This document shows, piece after piece, positions 1 to 64,000 of a stretch of 64,000 nucleotides of DNA. Source of the DNA: an uncultured Pseudomonadales bacterium (lineage in GTDB: Bacteria > Pseudomonadota > Gammaproteobacteria > Pseudomonadales > Azotimanducaceae). Position 1 is the stretch's first letter. Every line of letters starts with the position of its first letter. The DNA is taken from the NCBI GenBank assembly GCA_958296025.1, contig OY282430.1, positions 2,480,001 to 2,544,000 on the forward strand, given 5' to 3'. The notes under the pieces are model-generated. The model did not search any database. It had not been told where the DNA came from and was given only the letters and a program-made list of their open reading frames with translations. The position numbers and the translations under genes were made by a program.

Positions 1-470
1 CTGATCGTTGCCCTGGGCCTGGGCCTTGGCCACCACGTTGGCCATGTCCGCTGGCGCCAAGAACTGGCCTTTCTTGATGTTGACCGGCTTGCCGCAGGCG
101 CTGACCCGTTGAATGAAGTCCGTCTGCCGACAGAGGAAGGCCGGGGTTTGCAGCACGGAGACCACCTCCGCCACCTCGTCCAACGGAGTGTCTTCATGCA
201 CGTCAGTCAGCACCGGCACCGCCACTTCCCGGCGCACCTTTTCCAGAATGCGCAGGCCCTCCTCCAGGCCCGGACCGCGGTAGCTACGGTGGCAGGAGCG
301 GTTGGCCTTGTCGAAGGAGCTCTTATAGATAAACGGCATGTTTAGGCCGTCGGTAAGCGCCTTGAGCCGCTGCGCGCTGCTCATGGCCAAGGCCTCGCTT
401 TCAATGACGCAAGGTCCGGCGATGAGGAACAGGGGCTTGTCCAGCCCGGCCTCGAACCCGCAAAGACGCA

Positions 471-471
<1 letters not shown>
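1..471 (-). CDS. kdsA: 3-deoxy-8-phosphooctulonate (KDO-8-P) synthase, N-terminal part
   Basis: KdsA condenses phosphoenolpyruvate with arabinose 5-phosphate to make KDO-8-phosphate, the precursor of the inner-core sugar of LPS, in the cytoplasm. The translated N-terminus begins [19 protein letters not shown] and continues with GPCVIESE, the [11 protein letters not shown] stretch, a VLTDVHE strand and [14 protein letters not shown], all typical of the DAHP-synthase-like barrel of KdsA. About 157 residues are present; the C-terminal part lies beyond position 1. The ATG at 471 overlaps the pyrG stop by one base (TGATG), so the two are probably co-translated. pyrG-kdsA adjacency is conserved in gammaproteobacteria, which supports the call. 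Confidence 0.95.
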
Positions 472-2243
<1,772 letters not shown>

Positions 2244-2469
2244 CTAGGCCGGTGCGCGGATGCACAAGTGAGCGCGGCAGATGGGCCGCAAGTGCGCACT
2301 GCGCGGGCACTTGACCTCGGCAACAGCCAGCTGTCGGATATGAGCAAACGACCGACCCCATCCAGCCACGGAAGCCGCCCGACCGGCCCGGTTTGCGCCA
2401 AGCGCCAAGCACGGCGGCATCCAAGATGGGGTTGCACAATAACAAATCGCGCAAACCAACTCAACGCCT

Positions 2470-2623
2470 TGTTCGGGACCCTAATCCCCTATTAAGGATT
2501 TAGTGGGTGGTTTTTGAGGGCGTTTGGCGTCCAGCAACCGGCATTTTGCCGGGAAAACCCTTGCACGGTGTGCCTTGCAAAGCACTTCAGCGAGTTCTTA
2601 AGCGGGGATTAGGGTGTTCGGGA
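2470..2623. mobile_element. 136-bp miniature element (2479-2614) with 9-bp target duplication
   Basis: The segment 2479-2614 begins CCCTAATCCCCTATTAAG and ends with the near-inverse (CTTAAGCGGGGATTAGGG). It is bracketed by the perfect direct repeat TGTTCGGGA at 2470-2478 and 2615-2623, as expected for a transposed element with 9-bp target duplication. No protein is plausible inside. Its first roughly 50 bases recur in inverse orientation near 62948-63005, and a diverged end appears near 41765-41810, so this is a family of miniature elements. It sits between tilS and pyrG. The rest of 2181-2641 shows no gene and presumably holds the pyrG promoter. Confidence 0.75.
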
Positions 2624-2641
2624 CCGCCGCTATGCGTACGG

Positions 2642-3985
2642 CTAGGTTCGCTTCGGCGCCCACAACGCCCGCCAACGCGGCTGCCCGCCAAGCGCATCGG
2701 CCATGGCGATGCCTGGAACCGCAAGGAGTTCGTCGCCGCAGAAAACCAACGGATGGACAGCGCGCCGCCAAGGCGGCACGGCGGCGGCGTGGAAAACCGC
2801 TTTCAGGGTGCGCAAATGCCCGTTCGTGCGGATGCGCTCGCCGCCCCGGCGGAAGCGGACTTGCAGCCGCCCGGGCGCGGCCTGAAAGCCGCCGGCCGGC
2901 ACCCGTTCGATCGACAGCTGGCCGTGCGGCAGGCTCAGAACGCAGGGCGGTTGCACGGCGTAGCACGGCTTCAACAGCGGCGGGACGGGCGCGTAATGCA
3001 CCGCCCCCCGCCAACGGCGCAGGCTGCCCCGCCGCAGGCGCAGTTCCGGCTGCGCGTCCGGCCGGGCGCCGAGTTGCGTGGCGAACGCGGCCAAGGCCCG
3101 GTTGCTGGCCCCCTGTTCAGCGAAGCGGGCCAGCCAGGCGCGCAGGGCCGGGACGTGCAAATCGGTCGGCAACGCCTTGAGGGAAAGGCCGTCCGCATCG
3201 AGCAAGCGGCCAAGCAGGACATCCTTGGTCCTTGCGGACTCTCCGGCCGCAACCAGCGCCTCGGCGGCGCCCGGCCAGCGCTTGGTCAGAAGGGGCAGGA
3301 CTTCCAAGCGAAGAAAGTTGCGGTCCAGAGAGGGCTCCGCATTGCTGGGGTCGTGCAGAAAATCGGCGCCCAAATCCTCGGCGGCGGTCAGGATTTCGCT
3401 CCTGCTCACGGCCAGGAAGGGACGCAGGATCAGTGCGCCGCCGGCTAGGCGTCGGCTGCCCGGCATGCCCGCAACGCCCCGCCCTTGCAACATCCGCAGC
3501 AGCAGGGTTTCGGCTTGGTCGTCCCGGTGGTGACCCAAGAGCAGCAAGTCGCCGGGGCCGAGCAGTTCGTCAAAGGCTTGGTAGCGGACGCGCCGCGCCG
3601 CCGCCTCCAAGTTGCCCCCCGCCACCGCGACCTTGCGGCAAAGGAACTGGACGCCAAGCCCGGCGCAGACCGCGGCGCAGTGGTCCTGCCAAAGATCGGC
3701 ATCGGGATGCAGGCCGTGATTGACGTGCAGCGCCGCCACTGCTGCGGTCAGTCCAGGCGAGATGGCGGCTTCATCGCCGGCGCCCATCCTTACGCCGGGC
3801 GGCGCTGCGGCGCCACTTCCGGCCGCCGCCCGCACGGTGGCCACCTGAACCGCAAGGTGCAGCAGCAAGGTGGAGTCCGGGCCGCCGGAGAAGGCAACGA
3901 CCAAGCGTTCATGGGCGATGCCGGCCAGCGCCCGACGCAAACGGCGCTGCAACCGGGCGACCAACTCAGACGGCTTTCCCTGCAC
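2642..3985 (-). CDS. tilS: tRNA(Ile)-lysidine synthase
   Basis: TilS attaches lysine to C34 of tRNA-Ile(CAU), converting its codon specificity from AUG to AUA. The PP-loop ATP-binding motif is clear at residues about 29-40 (VVAFSGGPDSTLLLHLA), followed by LLLGHHRDDQAETLLLRMLQG, which is diagnostic of the family. The C-terminal half carries the substrate-binding domains (RFRRGGERI near residue 380). At 447 residues it has the full gammaproteobacterial length. The start is a GTG at 3985 without an ideal ribosome binding site, so the first residues are uncertain. It lies between dnaE and pyrG as in Pseudomonas, but without accA in front. Confidence 0.93.
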   Translation of the reverse strand: MQGKPSELVARLQRRLRRALAGIAHERLVVAFSGGPDSTLLLHLAVQVATVRAAAGSGAAAPPGVRMGAGDEAAISPGLTAAVAALHVNHGLHPDADLWQDHCAAVCAGLGVQFLCRKVAVAGGNLEAAARRVRYQAFDELLGPGDLLLLGHHRDDQAETLLLRMLQGRGVAGMPGSRRLAGGALILRPFLAVSRSEILTAAEDLGADFLHDPSNAEPSLDRNFLRLEVLPLLTKRWPGAAEALVAAGESARTKDVLLGRLLDADGLSLKALPTDLHVPALRAWLARFAEQGASNRALAAFATQLGARPDAQPELRLRRGSLRRWRGAVHYAPVPPLLKPCYAVQPPCVLSLPHGQLSIERVPAGGFQAAPGRLQVRFRRGGERIRTNGHLRTLKAVFHAAAVPPWRRAVHPLVFCGDELLAVPGIAMADALGGQPRWRALWAPKRT

Positions 3986-4135
3986 GGCGCAATGCTCATC
4001 CCTTGGGCATCAATGCGGCGGCTCCAGGGCGCGGCCAGCGCAGTTTGCGCCCGCAGGGTTTGTGAAAAATTGGCGGCAACGGATTGCAGTCAAAAGGCAT
4101 TTCCATCAGGGGACAAGGGGCTTGGCGCATCCAGG

Positions 4136-7100
4136 CTACTGTCCTGCAAATTCAACCCGTACCCGATCTTGGCCGAATTCCGCCTGCAGGTCCTGCATCA
4201 GCGGTTCGTCGGCGCGCACCCGCCAACCGAGGCGCACCGTCCCCGCCACCTCCGTCGTCCGATAGCGGACGCTGACCGGGCAGCCGCCCCGCTCCACGCG
4301 ATGCGGCTGCAAGGCCGCGGTCAACCGTTGCCGCAGGGACTCGGGCGGATCATCTCCGTTGAGGTCGATGCGCAGGCCGGCGTTGGCGCGTTGCCGCCAC
4401 TCCGCGACCGTCAGCACCGCATCCACGCGCATCTTGTGGGCGCCGTTGTAGTCATCCGGCTGCACGGCGCCCTGCAGCACCAGGATGCGGCCCTTCGCCA
4501 GCTTGTCCTTGTCCCGTTCATAGACCTCCGCAAACAGGGCCGCCTCCATGCGGGCGGAGTCGTCGTCGATGACCAGGAAGCCCATGTCTTTGCCGGAGCG
4601 CCCGCGCAGGACGCGCAAGTCCACCACCAACCCGGCCACCTTCATGGGCGTCGCGGACGCCTGCACTTCCGCCAAGCGCGTGCAGCCTCGCCGAAGCTCC
4701 CCTAGGTAGGGTTGAATGGGATGGCCGGTGAGGTAGAGGCCCAGGACACTCTTTTCCCGCTCCAGGCGCTGGGTGTCGCTCAATGGCTGGGCCGCCGCTG
4801 TCGGCAAGGCCGTCCGCCGGCCCTCGCCCACCCCGCCAAAGAGGTCGGTCATGCCGAGCGTCTGATCCCTCAAGGACTGCTCAGCAGCCTGCAAAGCCGC
4901 ATCCAACTCCGCTAAGAGCCGCGCCCGCAGGGCGTTGGGCGTCTCCTCCGATATGGCGAATTCGTCCATGGCGCCGGCTTGGATCAACGCTTCGATCACC
5001 CTCTTGTTGGCTTTCTTCACGTCCACCCGCAGGCAAAAGGACGCCAAGCCCTCGAACGGCCCCTCACGGCGGGCCGCCACGATGCTTTCCACCGGCACCG
5101 GGCCGACGCCCTTGACCGCGCCGAGACCGTACACGATGTCGCCGCCGCGCACGGAGAAGCGAAACTCGCTGCCGTTGACGCTCGGCGGCTTCAGGCTCAG
5201 CTTCATGCGCCGCACTTCGTCGATGAGGGTGACCACCTTGTCCGTGTTCTCCATGTCGGCGGACAGGGTGGCGGCCATGAACTCCGCCGGATGATGGGCC
5301 TTCAGCCAAGCGGTCTGGTAGGCCACCAAGGCGTAGGTGGCCGAATGGGATTTGTTGAAGGCGTAGCCGGCGAAGGTGGCCATCTGATCGAACAGGCGGT
5401 TGGCCAGATCGACCTCAACCCCATAGGCGGCGGCGCCGGCGAGGAACTGATCCCGCACCTTGGCCATCTCCTCCGGGTCCTTCTTGCCCATGGCCTTGCG
5501 CAGAATATCCGCCTGGCCGAGGCTGAACCCGGCCAGCACCTGGGCGATCTGCATGACCTGCTCCTGGTAGATGACCACCCCGAAGGTGTTGTGCAGCACC
5601 GGCTCCAAGTCTGGGTGCGGATAGGTGATCGGCGCCCGCCCGTGCTTGCGCTCGACGTAGTCCTTGTCCGCCTCGTTTTGCATGGGTCCGGGACGGTAGA
5701 GGGCCACTAGGGCGATGACGTCGTCGATGCTGTCCGGCTGCAGGCGGCGGATCAGGTCCTTCATGCCCCGGGATTCCAGCTGAAACACGCCCACTGTCTC
5801 GGTGCGCTTCAGCAAGTCGTAGGTCCTGCGATCGTCCATGGGCAGCCGATCGATGTCGATCGGCGTGCCGCCCTTGGCTGCAATGCCGCGGTTGGCCGCC
5901 TGCACCGCCCAATGGATGACGGTCAAGGTGGTCAGACCGAGGAAGTCGAACTTCACCAGCCCGGCCTGTTCCACATCGTCCTTGTCGTACTGGGAGACCA
6001 AGCCGCCGCCCCGCTCATCGAGCAGCACCGGCACGAAGTCGGTCAGCCGCGAGGGGGCGATGACCACGCCGCCGGCGTGCCGCCCAACGTTGCGCACCAC
6101 CCCCTCCAAGGCGTAGGCCATGTCCATGATCTCGGCGGCCTGCTCGTCGCCCTGCAGGAAGTCCCGCAGCTCGGCGCTTTCCGCAACGGCGTCCCGCAGG
6201 GTCATGCCCAGCCGGTTGGGAATCAGCTTGGCCAGCCGGTCCCCCAAGGCGTAGGGCTTGCCTTGGGCGCGGGCCACGTCGCGCACCACCGCCTTGGCGG
6301 CCATGCTGCCGAAAGTGACGATCTGGCTGACCGCCTCCTGGCCGTAGAGCTCGGAGACGTACTGAATCACCCGATCCCGGCCCTCCACGCAGAAGTCCAC
6401 GTCGAAGTCCGGCATGGACACCCGCTCTGGATTGAGGAAGCGCTCGAACAGCAGGTCGTGATGCACCGGGTCCAGATCGGTGATGCGCAGGGCGTAGGCC
6501 ACCAGGGAGCCGGCGCCGGAGCCGCGCCCCGGCCCCACGGGAATGCCCTGCTTTCGCGCCCAGGCGATGAAATCCATGACGATGAGGAAGTAGCCGGGAT
6601 AGCCGGTCTGGTTGATGACGCCGAGTTCATAAGCCAGCCGCTCCCGATAGGCCGCCTCGTCCGCCGGATAGGCGCCCAGTGCATGGATCTCCGCCAAGCG
6701 GGTGGCCAACCCCGCTTGCGCCTCTTGGCGCAGGTAGCCCTCCAAGCTGACGCCGGCCGGCACCGGGTAGTTGGGCAGGTAGGACGCGCCGAGATCGAGT
6801 TCCACGGTGCAGCGCTTGGCGATCTCCAGGGTGTTTTGCACCGCCTCCGGCAAATCGGCGAACAACTGCGCCATGGCTTGCGGCGGCTTTAGGTGCTGCG
6901 CCGCGCTGTGGCGCCGGGGCCTGCGCGGGTCGTTGACCGCCCGGCCCTCGTTGATGCACACCCGGGTCTCGTGCGCCTCGTGCTGCGTCTCCTGCAAAAT
7001 GCACACCTCGTTGCTGGCCACCACGGGAAGCTCCAGCCGCCCAGCCAATTGAACGACGGCCCGCAGGCAGGCTTCCTCCCGCGCCCGCCCGGTGCGCAGC

Positions 7101-7600
7101 ACCTCCAGATAGAAGCGCTGCGGAAAGTGCCGCGCCAGTTGCTTGGCCATGCGCGCCGCCGCCGCCTCGTCCTGGTTCGCCAAGGCTTGGCCGATCTCCG
7201 TGTCCGGGGCGCCGGACAGCAGGATGAGCCCCTCGGCGTGCTCCGCCACCTGCGCCATAGGCAATGCGCCTTGGTTCCCCGGCTCGGTATGCAGGCGGGA
7301 GGCCAAGCGCAACAGGTTCCGGTACCCGGCCTGGCTGCACGCCAGAACGGTCAGCCGCAACGCCCCTTCGCCGCTGACCGGCTGATGCGGCAGGTCCAGC
7401 CCCAGTATGGGCTTGATTCCGCTGCGCCGACAGGCTTGGTGGAACTTGATGAGGCCGAACAGATTGCCGTGGTCGGTGAGCGCCAATGCAAACATGCCCA
7501 GCTCGGCGGCGGCGGCCGCCAAGTCCGACACCTTGGCCAGCCCATTGACGATGGAGTATTCGCTATGTACCCGCAGATGGACGAAATCGGAGGTGTTCAT
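4136..7600 (-). CDS. dnaE: DNA polymerase III alpha subunit
   Basis: This is the catalytic subunit of the replicative polymerase. At 1154 residues it matches the E. coli-type DnaE (1160). Domains in order: PHP domain (FVHLRVHSEYSIVNG at the N-terminus, LALTDHGNLFG); palm with GPGRGSGAGSLVAYAL and the catalytic MPDFDVDFC motif near residue 400; fingers; tandem helix-hairpin-helix region (VYGLGAVKGVGPVPVESIV); and an OB-fold around residue 990 (GLVVDLRVLRGRSGKDMGF). The ATG at 7600 follows the rnhB stop by four bases, so the two are in one operon. The 150-bp gap to tilS (3986-4135) contains no gene where accA is expected. Confidence 0.97.
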   Translation of the reverse strand: MNTSDFVHLRVHSEYSIVNGLAKVSDLAAAAAELGMFALALTDHGNLFGLIKFHQACRRSGIKPILGLDLPHQPVSGEGALRLTVLACSQAGYRNLLRLASRLHTEPGNQGALPMAQVAEHAEGLILLSGAPDTEIGQALANQDEAAAARMAKQLARHFPQRFYLEVLRTGRAREEACLRAVVQLAGRLELPVVASNEVCILQETQHEAHETRVCINEGRAVNDPRRPRRHSAAQHLKPPQAMAQLFADLPEAVQNTLEIAKRCTVELDLGASYLPNYPVPAGVSLEGYLRQEAQAGLATRLAEIHALGAYPADEAAYRERLAYELGVINQTGYPGYFLIVMDFIAWARKQGIPVGPGRGSGAGSLVAYALRITDLDPVHHDLLFERFLNPERVSMPDFDVDFCVEGRDRVIQYVSELYGQEAVSQIVTFGSMAAKAVVRDVARAQGKPYALGDRLAKLIPNRLGMTLRDAVAESAELRDFLQGDEQAAEIMDMAYALEGVVRNVGRHAGGVVIAPSRLTDFVPVLLDERGGGLVSQYDKDDVEQAGLVKFDFLGLTTLTVIHWAVQAANRGIAAKGGTPIDIDRLPMDDRRTYDLLKRTETVGVFQLESRGMKDLIRRLQPDSIDDVIALVALYRPGPMQNEADKDYVERKHGRAPITYPHPDLEPVLHNTFGVVIYQEQVMQIAQVLAGFSLGQADILRKAMGKKDPEEMAKVRDQFLAGAAAYGVEVDLANRLFDQMATFAGYAFNKSHSATYALVAYQTAWLKAHHPAEFMAATLSADMENTDKVVTLIDEVRRMKLSLKPPSVNGSEFRFSVRGGDIVYGLGAVKGVGPVPVESIVAARREGPFEGLASFCLRVDVKKANKRVIEALIQAGAMDEFAISEETPNALRARLLAELDAALQAAEQSLRDQTLGMTDLFGGVGEGRRTALPTAAAQPLSDTQRLEREKSVLGLYLTGHPIQPYLGELRRGCTRLAEVQASATPMKVAGLVVDLRVLRGRSGKDMGFLVIDDDSARMEAALFAEVYERDKDKLAKGRILVLQGAVQPDDYNGAHKMRVDAVLTVAEWRQRANAGLRIDLNGDDPPESLRQRLTAALQPHRVERGGCPVSVRYRTTEVAGTVRLGWRVRADEPLMQDLQAEFGQDRVRVEFAGQ

Positions 7601-7604
7601 GGCG

Positions 7605-8210
7605 TCAATCCAAGAGGTTCAATGAGTCGAAGCGGCGCACTGGCGCAAAGCTGCGGCGATGAATCGGGCTGGGACCGAGGGCGGCCAAGCCGGCCAAGTG
7701 CCGCCGGGTGCCATAGCCCTTGTGCTGGGCAAAGCCGTAGCCGGGATGCAGGGCGGCCAAGCGCCGCATTTCCGCGTCCCGGGCGGTCTTGGCCAGGATG
7801 CTCCCGGCACTGACCGGCGGCAGCAGGGAATCCCCCTTCACCACCGCCACCACCGGCACGTCGATGTCGATGTCAGGGGTGCGGTTGCCGTCCACATAGA
7901 TGCAGTCGGGGTGGACGGAAAGGCCGGCGACGGCCCGCGCCATGGCCAGCAGGCTGGCCTGAAGGATGTTGAGCGCATCGATTTCCGCAACCTCGGCCCG
8001 GCCGACGCAGAAGGCCACCGCTCGCCGGCGAATGAGTGCGGCCAAGTCCTCCCGCCGCTGAGGGGAAAGCCGCTTGGAGTCCTTGATGCCTTGGATGGGG
8101 CGACGGCGGTCGAGCATGACGGCGGCGGCGAACACCGGCCCAGCCAAGGCCCCGCGGCCGGCTTCGTCCACGCCCACCGACGCCGAACTCCAGGTCCTAG
8201 CCCGCATCAT
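7605..8210 (-). CDS. rnhB: Ribonuclease HII
   Basis: RNase HII nicks the RNA strand at ribonucleotides embedded in DNA and in RNA-DNA hybrids. The family signature [15 protein letters not shown] is at the N-terminus and supplies the first catalytic Asp-Glu pair. [15 protein letters not shown], the central [11 protein letters not shown] region and [13 protein letters not shown] follow. The ATG at 8210 gives 201 residues, the usual length, and overlaps the lpxB stop by 14 bases; a longer reading from 8261 would add an unrelated leader. The lpxB-rnhB-dnaE order is the conserved gammaproteobacterial arrangement. Confidence 0.95.
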
Positions 8211-9411
8211 TCTCCCAAAGCCGCAGGGCGTCGTCGCACTTTCCCGCCGAGCGCACCTCACGGCCAGCTGTCAACAAAGACATCACGGCCTCCGCCGCCC
8301 TGGCGTCGGCACCCCTGCGCAACTGCCGGTGCAAGGTGGCGAAGGTTGCTAGAGTTTCCTCTTGTGCGGCTGTCTTGTCGAGTGCTTTCAGCATGGTCGC
8401 CGCCAAATCTTCCGCCCTGGCCCGGCGCTGCAGCAACTCCGGCGCCAACTCGCGCCCAGCCAGAAGATTGGGCAGGCCAACGAACTCCGTGCGCGTCAGC
8501 AACCGCGCCAAGGCGTGGCTTAGGGCGCCGAGCCGATAGGTGACCACCATCGGACGGCGCAGCAGCATCGCCTCCAAGGTGCCGGTGCCGGATTTGACCA
8601 AGGCGCCGTCGCAGGCGGTCAGGGCCTGGCGGGCGTCGCCACGGCAGATCTGAACCCTCAGCTTGGGCCACCTGGCCCGATGTTGCTCCACCATAGCCGC
8701 CAAGCGCGGGCTTGGGCAGGGAATCACGAACGCGGCACCAGCCAGCTTAAGGTCCAGGATGGCGGCGGCCTCCAGCATCAGGCCGATGTGCCGCCGGACC
8801 TCCCCGACGCGGCTGCCGGGCAGTAAGGCGAGGACGGAGCCCTCCGCAGCCAGGCCCAAGGCGGCCCGCGCGGTCCGCCGGTTGGCCTCGCTGCCGCCGT
8901 CCAAGGGGATGGCGTCCGCCAAGGGATGGCCGACGAAGACCACGGGCAAATCGGTGTCCGCGTAGAGCGCCGGCTCGAACGGAAACAAGGCCAGCAGCAG
9001 GTCCGCCGAACGGCCGACGCGGTGAATGCGGCGCCGCCGCCAAGCATAAACCGAAGGGCTGACGTAGTGGACGGTGGGCACCCCGGCACGTTTCAACGCA
9101 CCTTCCAGCAACAGGTTGAAGACATTGAAGTCCACGCCGATGAACAGGTCCACCGGCTCTTCCAAGAGTTGGCGGCGCAGGCGCCGCCACAGGCGCAGCA
9201 GGCGCGGCAGCTTGACAAGCGGGTCCTTGAAGCCGTTGACGGCCAATGCGTCCAATTCCGCCCAAGCCTGCAACCCGGCGCGAAGCATGGCCCCGCCGCC
9301 AACGCCGACGAAGCGGGGCCGATCGAGGCGGGCGGCCAACGCCCGCATCAGCCCCGCCGCCAACCGGTCACCGGACGCCTCCCCCGCCACCAAGCCGATC
9401 CTGTGCCGCAT
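8197..9411 (-). CDS. lpxB: Lipid-A-disaccharide synthase
   Basis: LpxB, a GT19 glycosyltransferase peripheral to the inner membrane, joins UDP-2,3-diacylglucosamine and lipid X into the lipid A disaccharide. The N-terminus [33 protein letters not shown], the [15 protein letters not shown] stretch and [16 protein letters not shown] are hallmark segments. [16 protein letters not shown] forms the UDP-binding end. It is 404 residues, slightly longer than E. coli LpxB. It is the first gene of the housekeeping block, overlaps rnhB, and is separated by 76 bp from the upstream glycosyltransferase gene. Confidence 0.95.
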
Positions 9412-9487
9412 GGTTCAGCCGGCAAGCCGTCCAGGGACTGGGCGGACCGCGGCGCATGGCCGTTGGCGGCCGCCTCGACGGCATGGC

Positions 9488-10684
9488 TCACTGCCGGCTG
9501 AACGCCGGGGCACCGGCTTCCTCCTCCTTCTCCCGAAACGTCCAGTAGAAGTGCAGGATGTAGTTGAGCAGCGCCGCTGGAGCGATGCCGCAGGCCTGCA
9601 GCAGCACCGGCGCCACCTCCGGGAACAACAGCGAAAGCCCGACAAAGACGCCGTAGCTCACCGACAGGGTGAACAGCGCCACCAAGTTGTACCTTAGGCC
9701 CCGGCTGCGCTTGTTGCCAACCATTTGCCGCCCGCCAAAGGTCCAATAGTTGTTGATGAAGAAGTTGCAGACGATGGAAATTTCGGTGGCGATGGGGGAG
9801 GCCAGGAACTTATGCACGCCAAGCAGCAGGAGCAGTTGGAAGGTGCCCAAATTGACCACCGCCCCGACGAGCCCCGTGCAGCCGAACTTGACGATGACCC
9901 GGTGACGGCCCATGCGCAGCTGCCAGAGTTGGAGGAAGAACTCCAAAACGTCCCGCCAGCCCAGCTTGGTGCTTCCGCGTTCACGTTCGCGGAAGTAGAT
10001 GGGCTCTTCAACCACCTCGGCGCCGGTCCGCAGCAGGCGGTGCAACAGCATCACCTGAAAGGCGTAGCCCTGCACCTGCATCTCGCCAACCTGCGCCGCC
10101 TGGAGCGCCGCAGCCTTGATGGCTTTGAAGCCGGAAGTGCAATCCCGCACCTGCCTAAGCCCGGCGATCCAATGGGCCAAGGTGTTGCCCCAGCGGGATA
10201 GCCCCCGCCGCCAAAGGCTCCAACGGCGGTCGAGGCCGCCCCCGACCACATAACGGCTGCCTAGGGCCACATCGGCTCCGGCGGCAAGACGGGCGAGCAG
10301 GCGGGCCGCGTCGGCTGGGTCATGGGAGAAGTCGGCGTCCATCTGCACCACCGCCTCCGCCCCCAAGACTGCCAGGGCGTGCGTGATGCCGCGCACATAG
10401 GCGTCGCCAAGCCCAAGCCGCACCCCTTCGAGCAGGTGGACGCGGTCATCCGCAGCAGCGAACGCCCGCACCGTAGCGGCGGTGCCGTCCGGGCTGCCGT
10501 CGTCCACCACCAGGAAGGCCGTGCCTGGGCTGGGATACAGCTCCGTCAGCCGTCGCAGCATCGGCCCGATGTTGTCCGCCTCGTTGTAGGTGGGGATGAC
10601 GAAGCACACGTCTGTCTTGGCCGCCGCGCCAAGTTGGCCGGCGCCCACCGGGTTGGCTGCCGAGTTCGCCTCGTCGCCCTTCAC
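9488..10684 (-). CDS. Polyprenyl-phosphate mannose/glucose synthase fused to GtrA membrane domain
   Basis: The N-terminal half is a family 2 glycosyltransferase of the dolichol-phosphate mannose synthase type: CFVIPTYNEADNIGPML, FLVVDDGSPDGT, the VQMDADFSHDP metal-binding motif and LGSRYVVGGG. The C-terminal 130 residues form a GtrA-like domain with about four membrane helices (VKFGCTGLVGAVVNLGTF, NFFINNYWTF). Such fusions make a lipid-linked sugar and may help flip it to the periplasm for cell-surface glycosylation. The start is taken as GTG 10684, which overlaps the gltX stop (GTGA); an upstream start at 10948 would lie inside gltX. The protein is 398 residues. The acceptor and sugar are not determinable here. 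Confidence 0.85.
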   Translation of the reverse strand: MKGDEANSAANPVGAGQLGAAAKTDVCFVIPTYNEADNIGPMLRRLTELYPSPGTAFLVVDDGSPDGTAATVRAFAAADDRVHLLEGVRLGLGDAYVRGITHALAVLGAEAVVQMDADFSHDPADAARLLARLAAGADVALGSRYVVGGGLDRRWSLWRRGLSRWGNTLAHWIAGLRQVRDCTSGFKAIKAAALQAAQVGEMQVQGYAFQVMLLHRLLRTGAEVVEEPIYFRERERGSTKLGWRDVLEFFLQLWQLRMGRHRVIVKFGCTGLVGAVVNLGTFQLLLLLGVHKFLASPIATEISIVCNFFINNYWTFGGRQMVGNKRSRGLRYNLVALFTLSVSYGVFVGLSLLFPEVAPVLLQACGIAPAALLNYILHFYWTFREKEEEAGAPAFSRQ

Positions 10685-12147
10685 AGCGGCAGCTTCTCCA
10701 ATTGCCGGCGCTGCTTGTTGGAAACGCCCAAGGCGTCCAAGGCCTCGCGCAGGCGCACCCGGCTGAGGTCGGCGCCGAGGAAGGCCATGGAAGCAAATAG
10801 CGGCAGGGCCACGGGACGCCCGCTGATGGCGACGAACAGCGGCGCCATGAAGTCTTTCAAGCGCAACTGCATCCGTTCCGCTTCGGTCTTGCACAGGCTG
10901 CGCAGGTCCTCCTGCCGCCACTCGGCGAGGGTGTCCGCAGCCCGGCACACCCGAAACAGAATCTCCACCACCTGGCGCCGGTCCAGCTTGCTGTGGGCGA
11001 AGTCCTCGGCCTTAAGGGGCGGACGGTCGCCCAACAGGTAGCCCACCTTAGGGACGAGGTCGGAGAAGCGTTGGGTGCGCGTCTGCACCAAGGGCACCAA
11101 GGCGCTCAGCCGCCGCCGATTGAGCGCCCAGCCCTGCAGCCGGTCCATGAATGCCTCCGCGTCCAAGCGCCGCATGTACTGGCCGTTCAGCCAATTCAGC
11201 TTTTCGACATCAAAGACGGCGCCGCCTAGGGACACGCGCTGCAGGGAAAACGCCTGCCGGAACTCCTCCTTGGAAAAAAGCGTTCGCTCATCCGGCATGG
11301 ACCAACCCATAAGGCCCAAATAGTTGAGCAAGGCTTCCGGCAGATAGCCCTGAGCGCGGAAATAGTCAATGCTGGTGGGATTGCGGCGCTTGGACAGCTT
11401 GCTGTGGTCTGGGTTGCGCAAAAGCGGCAGATGCGCCATGGCCGGCATCGGCCAGCCGAAGTAGTCGTAAAGAAGCTTATGCTTGGGCACGGAGCTGATC
11501 CACTCCTCGCCGCGCAGAATGTGGGTGATGCCCATCAGGTGGTCATCCACCACTACCGCCAAGTGGTAGGTGGGCAGGCCATCCGCCTTCAACAACACCT
11601 GCATGTCGATCTGGCTGTAGGGGATTTCGATCTCCCCGCGCAGTGCGTCGTGGAAGCGGCACAGCCCCTCGCTGGGCACCTGCATGCGCACCACCGATGC
11701 TTGGCCGCTACGCAACCGCGCCGCCGCCTGGGCGCCGCTCAATTGCCGGCAGCGGCCGTCGTAGCCCAGCGGAGCGCCAAGCGCCCGCTGCTCGGCGCGC
11801 AGGGCGACCAAGCGCTCCGGGGTGCAGAAGCAGTGGAAGGCATGCCCAGCCTCAATGAGTTGTTGGACATGGCGGCGATACAGGTCACGGCGCTCGCTCT
11901 GCCGGTAGGGGCCGTGCCGACCGCCCTTGTCCGGCCCTTCGTCCCAAGGGATGCCGAGCCAGGACAGGGCCGCCAGAATCCGCCCTTCCGACGCTGCCGA
12001 GCTGCGCGCCGCGTCGGTGTCTTCAATGCGCAGGACGAACTGCCCGCCTTGGCTCTTGGCGAAGGCCCAATTGAACAGCGCCATGTAGGCGGTGCCGAGG
12101 TGAGGGTCCCCCGTCGGCGAAGGGGCGACCCGGGTGCGTATGGTCAT
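10681..12147 (-). CDS. gltX: Glutamyl-tRNA synthetase
   Basis: Class I synthetase that charges tRNA-Glu. The N-terminus TIRTRVAPSPTGDPHLGTAY holds the HIGH-type motif (variant PHLGTAY), followed by GGQFVLRIEDTDAARS. The KMSKS-type loop is KLSKRRNP near residue 250. The DDHLMGITHILRGEEWI segment is typical. The start at ATG 12147 gives 488 residues, normal for bacterial GltX; longer readings add sequence without homology. It is coupled by a GTGA overlap to the downstream glycosyltransferase-GtrA gene, an unusual pairing. Confidence 0.95.
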   Translation of the reverse strand: MTIRTRVAPSPTGDPHLGTAYMALFNWAFAKSQGGQFVLRIEDTDAARSSAASEGRILAALSWLGIPWDEGPDKGGRHGPYRQSERRDLYRRHVQQLIEAGHAFHCFCTPERLVALRAEQRALGAPLGYDGRCRQLSGAQAAARLRSGQASVVRMQVPSEGLCRFHDALRGEIEIPYSQIDMQVLLKADGLPTYHLAVVVDDHLMGITHILRGEEWISSVPKHKLLYDYFGWPMPAMAHLPLLRNPDHSKLSKRRNPTSIDYFRAQGYLPEALLNYLGLMGWSMPDERTLFSKEEFRQAFSLQRVSLGGAVFDVEKLNWLNGQYMRRLDAEAFMDRLQGWALNRRRLSALVPLVQTRTQRFSDLVPKVGYLLGDRPPLKAEDFAHSKLDRRQVVEILFRVCRAADTLAEWRQEDLRSLCKTEAERMQLRLKDFMAPLFVAISGRPVALPLFASMAFLGADLSRVRLREALDALGVSNKQRRQLEKLPL

Positions 12148-12301
12148 GGGGCGCATTATAGGATGCGCCGCCACAACCACACATGGCGCAAGCGGCGGCC
12201 ACCGTGCCGATGCGGCCCAAGGCCGTTGTGCCGGGTTTGCGGCCTGCTGCCGCAGCAACCCACGACCGCGTCAACAGGCCCTGGTGGGCCGCTTGGAGGC
12301 T

Positions 12302-14833
12302 CTAGAAGGCGTAGCGCATCCGTAGATAAACCACCCGACCGCTGTATCCGGCTGGAGAGTAACGGGGGTAAAGCCGCCCGGAGGCCGGCGAGCGCACGGC
12401 CACGTCCGGATGAGTGTCGAGCACGTTGTCCGCGCCAAGGGCTAGGCCGACGTTCTCGTTGAAGTTGTAGCGCACGGACAGGTCCAACAAGCCGTAGCTG
12501 TCCTCCACGGCGTTGTCGTCGGAATCGAACCATTCCCCGTAGTAGTTGTAGCGGGCCGCAAAGGTCCAGTCCTGCCAACTGTGGGTGGCGCTCAGGATCA
12601 TCCGGGTTTCCGGGGCACCCTTCTCCAAGGTGCGCAGTCGAGCGGCGGTGGACGCCTGGGTGAACTCGGTCACCTTGTTGGCGGTATAGTTGAAGCTGAA
12701 CAGCAAGTCGGTGCTGCCGGCGTCGGACTCGAAGGCGTAGTTCAGGATCGCTTCAACGCCCTCGGTCTTGGTGTCGAAGTCATTGGCGAAGTAGCGCACC
12801 CGGTTGAAGTCCACCGCCGCGGAAACACCGCCAGCGAGCAGGGTTTGCCTGATCTCGTCGGTGACGGTCTGAGTGTCCGACAGGGCGATGCGGTCCTCCA
12901 CGTCAATGCGGTACAGATCAACCGTGAGGCTCAAGCCGTCGTCGAGCTGCAGCACGAAGCCGAGGGTGTAGTTGTCGGACTTCTCCGCATCCAAAGGTTG
13001 GCTACCAAGCGCCCTGCCCACCGGGTTGGTGGAGGCGATGGTGCCGTCCTCCCGAAACACGCCAGTGGCCGAATCCACCACGGTCGACAAGTTGTTGGCG
13101 TTCTGCTGGCCTGGAGTCGGGGCGCGGAAGCCGGTGCTGACGGAACCCCGCAAGGCGAAGTTGTCCGTGACCTGCAGGCGGGTCGCCAGCTTGTAGTTGG
13201 TGACCGAGCCGAAAGTGTCGAAGTCTTCCCAGCGCAGGGCGCCGTTCAGCCGCCAGCGATCCGTCACATCCGCCTCCAAGTCCAGATAGAAGGCGATGTT
13301 GGCCCTATCCCACTTGCCGGAACTGGCCGGATTAAACCCGCCAAACCCGTTCGAGCGGGCGGAAAAGCCATCTGCCCCGTAAGGGCCGGTGGCCCAGGAC
13401 GCCTCTTCGCCCGTGCTGATCTTGAACGTCTCCTCGCGCCACTCAAAGCCGCCGGCGATGTTGAGATCCGAGGCCAAGCCGATTTCAACTGGATAGGAAA
13501 GATCGAGGTTGACGTTGGTCTCTGTCTGGGTGTACTTGCCGAGGTCGAAGGATCTGGGCGTATCCGGGCCATAGGAGGCGTTGACGGTCTTGTCGATAAA
13601 GTAGTCGAGCTCGTTTTGACCGCGGCTGGCGGACAGGTCGTAGCTCAGCCCGTTGCCGAAGACGCCGCGCAGGCCGGCCACGCTGGACAGGTCGGTCATG
13701 TCTCCGCCGAAACTGGGCGTAAAGCCCTCCGGCAGGATTTCATGGAAGGCAAAGCAGTCCGGGTCCGCACCTAGCAGGTCGCGGACGATGGGAACGTTGG
13801 CGGCGGTGGCGTCAAAGTCGTACTTGGCCTTGCAAGCCGGGCCGCCGCCCACCAGCATCTTGCCGCCGCTGACGTACACCCCGGCGCGGCCCTGTGGCGG
13901 GCGGTAGAAGAAGGCCGTTTCCACTTGGCGGGTGCTGTAGTTGCCGAAGGCGTACAACTCGGTTACGTCGCTGAGTTCAACCCCAAAGTTGGCGAACAGC
14001 TTGATGCTGTCGCTCACTTCCGGGTTGCCCCAGGGCTTGGCCGGATTGGCCACGTTGGCCACCCCAGCCGCGGCCACCGCGGCGGCGTCTGGATGCTGCA
14101 CACTACGGTCCGTGGAGGAGGATTCGTTGTACTCGGCGCTTAGGTTGAGGAAGCCCCGGCCCGACACCGGCAGGCCGACGTTGCCGGAAACCGTCAGCAT
14201 GTCTTCGGAGCTGTCCTCGCTGTGCAAGCCCCACTTGGCCTCTAGGTTACCGCCTTCGGCAGCGTCCTTGAGAACGAAGTTCAGCACCCCAGCGATGGCG
14301 TCCGAGCCGTATTGGGCGGCAGCGCCGTCGCGCAGCACCTCCACCCGCTTGATGGCGGCGGCTGGAATGGCGGAAATATCCGGCCCTTGGGCGCCGTCCG
14401 AAGCGCCGTTGGAAATCCATTGGATGACAGCGCCTCGGTGCCGACGCTTGTTGTTCACCAAAACCAAGGTGTGGTCCGGGGCCAAGCCGCGCAAGTTGAC
14501 CGGCTGCAGCAAGGCGGCGGAGTCCCTGGACGGATTGACGCTCATGTGGAAGGAGGGCACCGCCGAGCGCAGCAACTCGGCCAAGGCGGTGGCGGATTGG
14601 GCGGTCAACCCCTCCGGTTGGATGGCGTCCACCGGAACGATGGAATCCGGCACCGAGCGGGGCGCCGAACGGGTGCCCACCACGATCATCTCGACGAGTT
14701 GGCCGCCTTCCTCGCTATAGGTTTCAATCTGCACTTGGGCCGCCGCAGAGGCGCTTAGGCCGCACGCCGCGATGAACGCCACCTTACCGGGCAGCCAAGC
14801 CCAACCTTTTTTTCTCTCCTCAATGATCCGCAT
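12302..14833 (-). CDS. TonB-dependent outer membrane receptor
   Basis: An 843-residue outer membrane beta-barrel receptor driven by TonB-ExbB-ExbD. A signal peptide (LPGKVAFIAACGLSASAAA) is followed by a TonB-box-like EMIVVGTR stretch. The plug domain shows LRGLAPDHTLVLVNNKRRH and AIKRVEVLRDGAAAQYGSDA, and the barrel ends in the typical terminal Phe (LRMRYAF). The plug variant with VLVNNKRRH and DGAAAQYGSDAIAG belongs to the large group of receptors for unknown substrates, not to a recognised siderophore type. A strong ribosome binding site (AAAGGGGG) precedes the ATG. It is transcribed divergently from the Roadblock gene at 15166. The substrate cannot be assigned. Confidence 0.9.
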   Translation of the reverse strand: MRIIEERKKGWAWLPGKVAFIAACGLSASAAAQVQIETYSEEGGQLVEMIVVGTRSAPRSVPDSIVPVDAIQPEGLTAQSATALAELLRSAVPSFHMSVNPSRDSAALLQPVNLRGLAPDHTLVLVNNKRRHRGAVIQWISNGASDGAQGPDISAIPAAAIKRVEVLRDGAAAQYGSDAIAGVLNFVLKDAAEGGNLEAKWGLHSEDSSEDMLTVSGNVGLPVSGRGFLNLSAEYNESSSTDRSVQHPDAAAVAAAGVANVANPAKPWGNPEVSDSIKLFANFGVELSDVTELYAFGNYSTRQVETAFFYRPPQGRAGVYVSGGKMLVGGGPACKAKYDFDATAANVPIVRDLLGADPDCFAFHEILPEGFTPSFGGDMTDLSSVAGLRGVFGNGLSYDLSASRGQNELDYFIDKTVNASYGPDTPRSFDLGKYTQTETNVNLDLSYPVEIGLASDLNIAGGFEWREETFKISTGEEASWATGPYGADGFSARSNGFGGFNPASSGKWDRANIAFYLDLEADVTDRWRLNGALRWEDFDTFGSVTNYKLATRLQVTDNFALRGSVSTGFRAPTPGQQNANNLSTVVDSATGVFREDGTIASTNPVGRALGSQPLDAEKSDNYTLGFVLQLDDGLSLTVDLYRIDVEDRIALSDTQTVTDEIRQTLLAGGVSAAVDFNRVRYFANDFDTKTEGVEAILNYAFESDAGSTDLLFSFNYTANKVTEFTQASTAARLRTLEKGAPETRMILSATHSWQDWTFAARYNYYGEWFDSDDNAVEDSYGLLDLSVRYNFNENVGLALGADNVLDTHPDVAVRSPASGRLYPRYSPAGYSGRVVYLRMRYAF

Positions 14834-15165
14834 CGCTTACCCCCTTTCAAATTCCTTGCGCGCATGGCCGTGGAGAAATTTAACCAACGCGCCATGCCCC
14901 TTTCCGCAAAACAGCGCCGCACAAGGCGACCATCCGCCATCTAAGGCCATCCACCACCATAAACGGCGATGATGAACGGCGGATGCTAAGCCCGTTCCCT
15001 ATGGTTGTCAAACACTTGCCGGTCCAACGGAAAAAAATTCCACTTCGCCACCCCGTCACCACTTGACCGCTAGGCGGGGAGACGGGCATTATCCGCGCAC
15101 TCGGCCGGGGGGCGATGCAAAATCCCGCGCCTTGGGGCGTCCAAGGCCAAGCAAAGGGGGTACGG
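14834..15165. promoter_or_regulatory. Divergent intergenic region, 332 bp
   Basis: This region separates the TonB receptor (minus) from the Roadblock gene (plus) and must carry both promoters. It contains locally AT-rich stretches (about 14870-14890 and 15030-15045). I see no convincing -35/-10 pair, operator palindrome or RNA gene in it. The only firm signals are the two ribosome binding sites at its ends: GAAAGGGGG before 14833 and AAGGGGG before 15166. Confidence 0.4.
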
Positions 15166-16104
15166 ATGGACATGCAAAACGCCTGCGCGGAAATCCTGGA
15201 TGAGGTGGACGGCGCCTTAGGCTGCATCGTCATCGACATGCAGACCGGGCTGACCGTGGCCGCCAAGAGCCGTCCGGGCAGAACGATGCACTCATCAACC
15301 GTGAATTTGGTTTCCGTGATCAGCACGAACATGTTCTGCGGCAAGCTGATCAAACAGTTTGAGCAGGCCCTAGACCGCCCGCAGGCGCCTTCGCCGGGCT
15401 TCGTGCGCGAAGTGCAGATGACCACGGAGAGCACCAATCAGTTCATGGCGGCCATCCCCAACTGGAACTGGGGCTTGCTGGTTCTAGTCACGGACAAGAC
15501 CGTGAGCTTGGGCTTGGGTTGGATGGCGGTGCATCGCGGCATCGCCCGCCTCGGCGAGGCGCCGCGTCCGCGCCGGACGGCGCAACCTCAGGAGGCGTCG
15601 CCGCAGCTAGGCCTCGAAGATTCGGCACCCCCTCACCCCGCACCATCGGCGGCCGACGAGGCGCCGCCGAGGCCGGCGATGGTGGGCGACACCTGGGGAC
15701 GCTACGGCGCACAGTCTCCCCCAGCCGCACCTTCGCCAGCGCAAAGGCGCAGCGACGCACCCGCGCCCTACAGGGGCGAGGCGCAGCCACCCAGCCGGGT
15801 GCAGCCGTCGCAAGAGGCCTCGCCCCTCGAGACGACGGATACTCGGTATTATCGCGGCACCAAGGTCGAGGAAGGTCAAGCTGCGCGCCCAACGGCGGAA
15901 GCAGCCCAAGCGCCGCCGCGCATAAAGGCGCCGATAACGGCAAAGGCGCCCCGGGCGCCCGCCGCCGAAGCCGCCCCCAAGGCGGCGTCGAAGGAAGAGG
16001 CCAAGGCACCGGCGCCTAAGGACCGCGGTCCGTCAAAAGCAGCGAGTTTGGGCCCGCGCATGAACCTATTTGCGTCGCGCCAACGCAAGGGCGGCAGGAA
16101 GTAG
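15166..16104 (+). CDS. Roadblock/LC7 (MglB-like) protein with long disordered tail
   Basis: Residues 1-120 look like a Roadblock/LC7 domain: the ALGCIVIDMQTGLTVAAK hairpin, the NLVSVISTNMFCGKLIKQF helix and a final LLVLVTDKTVSLGLGWM strand-helix. The last part lines up with the end of MglB-type GTPase regulators. Residues 130-312 are a Pro/Ala/Arg-rich, presumably disordered tail ending in a basic RQRKGGRK. ATG 15166 has AAGGGGG at proper spacing; the longer reading from 15115 lacks one. A paralogue lies at 53060-53692 beside the Tad locus. Roadblock proteins regulate small Ras-like GTPases and cell polarity. No MglA is in the window, so the partner is unknown. The fold assignment is by pattern, not by search. 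Confidence 0.65.
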   Translation: MDMQNACAEILDEVDGALGCIVIDMQTGLTVAAKSRPGRTMHSSTVNLVSVISTNMFCGKLIKQFEQALDRPQAPSPGFVREVQMTTESTNQFMAAIPNWNWGLLVLVTDKTVSLGLGWMAVHRGIARLGEAPRPRRTAQPQEASPQLGLEDSAPPHPAPSAADEAPPRPAMVGDTWGRYGAQSPPAAPSPAQRRSDAPAPYRGEAQPPSRVQPSQEASPLETTDTRYYRGTKVEEGQAARPTAEAAQAPPRIKAPITAKAPRAPAAEAAPKAASKEEAKAPAPKDRGPSKAASLGPRMNLFASRQRKGGRK

Positions 16105-16299
16105 GCTCAGGCGCAATGGTCAGCCGGGCGTTGCCGCAAAGGGATGACACCCGTGGCGCAGGTGAAACTTCGACGCTTTCGTTCGGCTGCCCACGATCAG
16201 AAAAGAAAACATCAGCCGCTTATGGTATGTTCGCGCCCCAAGGGTGCGGCGCGTGGCGGCGCCGGAAAGACAAGTCAGTCTAGGGAGCTGAACAGACCA

Positions 16300-17595
16300 A
16301 TGAAACCAATGACATCGAAACTATCCACGCTGGTTGCCTTGCTGATTCTCACGCCCGCCGCCTTCGCCGGCGAGGCCCCGCCGGGGTTGGACTCGGGCAC
16401 CACGGCTTGGATGCTGATGGCCTCCGTTCTGGGCCTGATGATGACGGCGCCGGGCATCGCCATGTTCTACGGCGGCATGGTGCGGCGCAAGAACATGCTG
16501 TCCATCGCCGGGCAGTGCTTCGCCATCTGCTGCCTCGTTTCCGTCATCTGGATGCTGATCGGCTACAGCTTGGCGTTCTCTGGGGACAACAACTACATCG
16601 GCAACCTCGATCTGCTGCTGATGGCTCAACTAGACTTCAACAAACTGCGCGGCACCTTCCCCGAATCCCTCTACGTCGTCTTTCAGCTCGGCTTTGGCGT
16701 GGTCGCCGGCGCCCTAATCACCGGCGCCGTGGCGGACCGGATGAAGTTCTCCGCCATGCTCTGGTTCATCGGGCTTTGGTCGATAGTCGTCTATGCGCCG
16801 GTGGTGCATTGGATCTGGGGCGGCGGCTGGCTCAAGGACGACGGTGTGTTGGACTACGCCGGCGGCACCATCGTCCACATCAACGCCGGAATCGCCGGGC
16901 TGGTGGCCTGCCTGATCGTCGGCAAGCGCACCGGCTACGGCACCGAGAACATGGCGCCGCACAACCCGCTGTTCAGCGTCATCGGCGTCTCCCTGCTGTG
17001 GATCGGCTGGTTCGGGTTCAGCGCCGGCTCGGCCTTGGCGGCCGGCACCAACGCCGCCCTGACCATGCTGGTTACCCAAACCTCCGCTGCCGCCGGCGCC
17101 CTGACTTGGATGTTCTATGAATGGGCGGTGCTGAAGAAGCCAAGCATCCTCGGCTTGGTTTCCGGCGCCGTGGCCGGCTTGGTGGGCATCACGCCCGCCG
17201 CCGGCTATGTTTCCCCGGCCGGGGCCATTGGTATCGGCATCATCGCCGGCTTCAGTTGCTGTTGGGCCTGCGCTTGGCTGAAGTACAGCTTAGGTTATGA
17301 CGACGCCTTGGACGTGTTCGGCATCCACGGCATCGGTGGGCTGCTCGGCGCCATCCTGACCGGGGTGTTCGCCCTGGAGGAGATCGGCAACGCTTCCGGC
17401 GCCGTCGAGGGGAACATCAGGCAGGTGTGGGTGCAGTTTGAAGGCGTGTTGGCGGTGGCTGGATGGAGCGCCATCGGCACCGCCATCATTCTCTACATCC
17501 TCAAGTGGTTCATGGACCTGCGCGTCTCCGAGGAGGACGAGGCGGAGGGGCTGGACTACAGCCAACACGGCGAAGCCATCGGCGCGGACGGCTAA
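16300..17595 (+). CDS. amtB: Ammonium transporter AmtB
   Basis: An inner-membrane ammonium channel of the Amt/MEP/Rh family, 431 residues with a cleavable-looking signal peptide (LSTLVALLILTPAAFAGE) and eleven membrane helices. The first helix ends MFYGGMVRRKNML, as in the family. The twin pore histidines sit in DYAGGTIVHINAG and DVFGIHGIGG. The C-terminal tail VSEEDEAEGLD matches the cytoplasmic region that contacts the PII protein GlnK, but no glnK is adjacent. The ATG at 16300 precedes the signal peptide; the longer reading from 16144 is unlikely. A hairpin terminator candidate follows. Confidence 0.95.
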   Translation: MKPMTSKLSTLVALLILTPAAFAGEAPPGLDSGTTAWMLMASVLGLMMTAPGIAMFYGGMVRRKNMLSIAGQCFAICCLVSVIWMLIGYSLAFSGDNNYIGNLDLLLMAQLDFNKLRGTFPESLYVVFQLGFGVVAGALITGAVADRMKFSAMLWFIGLWSIVVYAPVVHWIWGGGWLKDDGVLDYAGGTIVHINAGIAGLVACLIVGKRTGYGTENMAPHNPLFSVIGVSLLWIGWFGFSAGSALAAGTNAALTMLVTQTSAAAGALTWMFYEWAVLKKPSILGLVSGAVAGLVGITPAAGYVSPAGAIGIGIIAGFSCCWACAWLKYSLGYDDALDVFGIHGIGGLLGAILTGVFALEEIGNASGAVEGNIRQVWVQFEGVLAVAGWSAIGTAIILYILKWFMDLRVSEEDEAEGLDYSQHGEAIGADG

Positions 17596-17612
17596 GGCGG
17601 CACAACGGCCTA

Positions 17613-17645
17613 GGCGGGCCGGCATAGCGCTGGGACCGGCCCGCC
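17613..17645 (+). terminator. Hairpin downstream of amtB
   Basis: A perfect 10-bp inverted repeat, GGCGGGCCGG (17613-17622) and CCGGCCCGCC (17636-17645) with a 13-base loop, lies 17 bases after the amtB stop. There is no clear T-run after it, so it could be a Rho-assisted or weak intrinsic terminator. The rest of the 391-bp gap up to 17986 shows no recognisable gene. Confidence 0.55.
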
Positions 17646-17986
17646 ACCATCTTGCAGCAGCCGGCCGCACCCGAGTGTCCTGTCCCGCAAATAACCACAC
17701 ATTATCTGCGGGTCCTGTAGACCCCTGGCTGCGTTGCTCCGCCTTGTGTGGAGCCCGCCACACGGCGTTGCCGCGCCTTGCCAGGAGCCAAAAATCCCTC
17801 GCATCCAAAGCGCACTTATTTACGGAAAAGGACACCAGGACCGCCATCTTTCGCCGTGGGTCGCCGCCTCAGTCCAGCGCAGCGGCCGGTTGGGGCAACT
17901 CCGTTGCGCGGAAATCGGCGGTTCAGATGGTAACTAGGCTGGCTATGGCAGCCAAGCCGTCGCGTCATGAGCCATGAGCGATAAAC

Positions 17987-19633
17987 ATGCCCGCCATGCT
18001 CCTAGGCGACCGCACGGCTTGGGCACGGCGGCTTGATCACCATCCCGCCAGCGCCTGCGCCTTGGCGGCGCTGTTGGGCCTTGGCGTTGCGCTGTTCATC
18101 TATCCGCCGGCCTTCATCGCCGGGAATGCGGCGCGGTTCCACTCCTTCGAGCCGTTTCCCACTGATGCCGTGGAGTATTGGCTGGCGTGGCGGGCGCTGG
18201 CGGAGCACGGGCGTCCTTGGCCCTCGGTATGGAGCGACTTCTTCAACCATCCCAATGGCTTCCCCATCACCATAAGCGACGGCCTTCCCCTAGCCGCGAC
18301 CCTGTTCCGTCCCTTTCTGCGCTGGCTGCCGGATGGGTTCCACTATTTCGGCCTGTGGACTGTCTTCGCAGTGCTCATGCAAGGCATCGCGGGGGCGGTC
18401 TTGGTCCGGGCCGCCGGAGTGCGCCACATCCTGCCCTGCTTGGCCGCGGCTGGGTTCGCCCTCTGCATGCCCATATTCGTCGGGCGGCTTGGGCAGTCCC
18501 ATGTGACCCTTTCCACCCAAGGGCTCTTGATCCTCTCCATCGCCCTTTGCGTTTACGTCTTTCGCCAGCGGCCCACCTTGGCCTTCGCCCTTTCCAGCGC
18601 CGCGGCGCTGGCCTTGACCGCCTTGGCGGTGCATCCCCTGTTGGGGCTGCAAGTGCTGTTGTTCGGCCTGCTGGCCGCGGGGCTTGCGCCCGGCTCCGTC
18701 AGCCGACGCTTGGGCGGGGCGCTCGCCTTGCTTGTGCTGGCCACCGTGCTGCTGTGGGCGTTGGGGATATTTTCGCTGGCCAGTTTCGGCAATTCCTTGG
18801 CGTTGGGCAGTTTCGGCTTTTCTCCCTTGGCGATGCTCCTCGGCGAGCCGAACGCGTTGCGTGAGGTCCATCAGGTGCCAGGCCCCGAACAGGATGCCTG
18901 GTTGGGCTGGGGATGCGTTCTCTTGCTGGCTATGGCGATCTTCCCGCGGCCAAGGGCAAGGGTTCGCAACGCACCGTTGGCTTGGACGGTTTTGGCCCTG
19001 GCCGTTCTGGCCGTCTCCCCGTGGTTGCGGCACGGCCTGGGGGTCATCGACCTGTCGTCGCTGCTGCCGGACTTCGTCATCGACCTGTACGCCATGCACC
19101 GCGCCGCGGTTCGGCTGGCTTGGCCGGCGGTCATCTGCCTTTCCCTTCTGCCCTTGGCGCACATCGCCAACGCATGGCCTCGTCGCCGCGCTGCCCTAGT
19201 GCTGTGTTCGGCGCTGGCCCTGCAACTGGTCTCCATCACCCCCTACTGGGCACACGAGCATCGACAGGCCCGGCTGCCGGTTCCTAGCCTAGCCCCTGTG
19301 CCGGCGCTGCTTGACGGGGCCACACGCCTGCTGATCGCGCCGGGACCTGAGGGCCTTTGGATGGGTACGCTGCATCTGCGCCACGCCATGCACCTAGCCT
19401 TGGAAACCGGGGCGCCTCTGGCCGGCGGCATGTTCGCCCGCCCACCGCCAGGGTACCTCGCCCACCGAAGGCAGGACTTGGCCGGCCCGCCAACGCCAGG
19501 CACCTACTACCTAGCGGTTGCGCCGCCGGGCGACGCCCTTGCGCAAAGCCTGCCGCTGGTGCCGCACCCGTTGGTCTGCGCCCGCTGGGAGGTTCTGTTG
19601 GCATGCCGGGCGGAACGGAGAATCGAGCCATGA
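17987..19633 (+). CDS. Multi-pass membrane protein, probable glycosyltransferase (DUF6311-like)
   Basis: A 548-residue integral membrane protein with about ten hydrophobic segments. The first periplasmic loop contains FPTDAVEYWLAWRALAEHG and then FFNHPNGFPITISDGLPLAA, an arrangement reminiscent of membrane glycosyltransferases of the PMT/DUF6311 type, in which acidic residues of loop 1 are catalytic. The last 120 residues form a soluble tail. The ATG at 17987 is followed directly by a short basic N-terminus and a membrane helix. Its stop codon overlaps the start of the next gene (ATGA at 19630), so the two are probably co-translated although functionally unrelated. Substrate unknown. Confidence 0.6.
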   Translation: MPAMLLGDRTAWARRLDHHPASACALAALLGLGVALFIYPPAFIAGNAARFHSFEPFPTDAVEYWLAWRALAEHGRPWPSVWSDFFNHPNGFPITISDGLPLAATLFRPFLRWLPDGFHYFGLWTVFAVLMQGIAGAVLVRAAGVRHILPCLAAAGFALCMPIFVGRLGQSHVTLSTQGLLILSIALCVYVFRQRPTLAFALSSAAALALTALAVHPLLGLQVLLFGLLAAGLAPGSVSRRLGGALALLVLATVLLWALGIFSLASFGNSLALGSFGFSPLAMLLGEPNALREVHQVPGPEQDAWLGWGCVLLLAMAIFPRPRARVRNAPLAWTVLALAVLAVSPWLRHGLGVIDLSSLLPDFVIDLYAMHRAAVRLAWPAVICLSLLPLAHIANAWPRRRAALVLCSALALQLVSITPYWAHEHRQARLPVPSLAPVPALLDGATRLLIAPGPEGLWMGTLHLRHAMHLALETGAPLAGGMFARPPPGYLAHRRQDLAGPPTPGTYYLAVAPPGDALAQSLPLVPHPLVCARWEVLLACRAERRIEP

Positions 19634-20607
19634 GGCCCCTGCCCACCGAGCCAGCCGAAACCCTCACCCAGACAGGGGCGGCCCCGCCACCACCTTTCCC
19701 ACATTCTCGGCCCCATGCAACGGCCGAGGTCTGGCCCCGGCCTGCTTCCGCCCCGCCGTTGCGGGTGAGGCCCAAGCGCGAGCCTGTCCACTTGGTCGAG
19801 GACCCGTTTTACCCCTCCTCGGACGGCCAGCCCATGTCTGAAAACATCTGGCAGTTCGACGTGATGGTGGACGGTGCCTCCGTACTCCGAACCCGCTACC
19901 GGCATCGGCGGGACGTTTTCGTGGGCGGAGACCTGCTGATGTACTACGAGAAAGGGGACCCAACCAAGCGCGTGGCACCGGATTTGTTCGTCATTTTCGG
20001 GGTGGGGAACCACCCCCGAAAGTCCTACCGACTGTGGGAGGAGGGCAAAGCGCCGGACTTCGTGCTGGAGGTGGTCTCGGAGTCCAATTGGCGGGAGGAT
20101 GTTGGGCGGAAGAAGGAGTTGTACGAAAGGCTGGCGATGCGTGAATATTGGATGTTCGACCCGCAGCAGGAGTTCCTGGCCCCGCCCTTGCAGGGCTTCG
20201 CGCTACGGGACGGCCAATACGAGGAGGTGCTGGCCTGGAAGGAAGAAGGGGTTCTGGCGGCGCACAGCGAGGTGTTGGACTTGCACCTGCTGGCGGAAAG
20301 CCGGCACCTACGCTTCCGGGACCCAAAAACAGGGGAGAACCTGCGCACTCTTGAACAGGAGACTATCGCCCACCAAAGGGAGGCCGCCACTCGCCGGGAG
20401 GCGGAGTTGCGTAGGGAGCAGGCGGAAGCCGAGCGGGACCAAGAAGCCGCAGCTCGCCGCGCAGCGGAAACCCGCATCAAGGAACTGGAAGCCAAGCTAC
20501 AAGCGGCACAAGCCCAACTGGCGGCAGGGGCACAGGTTTCCCCGAATCCTTCTCGCAACGGGCCTGCGTCTTACGCCACATCGCGCCGCACCATTTCCCA
20601 CCCATGA
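19630..20607 (+). CDS. Uma2-family putative restriction endonuclease-like protein with coiled-coil tail
   Basis: The central domain (residues about 70-220) has the Uma2 (DUF820) pattern: VFVGGDLLMYYEKGDPTKRVAPDLFVIFG, then APDFVLEVVSESNW with the PD-(D/E)XK-type Asp and Glu-x-Val, and KKELYERLAMREYWMFDP. The last 100 residues are a charged heptad-rich helix (QREAATRREAELRREQAEAE), as is common in Uma2 proteins of multicellular or symbiotic bacteria. The family's function is unsettled. The ATG at 19630 overlaps the upstream stop; a Pro-rich leader of about 50 residues precedes the domain, and Met near position 68 is an alternative start. Its 3' end overlaps the convergent gene by 37 bp. Confidence 0.8.
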   Translation: MRPLPTEPAETLTQTGAAPPPPFPHSRPHATAEVWPRPASAPPLRVRPKREPVHLVEDPFYPSSDGQPMSENIWQFDVMVDGASVLRTRYRHRRDVFVGGDLLMYYEKGDPTKRVAPDLFVIFGVGNHPRKSYRLWEEGKAPDFVLEVVSESNWREDVGRKKELYERLAMREYWMFDPQQEFLAPPLQGFALRDGQYEEVLAWKEEGVLAAHSEVLDLHLLAESRHLRFRDPKTGENLRTLEQETIAHQREAATRREAELRREQAEAERDQEAAARRAAETRIKELEAKLQAAQAQLAAGAQVSPNPSRNGPASYATSRRTISHP

Positions 20608-22427
20608 AACACCACCACCAACCCAGTGAACCGCACTGATGGGTATTGCCGCCCCAAGCGCTCGTCCGCCAGATAGCGCCGCAACTGCCCTTCCGCTTCT
20701 TGAACCACCGCCTGCACCTTGGCTTCACTGGCGCCTTCGCTGCGCTTGAGGTACTTCAGTTCGATCAGGTAGCCGTGGCGCAGTTCCGGGTATTGCGCGA
20801 TGAGGGGCTCCAGGCAGATGTCCGAAAAGCCCTTGTTGAGCTCCGGCTCCGTGCGGAGCAGGAAGTGCCGGGACACGCCCAGGTAGGCGGCGAGGAAACC
20901 TTGGATGACCTTTTCCCCGTCCAAATAGTCGCGGATGCCGGTTTGCTCGGCGACGGCGTTGCCCAGGAACTCGAAGACGGGCCGCCACTCGCCCTTGAAG
21001 GCCATGCGCCACAGCAAATCGGCGAGCGCAAGCAGGTCCACCGAAAGCACCCCAACGTCGTCGTAGGCGTCCCGCAGGTGGCCGTGCATCAGTTGTCTCA
21101 CCGTCTGGTTGGGAATGTGCAGCCGGGTCCTGCCAGCCACCGCCTCCCGGATGCTCAGCAGGCCGAAGTAGTGCAGCAGGGACAGGAAGTTGTCGCGCCG
21201 GTCCAGACGCTCCAAGGGGAAACTGGTTTGGATTTCGGCGTCCGCCTGCCCTTCCCCCACGACTTGCCGCAGCAGGTCGAAGTTGCCGTTCAGGCGCACC
21301 GCATCGGCGGCCTCTTGCATGTGAGGGGTGTCCGCTGGCGCATCCCGGCTGAAGGCTCTTTCCATGCGAGGGGCATCCCCTCGCGCTCCCCGGCTGAAGG
21401 CTCCCTGCCGACTGACGGTCAGGAGATGGCGCAGCTTGCCGTAGTCAATGCGCACGTTGTCGTCGATTAGTGTGTCCGGCATGGGCTTGTTCGGCATGAC
21501 CGCGTCCAGGAAGTAAAGCACCATGTCCGTGTTGTAAACGGTCTCCTCCGCGCTCTTGGCGAAGCGGTAGCCATCGTACCACTCGCGCATGACGTCCAGC
21601 GTGGTTTCCAAGTCTAGGTCTATCGCGCCAGCATCTCGGTAGGTCTGAAACAGGCTGCGCACCTCCGCCTCCGTGAAGCCGAGCACGGCGTTGAACTCCG
21701 GCCGCAGGCTGATGTTCTTGCCGATGTTGAAGCCGGTGGTCACGTCATCCAAGGTGACGGGCGACACGCCGGTGATGAACAGCCGCTCCAGGCCGCCGCC
21801 GCTGCGTCCCGCGCCGCCTTTTAGGGTGGCGAAGAAATTGCGGTAGAAGCCGCCGCCGTGGGTTAGGGCCCGGTACGCTTCAGTGCCGCTGTGCGCCAAT
21901 ATGGTGTTGGCGAAGTTGTCGTACTCGTCGATCAGCATATAGACGCGGATGCGGCGTTCGCCGGCGCACTGGAATAGCTCGTTGAGCTTGGCGTGAATCG
22001 AAGGGGCCGACAGGATGCGCCGAATGTCTTCATCAGGAAACAGGTCCTTATTGCGCTTCAACGCCCCTCGGAGTTCCATGTTGCAGTAATACTCGAACTC
22101 TTGCTCCAAGGTCTCCGGCACGTCATTGACCGCGGAGAAATCGAAGCGCAAAACAACATAGCTATGGCGCTTTTCAGTGGGGTTGCGGCCAATGTCGGTG
22201 CCGCCGAAGACCTGCTCGAACTCACCGGCCCAGTTGCGGTCGTAGTAGTTCTCCAGCAGGGACACCCAGCAGGACTTGCCGAAGCGCCGGGGGCGGATCA
22301 GGAAGGTGAAGCGCTCGTTCTCCAACGGGCGGATGAAGCGCGTCTTGTCCACATAGAGGCGGCCCTCCAGCCGGATGGCCCGGAAATCGGCCCAGCCGTA
22401 GGGAATGAGAGGGTACGGAGCGGACAC
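20571..22427 (-). CDS. AAA-ATPase-like / PD-(D/E)XK nuclease family protein
   Basis: The N-terminal domain corresponds to the AAA-ATPase-like family found with PDDEXK_9 nucleases: PYGWADFRAIRLEGRLYVDK, FLIRPRRFGKSCWVSLLENY (degenerate P-loop region), RVYMLIDEYDNFAN (Walker B type) and FITGVSPVTLDDVTTGFNI. The C-terminal region has YLIELKYLKRSEG, the (D/E)-x-K core of the nuclease fold. Cellular role unknown. The family expands strongly in some host-associated bacteria. The GTG at 22427 (VSAPYPLIPYG) matches the expected start; ATG 22505 would add 26 residues reaching the adjacent miniature element. A 45-bp repeat is inserted twice in frame near 21318-21407. Confidence 0.85.
   Translation of the reverse strand: MSAPYPLIPYGWADFRAIRLEGRLYVDKTRFIRPLENERFTFLIRPRRFGKSCWVSLLENYYDRNWAGEFEQVFGGTDIGRNPTEKRHSYVVLRFDFSAVNDVPETLEQEFEYYCNMELRGALKRNKDLFPDEDIRRILSAPSIHAKLNELFQCAGERRIRVYMLIDEYDNFANTILAHSGTEAYRALTHGGGFYRNFFATLKGGAGRSGGGLERLFITGVSPVTLDDVTTGFNIGKNISLRPEFNAVLGFTEAEVRSLFQTYRDAGAIDLDLETTLDVMREWYDGYRFAKSAEETVYNTDMVLYFLDAVMPNKPMPDTLIDDNVRIDYGKLRHLLTVSRQGAFSRGARGDAPRMERAFSRDAPADTPHMQEAADAVRLNGNFDLLRQVVGEGQADAEIQTSFPLERLDRRDNFLSLLHYFGLLSIREAVAGRTRLHIPNQTVRQLMHGHLRDAYDDVGVLSVDLLALADLLWRMAFKGEWRPVFEFLGNAVAEQTGIRDYLDGEKVIQGFLAAYLGVSRHFLLRTEPELNKGFSDICLEPLIAQYPELRHGYLIELKYLKRSEGASEAKVQAVVQEAEGQLRRYLADERLGRQYPSVRFTGLVVVFHGWEMVRRDVA
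21318..21407 (-). repeat. Two tandem 45-bp interspersed repeats inside the PDDEXK gene
   Basis: Units starting at 21318 and 21363 are 45 bases apart and share the pattern CATG(T/C)GAGGGG...CCCGGCTGAAGGCTC. The second unit contains a perfect hairpin, GCGAGGGG/CCCCTCGC. They add two related 15-residue segments, AFSRGARGDAPRMER and AFSRDAPADTPHMQE. A third, extragenic copy with the same core and hairpin is at about 63628-63668. The unit is therefore a dispersed short repeat that can insert into coding sequence without breaking the frame. Confidence 0.7.
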
Positions 22428-22520
22428 GGCGGTTCCACGACAGCCTTCAACGGCCTTGACTGTACCCGCTAAGGACCGCCCGCTCAAGGGCGGTGTTACT
22501 GACATTCAGCAACGAAAGCG

Positions 22521-22776
22521 TGTCAAACCAAAGTAGAAATGTCCCCTTTCCGGTTCCTTGGCGGCCGTCGCTGGATTCGCCGGGGGGGGGCGGCGGGGCC
22601 GTGAACGGAGGGAGCGGAGCGACCGGAGGTCACAGCCCCGCCGCCCGCCTCCAGGGATGGTCCGGGGCGGGCTTCCAGTTCGGGTGTGCGTCGGCACCGA
22701 GCGTACCGCGGCGGGGCCGTGACCTCCGCTTGGGAACGGAAAACGGGGGAGGGGACATTTTAACTTTGGTTTGACA
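22521..22776. mobile_element. 256-bp miniature inverted-repeat element
   Basis: The ends are inverted: TGTCAAACCAAAGTAGAAAT at 22521 and its near-complement ATTTTAACTTTGGTTTGACA ending at 22776; 26 bases match with two differences when the adjoining GTCCCC is included. Ends of the form TG...CA point to an insertion-sequence-derived element; the exact family cannot be named. The GC-rich interior contains no credible protein and carries a run of nine or more G. A target duplication is not evident. A second, right-truncated copy occupies about 62130-62278. It lies just upstream of the AAA/PDDEXK gene start. Confidence 0.75.
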
Positions 22777-23235
22777 CGGCAAGATCGGGACACGTCAGCT
22801 CCTTCCCACAGCACACCATGGCTCGTGAGTGGCTGGATGGGCGAATCAACGGCATGGTGCCCGTCGGTCTGCCTTAGCCAAGCCTGTCGGCTTTCGTCCG
22901 TCTCGTCAGCAATTCGCGTATTTTCGAGCGTCCTTCGTCGATCATGGCAGCGTGGCGGACGCACAGGGCGGTCCAAAGCTGATGGGGTCCGCCATGATTG
23001 GCCCAAATGGATGAATTTAGCTCCTTCGTCAGCCGAGGCTGTCGCCTGATCAACCTGAGGTCGCCCGTTTTTCAGCGGCGTCTCCCACCGGGTTCTACAG
23101 TTTCGCGCTGATTTCAATGTTGGGTGGACAGCCGCTCGCGCTAACCTTTGATCAGAATCGGCGAAGCGCAATTATGTCCTAAAAGGCATAATAAGTCATG
23201 GATATTAACTCATAAAAATTGTATAAATCATGTAA
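22777..23235. other. Intergenic stretch with no recognisable gene
   Basis: Between the miniature element and the promoter of the HTH gene, base composition falls steadily from GC-rich to strongly AT-rich after about 23160. Short open frames exist on both strands, but none shows codon-like composition, a ribosome binding site or a recognisable motif. The AT-rich part (about 23160-23235) may hold operator sites for the tandem-HTH regulator downstream. Confidence 0.4.
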
Positions 23236-23263
23236 TTGACACTTTATTATCAACAATTATTAT
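23236..23263 (+). promoter_or_regulatory. Sigma70-type promoter for the tandem-HTH gene
   Basis: A perfect -35 hexamer TTGACA at 23236-23241 and a -10 TATTAT at 23258-23263 are separated by 16 bases in an AT-rich island unlike the surrounding GC-rich sequence. The start codon at 23300 follows with an AGGAGA ribosome binding site at 23287-23292. It is the clearest sigma70 promoter in the window. Confidence 0.75.
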
Positions 23264-23299
23264 GTATTATGACGAACATCAACAGTAGGAGACGTTGCC

Positions 23300-24529
23300 A
23301 TGCAACCCATTGACCCCCAACGGCTACAGCAATTGCGCAACAGCAAGGGGCTGTCTCGACAAGCCCTTGCGCGTGCGGCCAAAGTGTCAGAACGGCAAAT
23401 TGCCCGCATTGAATCCTCGTCGGGTGGTGCAAAGCAGGTACATGGCAGCACGATGAACCGATTGGTTGACGCCTTAGGCGTGTCGGTCGCGGTTCTTGCT
23501 GGTGACGAACCACTGCCTGGCGCGGACGCCGGGGGTGTGCCGAAAGATGCCTTGGTCGATCCACAAAGGTTGAGAGCACTGCGCAAGAGAAAACGGATGT
23601 CCCGCAAGAAACTGGCGGAGCGATCCAGAGTGTCGGAGCGACAGATCGCCCGCATCGAGTCCTCAGCAACAAGAGTTCGTGGCACCACGCTTGAGCGTCT
23701 GGCCAAAGCGCTCGGCGAAGATATGGAGACGCTCGTTGGCGATGAACCTGTCAGCCCGAAACCGCCGGCAGCGCCGCCCACCCAGTGGGGATTCCGGGTT
23801 AGCCCGCAACTGAACCTCGCCTACGACTTGGTTAGCCACCGCTACGGCCCTAGCCGCAGGGAGCTCATTGAGCTGGCACCGCTCCTGTTCACACTCTTGG
23901 CCGAGGGCAGCCTTGCTTGGCGCAGGCAGTGCCTTGAGCAGCTGGGGGAGGCCATGGATCGCCTAAGTGATCTTGGCAAGAAAAGCCAACTGTACTTCGC
24001 CAACTTCCCGCATTCCTTGTTGGAAGAAGGGTGCGTAGCTGAAGAGTGGTCGATCGCAGCGACCGACCTTCGTGGTGACAAAGTCCGATCCGAAGGCATT
24101 GGCTTCGCCTTTTTTTCGGAAGACGACTTATATGCAGTCACCCCCTTCGCGGATTATCTCTGCAAGCTGGCGAACGATTTGGAAATTTCCGGCAAGGTCG
24201 ACTTTTTTCCGGAAACGACTTCGGATGTCGCGGTGGGAGAGTTCGATATGCTCTGGGGCACTGAGCCCTATCAGGTTTGCCGGGAGGAGTTGGAGCAAAT
24301 CGCCGGAGGGTCGGAGAGCGCTAGCTCAGCCTTGGCGCAAGGCGATGTTCGGCTATCCGACATTCCCAAGGAGTTGATGCCACGCGATGCCAAAGATAAG
24401 CGAGTGGCTTGGCTCGAAGAAAGGGAGGCCGAAGGAACGAAGCGCAGAATTAAGGAAATTATAGATGCGTTCTCTACGCCCACGCCAACGGACACCGGGA
24501 CTCAAGAGGGGGACGACCGCCATGATTAG
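23300..24529 (+). CDS. Transcriptional regulator with two tandem XRE helix-turn-helix domains
   Basis: Two XRE-type HTH domains stand in tandem: residues about 7-62 (LQQLRNSKGLSRQALARAAK, VSERQIARIE) and about 88-142 (LRALRKRKRMSRKKLAERSR, VSERQIARIE). The helices share the identical VSERQIARIES segment, implying internal duplication. Residues 165-400 form a domain I do not recognise (GPSRRELIELAPLLFTLLAE, FPHSLLEEGCVAEEWSIAAT), possibly a ligand-sensing or toxin-interacting part. ATG 23300 follows AGGAGA. The gene overlaps the next by 8 bp. The AT-rich promoter and lower GC than the neighbours suggest recent acquisition. A role as autoregulator of a toxin-antitoxin or phage-related module is possible but unproven. 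Confidence 0.75.
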   Translation: MQPIDPQRLQQLRNSKGLSRQALARAAKVSERQIARIESSSGGAKQVHGSTMNRLVDALGVSVAVLAGDEPLPGADAGGVPKDALVDPQRLRALRKRKRMSRKKLAERSRVSERQIARIESSATRVRGTTLERLAKALGEDMETLVGDEPVSPKPPAAPPTQWGFRVSPQLNLAYDLVSHRYGPSRRELIELAPLLFTLLAEGSLAWRRQCLEQLGEAMDRLSDLGKKSQLYFANFPHSLLEEGCVAEEWSIAATDLRGDKVRSEGIGFAFFSEDDLYAVTPFADYLCKLANDLEISGKVDFFPETTSDVAVGEFDMLWGTEPYQVCREELEQIAGGSESASSALAQGDVRLSDIPKELMPRDAKDKRVAWLEEREAEGTKRRIKEIIDAFSTPTPTDTGTQEGDDRHD

Positions 24530-24746
24530 GGTCACCGACCACGCAGTGTTGCGCTATCTGCAAAGGGTGGACGGCGTGGATGTGGAGGGTGTTCGCCAGC
24601 GCATCGCCGAGTCACTAGACAAGTCTTGGACCAACGACTTGGTTGACTTTGCAGGCAACACGCCCTTCAAAATCAAGGCCCCCGACCTGACCTGCTGCGT
24701 CTGGGACGGCAGAGTGACTACCTGCTACCCGAAGCAAGGGCGGTAA
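24522..24746 (+). CDS. Small conserved-type protein downstream of the HTH regulator
   Basis: A 74-residue protein beginning MIRVTDHAVLRYLQRVDGVD and ending in a short Cys-containing strand (LTCCVWDGRVTTCYP). The opening HAVLRYLQR pattern resembles the His/Arg start of small RNase-like or DUF4258-type proteins seen near phage repressors, but the match is too short for a firm family. ATG 24522 lies inside the last codons of the HTH gene (8-bp overlap), so both are translated from one transcript. The arrangement regulator-then-small protein is like that of toxin-antitoxin pairs. Function unknown. Confidence 0.6.
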   Translation: MIRVTDHAVLRYLQRVDGVDVEGVRQRIAESLDKSWTNDLVDFAGNTPFKIKAPDLTCCVWDGRVTTCYPKQGR

Positions 24747-24906
24747 CCCTGCAGGGGGTTGCCAGCTAGCGCAAGCCACCACTTGGCGGCAATACTCGAC
24801 CTCAGCCTAGCAGTTAGGGTCACTAGCTTGCGGGCCGGATACCGATATGCGAAAGAATGTTTTCCTTCCAAAGGTGCCAGGTGCAGCCCTCCGTTGTCCG
24901 CCAAGG

Positions 24907-26595
24907 TCAGGCCGGCGCTGGATTCCGAGCTGACGCCTTGCGCAGCAACCGCCAATGCTCGTTTTCCGCCACTGGCAGGTAGGCTTTCGCCAAATAGTCG
25001 CCATAGACATCGAGCAGGAAGTCCCGTGTTTCTCGAACCTGCCAATAAGTTGGCACCATGATGTAGGTGGCACCGGCGAACAGCTGCCCTCCCTGCATGG
25101 CCGTCTCCCTGTTGATGTGCCGGCCGACATGCAGGCACCAGGGCTCGCCCAATGCCGGCGGCAGGTTCAGCAGCGCCGGAAAGGGATTGGAAAAATCCAA
25201 GGCCATCATGGTTTCGTCCTTGACGTCCTGCTCCCGCAGCAGGGCGACGCCGCTTTGCAGTGTTCGGACGTACTCGCCCTCTCGGCTTGCGCTGATGTAA
25301 ACGCCCTCCATGCGCGGCAAGTGGATGGGAGCGATGTCCGTAAACTGGGAATGGCCGGCCACGCCGCCCAAGAAGAACGCCGTTGCGATGCACTGCCTGA
25401 CAAGGTGCGGCAGCAGGAAAACCGCCAAGGCCGCGGTGACCATGCGGCGGGAACGGCGCAATGGGGCCTCATCCCCCTTGCCGGAAGTTTGGCAAAGGGC
25501 AAGGAGATGGGCGAACAGCGCAACCAGCGAAAAAACGTAAGTCTGGGGCGTGTTCTGGCTGAGCAGCGGAATGCTGGCGCCGACCACATAGAAGGCGAAC
25601 AAGAGATCGACCGCCTTAAGTTGCTTGCGCGGCGCCATGCACAGATACGCCACCGCCACCAGCGCGTATTCGACCGAGTTGAAAAGGACTTTTTGCACAA
25701 GCAGATGTTGTCGTACCGGCCCGGTAATCTCGATTGCGGTGCGAACGTCCGCCAAGTAGTGCGTCACCCATCCGGTAGTGAATTGAATGGCTAGCAGGAG
25801 CGGCAGAAAGAGGGCGATGCCGATGACGCCGGTGCGCAAGAAGCGTTTCAGCAGGATGCCGAAGAAGACCACGAAGACAAAACCCACCAAAAAGTAGGAG
25901 GTCTTCATAAAGAAAAGGAACGACAGCAGGAAGGCGACGGCGCTTGGTTCCAGCCAATTCGCCATGCGGCCATGCCGCGCCGGAGGAATGGCGAATAGGA
26001 AGAGCACGGCGAGCATGGCCCAACACCAGCGGTTGTAGAACATCGCCTGGGAGACCAAGCCGCCACCGTCGCCGGGGTTCAGCGGCACGACGATCAGCCC
26101 GAAGACGGCCACGAGGATCAGGACGCTGACAGACCGCGCAACGCGGTTGGCGAGGGCGACCACAGCGGCCGGCAACGCAGCCAGCAACACCAAGACGCTG
26201 GAGGCTTCCATTGCCCCACCGAATTGGCCGACCAGCCGATATCCGACATAAGGCAGAGCGTAGCCCAGCAGACCAAGGGGCGAGTAGAAGTCCCGGGACG
26301 GCAACTGTCCCCGATCGATTCGATGAATGCCACCAAGATAAACAAAGAGGTCATGCGTGTAGCTGGCCGACAGAGTGGCGGCGGGAAGAACGAATAGGGC
26401 GACGGCAAGCAATAGCAATGCACCCGCCACTGTCCATAGGAGCAAGCTTGGGCCATGCATCCACCTACCCACAGCTTGCCCCCGAAGGGATGCAAGCCTT
26501 ACCGTCCATAGGAGCAAGCTCGGGCCATGCATCCACCCCGCCTTTACTCGGCCATCCGGCGCCATCCATCCATCCCCACGATGCGCTTCAGTCAT
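24907..26595 (-). CDS. Multi-pass membrane protein, probable glycosyltransferase
   Basis: About 562 residues with roughly ten membrane helices. The first periplasmic loop reads SYTHDLFVYLGGIHRIDRGQLPSRDFYSPLG, which resembles the Asp-containing loop and G-x-x-P-x-x-D/Y patterns of lipid-sugar-dependent membrane glycosyltransferases. The C-terminal 170 residues are soluble (ISASREGEYVRTLQSGVALL). The ATG at 26595 overlaps the stop of the upstream phosphoglycerol transferase (ATGA), favouring this start. The N-terminus then contains a duplicated WMHGPSLLLWTV, so Met at 26532 or 26460 are alternatives. Acceptor and sugar unknown. 24747-24906 downstream holds nothing I recognise. Confidence 0.6.
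   Translation of the reverse strand: MTEAHRGDGWMAPDGRVKAGWMHGPSLLLWTVRLASLRGQAVGRWMHGPSLLLWTVAGALLLLAVALFVLPAATLSASYTHDLFVYLGGIHRIDRGQLPSRDFYSPLGLLGYALPYVGYRLVGQFGGAMEASSVLVLLAALPAAVVALANRVARSVSVLILVAVFGLIVVPLNPGDGGGLVSQAMFYNRWCWAMLAVLFLFAIPPARHGRMANWLEPSAVAFLLSFLFFMKTSYFLVGFVFVVFFGILLKRFLRTGVIGIALFLPLLLAIQFTTGWVTHYLADVRTAIEITGPVRQHLLVQKVLFNSVEYALVAVAYLCMAPRKQLKAVDLLFAFYVVGASIPLLSQNTPQTYVFSLVALFAHLLALCQTSGKGDEAPLRRSRRMVTAALAVFLLPHLVRQCIATAFFLGGVAGHSQFTDIAPIHLPRMEGVYISASREGEYVRTLQSGVALLREQDVKDETMMALDFSNPFPALLNLPPALGEPWCLHVGRHINRETAMQGGQLFAGATYIMVPTYWQVRETRDFLLDVYGDYLAKAYLPVAENEHWRLLRKASARNPAPA
26430..26539 (-). repeat. Direct repeat of about 36 bp, offset 72, in the 5' end of a membrane gene
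   Basis: Two copies of a segment containing GTCCATAGGAGCAAGC are present, starting at 26432 and 26504, with one difference over about 34 bases. They encode WMHGPSLLLWTV twice in the same frame. Each copy carries a potential ATG start just before the first membrane helix, so either could serve as the true start. The sequence between the copies is not duplicated. Confidence 0.7.
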
Positions 26596-28640
26596 TTCGC
26601 GGCACCCGGCCACGCCACCGTCCGACGGGCGTGAAGAGGGGCAAGGACGAAGTTCTCCGCGCCGAATTCGCCGACAAAGAACGAGGTCTCCGCCGGTTCC
26701 CCGTCCAGAGCCTCAAGGTTGAATGCTCGATTGGTCGAAACGCCGACAATCCGGCGGCCAACCGCCCAACGGGTGAACGCCGCCGCGGCCCCGTTGCTTG
26801 GCACGGAAGCGGGCGCTTGGTCGGGAAAGGCGCGGACGCTGGCCACCTCCCCTTCGGCGTCGATTTCCAGGGCGAAAATGGCGTCGCGCAAGGATAGGCC
26901 CTTGCCGGTGGCCAGAACCCTGTGGCCATCCACCTCCATCAAGGGGCCTTGCGGAGCAAAGGCCACCGCGTCGCCGGGCCGCAGGCGCACGCCCGCCAGA
27001 CCCTGCACCACTCGTAAGGACAGGGGGCTTGCCAGACTGAACCAAGGGCTGTCGTGGCGCAGCAGGCTGGCGCCCAAATTATGCTCCGTCCAAGCATCCA
27101 GCCCCAGCAAGTCCATTAGGGTCGGCATCAGGTCGAAGTGGGTGCCGGGACGGTCGATGACCCCCGGCGCTACGTTCGGCCCCCAAACCGTGAAGCGCAG
27201 GCGGCGTTCATCGGCATGAGGCGCCAGCTTCTCCATCACTTCCGATTCCACGCCACCAGGGCCTACCAAATGATCCGAGAACAGCGCGACGATCGTATTC
27301 GGGTGCCGTATGCGGACATCCTCGATAAATTCCGAGATGACTCTATCGGCGCAACGCACCGCCGCAATCAAGCCCTGGGAAGAACCGCAGCGCACCGACG
27401 GAAATCCAGTTGGGCCATGCGTGTCCATGGTCGTCAGAACCAGCACGAATGGCCTAGGCTGCGCTGCCAAGTCCTCGAGCTTGTTTCTGGCCAATACAAA
27501 CAGCGCGTCATCCTCAAGCAACCAGTTGTCATGCTCGCCGCGTTTTCCCCATTTTCTCATCGCCAACGGCCCTGCTTTTGCCATCAAAGCGTCGAAACCA
27601 AGACGCTCGCCAAAACCGTGCGCGGCGTGAAAATCGCCGATTCCTGCAAAATCCAGGGAGGTTCCGGCCATCAGAACGGGATGATAGCCGTGCCTCAGGA
27701 GGACATCGCCCATGCATGTGGTGTTCTCCAATCGGGCATCTAGGGCGAAAGGCCGCAGCATGGAATGTCGCTGATCATCGGCACCCATCGGACGCCCGCA
27801 TTGAGCTGCAACAAGCGCCCCTGTCGTCCACGAGGTGTACGAAACTTGATGCATGTCTGTAAATTGCAGTCCTTGCGTGGATAAGCCGCTTAGATGCTCC
27901 GTTAAATCTTCGCCAAAGATTTCGGGACGGGCGTAAGAAGCCTCCAAGGACTCCGCAAATATTAGAACTAAGCCATAGGGTTCCCTTGCTGCATTGGTGT
28001 TCGCCGGCAGAGACACTCGGGCCACCTTGTCGGGCTTCGGCACCCACAACGCGGATTGCGCATCCAACGCATTACTGGCAATGTGCCATCCAAAAGACCA
28101 AACCGGTCCGTTCAGAAGAACGCCCCCCACTGTCACAACGCCAATGATCCCGCCTCTGCGCAGGCTGCGCCGCCCAATGAGCATCGGCAGAGCTGCCGTC
28201 AGCAGCAAATAGGCGAGGAAAACAAGCAGGAGCGGGCGCAAGGCGACACTGGCGATCGCTAGGGTATCCATGTTGGCGTGGGCAAAGAATTCTATATTGA
28301 AGCCCACCCCTTGGATCATGTAGGAAACCGCCAGCAGGGCATTGGCGCAAGCGACGGACAGGTTTAGGGCGATAGCCATCAAGCGACGCACTGCCCCGCC
28401 GGCTTCGCAAAGCCAGATTACGGCAGTGGCAATGAGAACTGCGGAAACAAACCACAATGCTTGCCGGCTTCCCGCACTCCATGCGAATGCCGCCGGCATT
28501 AGGTGAAGGCAGAAAAACAAAACACGGACCGACAACCCACGGATGCTACGCGCACTGGGCTGGTTCAGGCCCTTCCATTTTCGGCCTTGGCTCTTTTGAA
28601 TTTGCGGCCGGTTAAAGAGCTTGGACACCGTTTTTGGCAT
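26592..28640 (-). CDS. OpgB/LTA-synthase-type phosphoglycerol transferase (sulfatase fold), copy 1
   Basis: A membrane-anchored alkaline-phosphatase-superfamily enzyme: about five N-terminal helices, then a periplasmic domain from residue about 220. VLIFAESLEASY provides the first metal ligand region. YTSWTTGALVAAQCGRPMG resembles the active-site Thr segment of OpgB (GWTIAGMVASQCGIP). MDTHGPTGFPS and LFSDHLVGPG give the HGP and SDH metal motifs. Such enzymes transfer phosphoglycerol to periplasmic glucans or other envelope polymers. The last third is almost identical to the paralogue at 31066-33105. ATG 28640 is preferred; a start at 28829 would overlap the upstream gene. Sulfatase activity is not implied. 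Confidence 0.8.
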   Translation of the reverse strand: MPKTVSKLFNRPQIQKSQGRKWKGLNQPSARSIRGLSVRVLFFCLHLMPAAFAWSAGSRQALWFVSAVLIATAVIWLCEAGGAVRRLMAIALNLSVACANALLAVSYMIQGVGFNIEFFAHANMDTLAIASVALRPLLLVFLAYLLLTAALPMLIGRRSLRRGGIIGVVTVGGVLLNGPVWSFGWHIASNALDAQSALWVPKPDKVARVSLPANTNAAREPYGLVLIFAESLEASYARPEIFGEDLTEHLSGLSTQGLQFTDMHQVSYTSWTTGALVAAQCGRPMGADDQRHSMLRPFALDARLENTTCMGDVLLRHGYHPVLMAGTSLDFAGIGDFHAAHGFGERLGFDALMAKAGPLAMRKWGKRGEHDNWLLEDDALFVLARNKLEDLAAQPRPFVLVLTTMDTHGPTGFPSVRCGSSQGLIAAVRCADRVISEFIEDVRIRHPNTIVALFSDHLVGPGGVESEVMEKLAPHADERRLRFTVWGPNVAPGVIDRPGTHFDLMPTLMDLLGLDAWTEHNLGASLLRHDSPWFSLASPLSLRVVQGLAGVRLRPGDAVAFAPQGPLMEVDGHRVLATGKGLSLRDAIFALEIDAEGEVASVRAFPDQAPASVPSNGAAAAFTRWAVGRRIVGVSTNRAFNLEALDGEPAETSFFVGEFGAENFVLAPLHARRTVAWPGAAK

Positions 28641-28761
28641 TATGCGATGATCCAAAAAAATAGCATGAACAGAGGTGCTCCAAGCCCGTGGCGCACCATA
28701 GCACGGTCTTTTCGCCGGCGCTGGAGCTCGGGCCGAGATGCAGCCACGCCAACGCCACGCC

Positions 28762-30321
28762 CTATTCCGGCGCCGGCGCTCGAAACGAGAAGTTCCAGGG
28801 CACCGCCCCCTCTCCGGCCAAGTTGTCATCCGTGATGATCCGCACTGCTTCCGTTCGGGCCAGAATGCTGCGGCAGGTCTCCAGATTGGCGGGAGACAAT
28901 AGACGCGGCAAGTTGGCCGCCAACCAAGGTGTTGCCGCCCCGTCGATCGGCGAGCGTCCGTCTATCCGGTAGGCATGAACCGAATCCTTGAAGTCCTCGA
29001 GGTTGAACTCGACATTCTGATTGCCAACGGCCATGAAGTTGGCGAAACGCAGGCCGTCTGAGAAGCCGACGCAGGCCGTCCGCGCCGCCTCCAGAGAACC
29101 CGTTGTGTTGAGATAGACGATGCCTCCAACGGCGAGGCGTTCGGCGGCCAATGCCAAAAACTCTGTAGAAAGCACATGCGTGCTGTTCGCCCGCCAATGG
29201 AAAGTCGTGTTGCTAAGAATTACGTCATAGCGCTCCTCCCTCGCACGCTTCAGCCACCGCCGTCCATCGTCGATGATGATTTCAACCTTTGGATTGTCCC
29301 GCAGGCTGCGTACTTCCTGGTGACGGCGCAGCACCTCCAAATAGCCGGGGTTGATCTCGACGATGGTGAGCTCCTGCAAGCGCGGATGATGCGCCACCAC
29401 CTGCGCCCAAGAGCCGGAACCCAAGCCGAGCATGAAGACGCGACGCGGGTTCCGATGCAGCCCCGCAACGGCATAGGCCCGATAGATCATGTTGCGGTCG
29501 TGCGTGAGGCTGACGTTCAGTGTTCCATCATAGACTCCGCCACCGTAAACAGTGCCGCCCGTCGTCACCGCCACCACGCCCGAACGGTTTTCGATAAGAG
29601 CGGCAAATGGATGGTCGGCGCCGTTCGGCGTTCGCCACAAAAGCCTTTCGTAAAGGAACTGATAGCGCGGTGCGCCGACAGCAAAGGCAATGACCAGCAC
29701 GGCCGCGGCCGCCCCGCTAAGCGCCCCGTTCCCAGCCCTTCCGCGGCCAACGCCACGCAACAACAGCCCAGCGAGGCCGGCGGAGACGATCAGCAGCAAC
29801 GTCGCCGTGTGGCCCGTGCCAAGGTATTCAAGAAACACGAAACCAGTAAGCACCGAACCCAAGGAAGAGCCAATGATGTTGGCCAAGTAAACATAGGACA
29901 CCCCCTGCCCGGCCTTCCGGTCCGCCGGCACCGCCACATGGCCCACCAAGGGCAGAACCGCGCCATAGAGACCGGCGGCCAGGCCGGCGAACGGCATCGC
30001 CGCCGCCACATGCCGATGCTCCGCAAACCATGCAGCCAACGGGCCGTGCAGATAAGCAACCGCTCCCGCTGCCGCGGTCAATGCGCCGGCCCAACGGGCA
30101 ATCCGCGCAAAAGCCTCGACGGAAGCCTCGCGGCACAGGCGTTGGGCCAGACGCGCCCCGATGGCGACCCCCGCCAAATAGACGCCGAGGAAGATGCCGA
30201 ACACGGGCAAGGTGCCGCCAGTGCCGAAGGCGTAAACCCGATACCAAAGGATCTCGTAGGACAGCGAGGCGAAGCCCGCGGCCGCTGCGCAGACCATCGC
30301 CCAAATGAGCGAGCGGCTCAC
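28762..30321 (-). CDS. Spermidine-synthase-like protein, C-terminal half: membrane domain plus methyltransferase-fold domain
   Basis: 519 residues: six or seven membrane helices beginning LIWAMVCAAAAGFASLSYEI, then a soluble Rossmann domain with MLGLGSGSWAQVVAHH, TIVEINPGYLEVL and VEIIIDDGRRWL, typical of spermidine-synthase-type aminopropyltransferases and of membrane fused MFS/spermidine synthase proteins of uncertain role. The start GTG 30321 overlaps the previous stop (GTGA). The upstream gene supplies what is the first membrane half in single-chain homologues, so this is a split version. The usual polyamine-binding acidic residues cannot be confirmed by eye. Lies between two phosphoglycerol transferases, suggesting an envelope role. 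Confidence 0.75.
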   Translation of the reverse strand: MSRSLIWAMVCAAAAGFASLSYEILWYRVYAFGTGGTLPVFGIFLGVYLAGVAIGARLAQRLCREASVEAFARIARWAGALTAAAGAVAYLHGPLAAWFAEHRHVAAAMPFAGLAAGLYGAVLPLVGHVAVPADRKAGQGVSYVYLANIIGSSLGSVLTGFVFLEYLGTGHTATLLLIVSAGLAGLLLRGVGRGRAGNGALSGAAAAVLVIAFAVGAPRYQFLYERLLWRTPNGADHPFAALIENRSGVVAVTTGGTVYGGGVYDGTLNVSLTHDRNMIYRAYAVAGLHRNPRRVFMLGLGSGSWAQVVAHHPRLQELTIVEINPGYLEVLRRHQEVRSLRDNPKVEIIIDDGRRWLKRAREERYDVILSNTTFHWRANSTHVLSTEFLALAAERLAVGGIVYLNTTGSLEAARTACVGFSDGLRFANFMAVGNQNVEFNLEDFKDSVHAYRIDGRSPIDGAATPWLAANLPRLLSPANLETCRSILARTEAVRIITDDNLAGEGAVPWNFSFRAPAPE

Positions 30322-30920
30322 GACGCCGGCCCCGCACGGCGCTCCGTCCTGCGCAGCAGGACGACGAGCAGGGCCACCCCGGCATTGACGGCAGCGGCCG
30401 CCCACACCGTAAGCTGAAGCCCAAACCATCGCATCAGCAGCACGGCTGCCACAATGGCCGCCACTGCCCCGCCAAGGGTGTTGGCGAAGTAAAGGCTCGC
30501 AAGGGAACGCCCCACATTGCCCAAGCGGTCCACCTCGTGACCCACCAGCAGCGGCAAAGTGGCCCCCATCAACGCCGTGGGCAGCAGTAGAAGGCCGAAG
30601 GTGGCGAGAAACAAAGGCCAGGGTCCTATCGGCCCGGTGAGTTCGCCAACCCAAGCGAACAACGCCAACGAGCCGGCCCCGTAGGCGCAAATGCCCACCT
30701 CAATGACCGCGAAGGCCGCCAACCGATCGACCCGCCGGCGGGAGGCGGCCCAACCACCACCCAAGCTGCCAACGCCCAGCCCTAGCATAAAGGCTGTGAC
30801 GACCACAGTGACCGACTCGATGTTGAGACCATAGATGCCGAACAGCGCACGCTGCCAAGCCACTTGGTAAATCAGCGCGGCAAAGCCGGAAAGGACGAAG
30901 ATTGTGGCGACTAGCGGCAA
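30318..30920 (-). CDS. Spermidine-synthase-like membrane protein, N-terminal half
   Basis: A 200-residue membrane protein with six helices. It begins with FVLSGFAALIYQVAWQRALF, which parallels the AAGFASLSYEILWYRVYAF start of the next gene. MGATLPLLVGHEV and LYFANTLGGAVAAI are typical of the membrane part of fused MFS/spermidine-synthase proteins. In single-chain relatives the two six-helix halves are continuous; here a TGA/GTG overlap divides them exactly at the repeat boundary. The start is a TTG at 30920 with AGGGAGA seven bases upstream; no better start exists in frame. The short region 30921-31065 in front contains its promoter. Confidence 0.7.
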   Translation of the reverse strand: MPLVATIFVLSGFAALIYQVAWQRALFGIYGLNIESVTVVVTAFMLGLGVGSLGGGWAASRRRVDRLAAFAVIEVGICAYGAGSLALFAWVGELTGPIGPWPLFLATFGLLLLPTALMGATLPLLVGHEVDRLGNVGRSLASLYFANTLGGAVAAIVAAVLLMRWFGLQLTVWAAAAVNAGVALLVVLLRRTERRAGPAS

Positions 30921-31065
30921 ACACCACTCTCCCTAAACTGCTGCGCCATTACTGAAGACTGCAAAGGTCCCTCTTGCGCTTGGACTGAAACGGAACCGCA
31001 TATTAGTTCAGCTGGGAAATCCTTGAAATTTGCCGCGGCGACGCCGAACGGAGCGAAGCATCCGT

Positions 31066-33105
31066 TCATTTCACCGCACCCGGCCACGCCACCGTCCGTC
31101 GGGCGTGAAGAGGCGCAAGGACGAAGTTCTCCGCACCGAATTCGCCGACAAAGAACAAGGTCTCCGCTGGTTCCCCGTCCAGAGCCTCAAGGTTGAAGGC
31201 CCGATTGGTCGAAACGCCCACAATCCGGCGGCCAACCGCCCAACGGGTGAACGCCGCCGCCGCGCCGCCGTTGCTCGGCACGGAAGTTCGCGCTTGGTCG
31301 GGAAAGGCGCGGACACCGGCCACCTCCCCTGCGGCGTCGATTTCCAGGGCGAAAATGGCGTCGCGCAAGGATAGGCCCTTGCCGGTGGCCAGAATCCTGT
31401 GGCCGTCCATCTCCATCATGGGACCTTGCGGGTCAAAGGCCACCGCGTCGCCGGGCCGCAGGCGCACGCCCGGCAGACTGTGGACCACGCGCAAGGACAG
31501 GGGGCTTGCCAGACTGAACCAAGGGCTGTCGTGGCGCAGCAGGCTGGCGCCCAAATTATGCTCCGTCCAGGCATCCAGCCCCAGCAAGTCCATTAGGGTC
31601 GGCATCACGTCGAAGTGGGTGCCGGGACGGTCGATGACGGCTGGCGCTACGTCGGCCCCCCAAACCGTGAAGCGCAGGCGGCGAAGACCCGCCGGCGGCG
31701 CCGGTCGGCCAAGGTCGTTGAAGTTCGCCAAATGGTCCGAAAGCAGAACAACCAACGCGCTGGGGTGGCGGCGCAGCACTTCGGCGATGAAATCCGCAAG
31801 CAACCGGTCTGCGCAACGGATGGCGAACAACAGCCCCTCCCCAGTCAGCCCCTCCCCAGTCAGCCCCTCCCCAGTCAGCCCCTCCCCAGTCAGCCCCTCC
31901 CCAGTCAACCCCTCCCCCGTGTTTGGGCCACAGCTTGCCGATGGGAAGCCGAACGGCCCGTGGGTGTCCAGAGTCAGCAGCGCCAACGCAAACGGCGTCC
32001 CGCCATCCAGTTCCGCCAGCTTGTCCAGGGCGAAAGCGAAGAGGGAGTCGTCATGGACGCCTAAGGCCGACATATAGGAAGGATCGTCCAACCTCGGCCT
32101 TAGGCGCCGCAACCCATGCCGCTCATCAAAGCCATGTTCGGCGAGGAAGGCGCCCTTGCCGCCAAGCCGCAGCGATGCGCCGCCCATGTACAGGGTGCGG
32201 TAGCCATGCGCCGCCAACAGGTCGCCCAAACAGATGGCGTCCGGCACTAGAGCATCCAGGTCAGCCCCGCCCACAACGCTGTTGAAGTTGCCTGCCGGTC
32301 CCATTGGAAAGCCGCATTGCACGGCGACCATCGCCCCCATCGTCCAGCCGGTGTGGGAGACTTGGCGCATGTTTGCAAACCGTGCGCCTCGTTTGGAGAG
32401 GGCCGTCAACGCCGGCGTGGCGTCCTCTCCGAACACTTCCGGCAGGCCGTAGGTGGCTTCCAGCCCCTCGGCAACGACGAGGATCAGGTTGCGGGGAGAT
32501 TGCAACGGTCCGGGGTCGATGGTCTGCTTGGGCGGCTTAGGAACCAAGAGAACATCCCTTTGCTCCATCGCGTAGGCGAACGCGTTCCAAGCAAGCGAGA
32601 CAAGCGGGGCGTTCAACGCCAAGCCGGCCGACACGACGGCAACAAAGTGCCTCCTCCGCACCGCACGACCGCCCTTGAACAGGAATGGCCACAGGCTCAG
32701 CAGCAGCCAATATGACCAACAGGCATAGAACATCGGCGCCAGCGCTTCATACCCCCAAACCAGCGTCTCCCGCGTGGCGTGGAAGAAAAACTGGGCATTG
32801 AACCCCGCCCCTTGCAGCCACAAGGACAGCAGCAAGAGCACGTTGGCGAAGACGGATGCGGAGTTGACCAGCAACGCCGCCGCACGACCCCCTCCGCCCC
32901 TCAGCCAAAGCCACCGTACCGCAAGCGCCAATACGACATCGGAGGCCATCCAGAAGACGGCGTAAGCCCAATCCAGCGTCAGGGCCGCAACCGCCGGCAG
33001 CAGCCGCAACCCATGGAAGATCCAAACCCTCGCACCAAGCCCAGCTACCAGTTGCAACAGGCGCAGGACTTCCATCCGCCGCGGTCCAATGGCCAAGCGA
33101 GCCAT
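31066..33105 (-). CDS. OpgB/LTA-synthase-type phosphoglycerol transferase (sulfatase fold), copy 2
   Basis: A 679-residue paralogue of the 26592 gene: about five N-terminal helices, then VVAEGLEATYGLPEVFGEDA, the active-site-like segment HTGWTMGAMVAVQCGFPMG, LDTHGPFGFPS and LLSDHLANFN. The OpgB-like TGWT...QCG motif is even clearer than in copy 1. Residues about 408-437 are six copies of TGEGL encoded by 15-bp repeats. The C-terminal third from RLRFTVWG onward is nearly identical to copy 1, while the rest is only moderately similar. Likely modifies a periplasmic or cell-surface glycan with phosphoglycerol or a related group. ATG 33105 chosen; Met 11 is possible. Confidence 0.8.
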   Translation of the reverse strand: MARLAIGPRRMEVLRLLQLVAGLGARVWIFHGLRLLPAVAALTLDWAYAVFWMASDVVLALAVRWLWLRGGGGRAAALLVNSASVFANVLLLLSLWLQGAGFNAQFFFHATRETLVWGYEALAPMFYACWSYWLLLSLWPFLFKGGRAVRRRHFVAVVSAGLALNAPLVSLAWNAFAYAMEQRDVLLVPKPPKQTIDPGPLQSPRNLILVVAEGLEATYGLPEVFGEDATPALTALSKRGARFANMRQVSHTGWTMGAMVAVQCGFPMGPAGNFNSVVGGADLDALVPDAICLGDLLAAHGYRTLYMGGASLRLGGKGAFLAEHGFDERHGLRRLRPRLDDPSYMSALGVHDDSLFAFALDKLAELDGGTPFALALLTLDTHGPFGFPSASCGPNTGEGLTGEGLTGEGLTGEGLTGEGLTGEGLLFAIRCADRLLADFIAEVLRRHPSALVVLLSDHLANFNDLGRPAPPAGLRRLRFTVWGADVAPAVIDRPGTHFDVMPTLMDLLGLDAWTEHNLGASLLRHDSPWFSLASPLSLRVVHSLPGVRLRPGDAVAFDPQGPMMEMDGHRILATGKGLSLRDAIFALEIDAAGEVAGVRAFPDQARTSVPSNGGAAAAFTRWAVGRRIVGVSTNRAFNLEALDGEPAETLFFVGEFGAENFVLAPLHARRTVAWPGAVK
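31831..31920 (-). repeat. Six 15-bp tandem repeats encoding TGEGL
   Basis: The unit CAGCCCCTCCCCAGT occurs five times perfectly and a sixth time with two changes, reading TGEGL on the minus strand. It sits in the phosphoglycerol transferase between the DTHGP metal motif and the helix LLFAIRCADRLL, where the paralogue has only a short linker. Copy number changes would lengthen the loop by five residues without breaking the frame. Confidence 0.95.
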
Positions 33106-33274
33106 GCTCCCGGCACGCCTTAAGCTGAAACCTTAAGCGGCAAAGTGACTGCCTTAAACGCCATCGCCCTCACGGAAAGCACCCTTGGATGTCATGGCGA
33201 AGGCGGCTTAATTCCCCGCCTGAAATGTCAAGCCACCAACCTGTGCCACGGTCAAAACATGGGGATCGTCTGAC

Positions 33275-33379
33275 TTAAAATTTCCATTGATGCGTGGCCA
33301 GCCGGCGCGCGATGGCGGCGAGGATGTCCATCAGCGCCTGCTCGCCAGGCTCCGGCCTGATGGGGCGGAGCGTGGTCAT
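33275..33379 (-). CDS. Very small hypothetical protein
   Basis: A possible 34-residue protein, MTTLRPIRPEPGEQALMDIL continuing to IARRLATHQWKF. The ATG at 33379 has GAGGG nine bases upstream and lies eight bases after the stop of the 243-residue gene, so it would be the last gene of that operon. The amphipathic helix in the middle is its only visible feature. No family recognised; existence rests on spacing and ribosome binding site only. Confidence 0.35.
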   Translation of the reverse strand: MTTLRPIRPEPGEQALMDILAAIARRLATHQWKF

Positions 33380-33387
33380 GGCGCCCT

Positions 33388-34104
33388 CTAGGCCAGTCCC
33401 ATGGCCTGCGCCGGCGACCGAAAGGTGGTCCAGTCGGCGTCCATCGACAGTTCGCCGCGCCACAAGTCCCATCCCCGCCTGGATGCGGCGGGCACATGGG
33501 GCGTCAGCCGCTCAAGCAACGCCTTGAGGCTGTCCATCTGCGACTCATCCCACAGCCATTCCGCCACCGTGGGCGCGTGCAGGCACTTGAGATAGCCAAT
33601 ATGGAAGGCGCTCATTACAAAGTCCCACGCAGCATCGGCGATGGCCCGGTCATGGTGCGCACACCAAACGGGGGCGGGGCGGCGGGCGGCGGGATGCGGC
33701 AGCGCCGACAGACCCGCACGTGCGTCGTACAGGCGCTCGTCGCCGAGAATGAAAGTGGTGGAGAACCGCCCCCGATCGGCCGACATGGCCGCGCAGTTGA
33801 CCCAAGAGCGCTTTGCGTCGAACTCGCCCCACCAGCCGGCATGGTGCCAATCCCCTCCGGACGGCCATTCCGGGTCGGACAGGTTCAGCGACGACCAGCC
33901 CGTTAGGTAGTCCCGCCGGCTGCTGAGCCGAATGAGCCTGGGCATGCGCACCTGCCCCGTCTCGGTGTCCACATAGGGCGTATCCCGAGGCGGCGCGTCA
34001 TAGTTGGGCCTCGGTCGGGACAGGTCGAAGTCGGCGCATTCCGGGGAGCGCCACTGCGCATTGCGGTCACCGGGGTCGCGCATCTCCGGGGTTTGAGGCT
34101 GCAT
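33388..34104 (-). CDS. Hypothetical protein
   Basis: A 238-residue soluble protein with no signal peptide or membrane segment. It is rich in Trp and His (GDWHHAGWWGEFDAKRSW, VWCAHHDRAIADAAWDF) and has a C-terminal helical part (WDESQMDSLKALLERLTPHV). I do not recognise the family. ATG 34104 starts two bases after the stop of the upstream glycosyltransferase gene; ATG 34119 would overlap it by 13 bases. The position suggests co-transcription with 34107-36068 and possibly with the tiny gene after it. Confidence 0.5.
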   Translation of the reverse strand: MQPQTPEMRDPGDRNAQWRSPECADFDLSRPRPNYDAPPRDTPYVDTETGQVRMPRLIRLSSRRDYLTGWSSLNLSDPEWPSGGDWHHAGWWGEFDAKRSWVNCAAMSADRGRFSTTFILGDERLYDARAGLSALPHPAARRPAPVWCAHHDRAIADAAWDFVMSAFHIGYLKCLHAPTVAEWLWDESQMDSLKALLERLTPHVPAASRRGWDLWRGELSMDADWTTFRSPAQAMGLA

Positions 34105-34106
34105 CG

Positions 34107-36068
34107 TCAATCGGCGCATTTCGGCCAGCTCGTGTTCGGCACCGCAGGTCCCACGGCACCGTCGCCACGCATTTTAGCATCGCCTGCGCCCTGCATTCGC
34201 GGAGCGGGGCAGGGCTTGGGCGGGACCGCGGAGGCGGGTTGCTGCCGCCGCACCAAAACCGCGAGGCTGGCTAAGGGCTCGTCCTGGTCACGTCCTTCGA
34301 GTTGGCGGAACCAAGCCAAACGCCAGTGTTGGTAAAAGGCGCCTTCCCAGCCCCGCGCCCGAATCTCCTGCAACAACCGGTTGTCCGCCAAAATCAGGCC
34401 GACGCTGGATTCCGCGGCCAGCGCTTGGCGCAGGCGCTCGGCAGCCGCTGCGCCGGCGCCGTCCCCGTCCAAGGCTTGGCCCACCCAGGGCTGGTCGAGT
34501 TGGCGCAGCCACATGGGGGCGAAGGTAAAGGGCGGATGCAGCGCCACCCGGGCTTGCAGCAGGTGGAAGCCGCAGATGCCGACGACGTCCAACACCGTCC
34601 GCCCCGGGCCAAGGCGCTTGACCCAATAGGCGGCTTGATCGCGGCAGAACGCCGGCGGCAGGGGTGGCTGCGGCGCCTCCCGCCAAGGGTCTGCGGGCAG
34701 CAGCAGGGCAACGCCAAAATAGACCGTCAAGCAGCCGCGCAGAACGGCAAGCCGGGCGTAACGGGCCACGCTAGGGGCTGACCAAACGCGCCAAGACAGC
34801 ACCTTGGAGATGGCTGCCGCGACCAACAGGCCAACTACCGGGGCCATGTCGATCCAATATTCCGGCGGCGCCGGCGGCTTGGCGTAGGCCATGAGGGCGA
34901 AGCCGGCGGTCAGCGGCAGGACCAGAAATGCGCAAAGGCGCAAGGGGGAGCCTTGCGGCGCTTTGCGCATGGCGCTCGGCAGGCAGACCGCGCCCGTGGC
35001 GAGCAGCGCAGCTTGGACAACCACCCAAGGCGATGCACAAAGCAGCCGCCAAGCGTCCGCCCAGGCAAAGAGGACGTAGCCGCCGCCGGAGCGCATCTCA
35101 GCCACCCCGAACGGGGCTAGGAACACCGTGCGGGCGAATACGTCGAAAGGCCCCAGAAAATAGTAGGACGCGACCACCGTGGTTGAAGGCGCCGCGGCCA
35201 ACGCCAGCCACAACAGCCAGCGTCGGCTATGCCGGCGCGAGCACCGGCCAACTCGATCGTCGCCGCCGGCGCCAGCCGCCGCGTCCTGCGCCGATGCGCC
35301 ATCGACGGCAACGCTGGAACGCCGTAGGGGGGGGGAGCGCCGGGAGGGGGGGGAAGAAGGCCGCCGGGAGCGGGACTGCGGCGCATCCCGCTGCGCGGCG
35401 CCAAGAACCGCAAGGGCGGCCAAGGATAGGGCCAACAGCCCGGCATGGACCATGATCCAAGGCAGCACCCCGGCCAACAACGCCGAAAACCCGTAGGCCA
35501 AGCTGCGCCCGCGCAGTCCGGCCACCAAGCAGGCGAAGGCGACAACCGAAAGCGCCATGCTGAAGTGGTTGGGCATGGCGAGCGCATGCAGCCCCGTCAT
35601 GTTGGCCGCCACCAACAGCGCCAACGCCCCCAGAGCCGCCGACGCCACGCCAAGGGTGCGCTGAAACAGGCAGAAGAAAACCCAGGCGGCGGCGGCTTGG
35701 GCCAGCCAAGCCAGCATCCTGAAGATCGCCACCGCGCTGGCCGCATCGTCCGCGTAGGCCGAGGGCAGGCCGAGAAGATAGGCCAGGGGCGGGCGCACAT
35801 CCCAATGGACGGCGTAGGGCAGAAAACCGTCCCGGAGTGCATGGGCCATGGTCAGCAAGCTGAATTCGTCGGCCCCCACGCCCACGAGCAGGGTGCGCAG
35901 CAAGAGCGCCGCCAAAAGCACCGCCGGAAAGGCCGCCACCGCCGGCCGCACCCGGCGCTTCGGCATCAAGCGCCCAACTCTGGCGTTGCCGCCGCCGGAG
36001 CCCTCAAGATCGCTTGCGCCTGGGCCGGCTGGGTTCGCGCCTCCAGGACGGGGCGCGTCAATGGACAT
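34107..36068 (-). CDS. ArnT/PMT-type membrane glycosyltransferase
   Basis: A 653-residue membrane protein. After a short basic N-terminus and the first helix comes VGVGADEFSLLTMAHALRDG followed by LPYAVHWDVRPPLAYLLG, matching the acidic (DE) loop and the (Y/H)-x-x-(R/K)-P-P-L motif of family 39/83 glycosyltransferases that use polyprenyl-phosphate sugars. About ten further helices follow, with a soluble C-terminal domain. Residues about 230-285 are an Arg/Ser/Pro-rich insert not expected in a membrane enzyme, encoded by DNA with runs of nine and eight G (about 35327-35353). Start ATG 36068; Met 35 is an alternative. Target molecule unknown. Confidence 0.7.
   Translation of the reverse strand: MSIDAPRPGGANPAGPGASDLEGSGGGNARVGRLMPKRRVRPAVAAFPAVLLAALLLRTLLVGVGADEFSLLTMAHALRDGFLPYAVHWDVRPPLAYLLGLPSAYADDAASAVAIFRMLAWLAQAAAAWVFFCLFQRTLGVASAALGALALLVAANMTGLHALAMPNHFSMALSVVAFACLVAGLRGRSLAYGFSALLAGVLPWIMVHAGLLALSLAALAVLGAAQRDAPQSRSRRPSSPPSRRSPPLRRSSVAVDGASAQDAAAGAGGDDRVGRCSRRHSRRWLLWLALAAAPSTTVVASYYFLGPFDVFARTVFLAPFGVAEMRSGGGYVLFAWADAWRLLCASPWVVVQAALLATGAVCLPSAMRKAPQGSPLRLCAFLVLPLTAGFALMAYAKPPAPPEYWIDMAPVVGLLVAAAISKVLSWRVWSAPSVARYARLAVLRGCLTVYFGVALLLPADPWREAPQPPLPPAFCRDQAAYWVKRLGPGRTVLDVVGICGFHLLQARVALHPPFTFAPMWLRQLDQPWVGQALDGDGAGAAAAERLRQALAAESSVGLILADNRLLQEIRARGWEGAFYQHWRLAWFRQLEGRDQDEPLASLAVLVRRQQPASAVPPKPCPAPRMQGAGDAKMRGDGAVGPAVPNTSWPKCAD
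35325..35355 (-). repeat. Two poly-G tracts within the ArnT/PMT-type gene
   Basis: Runs of nine and eight consecutive G (C on the coding strand) lie about ten bases apart inside the Arg/Ser/Pro-rich insert. Single-base slippage in either run would shift the reading frame and truncate the protein midway. Homopolymer runs of this length are classic sites of phase variation in envelope genes of other bacteria; whether they vary here is unknown. Confidence 0.7.
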
Positions 36069-36345
36069 GGAGGCACGAGAGGCTCAAGCACCGCCGAGAA
36101 AGCGTCAAATTCCCACAAAGTTGGCATGGTCAACTGAAATGGGTGAGTCCCTATTGCAAAATACATTAGAATGCTGCATAACTCGGGGCATGTTGTCCAT
36201 TCCATGTCAGGAACATGCTTATTGTCCGATCTGAGCTCACGCTGGTTTTCCGGTCCTCGTTTGGTCTTGACGCTGCGCCTTTTTTCCAAAAGGAGCAGTT
36301 TGATGGGTTGAGGGTCTGTGAGCGAAGAGAGGCGAAGGATGCTGT

Positions 36346-36906
36346 TTGAGGATGCGTACTCGATTTGGACCGCGGGTTCCGTTTGTGGCCCGGCAGCGCG
36401 GCTCCATGGCGGTCGAGTTCAGCCTGCTGCTGTTGTCGATCATCATGTTGTTTGCCTTTTGCGCCGAGTGGCTGCGATTTTCCCTCATCAATCAGACATT
36501 GGCCCGCGTGACCCATCTGAGCGCCCGAGCGGTCGTCGCCCTGCCGACCGCTTCCGCTTGCGAGGCCACCGTCACCAACACTTGGCTCAATGACCCCACC
36601 GCCCGCTGGCTGCTCGACGTCAACAACGACAGCGTCCTCGACGTTGCGGTCACCACCGCCGACGGCTGGCCTGCCGCCACGGGCGAGGTGAATTTGGCGA
36701 TCAGTTGGGAGAACAACCCAAATGACGCCACCGAGAATCAGATAGCTTGGGATGACGCCGCCGCCGGAAGCTGCGGCGGCACCGGTAGTTGGCTGCGCAT
36801 TCGCGCCCGCGCCGCACCGCGGCCTTGGTACGGTCCCTTCCGGGCGCTGATGCCAAACGGACTGACGCTCACCCACGAAAGCTGGGGGCGAAACAACCGC
36901 GCATGA
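36346..36906 (+). CDS. tadE: TadE-like minor pseudopilin
   Basis: A 186-residue protein. The stretch RQRGSMAVEFSLLLLSIIML is a class III prepilin-type signal: cleavage after Gly, Glu at +5, then a hydrophobic helix, as processed by TadV in TadE and Flp. The rest is a small periplasmic domain. It begins the first Tad gene group, and its stop overlaps the start of the next gene (ATGA at 36903). TadE-type pseudopilins are needed for Flp pilus assembly in known Tad systems. The start could also be a little downstream. Confidence 0.75.
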   Translation: MRMRTRFGPRVPFVARQRGSMAVEFSLLLLSIIMLFAFCAEWLRFSLINQTLARVTHLSARAVVALPTASACEATVTNTWLNDPTARWLLDVNNDSVLDVAVTTADGWPAATGEVNLAISWENNPNDATENQIAWDDAAAGSCGGTGSWLRIRARAAPRPWYGPFRALMPNGLTLTHESWGRNNRA

Positions 36907-37763
36907 ACCGGCTTGGGCACAGGCGTCGGCTCAAAGGCTCCGCCGCGGTCGAGCTGGTGGCGGTCATCCCCTTCGCGCTGGTGTTGACGGCGGCCATCAT
37001 GGACCTGCGCGCCTTTGCCGCGCACCGCTCGGACATCGCCCGGGAGATTTACACCGTGGCCGAAATCGTCGCCGGCGCCGGCCTTTGGGCCGCCGCATCG
37101 GCGGATGCCGGCCTCAGAAAAACGATGGCCGCCGCCAGTACCAGGCTCCAACAAAACACGTCCGGCTGGATGCGCGTGGTGGTGGTGGCCCGGCCCCGAG
37201 ACGACCCGGGCGACCCCACGGCGACGCCGCCCGTGCTGGCCACCCCGGCCCGCAACTCCGATGGCAATCTCTGCAACCCCGCCGCCAACCCGCCTTTTTG
37301 CGAGCCCGAAGTGCTGGCGGAGGTGGATTTCGACGCGGCGACAGCCGGCATTCAAAGGGCTGAGTGGGGAGGCGCCGCCAGCGACGGCAACCGTTGTGCG
37401 ACAACTGATTCCGGAATGCCGGTCGAAGGCGCAACATTTGGCCGAGATGCCGTCGTGCTGCCCAACGAGGCGGCGGACCCGGACGGCAGCGGCCCCACGC
37501 CGCCGCCGGCGGCGACCGACTGGGTTAGCCGCACCCTGAACAGCGACGAATGGTGGGCGGTGGTGGAGGTCTGCACCCACTTCGGCGGCGGCACATCGAC
37601 GCCCGGATTGTTCGAAGGGGCCATGTCGGGATTAACCACGAGCGTCTTGCGCACCTTTGACGTAACGGGCAGCGGCGCTTGGCTGCAGCGCGTCGCCTGG
37701 GGCAGCCATGAGTCCTTGGACGACTGCACCTGGTGCGGCGCCATCGGCGCCGGAAGCAGCTAG
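36903..37763 (+). CDS. tadF: Second TadE/TadF-like pseudopilin
   Basis: 286 residues, beginning with a basic segment and then LKGSAAVELVAVIPFALVL, again a Gly followed by Glu at +5 and a hydrophobic helix, the mark of TadV-processed pseudopilins. The following periplasmic part is longer than usual for TadF and has several Cys pairs (GNLCNPAANPPFCEP, DDCTWCG) that could form disulfides. It overlaps tadE by four bases, and the next gene starts two bases after its stop. The tadF name is by position; sequence alone supports only TadE-like. Confidence 0.65.
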   Translation: MNRLGHRRRLKGSAAVELVAVIPFALVLTAAIMDLRAFAAHRSDIAREIYTVAEIVAGAGLWAAASADAGLRKTMAAASTRLQQNTSGWMRVVVVARPRDDPGDPTATPPVLATPARNSDGNLCNPAANPPFCEPEVLAEVDFDAATAGIQRAEWGGAASDGNRCATTDSGMPVEGATFGRDAVVLPNEAADPDGSGPTPPPAATDWVSRTLNSDEWWAVVEVCTHFGGGTSTPGLFEGAMSGLTTSVLRTFDVTGSGAWLQRVAWGSHESLDDCTWCGAIGAGSS

Positions 37764-37764
37764 C

Positions 37765-40338
37765 ATGGGGAGATTCATCGGGTTTTTGCGGGATCGACGA
37801 GGCGGCGCCATGCTCTTCAGTGGCGCTTTCGGCATCATGCTGCTGGCCAGCGTCGGCGCCATGATGACCAATTACGCCTGGGTGGAAGCCCAGCATGAGG
37901 AGCTTCGCGGCGCCCTGCGGGCGGCGACGTCGGCCAGCAGCCGCTTGCTGGCCGAAGTGTCGGACGCCACCGTTCAGGCGCAAATCAAGTCGCGGATAGC
38001 CGACTTCATGCGCGGCCTCGTGCGCGGGCTGGAGGTGGACGACGACGACATCACCATCACGCACAACGCCACCACCCAGGAGACTTGGATCACCATCGGC
38101 GGCTCCGCCAAGTACAAATTCAAAGACTTGTGGGGCGGCGGCGGCGGCTCGGGCACCGTCCAACTGCCGAGCGTTCGCGTCGGCGTCGCCCTCGACAGCA
38201 GCCGCTACGAGATCGCCGTGGCGGCCGACCTGTCCTACTCCATGCTCGGGTCCATGCCGAGCGGCAGCGGCACCCGCATGGAGGCGCTGCGCAGCGCCTT
38301 GGGGGTCGCCATCGACGTTCTGGAGGACCAGGTCACCGCCAACCCCGGCAGCATGTCCGCCGCCATCGTGCCCTTCGGCAATGTGGTCAACGTGGCGGAC
38401 ACGTCCGGCAGCGGCCAGACGGCGGGCAAGCGCCGCTACGCCCGCATCCTGACCGGCGCATCGGTCACCTCCACGAGCGTGTCCGCCGCCGCCAAGGCCA
38501 CCGACCACCACTACTACGACATGTACGCCTCCTACGGGCGCGGCCTGGTCGATATGACGCCGCTCATCAGCAAGAAGCTGCCCATCACGGAGACCACGGC
38601 GGACTGGGACCTGCGCGCCGCGGAGTCCATCGACGTCGCCGCCCTCATGCCCGGCTCAGGCGCCACTTGGGCGGTCAACGGCAAGGACTTCTGGAACGGC
38701 TGCGTCATGGCCCGTTGGGGGGGCTACTGGAACGCCGACGCACGGCCGAGCGCTTGGGATTCGACCGATCTTGACAACAACGCCTCACTGTATCCCGCCA
38801 CCGCCAACGTCGCCGCCTGGTCCACCGGCGGCACGGCGCTGCAGAACCAGCCCCTGCACATTTCCGACGCGCCGCCCGACTCCGCCAGCCCCAACACCCG
38901 CTTCAGAGCCTACTCCTTCCCTGACTCGTCCATCGGCGGCACGGCGGACGCCAGAATCGAGGCGGTGCTGAAGGAGACGCTGACGGACGGCAGCGTCGTG
39001 GGCACAGCCACCACACCCGGCGCCCTCATCAGCACCACCACGACCAGCCCCGTCTCCATACTGGCGCAGATGCGGGGCTTCAACGACTGGGGGCGCACCA
39101 ACCAATCAGGCGAAACTGCGGACGGCGATGCGCTGTGCGGGGAGAACGCCATACTGCCCTTGACGGATGACGCCGACGATCTGCGCACATACAAAGACGA
39201 ACTCACCCACATTCCACGCCTGGGCCGAGCCAGCGCCACCTACCTGCACTTAGGGATAGTCTGGGGCCTGCGCACCCTGTCGCCGCTCTGGAGGAGCGTT
39301 TGGAACGTTTCCAGCGCACAGGGTGCTGCACTTCCCTTGACGCCCTGCGTGGGCAACAACACCGCCAACTGCGCCCAAGACCTCAAAAAAATCATCGTTA
39401 TCCTGTCCGACGGCGGAAACACCACGGGCATACCCGCGGATGGGCGCGCCTCCCGTGGGCGGCTGCCCAGTGCGAGCACCCAGACGGAGGCGAATGTGCA
39501 GAACCCGCTAATGACCGGATCCCAGGGAATCAACTATTCGCTGTGCGGCGCCCAAGTCGGCGGCATCGGCATGCTGCCGACCGGCACCGGTGGCGCCACC
39601 TGGAAAACCGCCGCCGAAGACACAACCGCCAGCGACTTCAGCGGCCGCTTCACCGGCCAGCTCGACGCCGACAAAACCTTCTCGGCAACGGCCTCGACGG
39701 CGCTGGCCAACGACTGGCGCACCATCGTCGATCCCAGCGCACCTGATGGCCGCCGCGATACCTGGGCCACCTTGTTCAACCGCATGACGCCTTGGGAGGT
39801 GTTCCGAGGCGAAAAGATGACCATCGCCAGCACGGCCTGCAGCGTGTCCGATGCGTTTGCGGGCAAGACGCCCACCGGCTGCGGCTGGGCCGGTGATGTC
39901 TTCGGGCTGGACGGCCGGCCCACGCAGCGCCCGCCCTGCCGCCGCAGCATTCCGTTCGGCGCCTACGGCAACGTGGACGACTTCATGCGGATCGGGGACC
40001 AGGACGTTGTCGCCGGCGCCTCCCCGTTCCAATCCGACTCATCCTGGACATTGGACACGAACGCGAGCACTAAACAAAGTCATACCAAAGCCACTCTGGA
40101 CGGCTGGATGGACGACGCCTGCAGCTTTGCGAACGACCGGGGCATCTCCATCATCGGGGTGTACCTCGGCTTAACAGCATACGGCCAAAGACAAATCAAT
40201 TTCCTGGAGGCGTGCGTGGACAAGGCCGGTGGAACGGCGGGCGTCCAAGACGTCCACGTCGCGCCGACCCAGGCGGCCTTGGAGACCGCGTTCCGCGAGA
40301 TATTCACCATCCGCTCCAGCCTGCGCTTCCTGAACTGA
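37765..40338 (+). CDS. tadG: TadG-like Flp pilus assembly protein with vWA domain
   Basis: An 857-residue protein. The N-terminus RDRRGGAMLFSGAFGIMLLA matches the TadE/G-like membrane anchor. A von Willebrand A domain follows from residue about 150, with the MIDAS-type motif VAADLSYSMLGS and later KKIIVILSDGGNTTG. The large insertion between them is typical for TadG. The end (LSLRFLN-like, SSLRFLN) resembles other TadG proteins. It stands two bases after the preceding pseudopilin, so the three genes form one operon. Likely anchored in the inner membrane with its vWA domain in the periplasm. Confidence 0.8.
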   Translation: MGRFIGFLRDRRGGAMLFSGAFGIMLLASVGAMMTNYAWVEAQHEELRGALRAATSASSRLLAEVSDATVQAQIKSRIADFMRGLVRGLEVDDDDITITHNATTQETWITIGGSAKYKFKDLWGGGGGSGTVQLPSVRVGVALDSSRYEIAVAADLSYSMLGSMPSGSGTRMEALRSALGVAIDVLEDQVTANPGSMSAAIVPFGNVVNVADTSGSGQTAGKRRYARILTGASVTSTSVSAAAKATDHHYYDMYASYGRGLVDMTPLISKKLPITETTADWDLRAAESIDVAALMPGSGATWAVNGKDFWNGCVMARWGGYWNADARPSAWDSTDLDNNASLYPATANVAAWSTGGTALQNQPLHISDAPPDSASPNTRFRAYSFPDSSIGGTADARIEAVLKETLTDGSVVGTATTPGALISTTTTSPVSILAQMRGFNDWGRTNQSGETADGDALCGENAILPLTDDADDLRTYKDELTHIPRLGRASATYLHLGIVWGLRTLSPLWRSVWNVSSAQGAALPLTPCVGNNTANCAQDLKKIIVILSDGGNTTGIPADGRASRGRLPSASTQTEANVQNPLMTGSQGINYSLCGAQVGGIGMLPTGTGGATWKTAAEDTTASDFSGRFTGQLDADKTFSATASTALANDWRTIVDPSAPDGRRDTWATLFNRMTPWEVFRGEKMTIASTACSVSDAFAGKTPTGCGWAGDVFGLDGRPTQRPPCRRSIPFGAYGNVDDFMRIGDQDVVAGASPFQSDSSWTLDTNASTKQSHTKATLDGWMDDACSFANDRGISIIGVYLGLTAYGQRQINFLEACVDKAGGTAGVQDVHVAPTQAALETAFREIFTIRSSLRFLN

Positions 40339-40410
40339 CCCCGCCGTTGGCGCACCCGGTGCCGGTCTGGGCGCGCATTGTTGGGCCGGAGAGTTGAATG
40401 CAGCGCCCCA

Positions 40411-41697
40411 TTAAGGGCCGTCGCGCAAGCCAAAGCCCGCCTTGATTTCCGCGCGCCTGCTTTGCGTCTGGGCTGGCGGGGCCAAGCGATCGAGTACGGT
40501 TTGCAGGGCCAGCGCCGCCGGCTCTCCCTCGTCCAAGCCTTGCAGGAAGCCATGCTCCACATGGGTCTGCATGGACGGAATGGGCGGGGGCGTGATGGGG
40601 CGGGCCGCCTTGGACTTGACGTGACCGAAGACCCCTTTCGCCACGGCGACGTTCAGCACTTGATCGGCGTTGAGCGCACCACCGCCGAGCTGCGCCTGAT
40701 GTCCGGCCACGAGCAACTCCATGGCTTCGCCACGCCTGATGACATCGGCTTCCCGCCGGCTGAACAGGGCGCAGATGGCGCCGAACGCCAAGGCGTGCGG
40801 CGCCAGCGCCCCGCTTTCGAGACGTCCTTCGTAGTACCCTTCCCGGCGTTCTTGGTGGTCATCCGCGATGTCCTGCAGCAGTGCATCGTCAAAGGATGCG
40901 CCTTTCTCGGTGCGCAGAATGCCGACGCAGGCCGCAGAGAGACCGACCGCCAAGTGCTGCGGAAAGTCTTGGGATTCGCTCTCCAAGCGCTTGATGAGCT
41001 TTTCCCGCCACTTCGTCCATTCCGGCACCGAAATCCCGCTGTCCTTGAGATGTGCCTGCCAGCCGGCGTCGCCTTGGGCACTCAGGCCCAGCGCGTTGAA
41101 AGTGCGCTCCAGGACTTCGCCACCTTCGCCTTTCTCCAAGCGCCCCATGGTTTTGGCGACGGAGTCCGGCAGGCGGGAGAGGCCGAGAGCGTACAGCACC
41201 GATCCGGCGTCGGGCAGGCCGAAGAACAGCAGGGGCATGCGCACTTTGTGATCGCCATCGTAGAGGGCCAGGATGTTGTCCTTGGTTTGTTCATCATGCA
41301 CTTTGCATCGCTGCGCCTCGTCGATCAGGAGCGCAATGACGGTGCCGGGCGCCCAGACCCGCTCAGCGTAGGCGTCCAAGCACTCCGTGAGAGAACTTTC
41401 GTCGGTCAGCCGCAGCGCCACGTCCTGCAGGGCTTTGGTGTCCGCTCTGCGCGAGACCGCTTCCGCCGCCATGCGCAGACGGCGGCGCCCAAAAATACCT
41501 AAGTCCGGCTTGCGGGCGCGACTGTCGATGCGCCGCACCAGCGCTAGCGGCGTGCTGGCGAGTTCGTCAGGCGTCAGAAAGACGCAAGTGACGGGGGGCG
41601 CCCTTTCCGCCTCTTGTTCTTCCTCTGCAGATGCCTCATCCTTTGCCAAGCCTGTGCGCTGCAAGGCGCACCGTGCGGGAGAGCGGCCGCGGTTCAA
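40411..41697 (-). pseudogene. AAA-type ATPase lacking Walker A, probably 5'-truncated
   Basis: A 428-residue reading frame with Walker B TVIALLIDEAQRC near residue 118 and a sensor-like MPLLFFGLPDAGSVLYALGL, but no P-loop in front. The N-terminus starts in the middle of what should be the ATPase fold (VTCVFLTPDELASTPLALVR). The only in-frame start is a TTG, and a stop lies 39 bases further upstream. Just beyond that, about 41765-41810, is a diverged end of the miniature element seen at 2479, which may mark the break. It runs against the Tad genes on both sides. Function unknown; expression doubtful. Confidence 0.55.
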
Positions 41698-41764
41698 CCG
41701 GAGTGAGTCGAAACGCCCCGTCAGACCTTGGCGTCAGCTCGGATCGCCGCCAATTTCTCCAAAA

Positions 41765-41812
41765 CTCCACCCAACAGACCCTTATTAGGGCATTAGGGAG
41801 CGGGGATTAGGA
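41765..41812. repeat. Diverged end of a miniature-element family
   Basis: The stretch ending AGCGGGGATTAGG matches the right terminus of the 136-bp element at 2479-2614, and the preceding CCACCC...CCTTATTAGGG is loosely similar to its other end. It lies between the ATPase remnant and flp. No target duplication is recognisable. The region up to 41885 also holds the flp promoter, which I cannot define. Confidence 0.45.
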
Positions 41813-41885
41813 ATTGCTTGACTGCGCCAATAAGTGTATAAGGCGATTGTTTGTGTGCAAACAGCATCGGCAGGAGAAAAAAAGT

Positions 41886-42092
41886 ATGGCCTTTTTCAAG
41901 AAGCAGTTGACTAGGTTCAAGCAGCTTGCGGCACGATTCCTAGCGGACCTGCGTGGCGTCTCCACCGTGGAGTACGCCCTGATCGTCGTGGGCATCATCG
42001 GCATCGTCGGCGCGGCGGTGGTGCTGTTGGGCGGTGCGTTCGATGAAATGTTCGATCAGTTGTCCTCAAGGATGACTGCAGCCGTCACCTAG
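41886..42092 (+). CDS. flp: Flp-type pilin
   Basis: A 68-residue major pilin of Tad/Flp pili. The prepilin signal is LRGVSTVEYALIVVGIIGIV: TadV is expected to cut after Gly, leaving Glu at +5 and Tyr at +6, the Flp signature, followed by a single hydrophobic helix and a short polar tail. AGGAG lies ten bases before ATG 41886. It is the first gene of the second Tad group and is followed by the prepilin peptidase gene. Confidence 0.93.
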   Translation: MAFFKKQLTRFKQLAARFLADLRGVSTVEYALIVVGIIGIVGAAVVLLGGAFDEMFDQLSSRMTAAVT

Positions 42093-42145
42093 AACGAAGC
42101 GCGGCGCCGTCCGCGCCGGTCGGCTTGTCCGGCTGGCTCTTGGGG

Positions 42146-42616
42146 ATGGTTCCGCCACTCGCTATGAGTTGGCTCGGCTTGACGGCGCTGTTCGCTAGCG
42201 CCCTGCTCGCATTGGCCGCCGCGGGAACGGACCTGCAGCGGCGTGAGATTCCCCACTGGATATTGGCGGGGATGGTTTTGCTTTGGCTGGCGGCGGCCTG
42301 GCTGGCACCGGAAGCGCTGAACGCCGCGCCCTGGGTCGGCCTTGTCTGCGGCGGGGCGGGGTTGGCGCTGGGCTTCGTCCTCTACGCCTTGGGCTGGCTT
42401 GGCGGCGGGGACGGCAAGCTGCTGGCGGTGCTGGCCATGTGGTTGGGGCCAGCGGACCTGGGTTTGGCCTTGGTCGCCGCTGGGGCGCTTGGCTTGTTGC
42501 TGGCGCTGTTGGCGCTGGCGCGGCCCAAGGGCGGGCTGCGGCGGCGCGGGTTGCCCTGCGCCCTGGCCATCGCACCGCCGGCCGCCACCCTGCTGGCGGC
42601 CCGGGCCCTGGCTTAG
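42146..42616 (+). CDS. tadV: TadV/CpaA-type prepilin peptidase
   Basis: A small (156-residue) A24 aspartic prepilin peptidase with five or six membrane helices. The two catalytic aspartates are in AAAGTDLQRREIPHW and LGGGDGKLLA. It lacks the N-methylation domain of PilD, as expected for TadV/CpaA, and would process Flp and the TadE-like pseudopilins. The start is uncertain: ATG 42146 is used, ATG 42164 or TTG 42125 are alternatives. Confidence 0.85.
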   Translation: MVPPLAMSWLGLTALFASALLALAAAGTDLQRREIPHWILAGMVLLWLAAAWLAPEALNAAPWVGLVCGGAGLALGFVLYALGWLGGGDGKLLAVLAMWLGPADLGLALVAAGALGLLLALLALARPKGGLRRRGLPCALAIAPPAATLLAARALA

Positions 42617-42767
42617 GCAGAACCAAGGCTGTCTTCAGGGTGCCCGGGTTGCGCCTGAATGCAAGGGCCAAGCGGAAGTTTCGTTTTAACGGTTAATCGC
42701 CATGCTGGGAAGAGCCACATGAAAGCAGCCGCCACTTTGCAGCAACGGCAATAGGGAGGGCGACTTC

Positions 42768-43766
42768 ATGCCACCGATGCCGCAATTTGGCCAGCCTGGC
42801 CTGCTGAACGCCCGCAACCTGATTGCCGGGGGCATCGCCGTGGCCGTGGTGGTGGTCGCATGGCTGGGGTTGCGGTCCATGTTCGCCGAGGCGCCGCCGC
42901 CCCCGCCGCCCCCACCGGAACCCGTGGTCGAAGCCGCTCCCGAAGCGGAGGCCCCGCCCGAACCCGAAGAGCCGGAGGAAGTCGAACCGCCTTGGCCGTT
43001 CGTGCTGGTGGCGGCCGAAGAGATTTTCGCCGGCGACCTGCTGACGCCGGACTTGGTGGAGTGGCGCATGTGGCGCCATGAGATAAACCTCGACAACGCC
43101 TTGGAGCGAAATGCCGATATCCTTGACCGGGTGCTCGGCGCGGCGGTCAAGCTGCCCATCAAGGCCAACACCCCCATCTACCGAGACCGCATCGTCCGGC
43201 CCGGCTTTCCCGGCTACATCACCGCCGCCCTGGCGCCCGGCCATCGCGCCGTGCCCGTGCAGGTGGACGGGGCCACCGCCAGCGCGGGCATCGTCCATCC
43301 GGGGGATACCGTGGACCTCACCTTGGTCTATGCCCAGGGCGCCGGCGGCAGCCAGACCCTATCCGCCTTGGGGCCGGTGGCGCAGGTGATCGTCTCCAAC
43401 GTGCGGGTGCTGGCCATCGGCTCGAATGTGCTGCGGATGCGCACCAGCGGCATGGACGGCGCCATGCAAAGCCCGCCGCCTGAGCCGCCAAGCGGCAACA
43501 TCTACACCTTGGAAGTGACCCCGAGGGATGCGGACCGCATCGCCTTGGGCGCCACCACCGGGCAACTCCGGGTGAACTTGCGGCCCACCACATCCCTGCC
43601 CGAAGATCTGGACCACCGCTCCTTGGTCGGGATCGAAGAGGTGATGCGCCCGCCCAGCTTGCCGCCGGACCCACAGGTGGAGGCCGCCCAAGTGCGCATT
43701 ATCCGCGGCCCCGGCAGAAGCGACACCGTGCTGGTGGCGGTGGAGGAGGAGGCACCCAGCTCATGA
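42768..43766 (+). CDS. cpaB: Flp pilus assembly protein RcpC/CpaB
   Basis: 332 residues: an N-terminal membrane anchor (ARNLIAGGIAVAVVVVAWLG), a Pro/Glu-rich spacer (residues 42-75), a SAF-type domain starting FVLVAAEEIFAGDLLTPDLV, and the RcpC/CpaB region with GHRAVPVQVDGATASAGIVH and GDTVDLTLVY. The protein is periplasmic and works with the secretin. AGGGAGGG precedes ATG 42768. Its stop overlaps the secretin start (ATGA). Confidence 0.92.
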   Translation: MPPMPQFGQPGLLNARNLIAGGIAVAVVVVAWLGLRSMFAEAPPPPPPPPEPVVEAAPEAEAPPEPEEPEEVEPPWPFVLVAAEEIFAGDLLTPDLVEWRMWRHEINLDNALERNADILDRVLGAAVKLPIKANTPIYRDRIVRPGFPGYITAALAPGHRAVPVQVDGATASAGIVHPGDTVDLTLVYAQGAGGSQTLSALGPVAQVIVSNVRVLAIGSNVLRMRTSGMDGAMQSPPPEPPSGNIYTLEVTPRDADRIALGATTGQLRVNLRPTTSLPEDLDHRSLVGIEEVMRPPSLPPDPQVEAAQVRIIRGPGRSDTVLVAVEEEAPSS

Positions 43767-45256
43767 GAAAAGCAGCGGCCAACCCAACCCAAACGCCGGT
43801 TCGGCGCAACCCATCCCGGCGCCTGCGTTCAGTTTCTCCGCGTTCAAGGGCGGTCGGCTCATCCAGGCGTCTGGGGTTGTTGGCCGCCGTCTGGCTGCTG
43901 GCCGGCGCCGCCTTGGCGGCCCGCGCTCCCACGCAAGTGCTCGATCTCTCACCCGGCGAAGTGGAGACCTTAAGCTTCGCTGTGGGCGTCGGCTCCGCCG
44001 TGGTGGCGGACCCGGAAACCGCCGACGTGGAGGTGTTGGACCAGCGCAACCTGTTCGTGCTGGCCCGCACCCCCGGCGTCACCAGCCTGAAGGTCTATGA
44101 CCCGGGCGGAGCGTTGCTCGGCGCCTACGCCGTGCGTGTGCATGCCCAGTCCGAACACGCGGAAGTGGTGGTGTCCCACATCGCCGGAAAGGAAAGCGGC
44201 ATTCGGGTGAATTCCGTGGGCAATGCGCTGTTTCTTAGCGGAAACGCCAAGAGCCCCTCCCAAGCGGAGCAACTGCTGCGCGGCGTGCGGGCGGTGTCCG
44301 GCGGCACACCGGTGGTGAACGCCCTGTCCGTGGAGGACTCCGTGCAGGTCAACCTGGAAGTGATCATCTCCGAAGTGTCGCGCAACGTCACCCAAGAATT
44401 GGGAATCGACTGGTCCGTGGACGTCAATCCCTTCCAACACCCGGTGCGCACCTTGCTGCCAGGCGGGATACGAGTGGGCAGCGGGGCGTTGCGCATCGAA
44501 CCCGAAGGCTATAACCAGACCTTGCAGTTCCCGGCCATGGAAACGCCCGATGGCCGCGCCTTTGAAGGCAACATTGAATCCGCCGAACCGCGGCTCGTCG
44601 CGCCCATCCGAGGCGGCGACGGCGGCATCGTGCTGACCCACTCCCTGCCCTTCAACAGTGGCAAATACCGCGCCACCGCCTTTTTGGAGGCGCTGGCGCG
44701 GAACGGCTTGGCGGTGGTGCATGCCAGGCCAAGCCTCACCGCCGTCAGCGGCCGATCGGCGGAGTTCAACTCCGGCTTGGAAATACCCGTGCCCACCGCC
44801 ACGGAGCGCGGCCTGCTAGCCACGCAGTACTTGGAAACCGGCGTCAACCTTTCCTTCACCCCGGTGGTGCTGGACAACAACCAGATTTCACTGACCGTGC
44901 AGCCGCGCATCCGCGAGGTGACCACCGGCGGCGCCAACATCGGCGGCACCCTGGTGCCCAACATCAACCAGCGCTCCGCCTCCACCACGGTGGAGCTTGG
45001 GGACGGCCAGTCCATCGCCATTGCCGGCCTGTACCGGCGCAGCACCACCAGCACCAACACCGGCATTCCGTTGCTGAAGGACATCCCCATCTGGGGCGTC
45101 CTGTTCCGCAGCACCCGAGAGACCGACCGCTCCGTGGAGCTCATCATCATCGTCACGCCGCGCATCGTCGCGCCTGTGGGCGCCCTGGCCGCGGCCGACC
45201 TCCCCCGCACCCCGGCCGACACTGCGCGGCAACTGGACAACGAGTTTTACTTTTAG
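43763..45256 (+). CDS. rcpA: Tad secretin RcpA/CpaC
   Basis: A 497-residue outer-membrane secretin through which the Flp pilus passes. It has a long N-terminal signal (LLAAVWLLAGAALAARAPTQ), a pilus-associated N-domain (VGSAVVADPETADVEVLDQ), a BON-like region (VNSVGNALFLSGNAKSPSQA), and the secretin core with VHARPSLTAVSGRSAEFNSG, ISLTVQPRIREV and VPLLKDIP-type GIPLLKDIPIWGVLFR. The last is the secretin signature. ATG 43763 is coupled to cpaB by a four-base overlap. Confidence 0.95.
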   Translation: MRKAAANPTQTPVRRNPSRRLRSVSPRSRAVGSSRRLGLLAAVWLLAGAALAARAPTQVLDLSPGEVETLSFAVGVGSAVVADPETADVEVLDQRNLFVLARTPGVTSLKVYDPGGALLGAYAVRVHAQSEHAEVVVSHIAGKESGIRVNSVGNALFLSGNAKSPSQAEQLLRGVRAVSGGTPVVNALSVEDSVQVNLEVIISEVSRNVTQELGIDWSVDVNPFQHPVRTLLPGGIRVGSGALRIEPEGYNQTLQFPAMETPDGRAFEGNIESAEPRLVAPIRGGDGGIVLTHSLPFNSGKYRATAFLEALARNGLAVVHARPSLTAVSGRSAEFNSGLEIPVPTATERGLLATQYLETGVNLSFTPVVLDNNQISLTVQPRIREVTTGGANIGGTLVPNINQRSASTTVELGDGQSIAIAGLYRRSTTSTNTGIPLLKDIPIWGVLFRSTRETDRSVELIIIVTPRIVAPVGALAAADLPRTPADTARQLDNEFYF

Positions 45257-45458
45257 CCCATGCACTGCACCGCAAGCCATCATGACTGCGCCTATCCGAA
45301 GCGCCTCTGGTGCGCATAGGCGCTGCGCCGACCATGGCTGAACAAGCCAGGACAGGCCGCGGCGGAAGTTGCACCGGCCGCCTCGCTCCAGGTGTCGCCG
45401 CAGCGGTCATCGGGATGCTAGACTTGCTTCCTTGCAGTGCAGCGAAAGGCCGAAGACC

Positions 45459-45752
45459 ATGCGCAATTCCTCGTCCGTGCAGATGTATTCAGACCGCAGA
45501 TTAGAGGCGCCAGCAGGCCAGCCGTCGGCCCGCCGGCCAAACCCACTCGCGGTTGCGGGCCGTCTCCCGCTGGCGTTGCTCGTCGCCAGCCTGGGGCTGG
45601 CGGCCTGCCAATCGACGCCGCCGGAGGGCCGGGACCTCGGCTTCGTGCAAGACGTGATGGAGATTTCCGCCGAGTTGTCGGAGGGGCCGGAGCGGGCCGA
45701 ACCAGCCGTCCGAGCGGTGGAGGATTGGCGCGGTGGCGGCGATGGGAACTGA
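45459..45752 (+). CDS. Small lipoprotein in the Tad locus
   Basis: A 97-residue protein with a signal peptide ending in the lipobox LAAC (ALLVASLGLAACQSTPPEGR), so likely lipid-anchored. The mature part is only about 45 residues and acidic. It lies between the secretin and tadZ genes, the place where some Tad loci carry a pilotin or a RcpB/CpaD-like outer-membrane partner, but it is far smaller than RcpB and no homology is visible. ATG 45459 has AAAGG upstream. Confidence 0.6.
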   Translation: MRNSSSVQMYSDRRLEAPAGQPSARRPNPLAVAGRLPLALLVASLGLAACQSTPPEGRDLGFVQDVMEISAELSEGPERAEPAVRAVEDWRGGGDGN

Positions 45753-45855
45753 CCCAAGCCTGTTGCGGATTGGCGGCAACCGGGCGCCCAGCGCAAGCGG
45801 CCCGGCGTCCGCAACCGCCCGTGCGGGCCGCGGTTGACCGAGCTTAGGGGGGGCA

Positions 45856-46962
45856 ATGGCGGAGGTCGCTTTCGGCGCTTTCTTGAACGACGCACCCAGC
45901 CGCAAGGTGGTTCAGGAAGTGGACTCAGACGCGAAGGTCCAGCGCGGCACCGTGCGCAACGCCGCTTGGGAGTTTCGCAGCAACCGCTCGCCAGACATCC
46001 TGCTGGTGGATCTGGACGGCGAGCAGAACCCCATCGTCTATGTGCCGGCGTTGATGCAGGTGGCCCGCCCGGAGAGCATGATCCTGGTCACCGGCTCGGA
46101 GAACAACGTCGCCTTGGCCAACGAACTGTACCGCAGCGGCGTCTTCCTGTACCTGCCCAAACCCCTGAACGCCAATGGCCTTCGGCAGGCCATGGACGAG
46201 GTGGCCTTGGTGAACGGCGAAGGGGACCGCCCGGCCATTCAGGCCAGCCGCCTCATCCTAGTGCTGGGCAAAGGCATGGGCACCACCACCCTCACCGCCC
46301 TGCTGGCCCGTTTGGCGGCGGAAGCCGGCCGCTATGTCAGCTGCCTGGACTTAGATCCGAACTTCGGTGCCTTGGGGCTGGCGTTCGACACCGAGCCCCC
46401 GCGCGGCCTAGTCCAAACCTTGCAATCCGACGGCAGCGACAGCGCCGCCATAGACCGCCTGCAGGCCAAGGTGTCGTCACGCATCGGGTTGGTGGCCTAT
46501 CCGATGGATCAGGTTGGGCAAACGGAGTTCAACAAAGCCGGCCTTACGGGTTTGATCGACAGCCTTTCCACCCAAGCGCACATGCTCCTGGCCTGCGGCT
46601 TGCAACCAGCCCATGTGGAGGCCCTGCGGCATCTGGTCACCACCCATCTCATCGTCTTTGAACCCACTCCCGCCGGGGTGTCCGTGGCCGTGCGCTGGCT
46701 GCGCCTGTTGGAGGGGGCCAACTCCACCTTGGTGGTGAACCACACCCGGTCCCTGCCGCATTTGGTCAGCCACGAGCAGATGCGCGACGGCTTCGGCGGA
46801 CGGGCGCCGGATTTCGACCTGCCCTACATCAAGGGCATGGCGCGATCCATGGCCTTGGGGGAGCCGGAAAAGGCCATCTCCCGCCGCGAACGAGACATGC
46901 TCAACAGGTTCCTGCAACCCTTGCTTGGCGTAGGTGCGGCTGAGGAAACGCAGGAAAGCTAA
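45856..46962 (+). CDS. tadZ: TadZ/CpaE-type localisation ATPase
   Basis: 368 residues: an N-terminal receiver-like domain (DILLVDLDGEQNPIVYVPAL, ILVTGSENNVALANELYRSG) and a C-terminal ParA/MinD-like ATPase. The deviant Walker A is LVLGKGMGTTTLTALLARLA (Gly-Met-Gly with the signature Lys), followed by YVSCLDLDPNFGALGLAF. TadZ/CpaE marks the pole where the Tad machine assembles. ATG 45856 follows a run of seven G that acts as ribosome binding site. The tadA operon continues beyond the reverse-oriented SPOR gene. Confidence 0.88.
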   Translation: MAEVAFGAFLNDAPSRKVVQEVDSDAKVQRGTVRNAAWEFRSNRSPDILLVDLDGEQNPIVYVPALMQVARPESMILVTGSENNVALANELYRSGVFLYLPKPLNANGLRQAMDEVALVNGEGDRPAIQASRLILVLGKGMGTTTLTALLARLAAEAGRYVSCLDLDPNFGALGLAFDTEPPRGLVQTLQSDGSDSAAIDRLQAKVSSRIGLVAYPMDQVGQTEFNKAGLTGLIDSLSTQAHMLLACGLQPAHVEALRHLVTTHLIVFEPTPAGVSVAVRWLRLLEGANSTLVVNHTRSLPHLVSHEQMRDGFGGRAPDFDLPYIKGMARSMALGEPEKAISRRERDMLNRFLQPLLGVGAAEETQES

Positions 46963-47029
46963 GCGTTGGCCCTGCCGCCCCGCCCCTTCATTGCAAAAAG
47001 CGTCGGCGCAGGGATGGGCGGCCTGATCC

Positions 47030-49579
47030 TTAATCCAGCGCAAAGCCGATGGAGGCGGCGGCATCCGCCAAAGCGCGCAGGGATTCCTCGGATGTGATCG
47101 GCCCGACGCGCACACGATGCAGCGGGGCGCCTTCCAACTGGACTTCGGTGACCACCACGGGCGCATCGACCAATCCGCGCAGCCGCAGCGCCAAGGTCTC
47201 CGCCGTGGCGCGGACCCGATAGGCACCAAACTGCATGAACCGGCCTTCCGCCTCCGTCACCATCAAGGGGCGTCCCGGCGACGCCTTCGACTGGCTTGCC
47301 GGGCCATTGGCCGGCACCGAGCGGATGCTGCCAAAGCCGGTGGCTTCAAGGGCAGCGGACAATTCAACCAAGGCGGCCGGCGAATCGATGGGACCAATGC
47401 GCACCCGGTGCAGCGGCGGGCCCTTGAAGATGCGCACCGGCAGATCGGTCAGGCCGCGCAGCCGGGCGGCCAGATCCACCGCCCGGGAGCGCAGGGCGTA
47501 GGCACCCATCTGCACGAACCGTTCGCCATCGTCAAACACCACAAAGCCCTGCGACGGGTCCGGCGGGGCCGGCACGGCAGCTTCCGGCTGAGCGGGTATC
47601 GACTCCTCTTCAGAGATCGCCTCCGCAACCCCTTCGGGGAGCGTTTCCAAACCCTCTTCGGAGATCGCCTCCGCAACCCCTTCGGGGAGCGTTTCCAAAC
47701 CCTCTTCGGAGATCGCCTCCGCAACCCCTTCGGGGAGCGCTTCCAAACCCTCTTCGGAGATCGCCTCCGCAACCCCTTCGGGGAGCGCTTCCAAACCCTC
47801 TTCGGAGATCGCCTCCGCAACCCCTTCGGGGGCCGCTTCCAAATCCTCTTCAGAGATCGCCTCCGCAACCTCATCGGGGGCCGCTTCCAAATCCTCTTCA
47901 GAGATCGCCTCCGCAACCCCTTCGGGGGCCGCTTCCGACTCTTCTTGAGGGGTCGCTTCCACTGATTCATCGGCTCCAGCATCCGAACCTTGATCCGGGA
48001 CGGCCGCGACCGGCGCAGGCGCAGCAATATCCGCCTCCAAGAGGGCCGGCGCGGGCCGCCGGTCGGCCTCCGCTTGCTCATCATCCGCCGGGGCCAGCGC
48101 TTCCGGTTCCGCGGTAAGCGCCTGTGCCGCGGTATCGGGCGCCGGCTGCGGCGCGACAATCTCGGCTTCCTCGACATCAGGCGGCGGTGTGCGGGTCGGT
48201 TCGGGCGGCGGCTGCGGATGCGAAACTTCGGATGCCTCAGCATCCGGCGTTTGCGGCGCTACGGATGAAGCGGACTCCGCCATCTTCGACGGGACAAAGC
48301 CGGGCTCATCACCAGTGGCCGGCGCATCGGCGGCAGCCTCTCCATCCCCAACCGAACCGGAATCATCTATCTTCGACGGCGTAAACCCGGTTGCGTCGTC
48401 CGCGGCGGGATCAAGGACCACCCAGTCGAGCTCCTCACCCTCATCCTGGGCCGCCATCGGCGGCACCTGCGCCCCCACCGTGGCGGACACCTGCCCATCG
48501 GCGGCCATGCCCGCATCGTCAGGCGCGGCGGACTCGGTCGGATCAGCGGATGCCGCCGCATCCTCCGCGTCAACTTCAGGCGGCGCCGCGGCGGACGCCC
48601 GCCCATCGGCGGCCATGCCCGCATCGTCAGGCGCAGCGGAATCAGGCGGACCGACGGCTGCCGCCGCACCCTCCGCGCCAAGTTCAGGCGACGCCGCGGC
48701 GGACGCCCGCCCATCCGCAGCCGTGCCCGCATCGTCAGGCGCAGCGGAATCAGGCGGACCGACGGCTGCCGCCGCATCCTCCGCGCCAACTTCAGGCGAC
48801 GCCGCCCTAGCGGCTTCCTCCGCATCCAACAGCGGCTCACGGCCGGCCAGCATGGCCCGGGCGCGTTCGAGGTTTTCCCAGAATCTAGGCTCGTTCGGCC
48901 CCCAGCGCACGGCCTGCTCCATGTGCTCCACCGCGCCGTGCAAGTCCCCTTCCAACAACAGAACGAGGCCAAGGCCGTTGTATCCCCAAGCGACGCTGAT
49001 TTGCGGCGCCTGCTCCTCGGGATCCTTCAACCGGGCGAAGCTCTCCCTGGCAGCGTCCAGTTGGCCGGACTCCAAGGCCGCCCGACCATGCGCCAGCAAC
49101 GCCTCGTGACGCTCCTCCGGCGTCTCTGCCACGTCAAGCGCCAAGGCATACCAACGGGCGGCGTCCAGCGGCGCCCGTTCGCGCAGGGCCACATCACCGA
49201 GGCCCATGTGGCCGCGGAAGGACTCCGGGGCCACATCCAAGAGGCGGCGGTAAAGACGCCTAGCGGTCTCCAGCTGGCCCGCCGACAGCGCCACGCTGGC
49301 CATGGGCAGCACCGCTTCCTGCACCCGTTCGATGCGCAGCCGGTCGGTCTGCAGTGGAATCAGGGACGAGCAACCCGCCGCCAACATGAGGGCCACCACC
49401 AGCGCGACGCGGGTGGCAACCGCCCGGACGCAGTGCGCCTTAAGCCGGCGGTCCCGCCGCCAAGCCGCCCGCACCCGCGGCAACGAACGCCGCCGTACGC
49501 CCGCTACGATGAAATCGGCCTGCAAAACCCACCCTCGCGCATCCCGGCACCAACCCCGTTTGAGAACTTGCCGTATCAT
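47030..49579 (-). CDS. TadD-like TPR lipoprotein with two SPOR domains and internal repeats
   Basis: 849 residues. A lipobox (VALMLAAGCSS) is followed by TPR repeats (residues about 95-255: AGQLETARRLYRRLLDVAPE, AHGRAALESGQLDAARESFA), like TadD. Then comes a 400-residue acidic low-complexity region containing three 36-residue repeats (residues about 268-375) and six-plus 16-residue repeats (VAEAISEEGLEALPEG type, about 547-655). Two SPOR domains end the protein: RFVQMGAYALRSRAVDLAAR...HRVRIGPI and RFMQFGAYRVRATAETLALR...HRVRVGPI. SPOR domains bind denuded septal peptidoglycan. It is transcribed against the tad operon. ATG 49579 gives an unusually long signal region, so the true start may be internal. 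Confidence 0.75.
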   Translation of the reverse strand: MIRQVLKRGWCRDARGWVLQADFIVAGVRRRSLPRVRAAWRRDRRLKAHCVRAVATRVALVVALMLAAGCSSLIPLQTDRLRIERVQEAVLPMASVALSAGQLETARRLYRRLLDVAPESFRGHMGLGDVALRERAPLDAARWYALALDVAETPEERHEALLAHGRAALESGQLDAARESFARLKDPEEQAPQISVAWGYNGLGLVLLLEGDLHGAVEHMEQAVRWGPNEPRFWENLERARAMLAGREPLLDAEEAARAASPEVGAEDAAAAVGPPDSAAPDDAGTAADGRASAAASPELGAEGAAAAVGPPDSAAPDDAGMAADGRASAAAPPEVDAEDAAASADPTESAAPDDAGMAADGQVSATVGAQVPPMAAQDEGEELDWVVLDPAADDATGFTPSKIDDSGSVGDGEAAADAPATGDEPGFVPSKMAESASSVAPQTPDAEASEVSHPQPPPEPTRTPPPDVEEAEIVAPQPAPDTAAQALTAEPEALAPADDEQAEADRRPAPALLEADIAAPAPVAAVPDQGSDAGADESVEATPQEESEAAPEGVAEAISEEDLEAAPDEVAEAISEEDLEAAPEGVAEAISEEGLEALPEGVAEAISEEGLEALPEGVAEAISEEGLETLPEGVAEAISEEGLETLPEGVAEAISEEESIPAQPEAAVPAPPDPSQGFVVFDDGERFVQMGAYALRSRAVDLAARLRGLTDLPVRIFKGPPLHRVRIGPIDSPAALVELSAALEATGFGSIRSVPANGPASQSKASPGRPLMVTEAEGRFMQFGAYRVRATAETLALRLRGLVDAPVVVTEVQLEGAPLHRVRVGPITSEESLRALADAAASIGFALD
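47605..47943 (-). repeat. 48-bp tandem repeats in the SPOR gene
   Basis: Six full units and a partial seventh of 48 bp encode VAEAISEE(D/G)LE(A/T)(A/L)P(E/D)(G/E). Neighbouring units are identical in pairs (two EALPEG, two ETLPEG), which points to recent duplication. They form an acidic spacer between the TPR and SPOR parts of a periplasm-facing lipoprotein. Confidence 0.92.
48470..48810 (-). repeat. Three 108-bp tandem repeats in the SPOR gene
   Basis: Three 36-residue units containing DAAAAVGPPDSAAPDDAG and related variants are encoded by 108-bp direct repeats. They are more diverged than the 48-bp units and so probably older. They lie directly after the TPR region. Confidence 0.85.
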
Positions 49580-49725
49580 ACGCTAGTTTTACGCGAAGGC
49601 TAAGCCTGCTCCACCTTGAAGGCCGCCACATCGCGGGCATCCCTGCTGAACTCCACGGCGAACAAGCGCATCGGCCGGCCCAAGGGCGAACCAAACCAGC
49701 CGCTACCCTGTCGGCAACAATGGGA

Positions 49726-49747
49726 GTGAAGTTCTGCTACACTTCAC
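49726..49747 (+). promoter_or_regulatory. Small hairpin just before the tadA start codon
   Basis: GTGAAG (49726-49731) and CTTCAC (49742-49747) can pair around a ten-base loop, ending three bases before ATG 49751. The candidate ribosome binding site GGGAG overlaps its 5' side at 49722-49726, so the hairpin could bring it nearer to the start or hide it. The effect is untested. Confidence 0.35.
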
Positions 49748-49750
49748 GCG

Positions 49751-51109
49751 ATGCCTCAGTACAGAAGACGCCGGCACGGCGCCCGGCTGCGGGAGCAGCC
49801 TGACAGGTTTGCGGAGCATAAGGCCATGGTGCCTGAGGCCGCCGCACGGAACCGTTTTGAGGCGGCGGTGCCTTGGTACCACGGGCGGGTGCTGGAGGCG
49901 ATGGATTCGGAAACGGCCACGGAGCTGGACGAAGCGGGGCTTAAGGACCTGATCCTATCCCTGCTCCGGCAAATGGAGACCGCCCCGGATGCGCCCTCCA
50001 TCGGCGCCAACCACGAGCGGATGGCGGTGCGGCTGGTGGATGAAATGCGCGGCCTCGGCCCCTTGGGGCCGCTGCTACGGGACCCGGACATCAGCGACAT
50101 CCTGGTCAACGGCCTGCACTCCGTCTATGTGGAACGCCACGGACGCCTAAGCAAGGAGGACGTGCATTTCCGAGACGCCAACCACCTCACCCGCATCGCC
50201 CAACGCATGGCCGAAGGCGTGGGCCGGCACGTCGATGAGCTCAACCCCATATGCGACGCCCGGCTTCAGGATGGCTCCCGGGTCAACATCATCGGCCCGC
50301 CCTTGGCCATCGACGGCGCCGCGATCTCCATCCGCCGCTTCCGCACCGGCGGTTTCTCCGTCGAGGAGCTGGCCAACCGCGGCGCCATGAACCGGCAAAT
50401 GTGCCGCCTGCTGGCCGATACCACCAGAGCGCAGTTCAACGTCGTCGTGTCCGGCGGCACCGGCTCCGGCAAGACCACCATTCTGAACGCCCTTTCCGAG
50501 AACATCGGCACCGAGGAGCGGGTGGTCACCTTGGAGGACGCCGCCGAACTGAACCTACGCCAACCCCATGTGGTGCGCTTGGAAACCCGTGCGCCGTCCT
50601 CGGAAGGCACTGGCGAAATCCCCATGCGGGATCTGCTGAAGAACGCCCTGCGGATGCGTCCGGACCGCATCATCGTCGGCGAGGTGCGCGGCCCGGAGGC
50701 GTTGGAGGCCCTACAGGCCATGAACACCGGGCACCCCGGCTCCATGTTTACGGTGCATGCCAACAACCCCCGGGACACCGTCCGGCGGCTGGAGTATCTG
50801 GTGATGATGGGCTCCGGCGACATTCCCATGTCCGCCATACGTCACCAAGTGGTCTCCGCGGTGGACCTGATCGTGCAGGCGGCGCGCTTTCGGGACGGGC
50901 GCCGCCGTATCGTCTCCATCAGCTACGTGGCCGGGCTGGAGGAGGACACCCCGGTGCTTGAGGACATCTGGACCTATGACTACGCCTCGGACAGCTTCCA
51001 CCGTTCGGACAATCCGCTGGCGTTCGACCGCCGCGCCAAGGAGATGGGCATCGGCAACGTGCTGATGAGCGCCAACGGCGGCCCAGCGCCACCCGACGAC
51101 AACCCCTAG
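49751..51109 (+). CDS. tadA: TadA/CpaF secretion ATPase
   Basis: A 452-residue type II/IV secretion hexameric ATPase that drives Flp pilus assembly. [20 protein letters not shown] opens the N-domain. Walker A is [17 protein letters not shown], the Asp box is [20 protein letters not shown], Walker B is [20 protein letters not shown], and the His box is [18 protein letters not shown]. All key residues are present. The gene heads the tadABC group; tadB follows after 15 bases. Confidence 0.96.
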
Positions 51110-51124
51110 GGCGCGACGAGCGGC

Positions 51125-52081
51125 ATGAACTTCCCCCTTTTGCTGGAGCTGGCGCTGGTCGTCGCCGTGGCCATCGGCTTGGGCTACGCCGCCGCCCTGA
51201 CCACAGAGACCGTGCGCACCGGCTTCATGGTGCGGCGGCGGATGCGCGCCTTTGCGGAATCCCTAAGCGTGGAGGACGCGACGCAGCGGACGGTGCATAC
51301 GGCGGCGCCGACGACCACGAAAGCGGTGGAAAACCCGCTATTGGCCTGGATCAACGGCCGCTTCCCCTTGGCCGGAGGCGGGCGGGTGAGCCTGATCGTG
51401 GTCAGCTCGGCAGTGCTGGCCTTCGCCGGGCTGACGCCCTTTTTGATATTTCTCGGCATGGGCACTGTCGTGGCGGTCCTCCTTTCCTTGGGGCTCTCGG
51501 TGGCCTTGGGCTGGAACATTGGCGGCCTGTTGGAAAACGGCAAGCAGGACGAGTTCAGAGACCGCTTTCTGGTGGCCATGGAGGACTTTCAGCGCATGGT
51601 GCGCTTTGGCATCCCCGCCATGCAGGCCCTCCAGTCCGTTGGCGAAACCGCCGAGGAGCCGCTCAAGACCTCAATGCGCAACATTCTGCTGGAGACGAGC
51701 TTCGGGGTCCCCTTGGAGCACGCCATAGCCCACGAGGCGCACCGCATCCGCATGAGTGAGCTGGCCATGCTGGCCGCAATCATCTCCACCCAAGCCACCA
51801 CCGGCGGCAACCTGTCCGAGGCGGTGGGCAACTTGGCCGCCATGCTGCGGGAGCGGCGCGACAACAAGGCCAAAATGAAGGCGGCCACCGCCGAGTCTCG
51901 GGTCACGTTGGTCATTCTGAGCCTCGTTCCCGTGCTCGGCATCGGCGTACAGGCCTTCATGCAGCCGGACATCGTGGGAATACTGTTAGGCGAAGGCCGG
52001 AACTTGCTCGGCATCGGCTTGGGCCTGATCGTGGCTGGCCTCGTGATGTCCTGGCTAATGATGCGCAGTGCGCAGCGATGA
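51125..52081 (+). CDS. tadB: TadB inner-membrane platform protein
   Basis: 318 residues, a type II secretion F-domain protein with one N-terminal helix, a pair of central helices (VSLIVVSSAVLAFAGLTPFL) and a C-terminal helix. The cytoplasmic F domain has FLVAMEDFQRMVRFGIPAMQ and IISTQATTGGNLSEAVGNLA, diagnostic of TadB/GspF. Its stop overlaps the tadC start (ATGA at 52078). Confidence 0.93.
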   Translation: MNFPLLLELALVVAVAIGLGYAAALTTETVRTGFMVRRRMRAFAESLSVEDATQRTVHTAAPTTTKAVENPLLAWINGRFPLAGGGRVSLIVVSSAVLAFAGLTPFLIFLGMGTVVAVLLSLGLSVALGWNIGGLLENGKQDEFRDRFLVAMEDFQRMVRFGIPAMQALQSVGETAEEPLKTSMRNILLETSFGVPLEHAIAHEAHRIRMSELAMLAAIISTQATTGGNLSEAVGNLAAMLRERRDNKAKMKAATAESRVTLVILSLVPVLGIGVQAFMQPDIVGILLGEGRNLLGIGLGLIVAGLVMSWLMMRSAQR

Positions 52082-53025
52082 TGCTCGATGCGCTGCTGCT
52101 CGTCGTGCTGCTGGCCCTAGGCGCCGGCATTTTCGCCGGCCTGCGCTACCTGATGGACCGCTCGCGCATGACCCGTCGCTTGGCGCTGGCGCAAGGGGAG
52201 CGCCCGAAAGGCGGCATGGAGACCCGGTTCGCGATAGGCGCCGCCGGGGTGAAGGGCGCCTTGGAGCGGGTGTTCACCGTGTTGGGCGCCTTCATGCCCT
52301 TGGGCGAGGATGACCGGCGCAAAATCGCCTTGAAGCTGTCGCGGGCTGGCTACCGATCCACCAACGCCGTGACCATCGTGCTCGGCACCAAGTTCGTCTG
52401 CATGGCCGCCGGTCTAGGGGGGGGGCTGGTCGTGCTCAGCCCCATGCAGCCCGGCCTGATAGGCATCGGCTTGGGCTTGGTGGGCGGCTTGGTCGGCGGG
52501 GTGATGTTGAACGTGATCCCGGAGATGATCGTCGGCAAGCTGGCCTCCGGGCGGTTGTGGCGCATTCAGTCGGCGCTGCCGGACGCCCTGGACCTGTTGA
52601 TCGTGTGCCTGGAGGCCGGCCTGACCTTCGAGCGCGCCCTGCGCCGCACGATCAATGACCTCAAGACCTTTCAGCCGGTTCTGGCGGCGGAACTCGGCCA
52701 AGCCAGCTTGGACATGAGCGTCCACGGGCGCAACCGGGAGGAGGCTCTAGGCCGAGTGGCGGAGCGGCTGGACAGCCAGGACCTTCGCGACCTGACCACC
52801 ACGGTGGCGCAAAGCGAACGCCACGGCACGCCCACGGCGGACGCGCTGCGCAAGCTGGCCGGTTCGGTGCGCATCGAAACCATATCCAGAACTCAGGCCA
52901 AGATGGCCCGCCTGCCAACGCTGCTGGTCATCCCGGCCATTTCCTGCCTATTGCCGGGTATTCTGGTGCTGGTGGGCGGCCCCTCCATGCTTAAGTTGGT
53001 GAACCAACTGAGCAACATGCAATAA
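52078..53025 (+). CDS. tadC: TadC inner-membrane platform protein
   Basis: 315 residues, partner of TadB with the same F-domain: ALPDALDLLIVCLEAGLTFE, LDMSVHGRNREEALGRVAER and TTTVAQSERHGTPTADALRK. Helices lie at both ends and in the middle. It is coupled to tadB by a four-base overlap and is the last Tad gene. A run of nine G at 52417-52425 encodes Gly-Gly-Gly in a membrane segment and is a potential slippage site. Confidence 0.93.
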   Translation: MMLDALLLVVLLALGAGIFAGLRYLMDRSRMTRRLALAQGERPKGGMETRFAIGAAGVKGALERVFTVLGAFMPLGEDDRRKIALKLSRAGYRSTNAVTIVLGTKFVCMAAGLGGGLVVLSPMQPGLIGIGLGLVGGLVGGVMLNVIPEMIVGKLASGRLWRIQSALPDALDLLIVCLEAGLTFERALRRTINDLKTFQPVLAAELGQASLDMSVHGRNREEALGRVAERLDSQDLRDLTTTVAQSERHGTPTADALRKLAGSVRIETISRTQAKMARLPTLLVIPAISCLLPGILVLVGGPSMLKLVNQLSNMQ

Positions 53026-53059
53026 GGCCGACGGGCTTGTCGCCGCCACGGACGGCGCA

Positions 53060-53692
53060 CTATCCGGAGTGCCGCCCCCTGGCGCCATGACCGCCCCGCC
53101 AACCGGGAACCTTGACGTCAAAGCTCTGTTCGGGAACCGTCCGCAAGTTACCTTGGCCCGGCCCTTCGGCCGCAACTTGGTCTGACGGCTGCTCAGGCTG
53201 CCCGTGGTCCGCTTCATCCGGCAGCCTTGCGGCGGCGGCGGACACCCCTTGAAACCTGGAGTTCTGCGACCTTGAGGCGCGCTGCTCCCGTTCATGCATT
53301 GCCGCAATCTGCGCCAAAGCCTGGCGCATGGCTATCCAACCCATGCCCAAATTAGCGGTCTTGCCGGTGACCAGCACGAACAAGGTGCTCTCCCAGCCGG
53401 GGACCACCGCCATGAAGTGGTGCATGTCCGCCGTGGTGGTCTGGATTTCCCGCACGAAACCGGCTTGGGAGGCACCGCCACCGGACATCTCCAACTCAAG
53501 CTGCCAAACCGTTCTGCCCCGAAAATAATCCACGCTGGCGACGGAGAGATACTCCATGGCGGCTGGGTTGAGCGACGACCCAGGCACAACATCCATGGCC
53601 AAGGGCAAGCCGGTGTCCAAGTCCACCACCGCACAACCTAGGCAGCCGCCGATCTCGGTGACGATGCCTTGGCACAGATCATCCAAATTCAT
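53060..53692 (-). CDS. Roadblock/LC7 (MglB-like) protein, second paralogue
   Basis: 210 residues. The domain parallels the protein at 15166: CLGCAVVDLDTGLPLAMDVV, EYLSVASVDYFRGRTVWQLE, SQAGFVREIQTTTADMHHFM and LFVLVTGKTANLGMGWIAMR. Both share the FVRE(V/I)Q-TT and LGxGWxA signatures. The tail after residue 125 is shorter and polar. ATG 53692 has GGGAGGTG seven bases upstream. It converges on tadC with a 34-bp gap, and the methyltransferase transposon sits about 95 bp upstream of its start. A role in Tad positioning through an unseen GTPase is plausible but only inferred. Confidence 0.65.
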   Translation of the reverse strand: MNLDDLCQGIVTEIGGCLGCAVVDLDTGLPLAMDVVPGSSLNPAAMEYLSVASVDYFRGRTVWQLELEMSGGGASQAGFVREIQTTTADMHHFMAVVPGWESTLFVLVTGKTANLGMGWIAMRQALAQIAAMHEREQRASRSQNSRFQGVSAAAARLPDEADHGQPEQPSDQVAAEGPGQGNLRTVPEQSFDVKVPGWRGGHGARGRHSG

Positions 53693-53836
53693 TGACGCAC
53701 CTCCCGGTGAGTTGCCCCGTTCCATGCCTGAGCGTCCAACCACCATGCACATGCCAGCGCCCCATGTCAAGCGCGGCCGCCCATCCGCAGCAGTTCTCAT
53801 TTTGGCATTTTTACATAGCGCCGGATTGAGGGAGGC

Positions 53837-53865
53837 TTGACAGCATAGGACGTTGTGCCTATGGT
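53837..53865 (+). promoter_or_regulatory. Promoter inside the transposon left end
   Basis: A perfect TTGACA at 53837-53842 and TATGGT at 53860-53865 are spaced 17 bases apart. Transcription would start near 53872, directly at the ATG at 53873, giving a leaderless message for the methyltransferase. This is inferred from spacing only. Confidence 0.5.
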
Positions 53866-53872
53866 GCGGGCC

Positions 53873-54547
53873 ATGGGCAACCCGTGGTTCGGATCGAAGG
53901 CGTCGTCGGGGCTGTGGCAGGCGCTGGTCGCGCTGATGCCGCCGCACGCGGTGTACATTGAGACGCACTTGGGCGGGGGCGCGGTGATGAAGCGCAAGCC
54001 GGCGGCGCTGCGCAACATCGGGATCGACCTGGACGCGCGGGCGCTGTCGTCATTCGAGTGCGGCCATGCGGTGGAACTGGTCAACGCGGACTGCCACGGG
54101 TATCTGGCCGATTTCGCGTTCGACGGTTCGGAGCTGGTCTACAGCGACCCGCCGTACCTGCGCGCGGCGCGCAAGTCCGGGCGCCGTTACCGGCACGACT
54201 ACGGGGACGCGGACCACGCGGCGCTGCTGGAACTGCTCAAGGGGCTGCCGTGCGCGGTGATGGTGTCGGGGTACCCGTCGGCGCTCTACGACGAGCTGCT
54301 TTGCGGTTGGCGCAGCGTGGCGCTGCAGGTGATGAACCAGGCGGGCGTGGTCACCGAGAAGGTGTGGTTCAACTTCGAACCGGACCGGGTGCACTGGGCG
54401 TCGTGCGCGGGGCGGGACTTCACGCACCGGCAGACGGTCAAGCGCAAGGCGGCGAGCTGGGGCCGGCGCTACCGGGCGATGCCTCCGGCGGAGCGCCTGG
54501 CGGTGCTGGCCGCGGTCATGGCAGTGGAAGCGCAGGCGCCGCCGTGA
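53873..54547 (+). CDS. DNA adenine methyltransferase (D12 class), transposon passenger
   Basis: 224 residues from ATG 53873 (ATG 53861 is an alternative). The N-terminus MGNPWFGSKASSGLWQALVA resembles the ryPGGK-type start of Dam-like enzymes. AdoMet-binding motif I is YIETHLGGGAVMKRKP and the catalytic motif IV is LVYSDPPYLRAAR (DPPY). It should methylate adenine in DNA; the target sequence is unknown. The family also occurs as an orphan phage methyltransferase. Its stop overlaps the transposase GTG (54544), so the two proteins are probably made in fixed ratio. A methyltransferase could mark or regulate the transposon ends. Confidence 0.8.
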   Translation: MGNPWFGSKASSGLWQALVALMPPHAVYIETHLGGGAVMKRKPAALRNIGIDLDARALSSFECGHAVELVNADCHGYLADFAFDGSELVYSDPPYLRAARKSGRRYRHDYGDADHAALLELLKGLPCAVMVSGYPSALYDELLCGWRSVALQVMNQAGVVTEKVWFNFEPDRVHWASCAGRDFTHRQTVKRKAASWGRRYRAMPPAERLAVLAAVMAVEAQAPP

Positions 54548-55833
54548 AGCTCCTCGGCGGCCATCTGGAACGGCTCCGGGCGTGCTTCGCCGGGCTGCCG
54601 GACCCGCGTCGCGGCCGCAACCGCCGGTACGCCATGGCGGACGTCGCCATGGCGGCGCTGTCGGTGTTCTTCATGCAGTCGCCGTCGTTCCTGGCGCATC
54701 AGCGCGCGCTGGCCGAGGGACGCACGCGGTCCAACGCGCACACGCTGTTCGGCCTGGCCCGCATCCCCTGCGACAACCACATCCGGCAACTGCTCGACGG
54801 CGTGCCGACGGCGCACTTCGACGACGAGTTCCACGCCATCGCCGCGGACCTCGACGCGCACGGCGCCCTGGCATCCATGCGCCGCCTGGACGGCCGGCTG
54901 CTCGTCGCCCTGGACGGCACGGAGTTCTTCCGCTCGCGCAGCATCCACTGCCCGCACTGCGCGACCCGCAAGCGCAGCGACGGCGCCACGGAGCACTTCC
55001 ACCAGATGCTGGCCGCCACCCTGGTGGCGCCCGGCCACGCCCGCACGCTGCCGCTGCCCCCGGAGTTCGTGGCGCCCCGCGACGGCGCCGCCAAGCAGGA
55101 CTGCGAACGCGAGGCGGCCAAGCGCTGGCTGCAACGCCACGGAACCCGCTGCGCGCCACTGCGCCCCGTCTACCTGGGCGACGACCTGTACGCCTGCCAG
55201 CCCGTCTGCCGGGCGATGCTCGACAGCGGCGGCGACTTCCTGCTCACCGCCAAGCCGGCCAGCCACAAGACCCTCTGCGAGCACCTCGACGGCATCCGCC
55301 CGCCCACCCGCCGCGCCACCGCCGGCGCCGGCGCCCGCCGGCGCATCCACCGCTACCGGTGGATGACCGACCTGCCCATCCGCGACGGCGACGACGCCCT
55401 GCGCGTCAACTGGCTCGAGATCACCAGCGCGCGACCCGACGGCACCGTCACCCACCGCGGCACCTTCGTCACCAGCCTCGACGTCGACCGCGACAACGTC
55501 GCCGAACTCGCCGACTGCGCCCGCGCCCGATGGAAGATCGAGAACGAGACCTTCAACGTCCTCAAGCAGCACGGTTACCACCTCAAACACAACTTCGGCC
55601 ACGGCAACGACACCCTCGCCGGCGTGCTGGTCGTCCTCAACCTGCTCGCCTTCTCGCTCCACAGCGCCTGCGAACTCGCCGAGACGCTCTGGCAGAGCGC
55701 CCGCCGGCGCCTCGGCACCCGGCGCCGATTGTTCGAACACCTGCGAACCGTCACCGAATACCGGCTGTTCCCCGACTGGAACAACCTCCTGTCACTGCTC
55801 GCTACCGGCGGTACCGCCGCCCAGCCGCCCTGA
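54544..55833 (+). CDS. DDE transposase (IS4/ISNCY-like)
   Basis: 429 residues from GTG 54544. The likely catalytic residues are the Asp in LLVALDGTEFFRSR, the Asp in VYLGDDLYACQPVC and the Glu in ARWKIENETFNVLKQHGYHL. The IHCPHCATRK zinc-like knuckle and AKQDCEREAAKRWLQRHG are shared with a group usually labelled ISNCY or IS4-like; the exact family is not certain. The frame is complete and lies within matched inverted repeats. Unusually, the upstream gene is a methyltransferase rather than a second transposition protein. Confidence 0.85.
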   Translation: MKLLGGHLERLRACFAGLPDPRRGRNRRYAMADVAMAALSVFFMQSPSFLAHQRALAEGRTRSNAHTLFGLARIPCDNHIRQLLDGVPTAHFDDEFHAIAADLDAHGALASMRRLDGRLLVALDGTEFFRSRSIHCPHCATRKRSDGATEHFHQMLAATLVAPGHARTLPLPPEFVAPRDGAAKQDCEREAAKRWLQRHGTRCAPLRPVYLGDDLYACQPVCRAMLDSGGDFLLTAKPASHKTLCEHLDGIRPPTRRATAGAGARRRIHRYRWMTDLPIRDGDDALRVNWLEITSARPDGTVTHRGTFVTSLDVDRDNVAELADCARARWKIENETFNVLKQHGYHLKHNFGHGNDTLAGVLVVLNLLAFSLHSACELAETLWQSARRRLGTRRRLFEHLRTVTEYRLFPDWNNLLSLLATGGTAAQPP

Positions 55834-55993
55834 ACTCCCCGTCCCACTCCCAACCCGACATCAACCGAACACCACGAACTCGACCGGAGCCGCGAACAAC
55901 ACCCAAAATGAGAACTGCTGGCCCATCCGCCTTCGTGTACGCAGGGTATTGCAAAATTCTTGAGCGGGAACCACCGATTGCGCTTTTTGGCAG

Positions 55994-56022
55994 TTGTAGC
56001 GAACCCATGCAAACGCTAGAAT
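55994..56022 (+). promoter_or_regulatory. Promoter for the vWA-coiled coil gene
   Basis: TTGTAG at 55994-55999 and TAGAAT at 56017-56022 are separated by 17 bases, about 85 bases before the GTG start at 56109. It lies just outside the right end of the transposon, so the insertion left it intact. Confidence 0.5.
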
Positions 56023-56108
56023 GCCGCCTTTTTCGCCCCATGCGCTGCAAAGAAGCTGCGTAGGATCGCGTGGGCGGCTAAACCACTGGCTGAAGGGAGT
56101 GAACCGAG

Positions 56109-58220
56109 GTGGCAGTTCATCGTGCTCCGCAGACTTCCGGGCGGCTGCAACGGCGCTTGTTGATCTTCATTCCACCGGCCATCATCCTGATCTTTGTGCT
56201 GGCCTTGGTGTTCACTGCGGACACCGAAGACGCGGGATTGGAACGGGATGCGGACCTGTGCCCTCTGGCCGATGCTGACATCAGCGCCCGCGCTGTCTTC
56301 CTCGTGGACCTCGTCAAACCCTTGGACGACGGTCGCCAAGGGCTGCCCGGCGAACTGCTGCGCAGCCTCACCCTGGGTCTTGACGCCAACGCGGAGTTGC
56401 GAGTCTTCACTTTGGCCCAAGATGCGGCGGCGCCGCGCCACTTGCTTGGCCGCCTTTGCAAGCCCTACAACAACGCGGACTTGGCCTTTGCCGGGGCCAA
56501 GGACCAGTCCGGCGAAGTTCCAGACTGCGGCGATTTGCCTGCTCAACTGCCGCAAAACCTGCGCAGCAACGCCACCCAATTCTGCGCCCGACGCAATGCA
56601 CTGAGTGAGCGGCTCGATCAGATCGGCGAACGGCGGGGCGCTGGGCCGGTGGACAACGCCCACCTGATCGAAGCCCTTGAAGAAACCAGCCTGGAATTTG
56701 CGGAGTTGCCGGGGCCCCGTGCCCTGTTCGTCTTTTCCGACATGATGCAGCACACATACTGGTACTCCCATCCCGAACTTGGCTGGAACGGTTGGAGCTT
56801 TGGGCGCTTCTTGGATTGGCGGCAGGCGCAGGACGCCCTGGTCGGCCCGCGTCCGGCGCCCATCGGCGAGACGGATGTGACTATCTTCTACACGCCCCGA
56901 GAGGCGCTCACCGCCCAACTCCGCATCAAGGCGGTGCATAAGGGGTTTTGGCGGGATTATTTCGCGGATGCGGTCGGTGCCGAACCCAGCTTTCAAGACC
57001 AGCCGGCCATGGCGGCATATCAGGTTATTCCGCTCATGAGCCCGACGTCGGAAGGGCAACTAGCCGAGCTGGCCGAGGAGGAGCGCCTGCGGCTGCGTCA
57101 GGAGCACGAGGAAGCCGAGCGGGCGCTCGCCCAAGTCGAACAGGAGCAGGCCGCTTTGGCCGAGGCCCGGCAGCGGGCCGAGGAGGAGGAGCGACAGCAA
57201 GCGGCGCGGATAGCGGAATTGCGCCGCCAACAGGAAGCGTTGGCCGCCCGGGAAGCCGCTGCGCGGCAGGCGGCCGCCGAACGGGCCGAACAGGAACGTC
57301 TGCGCCAACAGCGGCAGGAAGGCGAGCGGCTCGCCCAAGCCGAACGGGAGCGGGCGGCCCAGGAGGAGGCCAGGCGGCGGGCCGAAGCCGAGGCGCGGGA
57401 ACGGGAGGCCCGGGAAGCCGAACGGCGCCGCCAGCAGGAGGCGCTGGCCGCCCAGGAAGCCGAGCGTGAGCGGGCCCGCGCCGCGGCCGAACGGGCCGCG
57501 GCCGAAGCCGCTGAGCGGCAGGCGGCCGCCGAACGGGCCGAACAGGAACGTCTGCGCCAGCAGCGGCAGGAAGCCGAGCGGCTCGCCCAAGCCGAACGGG
57601 AGCGGGCGGCCCAGGAGGAGGCCAGGCGGCGGGCCGAAGCCGAGGCGCGGGAACGGGAGGCCCGGGAAGCCGAACGGCGCCGCCAGCAGGAGGCGTTGGC
57701 CGCCCAGGAAGCCGAGCGTGAGCGGGCCGCGGCCGAAGCCGCTGAGCGGCAGGCGGCCGCCGAACGGGCCGAACAGGAACGTCTGCGCCAGCAGCGGCAG
57801 GAAGCCGAGCGGCTCGCCCAAGCCGAACGGGAGCGGGCGGCGGAAGCTGCCGCGGAGTCGGCGCAATCGGCGGATGAGCTGCAACCTGCACCCCTGGCGG
57901 ATTTGCCGAATTGCGCAGTGCGCCTGAAAAACCAGTTCCTGAACGCCGGAGACATCTACCCCGGCCGTCGCGAAGTGAACTACGGCAACGCCGTCATGGT
58001 TGTCATGTACGCTCTGGACGAACAAGGCAGGACAGTGGACGACGGAGTGTTGATCGACCGGGAGCGTTCGACGGTAACTGTGAACCGGCATTTCGACAAG
58101 TTCGCCGAGGAGGCGCAAAACTTGGTTAGAACCTGGGAATTTGTGTTTGAGGATGCTGAGGACAGCACCTGCAACAAACACATGGAACTCCGGTCGCAGT
58201 TCCATTTTAATTACCGCTAG
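56109..58220 (+). CDS. vWA-like, coiled-coil, TonB_C-like membrane protein
   Basis: 703 residues. One membrane helix (LLIFIPPAIILIFVLALVFT, residues 15-36) is followed by a vWA-like region with AVFLVDLVKPLDDG and ALFVFSDMMQHTYWYS. Residues about 315-590 form a long Glu/Arg/Gln/Ala coiled coil built from a 65-70-residue duplicated unit (AERAEQERLRQQRQEAERLA and following). The last 90 residues (NCAVRLKNQFLNAGDIYPGR, NAVMVVMYALDEQGRTVDDG) have the pattern of the TonB C-terminal domain. It would span the periplasm like TolA or TonB, but with a sensor-like vWA part. GTG 56109 with GGGAG upstream. No close named family known to me. Confidence 0.65.
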   Translation: MAVHRAPQTSGRLQRRLLIFIPPAIILIFVLALVFTADTEDAGLERDADLCPLADADISARAVFLVDLVKPLDDGRQGLPGELLRSLTLGLDANAELRVFTLAQDAAAPRHLLGRLCKPYNNADLAFAGAKDQSGEVPDCGDLPAQLPQNLRSNATQFCARRNALSERLDQIGERRGAGPVDNAHLIEALEETSLEFAELPGPRALFVFSDMMQHTYWYSHPELGWNGWSFGRFLDWRQAQDALVGPRPAPIGETDVTIFYTPREALTAQLRIKAVHKGFWRDYFADAVGAEPSFQDQPAMAAYQVIPLMSPTSEGQLAELAEEERLRLRQEHEEAERALAQVEQEQAALAEARQRAEEEERQQAARIAELRRQQEALAAREAAARQAAAERAEQERLRQQRQEGERLAQAERERAAQEEARRRAEAEAREREAREAERRRQQEALAAQEAERERARAAAERAAAEAAERQAAAERAEQERLRQQRQEAERLAQAERERAAQEEARRRAEAEAREREAREAERRRQQEALAAQEAERERAAAEAAERQAAAERAEQERLRQQRQEAERLAQAERERAAEAAAESAQSADELQPAPLADLPNCAVRLKNQFLNAGDIYPGRREVNYGNAVMVVMYALDEQGRTVDDGVLIDRERSTVTVNRHFDKFAEEAQNLVRTWEFVFEDAEDSTCNKHMELRSQFHFNYR
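57256..57840 (+). repeat. Internal tandem repeats encoding the coiled coil
   Basis: Segments beginning GCGGCCGCCGAACGGGCCGA recur at about 57269, 57521 and 57755. The intervening roughly 235-250 bp units are almost identical, differing by a short AERERARAAAERA insertion. The repeat preserves heptad phase and the frame. Confidence 0.85.
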
Positions 58221-58261
58221 GTCTCTTGGCCGCCACAGTGGTCCTGATTTAGGGAAGTATC

Positions 58262-60976
58262 TTGGCCGACCATCTCAACGCCTTGCCGAAGGGCAGCCAC
58301 CTTGAAGACTACGAGCTTCAACAGGTGTTCAGCACTGGCCGCTACGGCATCAAGTATCGCGTCGTGCAACAGGGCCAAGATCGGCCGCTAGCCGTCAAGG
58401 AATACCTGCCGGGTACTCTCGCACTGCGCCAGGATGGCACCGCTGTCCTGCCCAGATCCACCGCCGTAAAGGCGGACTTTGACGCGGGGCTGGCCCTATT
58501 TCTAGACTGCGCCCGGATGCAAGCGCAGGTCAAGCACCCGAATCTGGTTCAAATACACCGCTGGTTTAAAGCCAACGGCACCGGCTACATCGTCATGGAC
58601 TACGCCGAAGGGGAGGTCCTTTCGGCACTGCTGGAGCGTCGTAAGACCCTGCCGGCGGCGGACCTCCGCCGGATTGCGCAGGTGCTCATGGAGCCACTGG
58701 CGCAGATGCACGACCTAAGCTTCCTGCACCAGGACATCCACCCCGGCGACATCATCATCCGCCCCGACGGTTCACCTGTGCTGCTCGAGTCGGGACTGGG
58801 CCGCCGAGACCAAGGGTCTGCCCGGCAGGCCTTCGGCGCCCGAACCAAAAGCCCTGACTTAGGCACCCTGGCGGCCGGCTATTCACCGCTGGAGCAATAC
58901 TCCAGCCGCAGCCGCTTGGGGCCTTGGACGGACATCTACGCTCTCGGCGCGGTCATGTACCACTGCGCAACTGGCCAGCCGCCCCCGGACGCTCCATCCC
59001 GGGTGGTGCAGGATGAGTTGGTTCCTGCGGTCAAGGCGGCGGCCCACGGCCGTTACGACGCAAAGCTGCTGCAGGCGATAGACGCGGCCTTGGCCATCGC
59101 TCCGAGGCAACGTCCCACCAACATCGCCTTGTGGCGCACCACATTCGTCGAGACGGACGAGGCGGAAAAGGCCGATGTGGCCCGCCCAGGCCATGTGACT
59201 CGGGTCGCCGCCCGCGGCTTTGCCCGTCCAATCGCAAGGGCGCCCGCTGTCGCGCAGGCGACAGCCAGTGCGCCGATCGAGCAACGCGGCGTCCCCGCCA
59301 AGTGGCTGTTGCCCACGGCGGCCGCCGTGGCCTTCACCGTGCTGCTGACTTGGATGGATGTGGGCATTCTACGTTCGCCGCAGAACGGTGAGACGCCCGC
59401 CACGCCTACGGCGCCTACGGATGTTGATGAAGCGCCGCAAACGATGGCGGCAGCGACGGACGGCGGCGAGGCAACGCCGGTGGCGGACCCGCAGCCGGAT
59501 GCGGCAACGCCCGCCCCCACCACCCCAGTGGCCCAGACCGAACCGGAAGGCGCGGCGGCGCCCGCCGCAACACCCGCCCCCGCCAGCCCAGTGGCCCAGA
59601 CCGAACCGGAAGGCGCGGCGGCACCCGCCGCAACACCCGCTCCCGCCACCCTAGTGGTCCGGACCGAACCGGAAGGCGCTGAGGTGTTGATCGGTGGTCA
59701 GTTGGCTGGCCGCACGCCGCTGGAATTGGCCGACCTGTCTCCCGGCGAGTACGACCTGAAACTTCAACATCCCCTCTATGAAACAGTGGAGATCGTCGGC
59801 CAGACCCTAGCGGCCGGCGACGCGGCCCGCATCGAGCGAACCTTGGTGCGCGCCACCGGCACCTTGACGCTGGCCCTCACGCCAGTGGACGCGACGGTGC
59901 TGCTTCCCGACCTGGAAACCCCCTACAGCCCAGGGATGCCGCTGCCCCAAGGAACCCATGGCGTGCAGGTGAGCGCCCCAGGATATCGGTCCGAAACCCG
60001 TACCGTCCAAGTGGCCGGCGACGTACGCATGGAGATTTCCCTAGTCTCCGAGCAACCGCCCTTCACCATCGTCGCTACGCCGGCGGCGGCCAAGGTGCGC
60101 ATTCTAGGCGCATCCTACACGCCGGGCATGAGCCTGCCGTCAGGCGACTATCGGGTTCGGGTGGCGCTGGCGGGCTACGAAACCTGGGAGGAGACCCTCA
60201 GCCACGGCGCAGCGCCCACGCAAAGGGAAGTGACGCTGGCTCCAGGCATTGGCGAGTTCGCCGACCCGCTGGCTGACGGCGGTGATGGCCCCCTAATGGT
60301 GCTGGTTCCCTCCGGCGCCTTCCGCATGGGTTGCTTGATTGAAGACGATTGCCGAGACAACGAAGAGCCCGTGCGCGAAGTGTCGGTGACGGCGCCTTTC
60401 GCGCTATCCAAGTACGAAGTGACCGTTGCTCAATACAACCGCTTCGCCGAGGTCACCGAGCGCCCAACAGACCCACAAGCGGATGGCGACCAACCCGTGG
60501 TGAACGTCTCTTGGGAGGATGCCTCAGCCTACATGGAATGGCTGTCGGCGCAGTCCGGCAGCAGCTACCGGCTGCCTACCGAAGCGGAATGGGAATACGC
60601 CGCCAGGGCCGGCAGCGCCACGGCATACAGCTGGGGCGACGCAGTGGGCAGCCGACTGGCCAACTGCAACGGCTGCGGCAGCCCTTGGGACAACGACAGC
60701 CCCGCCCCGGTCGGCTCGTTCGCGCCCAACGCCTGGGGCCTGCATGACATGCACGGCAACCTTTGGGAGTGGGTGCAGGACTGCCAAAACGACAACTACG
60801 CGGGCGCCCCGCAGGATGCGTCGGCTTGGACCGTCGGGGATTGCGACAGCCGCATGCTGCGTGGCGGCGCCTACACCAGCAGTCCGGCGGTCATCCGCGC
60901 CGCCGCCCGCGAATGGGACGACCGGAAGCTACGTGATACGGCGACCGGCTTCCGCGTCGCCATGACGCCGGAATAG
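58262..60976 (+). CDS. Degenerate Ser/Thr kinase with PEGA and formylglycine-generating-enzyme-like domain
   Basis: 904 residues. An N-terminal protein kinase fold (residues 15-290) has LAVKEYLPG (ATP-anchoring Lys) and HQDIHPGDIIIRPDG in place of HRDxKPxN, but LLESGLG in place of DFG, so metal binding is probably lost. One membrane helix follows (KWLLPTAAAVAFTVLLTWMD, about 347-366), then a Pro/Ala linker with 21-residue repeats and PEGA domains (LVVRTEPEGAEVLIGGQLAG). The C-terminal FGE-sulfatase domain has VPSGAFRMGCL, YRLPTEAEWEYAARAG and LHDMHGNLWEWVQDC. This is a pseudokinase-type sensor with a periplasmic FGE fold, not necessarily a sulfatase activator. TTG 58262 has AGGGAAG upstream. 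Starts 41 bp after the vWA gene. Confidence 0.8.
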   Translation: MADHLNALPKGSHLEDYELQQVFSTGRYGIKYRVVQQGQDRPLAVKEYLPGTLALRQDGTAVLPRSTAVKADFDAGLALFLDCARMQAQVKHPNLVQIHRWFKANGTGYIVMDYAEGEVLSALLERRKTLPAADLRRIAQVLMEPLAQMHDLSFLHQDIHPGDIIIRPDGSPVLLESGLGRRDQGSARQAFGARTKSPDLGTLAAGYSPLEQYSSRSRLGPWTDIYALGAVMYHCATGQPPPDAPSRVVQDELVPAVKAAAHGRYDAKLLQAIDAALAIAPRQRPTNIALWRTTFVETDEAEKADVARPGHVTRVAARGFARPIARAPAVAQATASAPIEQRGVPAKWLLPTAAAVAFTVLLTWMDVGILRSPQNGETPATPTAPTDVDEAPQTMAAATDGGEATPVADPQPDAATPAPTTPVAQTEPEGAAAPAATPAPASPVAQTEPEGAAAPAATPAPATLVVRTEPEGAEVLIGGQLAGRTPLELADLSPGEYDLKLQHPLYETVEIVGQTLAAGDAARIERTLVRATGTLTLALTPVDATVLLPDLETPYSPGMPLPQGTHGVQVSAPGYRSETRTVQVAGDVRMEISLVSEQPPFTIVATPAAAKVRILGASYTPGMSLPSGDYRVRVALAGYETWEETLSHGAAPTQREVTLAPGIGEFADPLADGGDGPLMVLVPSGAFRMGCLIEDDCRDNEEPVREVSVTAPFALSKYEVTVAQYNRFAEVTERPTDPQADGDQPVVNVSWEDASAYMEWLSAQSGSSYRLPTEAEWEYAARAGSATAYSWGDAVGSRLANCNGCGSPWDNDSPAPVGSFAPNAWGLHDMHGNLWEWVQDCQNDNYAGAPQDASAWTVGDCDSRMLRGGAYTSSPAVIRAAAREWDDRKLRDTATGFRVAMTPE
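59515..59660 (+). repeat. 63-bp tandem repeat in the linker of the kinase-FGE gene
   Basis: Two almost identical 63-bp units plus a partial third encode SPVAQTEPEGAAAPAATPAP. The third runs into the first PEGA domain (TEPEGAEVLIGG), suggesting that the linker grew by duplication of the start of the PEGA domain. Confidence 0.8.
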
Positions 60977-60982
60977 GAAGCG

Positions 60983-61981
60983 TCAACCGGGCGGCGCTTG
61001 CGCCAACGAGCGCAGTTGCGCTTGCAGAACCCCGACCAGCTGATGGACATGGGCGAAGGAGGTGCGGCGCGGCATTCGGTATTCGCCTCTCGGCAAGGGG
61101 CGACGCTGGGCACCGGAACGTCGCGCCATGTAAGCGAGGTCCGCCGCTAGGCTGGTGGCCAAGTCATGGACATCGGCAGCGCGTATGTCGTTCCTCTGCA
61201 TCTCGCGGTTCAGGTCGAAGTCGAGCGTTTCAAGCCCCTGCGCCCTTTGCACAGACTGCAAGAGGCCCCAACAATCCATCAAGCGCCGGTGGACATCTAG
61301 TGGATCACTGCCCCTATCCAGGGCCGGCGGCGGCGGATAGCCGCCGTTCAGCAGGTCCCCGGCATGGTCCACGGCCAGCAGCACCGGCCTGTAGATGTCC
61401 TGGGGACGGAACTCCTGCTGCAACAGTAGGTTAAGCTGGTGGTTCACATCAGCGACCTTCGCCAGCACATCCAAGTTGCCCTTGGCGGCGTCCCGCTCCA
61501 ACCCCAACACGACCACATGAATGTTGCGCAAGACCAACAGGGCGCGCAGCTGGACACGGGCGTCCTGCACCACCTGCAGGGCGTCCGCCGAGGTGATCTG
61601 GCGCCCTTCCGGGGCGGGCCGCGGCGCTGGCTGATTCCAAGCGCCGGCATCCAGCGGCAGGCCGGCGCTCCCGGCCCTCATATCCACGAACGCCTTAGTG
61701 CGCCGATACAGAACCTGCGCCTGCCACAAGACATGGCGCGGCGGCGCATTGCGCACTATCCGGGGCGGCATGTCGGCTGTGGATGCCCTGGCTTGCCGCC
61801 GGTCGTCTGCCGTGCGCAAGGCTTCAAGGTCCACCGACAAGGCCATGACGGCGAGATAAACATCGGCGGGCGGCGGCGGCGGGGCGAGGGATTCCTCGGC
61901 CCGTGCGCCCGGAACGCAGAATAACAGCAACGCCAACGCCAAGCCGCGCCGTCGAACCGCCAAAGGCCCCAGCCGGCGCAT
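60983..61981 (-). CDS. Secreted protein of unknown function
   Basis: 332 residues with a clear signal peptide (RRRGLALALLLFCVPGARAEE). The mature part is helical, with YLAVMALSVDLEALRTADDR, VQLRALLVLRNIHVVVLGLE and VNHQLNLLLQQEFRPQDIYR, and a Pro-rich break around PPPPALDRG. No family recognised. ATG 61981 is preferred over 62053, which would place 24 basic residues before the signal. It is convergent with the kinase-FGE gene (6-bp gap) and divergent from the TonB_C genes. Probably periplasmic. Confidence 0.65.
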   Translation of the reverse strand: MRRLGPLAVRRRGLALALLLFCVPGARAEESLAPPPPPADVYLAVMALSVDLEALRTADDRRQARASTADMPPRIVRNAPPRHVLWQAQVLYRRTKAFVDMRAGSAGLPLDAGAWNQPAPRPAPEGRQITSADALQVVQDARVQLRALLVLRNIHVVVLGLERDAAKGNLDVLAKVADVNHQLNLLLQQEFRPQDIYRPVLLAVDHAGDLLNGGYPPPPALDRGSDPLDVHRRLMDCWGLLQSVQRAQGLETLDFDLNREMQRNDIRAADVHDLATSLAADLAYMARRSGAQRRPLPRGEYRMPRRTSFAHVHQLVGVLQAQLRSLAQAPPG

Positions 61982-62129
61982 CGGTGAGCACCGCCGGGGC
62001 CGCCCGAAGCAGCCACTGCTGGGAACTCTTTTGCAAGGCGCGACTTGGCTCATCCAATCACCTTCCTGTGTTCGAGCACAATAGTGTAAGCTATCGTCTG
62101 TTAGAAATAAAAGTGTCCGATTTTTTGGA

Positions 62130-62278
62130 TGTCAAACCAAAGCAGAAATGTCCCCTTTCCGGTTCCTTGGCGGCCGTCGCTGGATTCACCGGGGGGCGTG
62201 AACGGAGGGAGCGGAGCGACCGGAGGTCACGGCCCTGCCGCGGTGCGCTCGGTGCCGGGGCGGGCTTCCAGTTCGGGG
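62130..62278. mobile_element. Truncated copy of the 256-bp miniature element
   Basis: From TGTCAAACCAAAGCAGAAAT at 62130 onward the sequence matches the left part of the element at 22521-22776, with an internal deletion, up to GGGCGGGCTTCCAGTTCGGG. The right inverted repeat is missing, and the segment joins directly to the leader of the TonB_C-like gene at 62285. Confidence 0.75.
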
Positions 62279-62284
62279 GACGTG

Positions 62285-62719
62285 ATGGCAACATACTTGG
62301 CGGTTTTAGGCGTCATCTCCTTGGTTTTGGCACCTCTCGCCCAAGGGTCCGAGCAATGCCCGGACAAGGCCAAGGCCAAAGACCCCACTTACCTGTCCTG
62401 CCAGGTGGATGCGGAACGCGTCTCCTGCAAGCCAAGCAAGCTGCTCCTGGAAACCCAGTGCCAAGACTTGGTGCTGTACCAGAAGGCGCTCCCGGAATAC
62501 CCGAAAAATCAGCGCAGGAGGGGTGTGCAGGGCTGGGTGCTGGTCGGCTTTACTGTCACCGAACAGGGCGAAGTCGTCAACCCCGCTGTGGTCAACGCCC
62601 AGCCGCCGCGAGTTTTCGATGCAGCCGCCTTGGCGGCGGTCAGCCTGTACAAATTTCATCCACTGACGATGCCCCTAGAGAACATCGCCATAAGGATCCG
62701 TTTCTCCTTGGCGGAATAA
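62285..62719 (+). CDS. TonB_C-like periplasmic protein, copy 1
   Basis: 144 residues: a signal peptide (ATYLAVLGVISLVLAPLAQG) and then a Cys-containing segment (EQCPDKAKAKDPTYLSCQVD). The C-terminal domain has the TonB family pattern: KALPEYPKNQRRRGVQGWVL, GFTVTEQGEVVNPAVVNAQP, VFDAAALAAVSLYKFHP. Unlike TonB it has no stable N-terminal anchor or Pro-rich spacer, so it is a free periplasmic TonB_C protein rather than an energy transducer. ATG 62285 follows GGGGGACGTG. A near-identical copy follows at 63084; only the last 30 residues differ noticeably. Confidence 0.75.
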   Translation: MATYLAVLGVISLVLAPLAQGSEQCPDKAKAKDPTYLSCQVDAERVSCKPSKLLLETQCQDLVLYQKALPEYPKNQRRRGVQGWVLVGFTVTEQGEVVNPAVVNAQPPRVFDAAALAAVSLYKFHPLTMPLENIAIRIRFSLAE

Positions 62720-62944
62720 GGCTATCAAAAGCAAGGAGAAAGGGAGGGTCAGTCAAGGTTCGGCGGCTCGGGGCGTCGGATGGCGAGTCGCTTTGGGCGC
62801 TGGTGGCGTCGCTTGCGGCGGGCGGCGGGGTGCCCTTCGGCCCAAAGGCCCAAAACAGGCTCCCCGCCAAACTCCCCAGACGCTTCGCAGCGCCCAAGGA
62901 ACGCCAAAACGCAGCCTCAACGCCCCGCCAAACAACTCCGACAG

Positions 62945-63005
62945 CCCAGACCGACGCCAAACGCCCTCAAAAACCACCCTCTAAATCCTTAATAGGGGAC
63001 TAGGG
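62945..63005. repeat. Inverse copy of the end of the 2479-type miniature element
   Basis: GACGCCAAACGCCCTCAAAA through CCTTAATAGGGGACTAGGG is the reverse complement of the first 50-odd bases of the 136-bp element at 2479, with two substitutions. The opposite terminus is not found within 62720-62945, which otherwise is GC-rich, repetitive-looking sequence without a credible gene. Confidence 0.7.
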
Positions 63006-63083
63006 AATAGTGTAAGCTATCGTCATGGATGAGTCCCGGCTTGCACCCTGCCCGGGGCTGCCCAATGGGGTTCGGGGGACGTG

Positions 63084-63521
63084 ATGGCAACATACTTGGC
63101 GGTTTTAGGCGTCATCTCCTTGGTTTTGGCACCTCTCGCCCAAGGGTCCGAGCAATGCCCGGACAAGGCCAAGGCCAAAGACCCCACTTACCTGTCCTGC
63201 CAGGTGGATGCGGAACGCGTCTCCTGCAAGCCAAGCAAGCTGCTCCTGGAAACCCAGTGCCAAGACTTGGTGCTGTACCAGAAGGCGCTCCCGGAATACC
63301 CGCAAAATCAGCGCAGGAGGGGTGTGCAGGGCTGGGTGCTGGTCGGCTTTACTGTCACCGAACAGGGCGAAGTCGTCAACCCCGCTGTGGTCAACGCCCA
63401 GCCACCGCGAGTTTTCGATGCGGCCGCCTTGAAAGCAGTCAGCGGGTACAAATTTCATCCACTGACGACGCTCCTAGAGAACGTCGGCCTGAGGATCAAC
63501 TTCTCCTTGACGGAAAATTAG
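63084..63521 (+). CDS. TonB_C-like periplasmic protein, copy 2
   Basis: 145 residues, identical to copy 1 over about the first 115 residues apart from one Lys/Gln change (YPQNQRRRG), then diverging in the last strand (LKAVSGYKFHPLTTLLENVG). Signal peptide and TonB_C-type domain as in copy 1. The 18-19 bases ATAGTGTAAGCTATCGTC occur upstream of both copies (62081 and 63007), so promoter and gene were duplicated together, while only copy 1 received the miniature element in its leader. ATG 63084 chosen. Confidence 0.75.
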   Translation: MATYLAVLGVISLVLAPLAQGSEQCPDKAKAKDPTYLSCQVDAERVSCKPSKLLLETQCQDLVLYQKALPEYPQNQRRRGVQGWVLVGFTVTEQGEVVNPAVVNAQPPRVFDAAALKAVSGYKFHPLTTLLENVGLRINFSLTEN

Positions 63522-63627
63522 GCTATCAATGACGATGGTGGGGGAAACGGCTTGGGATAGGTGGGATAGGTGGGACGCCAAGGTGCGGGCGGAAGCCTTT
63601 GCGCAAGGCATTGAAAGGGGTGCTGTC

Positions 63628-63668
63628 TTCGAGGGGTTCCCCCTCGGGCTGCCCGGCTGAGGGCTCTC
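63628..63668 (+). repeat. Extragenic copy of the 45-bp interspersed repeat
   Basis: TTCGAGGGGTTCCCCCTCGG followed by GCTGCCCGGCTGAGGGCTCTC shares the hairpin and the CCCGGCTGAaGGCTC core of the two intragenic units at 21318-21407. It lies in the leader of the PIN-type gene. Confidence 0.6.
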
Positions 63669-63695
63669 CAACTTGTCCCTCAACCTTAGCTACCC

Positions 63696-64000
63696 ATGAA
63701 AACGAACTACATCCTGATTGACTACGAGAATGTGCAGCCGAAAAACTTGGCGATGATACTGGACGGTGGCAGCGACCAAGATTTCCAAGTGTTTGTGTTT
63801 GTCGGCGCAAACCAATCGAAAATTCCCATCGAGCTGGCCAAGCCGATGCAGCGCTTAGGCAGCAAGGCCAAATACATCACCATGAGCGGCAGCGGCAAGA
63901 ACGCCCTTGACTTCCATATCGCCTACTATCTTGGCGAACTGACTACCGAGGACAGCGAGGGTTTTTTTCACATCATCTCCAAAGACACCGGCTACGATCA
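63696..64000 (+). CDS. PIN/NYN-like nuclease-fold protein, N-terminal part
   Basis: The first 101 residues are visible; the gene continues beyond the window. The start MKTNYILIDYENVQPKNLAM has the early Asp and Asn of PIN/NYN-type ribonucleases. NALDFHIAYYLGELTTED gives the second acidic cluster and FHIISKDTGYD the third, which together make a four-acid active site. Proteins of this type are thought to cut RNA, and some act in toxin systems; substrate unknown. ATG 63696 has no strong ribosome binding site. The short interspersed repeat lies in its leader. Confidence 0.75.
   Translation, partial: MKTNYILIDYENVQPKNLAMILDGGSDQDFQVFVFVGANQSKIPIELAKPMQRLGSKAKYITMSGSGKNALDFHIAYYLGELTTEDSEGFFHIISKDTGYD

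Follow-up and report, generated by a model that had tools for sequence, protein, structure and literature searches.

A putative self-regulating adenine methyltransferase encoded ahead of the transposase in a bacterial insertion sequence

The insertion sequence and its two genes

The stretch of DNA we investigated, referred to here as the window, is 64,000 nucleotides long and comes from an uncultured Pseudomonadales bacterium. In the window sequence, positions 53788-55920 form an insertion sequence of 2133 bp that carries a gene for a DNA methyltransferase (MTase) directly ahead of a transposase gene. The features of the element and its flanks are the following, in window coordinates.

53779-53787, no strand: left copy of the 9-bp target duplication, GCCCATCCG, which recurs on the right flank
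53788-53805, plus strand: left terminal inverted repeat, 18 bp, CAGCAGTTCTCATTTTGG, identical in 7/7 copies
53837-53842, plus strand: -35 hexamer TTGACA, part of the sole promoter-like site found in the element
53844-53863, plus strand: operator-like palindrome CATAGG-N8-CCTATG with outer arms TAG-N10-CTA, present at 7 genomic places, all in the element
53860-53865, plus strand: -10 hexamer TATGGT, sharing bases with the palindrome's right arm
53873-54547, plus strand: short Dam/D12-like adenine DNA MTase, ATG 53873 to TGA 54547, 224 aa, DPPY at residues 92-95
54422-54448, plus strand: C-terminal basic segment THRQTVKRK of the MTase, proposed from covariation with operator base 4 to read the operator; Arg186-Gln187 at 54428-54433
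54544-54547, plus strand: GTGA overlap of MTase stop and transposase start, evident in the sequence and kept at the related loci L010, L012, L035, L036 and L066
54544-55833, plus strand: DDE-type transposase, GTG 54544 to TGA 55833, 429 aa, outside the curated families, with DDE matches below cut-off
55903-55920, minus strand: right terminal inverted repeat, 18 bp, 18/18 complementary to the left end
55921-55929, no strand: right copy of the 9-bp target duplication, GCCCATCCG, matching the left flank

The host genome, a single contig of 3,915,453 bases (~3.9 Mb), contains seven full copies of the element, and each has its own perfect 9-bp duplication, different in sequence for every copy. An earlier note on this DNA had described perfect 18-bp inverted ends and a perfect 9-bp duplication at the window copy; both are borne out (18/18 positions and 7/7 copies), and chance is ruled out as their origin because the genome holds seven full copies with a separate duplication each. 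Among the copies only five positions vary, all of them within or 3' of the transposase gene: one deletion, two adjacent changes in another copy, and two changes 3' of the gene. The deletion frameshifts the transposase of one of the seven copies, leaving 273 aa; the MTase sequence is identical in all seven. The near-identity of copies that each lie in their own duplication reveals that the element moved recently, and we conclude that it is a real bacterial insertion sequence that has recently been active. A search of the same genome for the element ends, allowing up to two mismatches, returned the 14 known ends and one solo site and nothing further, so that the genome has no shortened copy, and none lacking the MTase, whose ends can be recognised.

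The MTase falls below the cut-offs of the Pfam model PF02086 (17.2 bits, cut-off 22) and of TIGR00571 (25.4 bits, cut-off 114.85). Residues D92, P93, P94 and Y95 are invariant across 23 aligned MTase rows, and a family profile of the protein reaches the DpnM structure 2dpm with an E-value of 5.6e-8; from its sequence, the window protein is predicted to methylate adenine. The transposase likewise stays below cut-off against DDE_Tnp_1_assoc (26.3 bits, cut-off 32.3) and DDE_Tnp_1 (19.9 bits, cut-off 23), and none of the NCBIfam models matches it; a relative at 37% identity is annotated ISNCY. Comparison of the window with L010 and L036 gives a dN/dS of 0.17-0.21 for the MTase versus 0.35-0.43 for the transposase. 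Judged by these ratios, purifying selection is stronger on the MTase than on the transposase.

A consensus scan of the element finds one promoter-like site, TTGACA-17-TATGGT at 53837-53865 (mean of 0.1 in shuffled sequence), and none directly before the transposase gene. The MTase start codon lies 7 bases 3' of this promoter, and a leaderless message is therefore possible, in line with the promoter placement proposed in the earlier note. The overlap of the two genes described there holds as well, the transposase starting with the GTG at 54544 and the MTase ending with the TGA at 54547, and the element does bring its own MTase, located ahead of the transposase in one operon. Four GATC sites occur in the element, at element positions 105, 235, 1632 and 1749; none of these four is found in either end or in the promoter.

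The methyltransferase in this and other transposon families

Within the family of the window transposase, the MTase is rare. It is present at 3 of 80 transposase-related genome loci (L035, L036 and L066), and these are the three loci whose best transposase segment reaches at least 78% identity. The 77 MTase-less loci include 14 with fewer than 700 bases upstream, where an MTase could be missed, and 24 that are copies of one 1.4-kb element (the L037 group) in a single alphaproteobacterial genome. This 1.4-kb element has ends, CAGCAATTCTCATTTTGG, that resemble those of the window element, its transposase gene begins some 75 bases inside the left end, which leaves no room for an MTase, and 9-bp duplications flank 21 of the 24 copies. 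As far as this distribution can be read from the sequences, the MTase is a late addition within the family, most relatives, some of them highly multiplied, being without it. MTase-less copies exist in this family and among the IS701-like elements described below, so the MTase is not needed for transposition. The earlier note had suggested that the enzyme might mark the ends or time transposition through them. We abandoned methylated ends as the leading candidate for a control point: elements with and without the MTase differ little in their ends, and neither the ends nor the promoter contain GATC.

The MTase-transposase pair also occurs in genomes of the host genus, namely G006, G007 (broken) and G004 (decayed, 62-65%). 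The promoter is retained at L010, L036 and L066, with the -35 hexamer TTGACA kept in all three; the contig of L035 ends inside the MTase, before the promoter, and L012 is likewise cut off before it. L036 is on a contig of 3.3 kb that was binned as Acidimicrobiia, perhaps wrongly.

Close relatives of the MTase itself (E-value 1e-30 or better) are found in 7 of 369 genomes of the class, the host genome included. In a tree of 31 MTase sequences the transposon-borne rows form one group with a support of 100/99, which consists of nine transposon-borne rows and one decayed row whose setting is not known; the IS66-type MTase of genome G006, known by its first residues alone, is absent from the tree. 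Members of this clade are located upstream of four types of transposase: the window type, an IS701-like type, IS66, and IS4/Tn5, the last partial and decayed. Genomes G303 and G290 harbor multi-copy MTases with 64-69% identity to the window protein. In G303, where eight copies were examined and a ninth was found by a later scan, the MTase belongs to an element of 2.7 kb whose ends are CTCAAGAGTCCCGAG and whose transposase is nearest to IS701 (150.7 bits, under the 170-bit cut-off); by eye, 6-7-bp duplications are recognised at 4 of the 8 copies, and some of the others look rearranged. The IS66 transposase behind a tenth MTase in this genome is broken (45.9 bits to DDE_Tnp_IS66, whose cut-off is 23.1). 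In G290 the ends are of the IS66 type, and the MTase is directly followed by an IS66 transposase frame (237.5 bits, cut-off 180); the one complete copy, L167, shows no matching target duplication. G295 contains a truncated MTase followed by part of an IS4/Tn5 transposase (236 bits against a cut-off of 160). In G006 the promoter and the first 8-9 MTase residues are seen at six contig ends, together with element ends that look IS66-like by eye; the sequence beyond is unassembled. Two plasmid relatives of the IS701-like transposase, 75% identical to it, have similar ends and are without the MTase.

The window transposase has no match at an E-value of 1e-3 in the other MTase-bearing elements. Of the four types, three touch the broad Pfam model DDE_Tnp_1; we therefore treat them as different families whose transposases may nevertheless share a common origin. 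In every transposon-borne case in which a transposase is seen, the MTase is the promoter-proximal gene. The earlier note had proposed that a genome search for the pair would bear on whether the two genes are linked. Within the window transposase family that link fails, given 3 of 80 loci; however, the link between MTase and transposons is rescued because the same clade precedes three transposase types outside this family. With one clade placed ahead of four transposase types, the pairing, insofar as these sequences reflect it, is not a single accident.

The promoter palindrome and residue 187 of the methyltransferase

The exact palindrome CATAGG-N8-CCTATG, which the earlier note did not mention, occurs in the host genome at seven places, which are the seven copies of the element. 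All 12 promoters collected, one per lineage of the MTase clade, have its outer arms, TAG-N10-CTA, in the -35/-10 spacer and at a constant distance from the -35 hexamer. In the decayed G295 and G009 copies the -35 hexamer is altered and TAG-N10-CTA is retained. The outer-arm motif overlaps the -10 hexamer in part. A scan of seven genomes, picked because they contain the MTase, for TTGACA-N3-TAG-N10-CTA-N3-T gave 36 matches, with none in G009 and none for the reversed control pattern. Immediately 5' of an MTase start lie 33 of the 36, several of these being contig ends with only 8-18 residues visible; the remaining three stand before genes of other kinds, namely two antitoxin-toxin operons that are orthologous to each other and an operon containing an oxidoreductase-like gene, all named by eye. 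The occurrence of one MTase clade with an operator-like promoter before several kinds of transposase suggests a portable, self-regulating switch.

A related 20-bp palindrome, described by the matrix CATAGTCAnATnTGACTATG, is found upstream of phage, plasmid and chromosomal homologues of the MTase. From 114 loci, six were dropped for a late profile start (L066, L194, L227, L242, L253 and L251); after removal of near-duplicates and of upstream pieces shorter than 80 bases, 104 loci were left, 65 close and 39 far. A count of strict 6/6 palindromes proved too noisy (15/104 loci at length 20, with 4.1 in shuffles, 19/104 at length 18 and 18/104 at length 16), and for this reason a matrix with held-out clusters was used instead. 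On its own training set the matrix scores above 10 at 48 of the 65 close and 2 of the 39 distant homologues; with protein clusters held out, 41 of the 65 stay above 10, while among shuffles the rate is 0.7% and among pieces taken from elsewhere in these loci it is 4.1%. Replicons and neighbouring genes vary between the homologues, and the MTase is the common element. Eight of the 65 scored rows are transposon-borne, and seven of these fit the matrix poorly (best scores from -8.4 to 5.9), the decayed G295 being the only one that fits (20.5). Since the matrix does not suit seven of the eight transposon-borne sites, they were assessed by TAG-N10-CTA, which is present in 17 of the 65 upstream pieces versus 3.1% of shuffles. 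These seven sites have just the outer arms in common, and this is what most weakens the view that all of the sites are one type of operator.

The sequence of the site covaries with that of the protein. Operator pair 4-17 is complementary in 33 of 45 sites (15.5 expected; 0 of 2000 shuffles), and in the same 45 sites none of the other pairs has an excess of complementarity beyond that in 9% of shuffles. Ranked by mutual information with operator base 4, MTase column 187 is first of 218. When residue 187 is Gln, the base is A in 85 of 102 half-sites; when it is Glu, the base is C in 28 of 32; and with Ala, Asn, Ser or Tyr, A is found in 2 of 42 (counts from 46 of the 65 rows, those with a gap at 187 or no site above 10 being left out). 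The correspondence is not perfect: 8 of 25 Gln187 rows have a best site without A on both sides, four of these with C. Shared ancestry inflates these figures. After thinning, a Fisher test on column 187 gives 1e-4 in 32 representatives below 75% identity and 0.03 in 16 below 60%; the value of 1.0 below 50% comes from an empty test, only 7 rows being left. Some close pairs, for example L201 and L189 (80% identity), differ both at residue 187 and in the operator base; the ten closest pairs that differ at 187 all include L201 or L275 and are hence not independent. The neighbouring residue, Arg186, is present in 62 of 62 ungapped MTase rows, and base G5 in 45 of 45 sites, the sites having been chosen with a matrix that itself favours G5. 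The window combines Arg186-Gln187 in the protein with A4-G5 in the operator, the combination predicted from the covariation. An operator-reading residue might just as well determine the specificity of methylation.

Possible roles of the methyltransferase and comparison with known systems

We consider it most likely, with modest confidence, that the MTase has two functions, acting as an adenine MTase and as its own repressor at the promoter palindrome, and that it would thereby limit the transposase as well. The cassette of promoter and MTase follows the left end and precedes the transposase gene. Through its C-terminal basic segment, the MTase would bind the palindrome in the -35/-10 spacer as its operator and so limit its own transcription; the transposase would come under the same feedback because the scan finds no separate promoter for it and because its gene starts within the MTase stop codon, downstream of the operator. 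As the copy number of the element rises, the amount of repressor would rise and activity would fall, and entry into a cell free of the element would lead to a short burst of MTase and transposase. We infer methylation activity, operator binding, repression, copy-number control and the effect on transposition from sequence comparisons. The self-regulated element envisaged in the earlier note is now the best-supported idea; its point of control, however, has moved from methylated ends to a promoter operator. A broader version, which we put forward tentatively and hold to be somewhat less probable than not, is that an MTase-repressor with its own operator promoter was captured by at least four insertion sequence families, each time ahead of the transposase, and provides a zygotic burst and copy-number control, and maybe DNA marking too.

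Insertion sequences are usually restrained by weak promoters, antisense RNA, frameshifting or the host Dam methylase, and MTase passengers are reportedly already listed for some of them. If the proposed reading is true, a promoter, a repressor and a DNA-modifying enzyme would be united in one cassette that moves between transposase families, a modular form of self-limited transposition, and the reading of A4-G5 by Arg186-Gln187 would provide an exact protein-DNA code, open to testing, that applies to a large family of phage and plasmid MTases. In the literature we searched, which lay mostly outside subscription journals, we found no account of the regulation of this phage and plasmid family or of such an MTase in insertion sequences.

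An alternative explanation, which we regard as possible and rather unlikely, is that the MTase is an anti-restriction passenger that protects the element, or the plasmid or phage that carries it, from restriction in a new host; autoregulation would then merely limit toxic methylation, and any effect on the transposase would be a by-product. Free-standing homologues on plasmids (178 records, 130 of them typed conjugative) and on phages (83 records, 8 matching over 80% of the query) agree with such a role, as does the purifying selection on the MTase, which exceeds that on the transposase. However, all of these plasmid and phage records are below 60% identity, so that the transposon-borne clade is not seen on such carriers, and protection leaves unexplained why, in every transposon-borne case with a transposase seen, the MTase is promoter-proximal and the transposase lies behind the operator. 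A benefit of this kind is compatible with either repression by binding or promoter methylation.

Control by promoter methylation is the basis of a second alternative, to which we assign a slightly lower probability: the TAG/CTA half-sites would be methylated, and adenine methylation beside the -10 hexamer, not occupancy by the protein, would set the promoter level. Each outer arm contains an adenine, residue 187 with its covariation might serve in target recognition, and the title of a paper cited in PMC3874152 reports control through promoter-site methylation for CfrBI. Nevertheless, two arms at a fixed spacing with matched changes are a better fit to a dimer than to independent methylation sites.

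It is improbable that the MTase was picked up by chance in a single lineage and has no bearing on transposition. MTase-less relatives are indeed abundant (77 of 80 loci, with the reservation about the 14 short ones, and including the 24 copies of the 1.4-kb element), but the same clade precedes four transposase types with the same promoter layout and gene order, the MTase is under purifying selection, and its GTGA overlap with the transposase is kept at five related loci. Although 3 of the 36 promoter-pattern matches precede non-MTase genes, it is very improbable that a host or other unlinked regulator binds the palindrome and has the MTase as one target among several, since the exact window palindrome is confined to the seven copies, the changes in its arms track an MTase residue, and hosts and replicons are very diverse.

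The autoregulatory reading that we prefer can be compared with several known systems. In IS10 and IS50 the host Dam enzyme methylates GATC in the promoter and in an end and thereby controls the transposase promoter. The window element shares with them adenine methylation and transposase promoter control in an insertion sequence; there the methylase belongs to the host, whereas here the element encodes the MTase, and there is no GATC in its ends or promoter. M.SsoII is a cytosine MTase whose regulatory part is N-terminal and which controls a restriction gene; here, in contrast, the enzyme is of the adenine type, the segment proposed to read the operator lies at the C-terminus, and it is a transposase that would be controlled. 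Nevertheless, M.SsoII sets a precedent for an MTase with both jobs: according to the available text of PMC6100179, the regulatory site that it binds is not the one that it methylates, and it controls transcription within its own system. The putative counterpart here is the conserved palindrome in the MTase's own promoter, conserved in the transposon-borne clade only in its outer arms.

Insertion sequences that carry a gene not needed for transposition form the tIS class, as described in the accessible parts of PMC9330008 and PMC3129680. The window element resembles them in having normal ends and a gene dispensable for transposition. Insertion sequence ends, a target duplication and an extra gene inside are found in 7/7 copies (one with a frameshifted transposase), and the MTase-less L037 group has nearly the same ends. 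Passengers of insertion sequences are usually regarded as cargo, whereas here the passenger is the first gene, has the sole detected promoter and probably regulates it, and a single clade serves several transposase families. Viral Mariner elements encode a transposase together with a DNA MTase (Bao and Jurka 2013, PMC3627910), as the window element does; they also encode an endonuclease and are tied to large eukaryotic viruses, and the accessible part of that report describes no operator or regulatory link.

The short orphan MTases of P2-like phages and plasmids belong to the same protein family as the window MTase (44-52% identity among the best matches listed). Unlike the window MTase, none of those in the annotated records fetched shares an operon with a transposase. 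As in the window element, a related palindrome is located upstream, scoring above 10 in 6 of the 9 fetched and scored phage and plasmid records, the other 3 being without a site above that score. Where the site is present, it has a longer inner palindrome and often occurs in several copies, in contrast to the sites of the transposon-borne clade.

Surroundings of the element and remnants in its own genome

The element, in which the gene for the adenine methyltransferase (MTase) precedes that of the transposase, lies about 96 bases from the start of a minus-strand gene, on its upstream side (region 53500-53700). Its neighbours are two genes that, judged by eye, look like those for TadB and TadC of a Tad pilus.

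near 53692, minus strand: gene start
51125-53025: two neighbour genes, TadB/TadC-like

Elsewhere in the same genome (G000), a 51-base piece with 80% identity to part of the MTase gene (L008, G000:C1:2552171-2552221) is found approximately 2 kb from the element copy at 2548020-2550152. An end-like solo site with two mismatches (G000:C1:3769137-3769154) is possibly the remnant of an old copy.

Related copies in other genomes

In G006, a genome of the same genus, six more repeats combine IS66-like ends with the operator promoter and the MTase start (L328-L331, L339, L340); all six are contig ends, the assembly breaking inside each repeat. An element of the window's type is also present on a contig of 3.3 kb (L036) that was assigned, perhaps wrongly, to an Acidimicrobiia bin; the same sample series yielded a Pseudomonadales bin with such an element (L035). 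L040 and L060, which are copies of the alphaproteobacterial element that lacks the MTase, have exchanged their flanking duplications with each other, as would follow from recombination between copies.

The putative operator in other settings

Phage, plasmid and chromosomal MTases (L178, L190, L191, L192, L203, L209) are each preceded by two to four operator copies, mostly spaced 26-42 bases apart, an arrangement that suggests cooperative binding. The promoter layout TTGACA-N3-TAG-N10-CTA is also found at two orthologous operons (L332 3412, G000:C1:3704061-3704089; L333 2957, G007:C23, the latter from the same genus), which by eye look like a Phd/VapB-type antitoxin with a PIN toxin.
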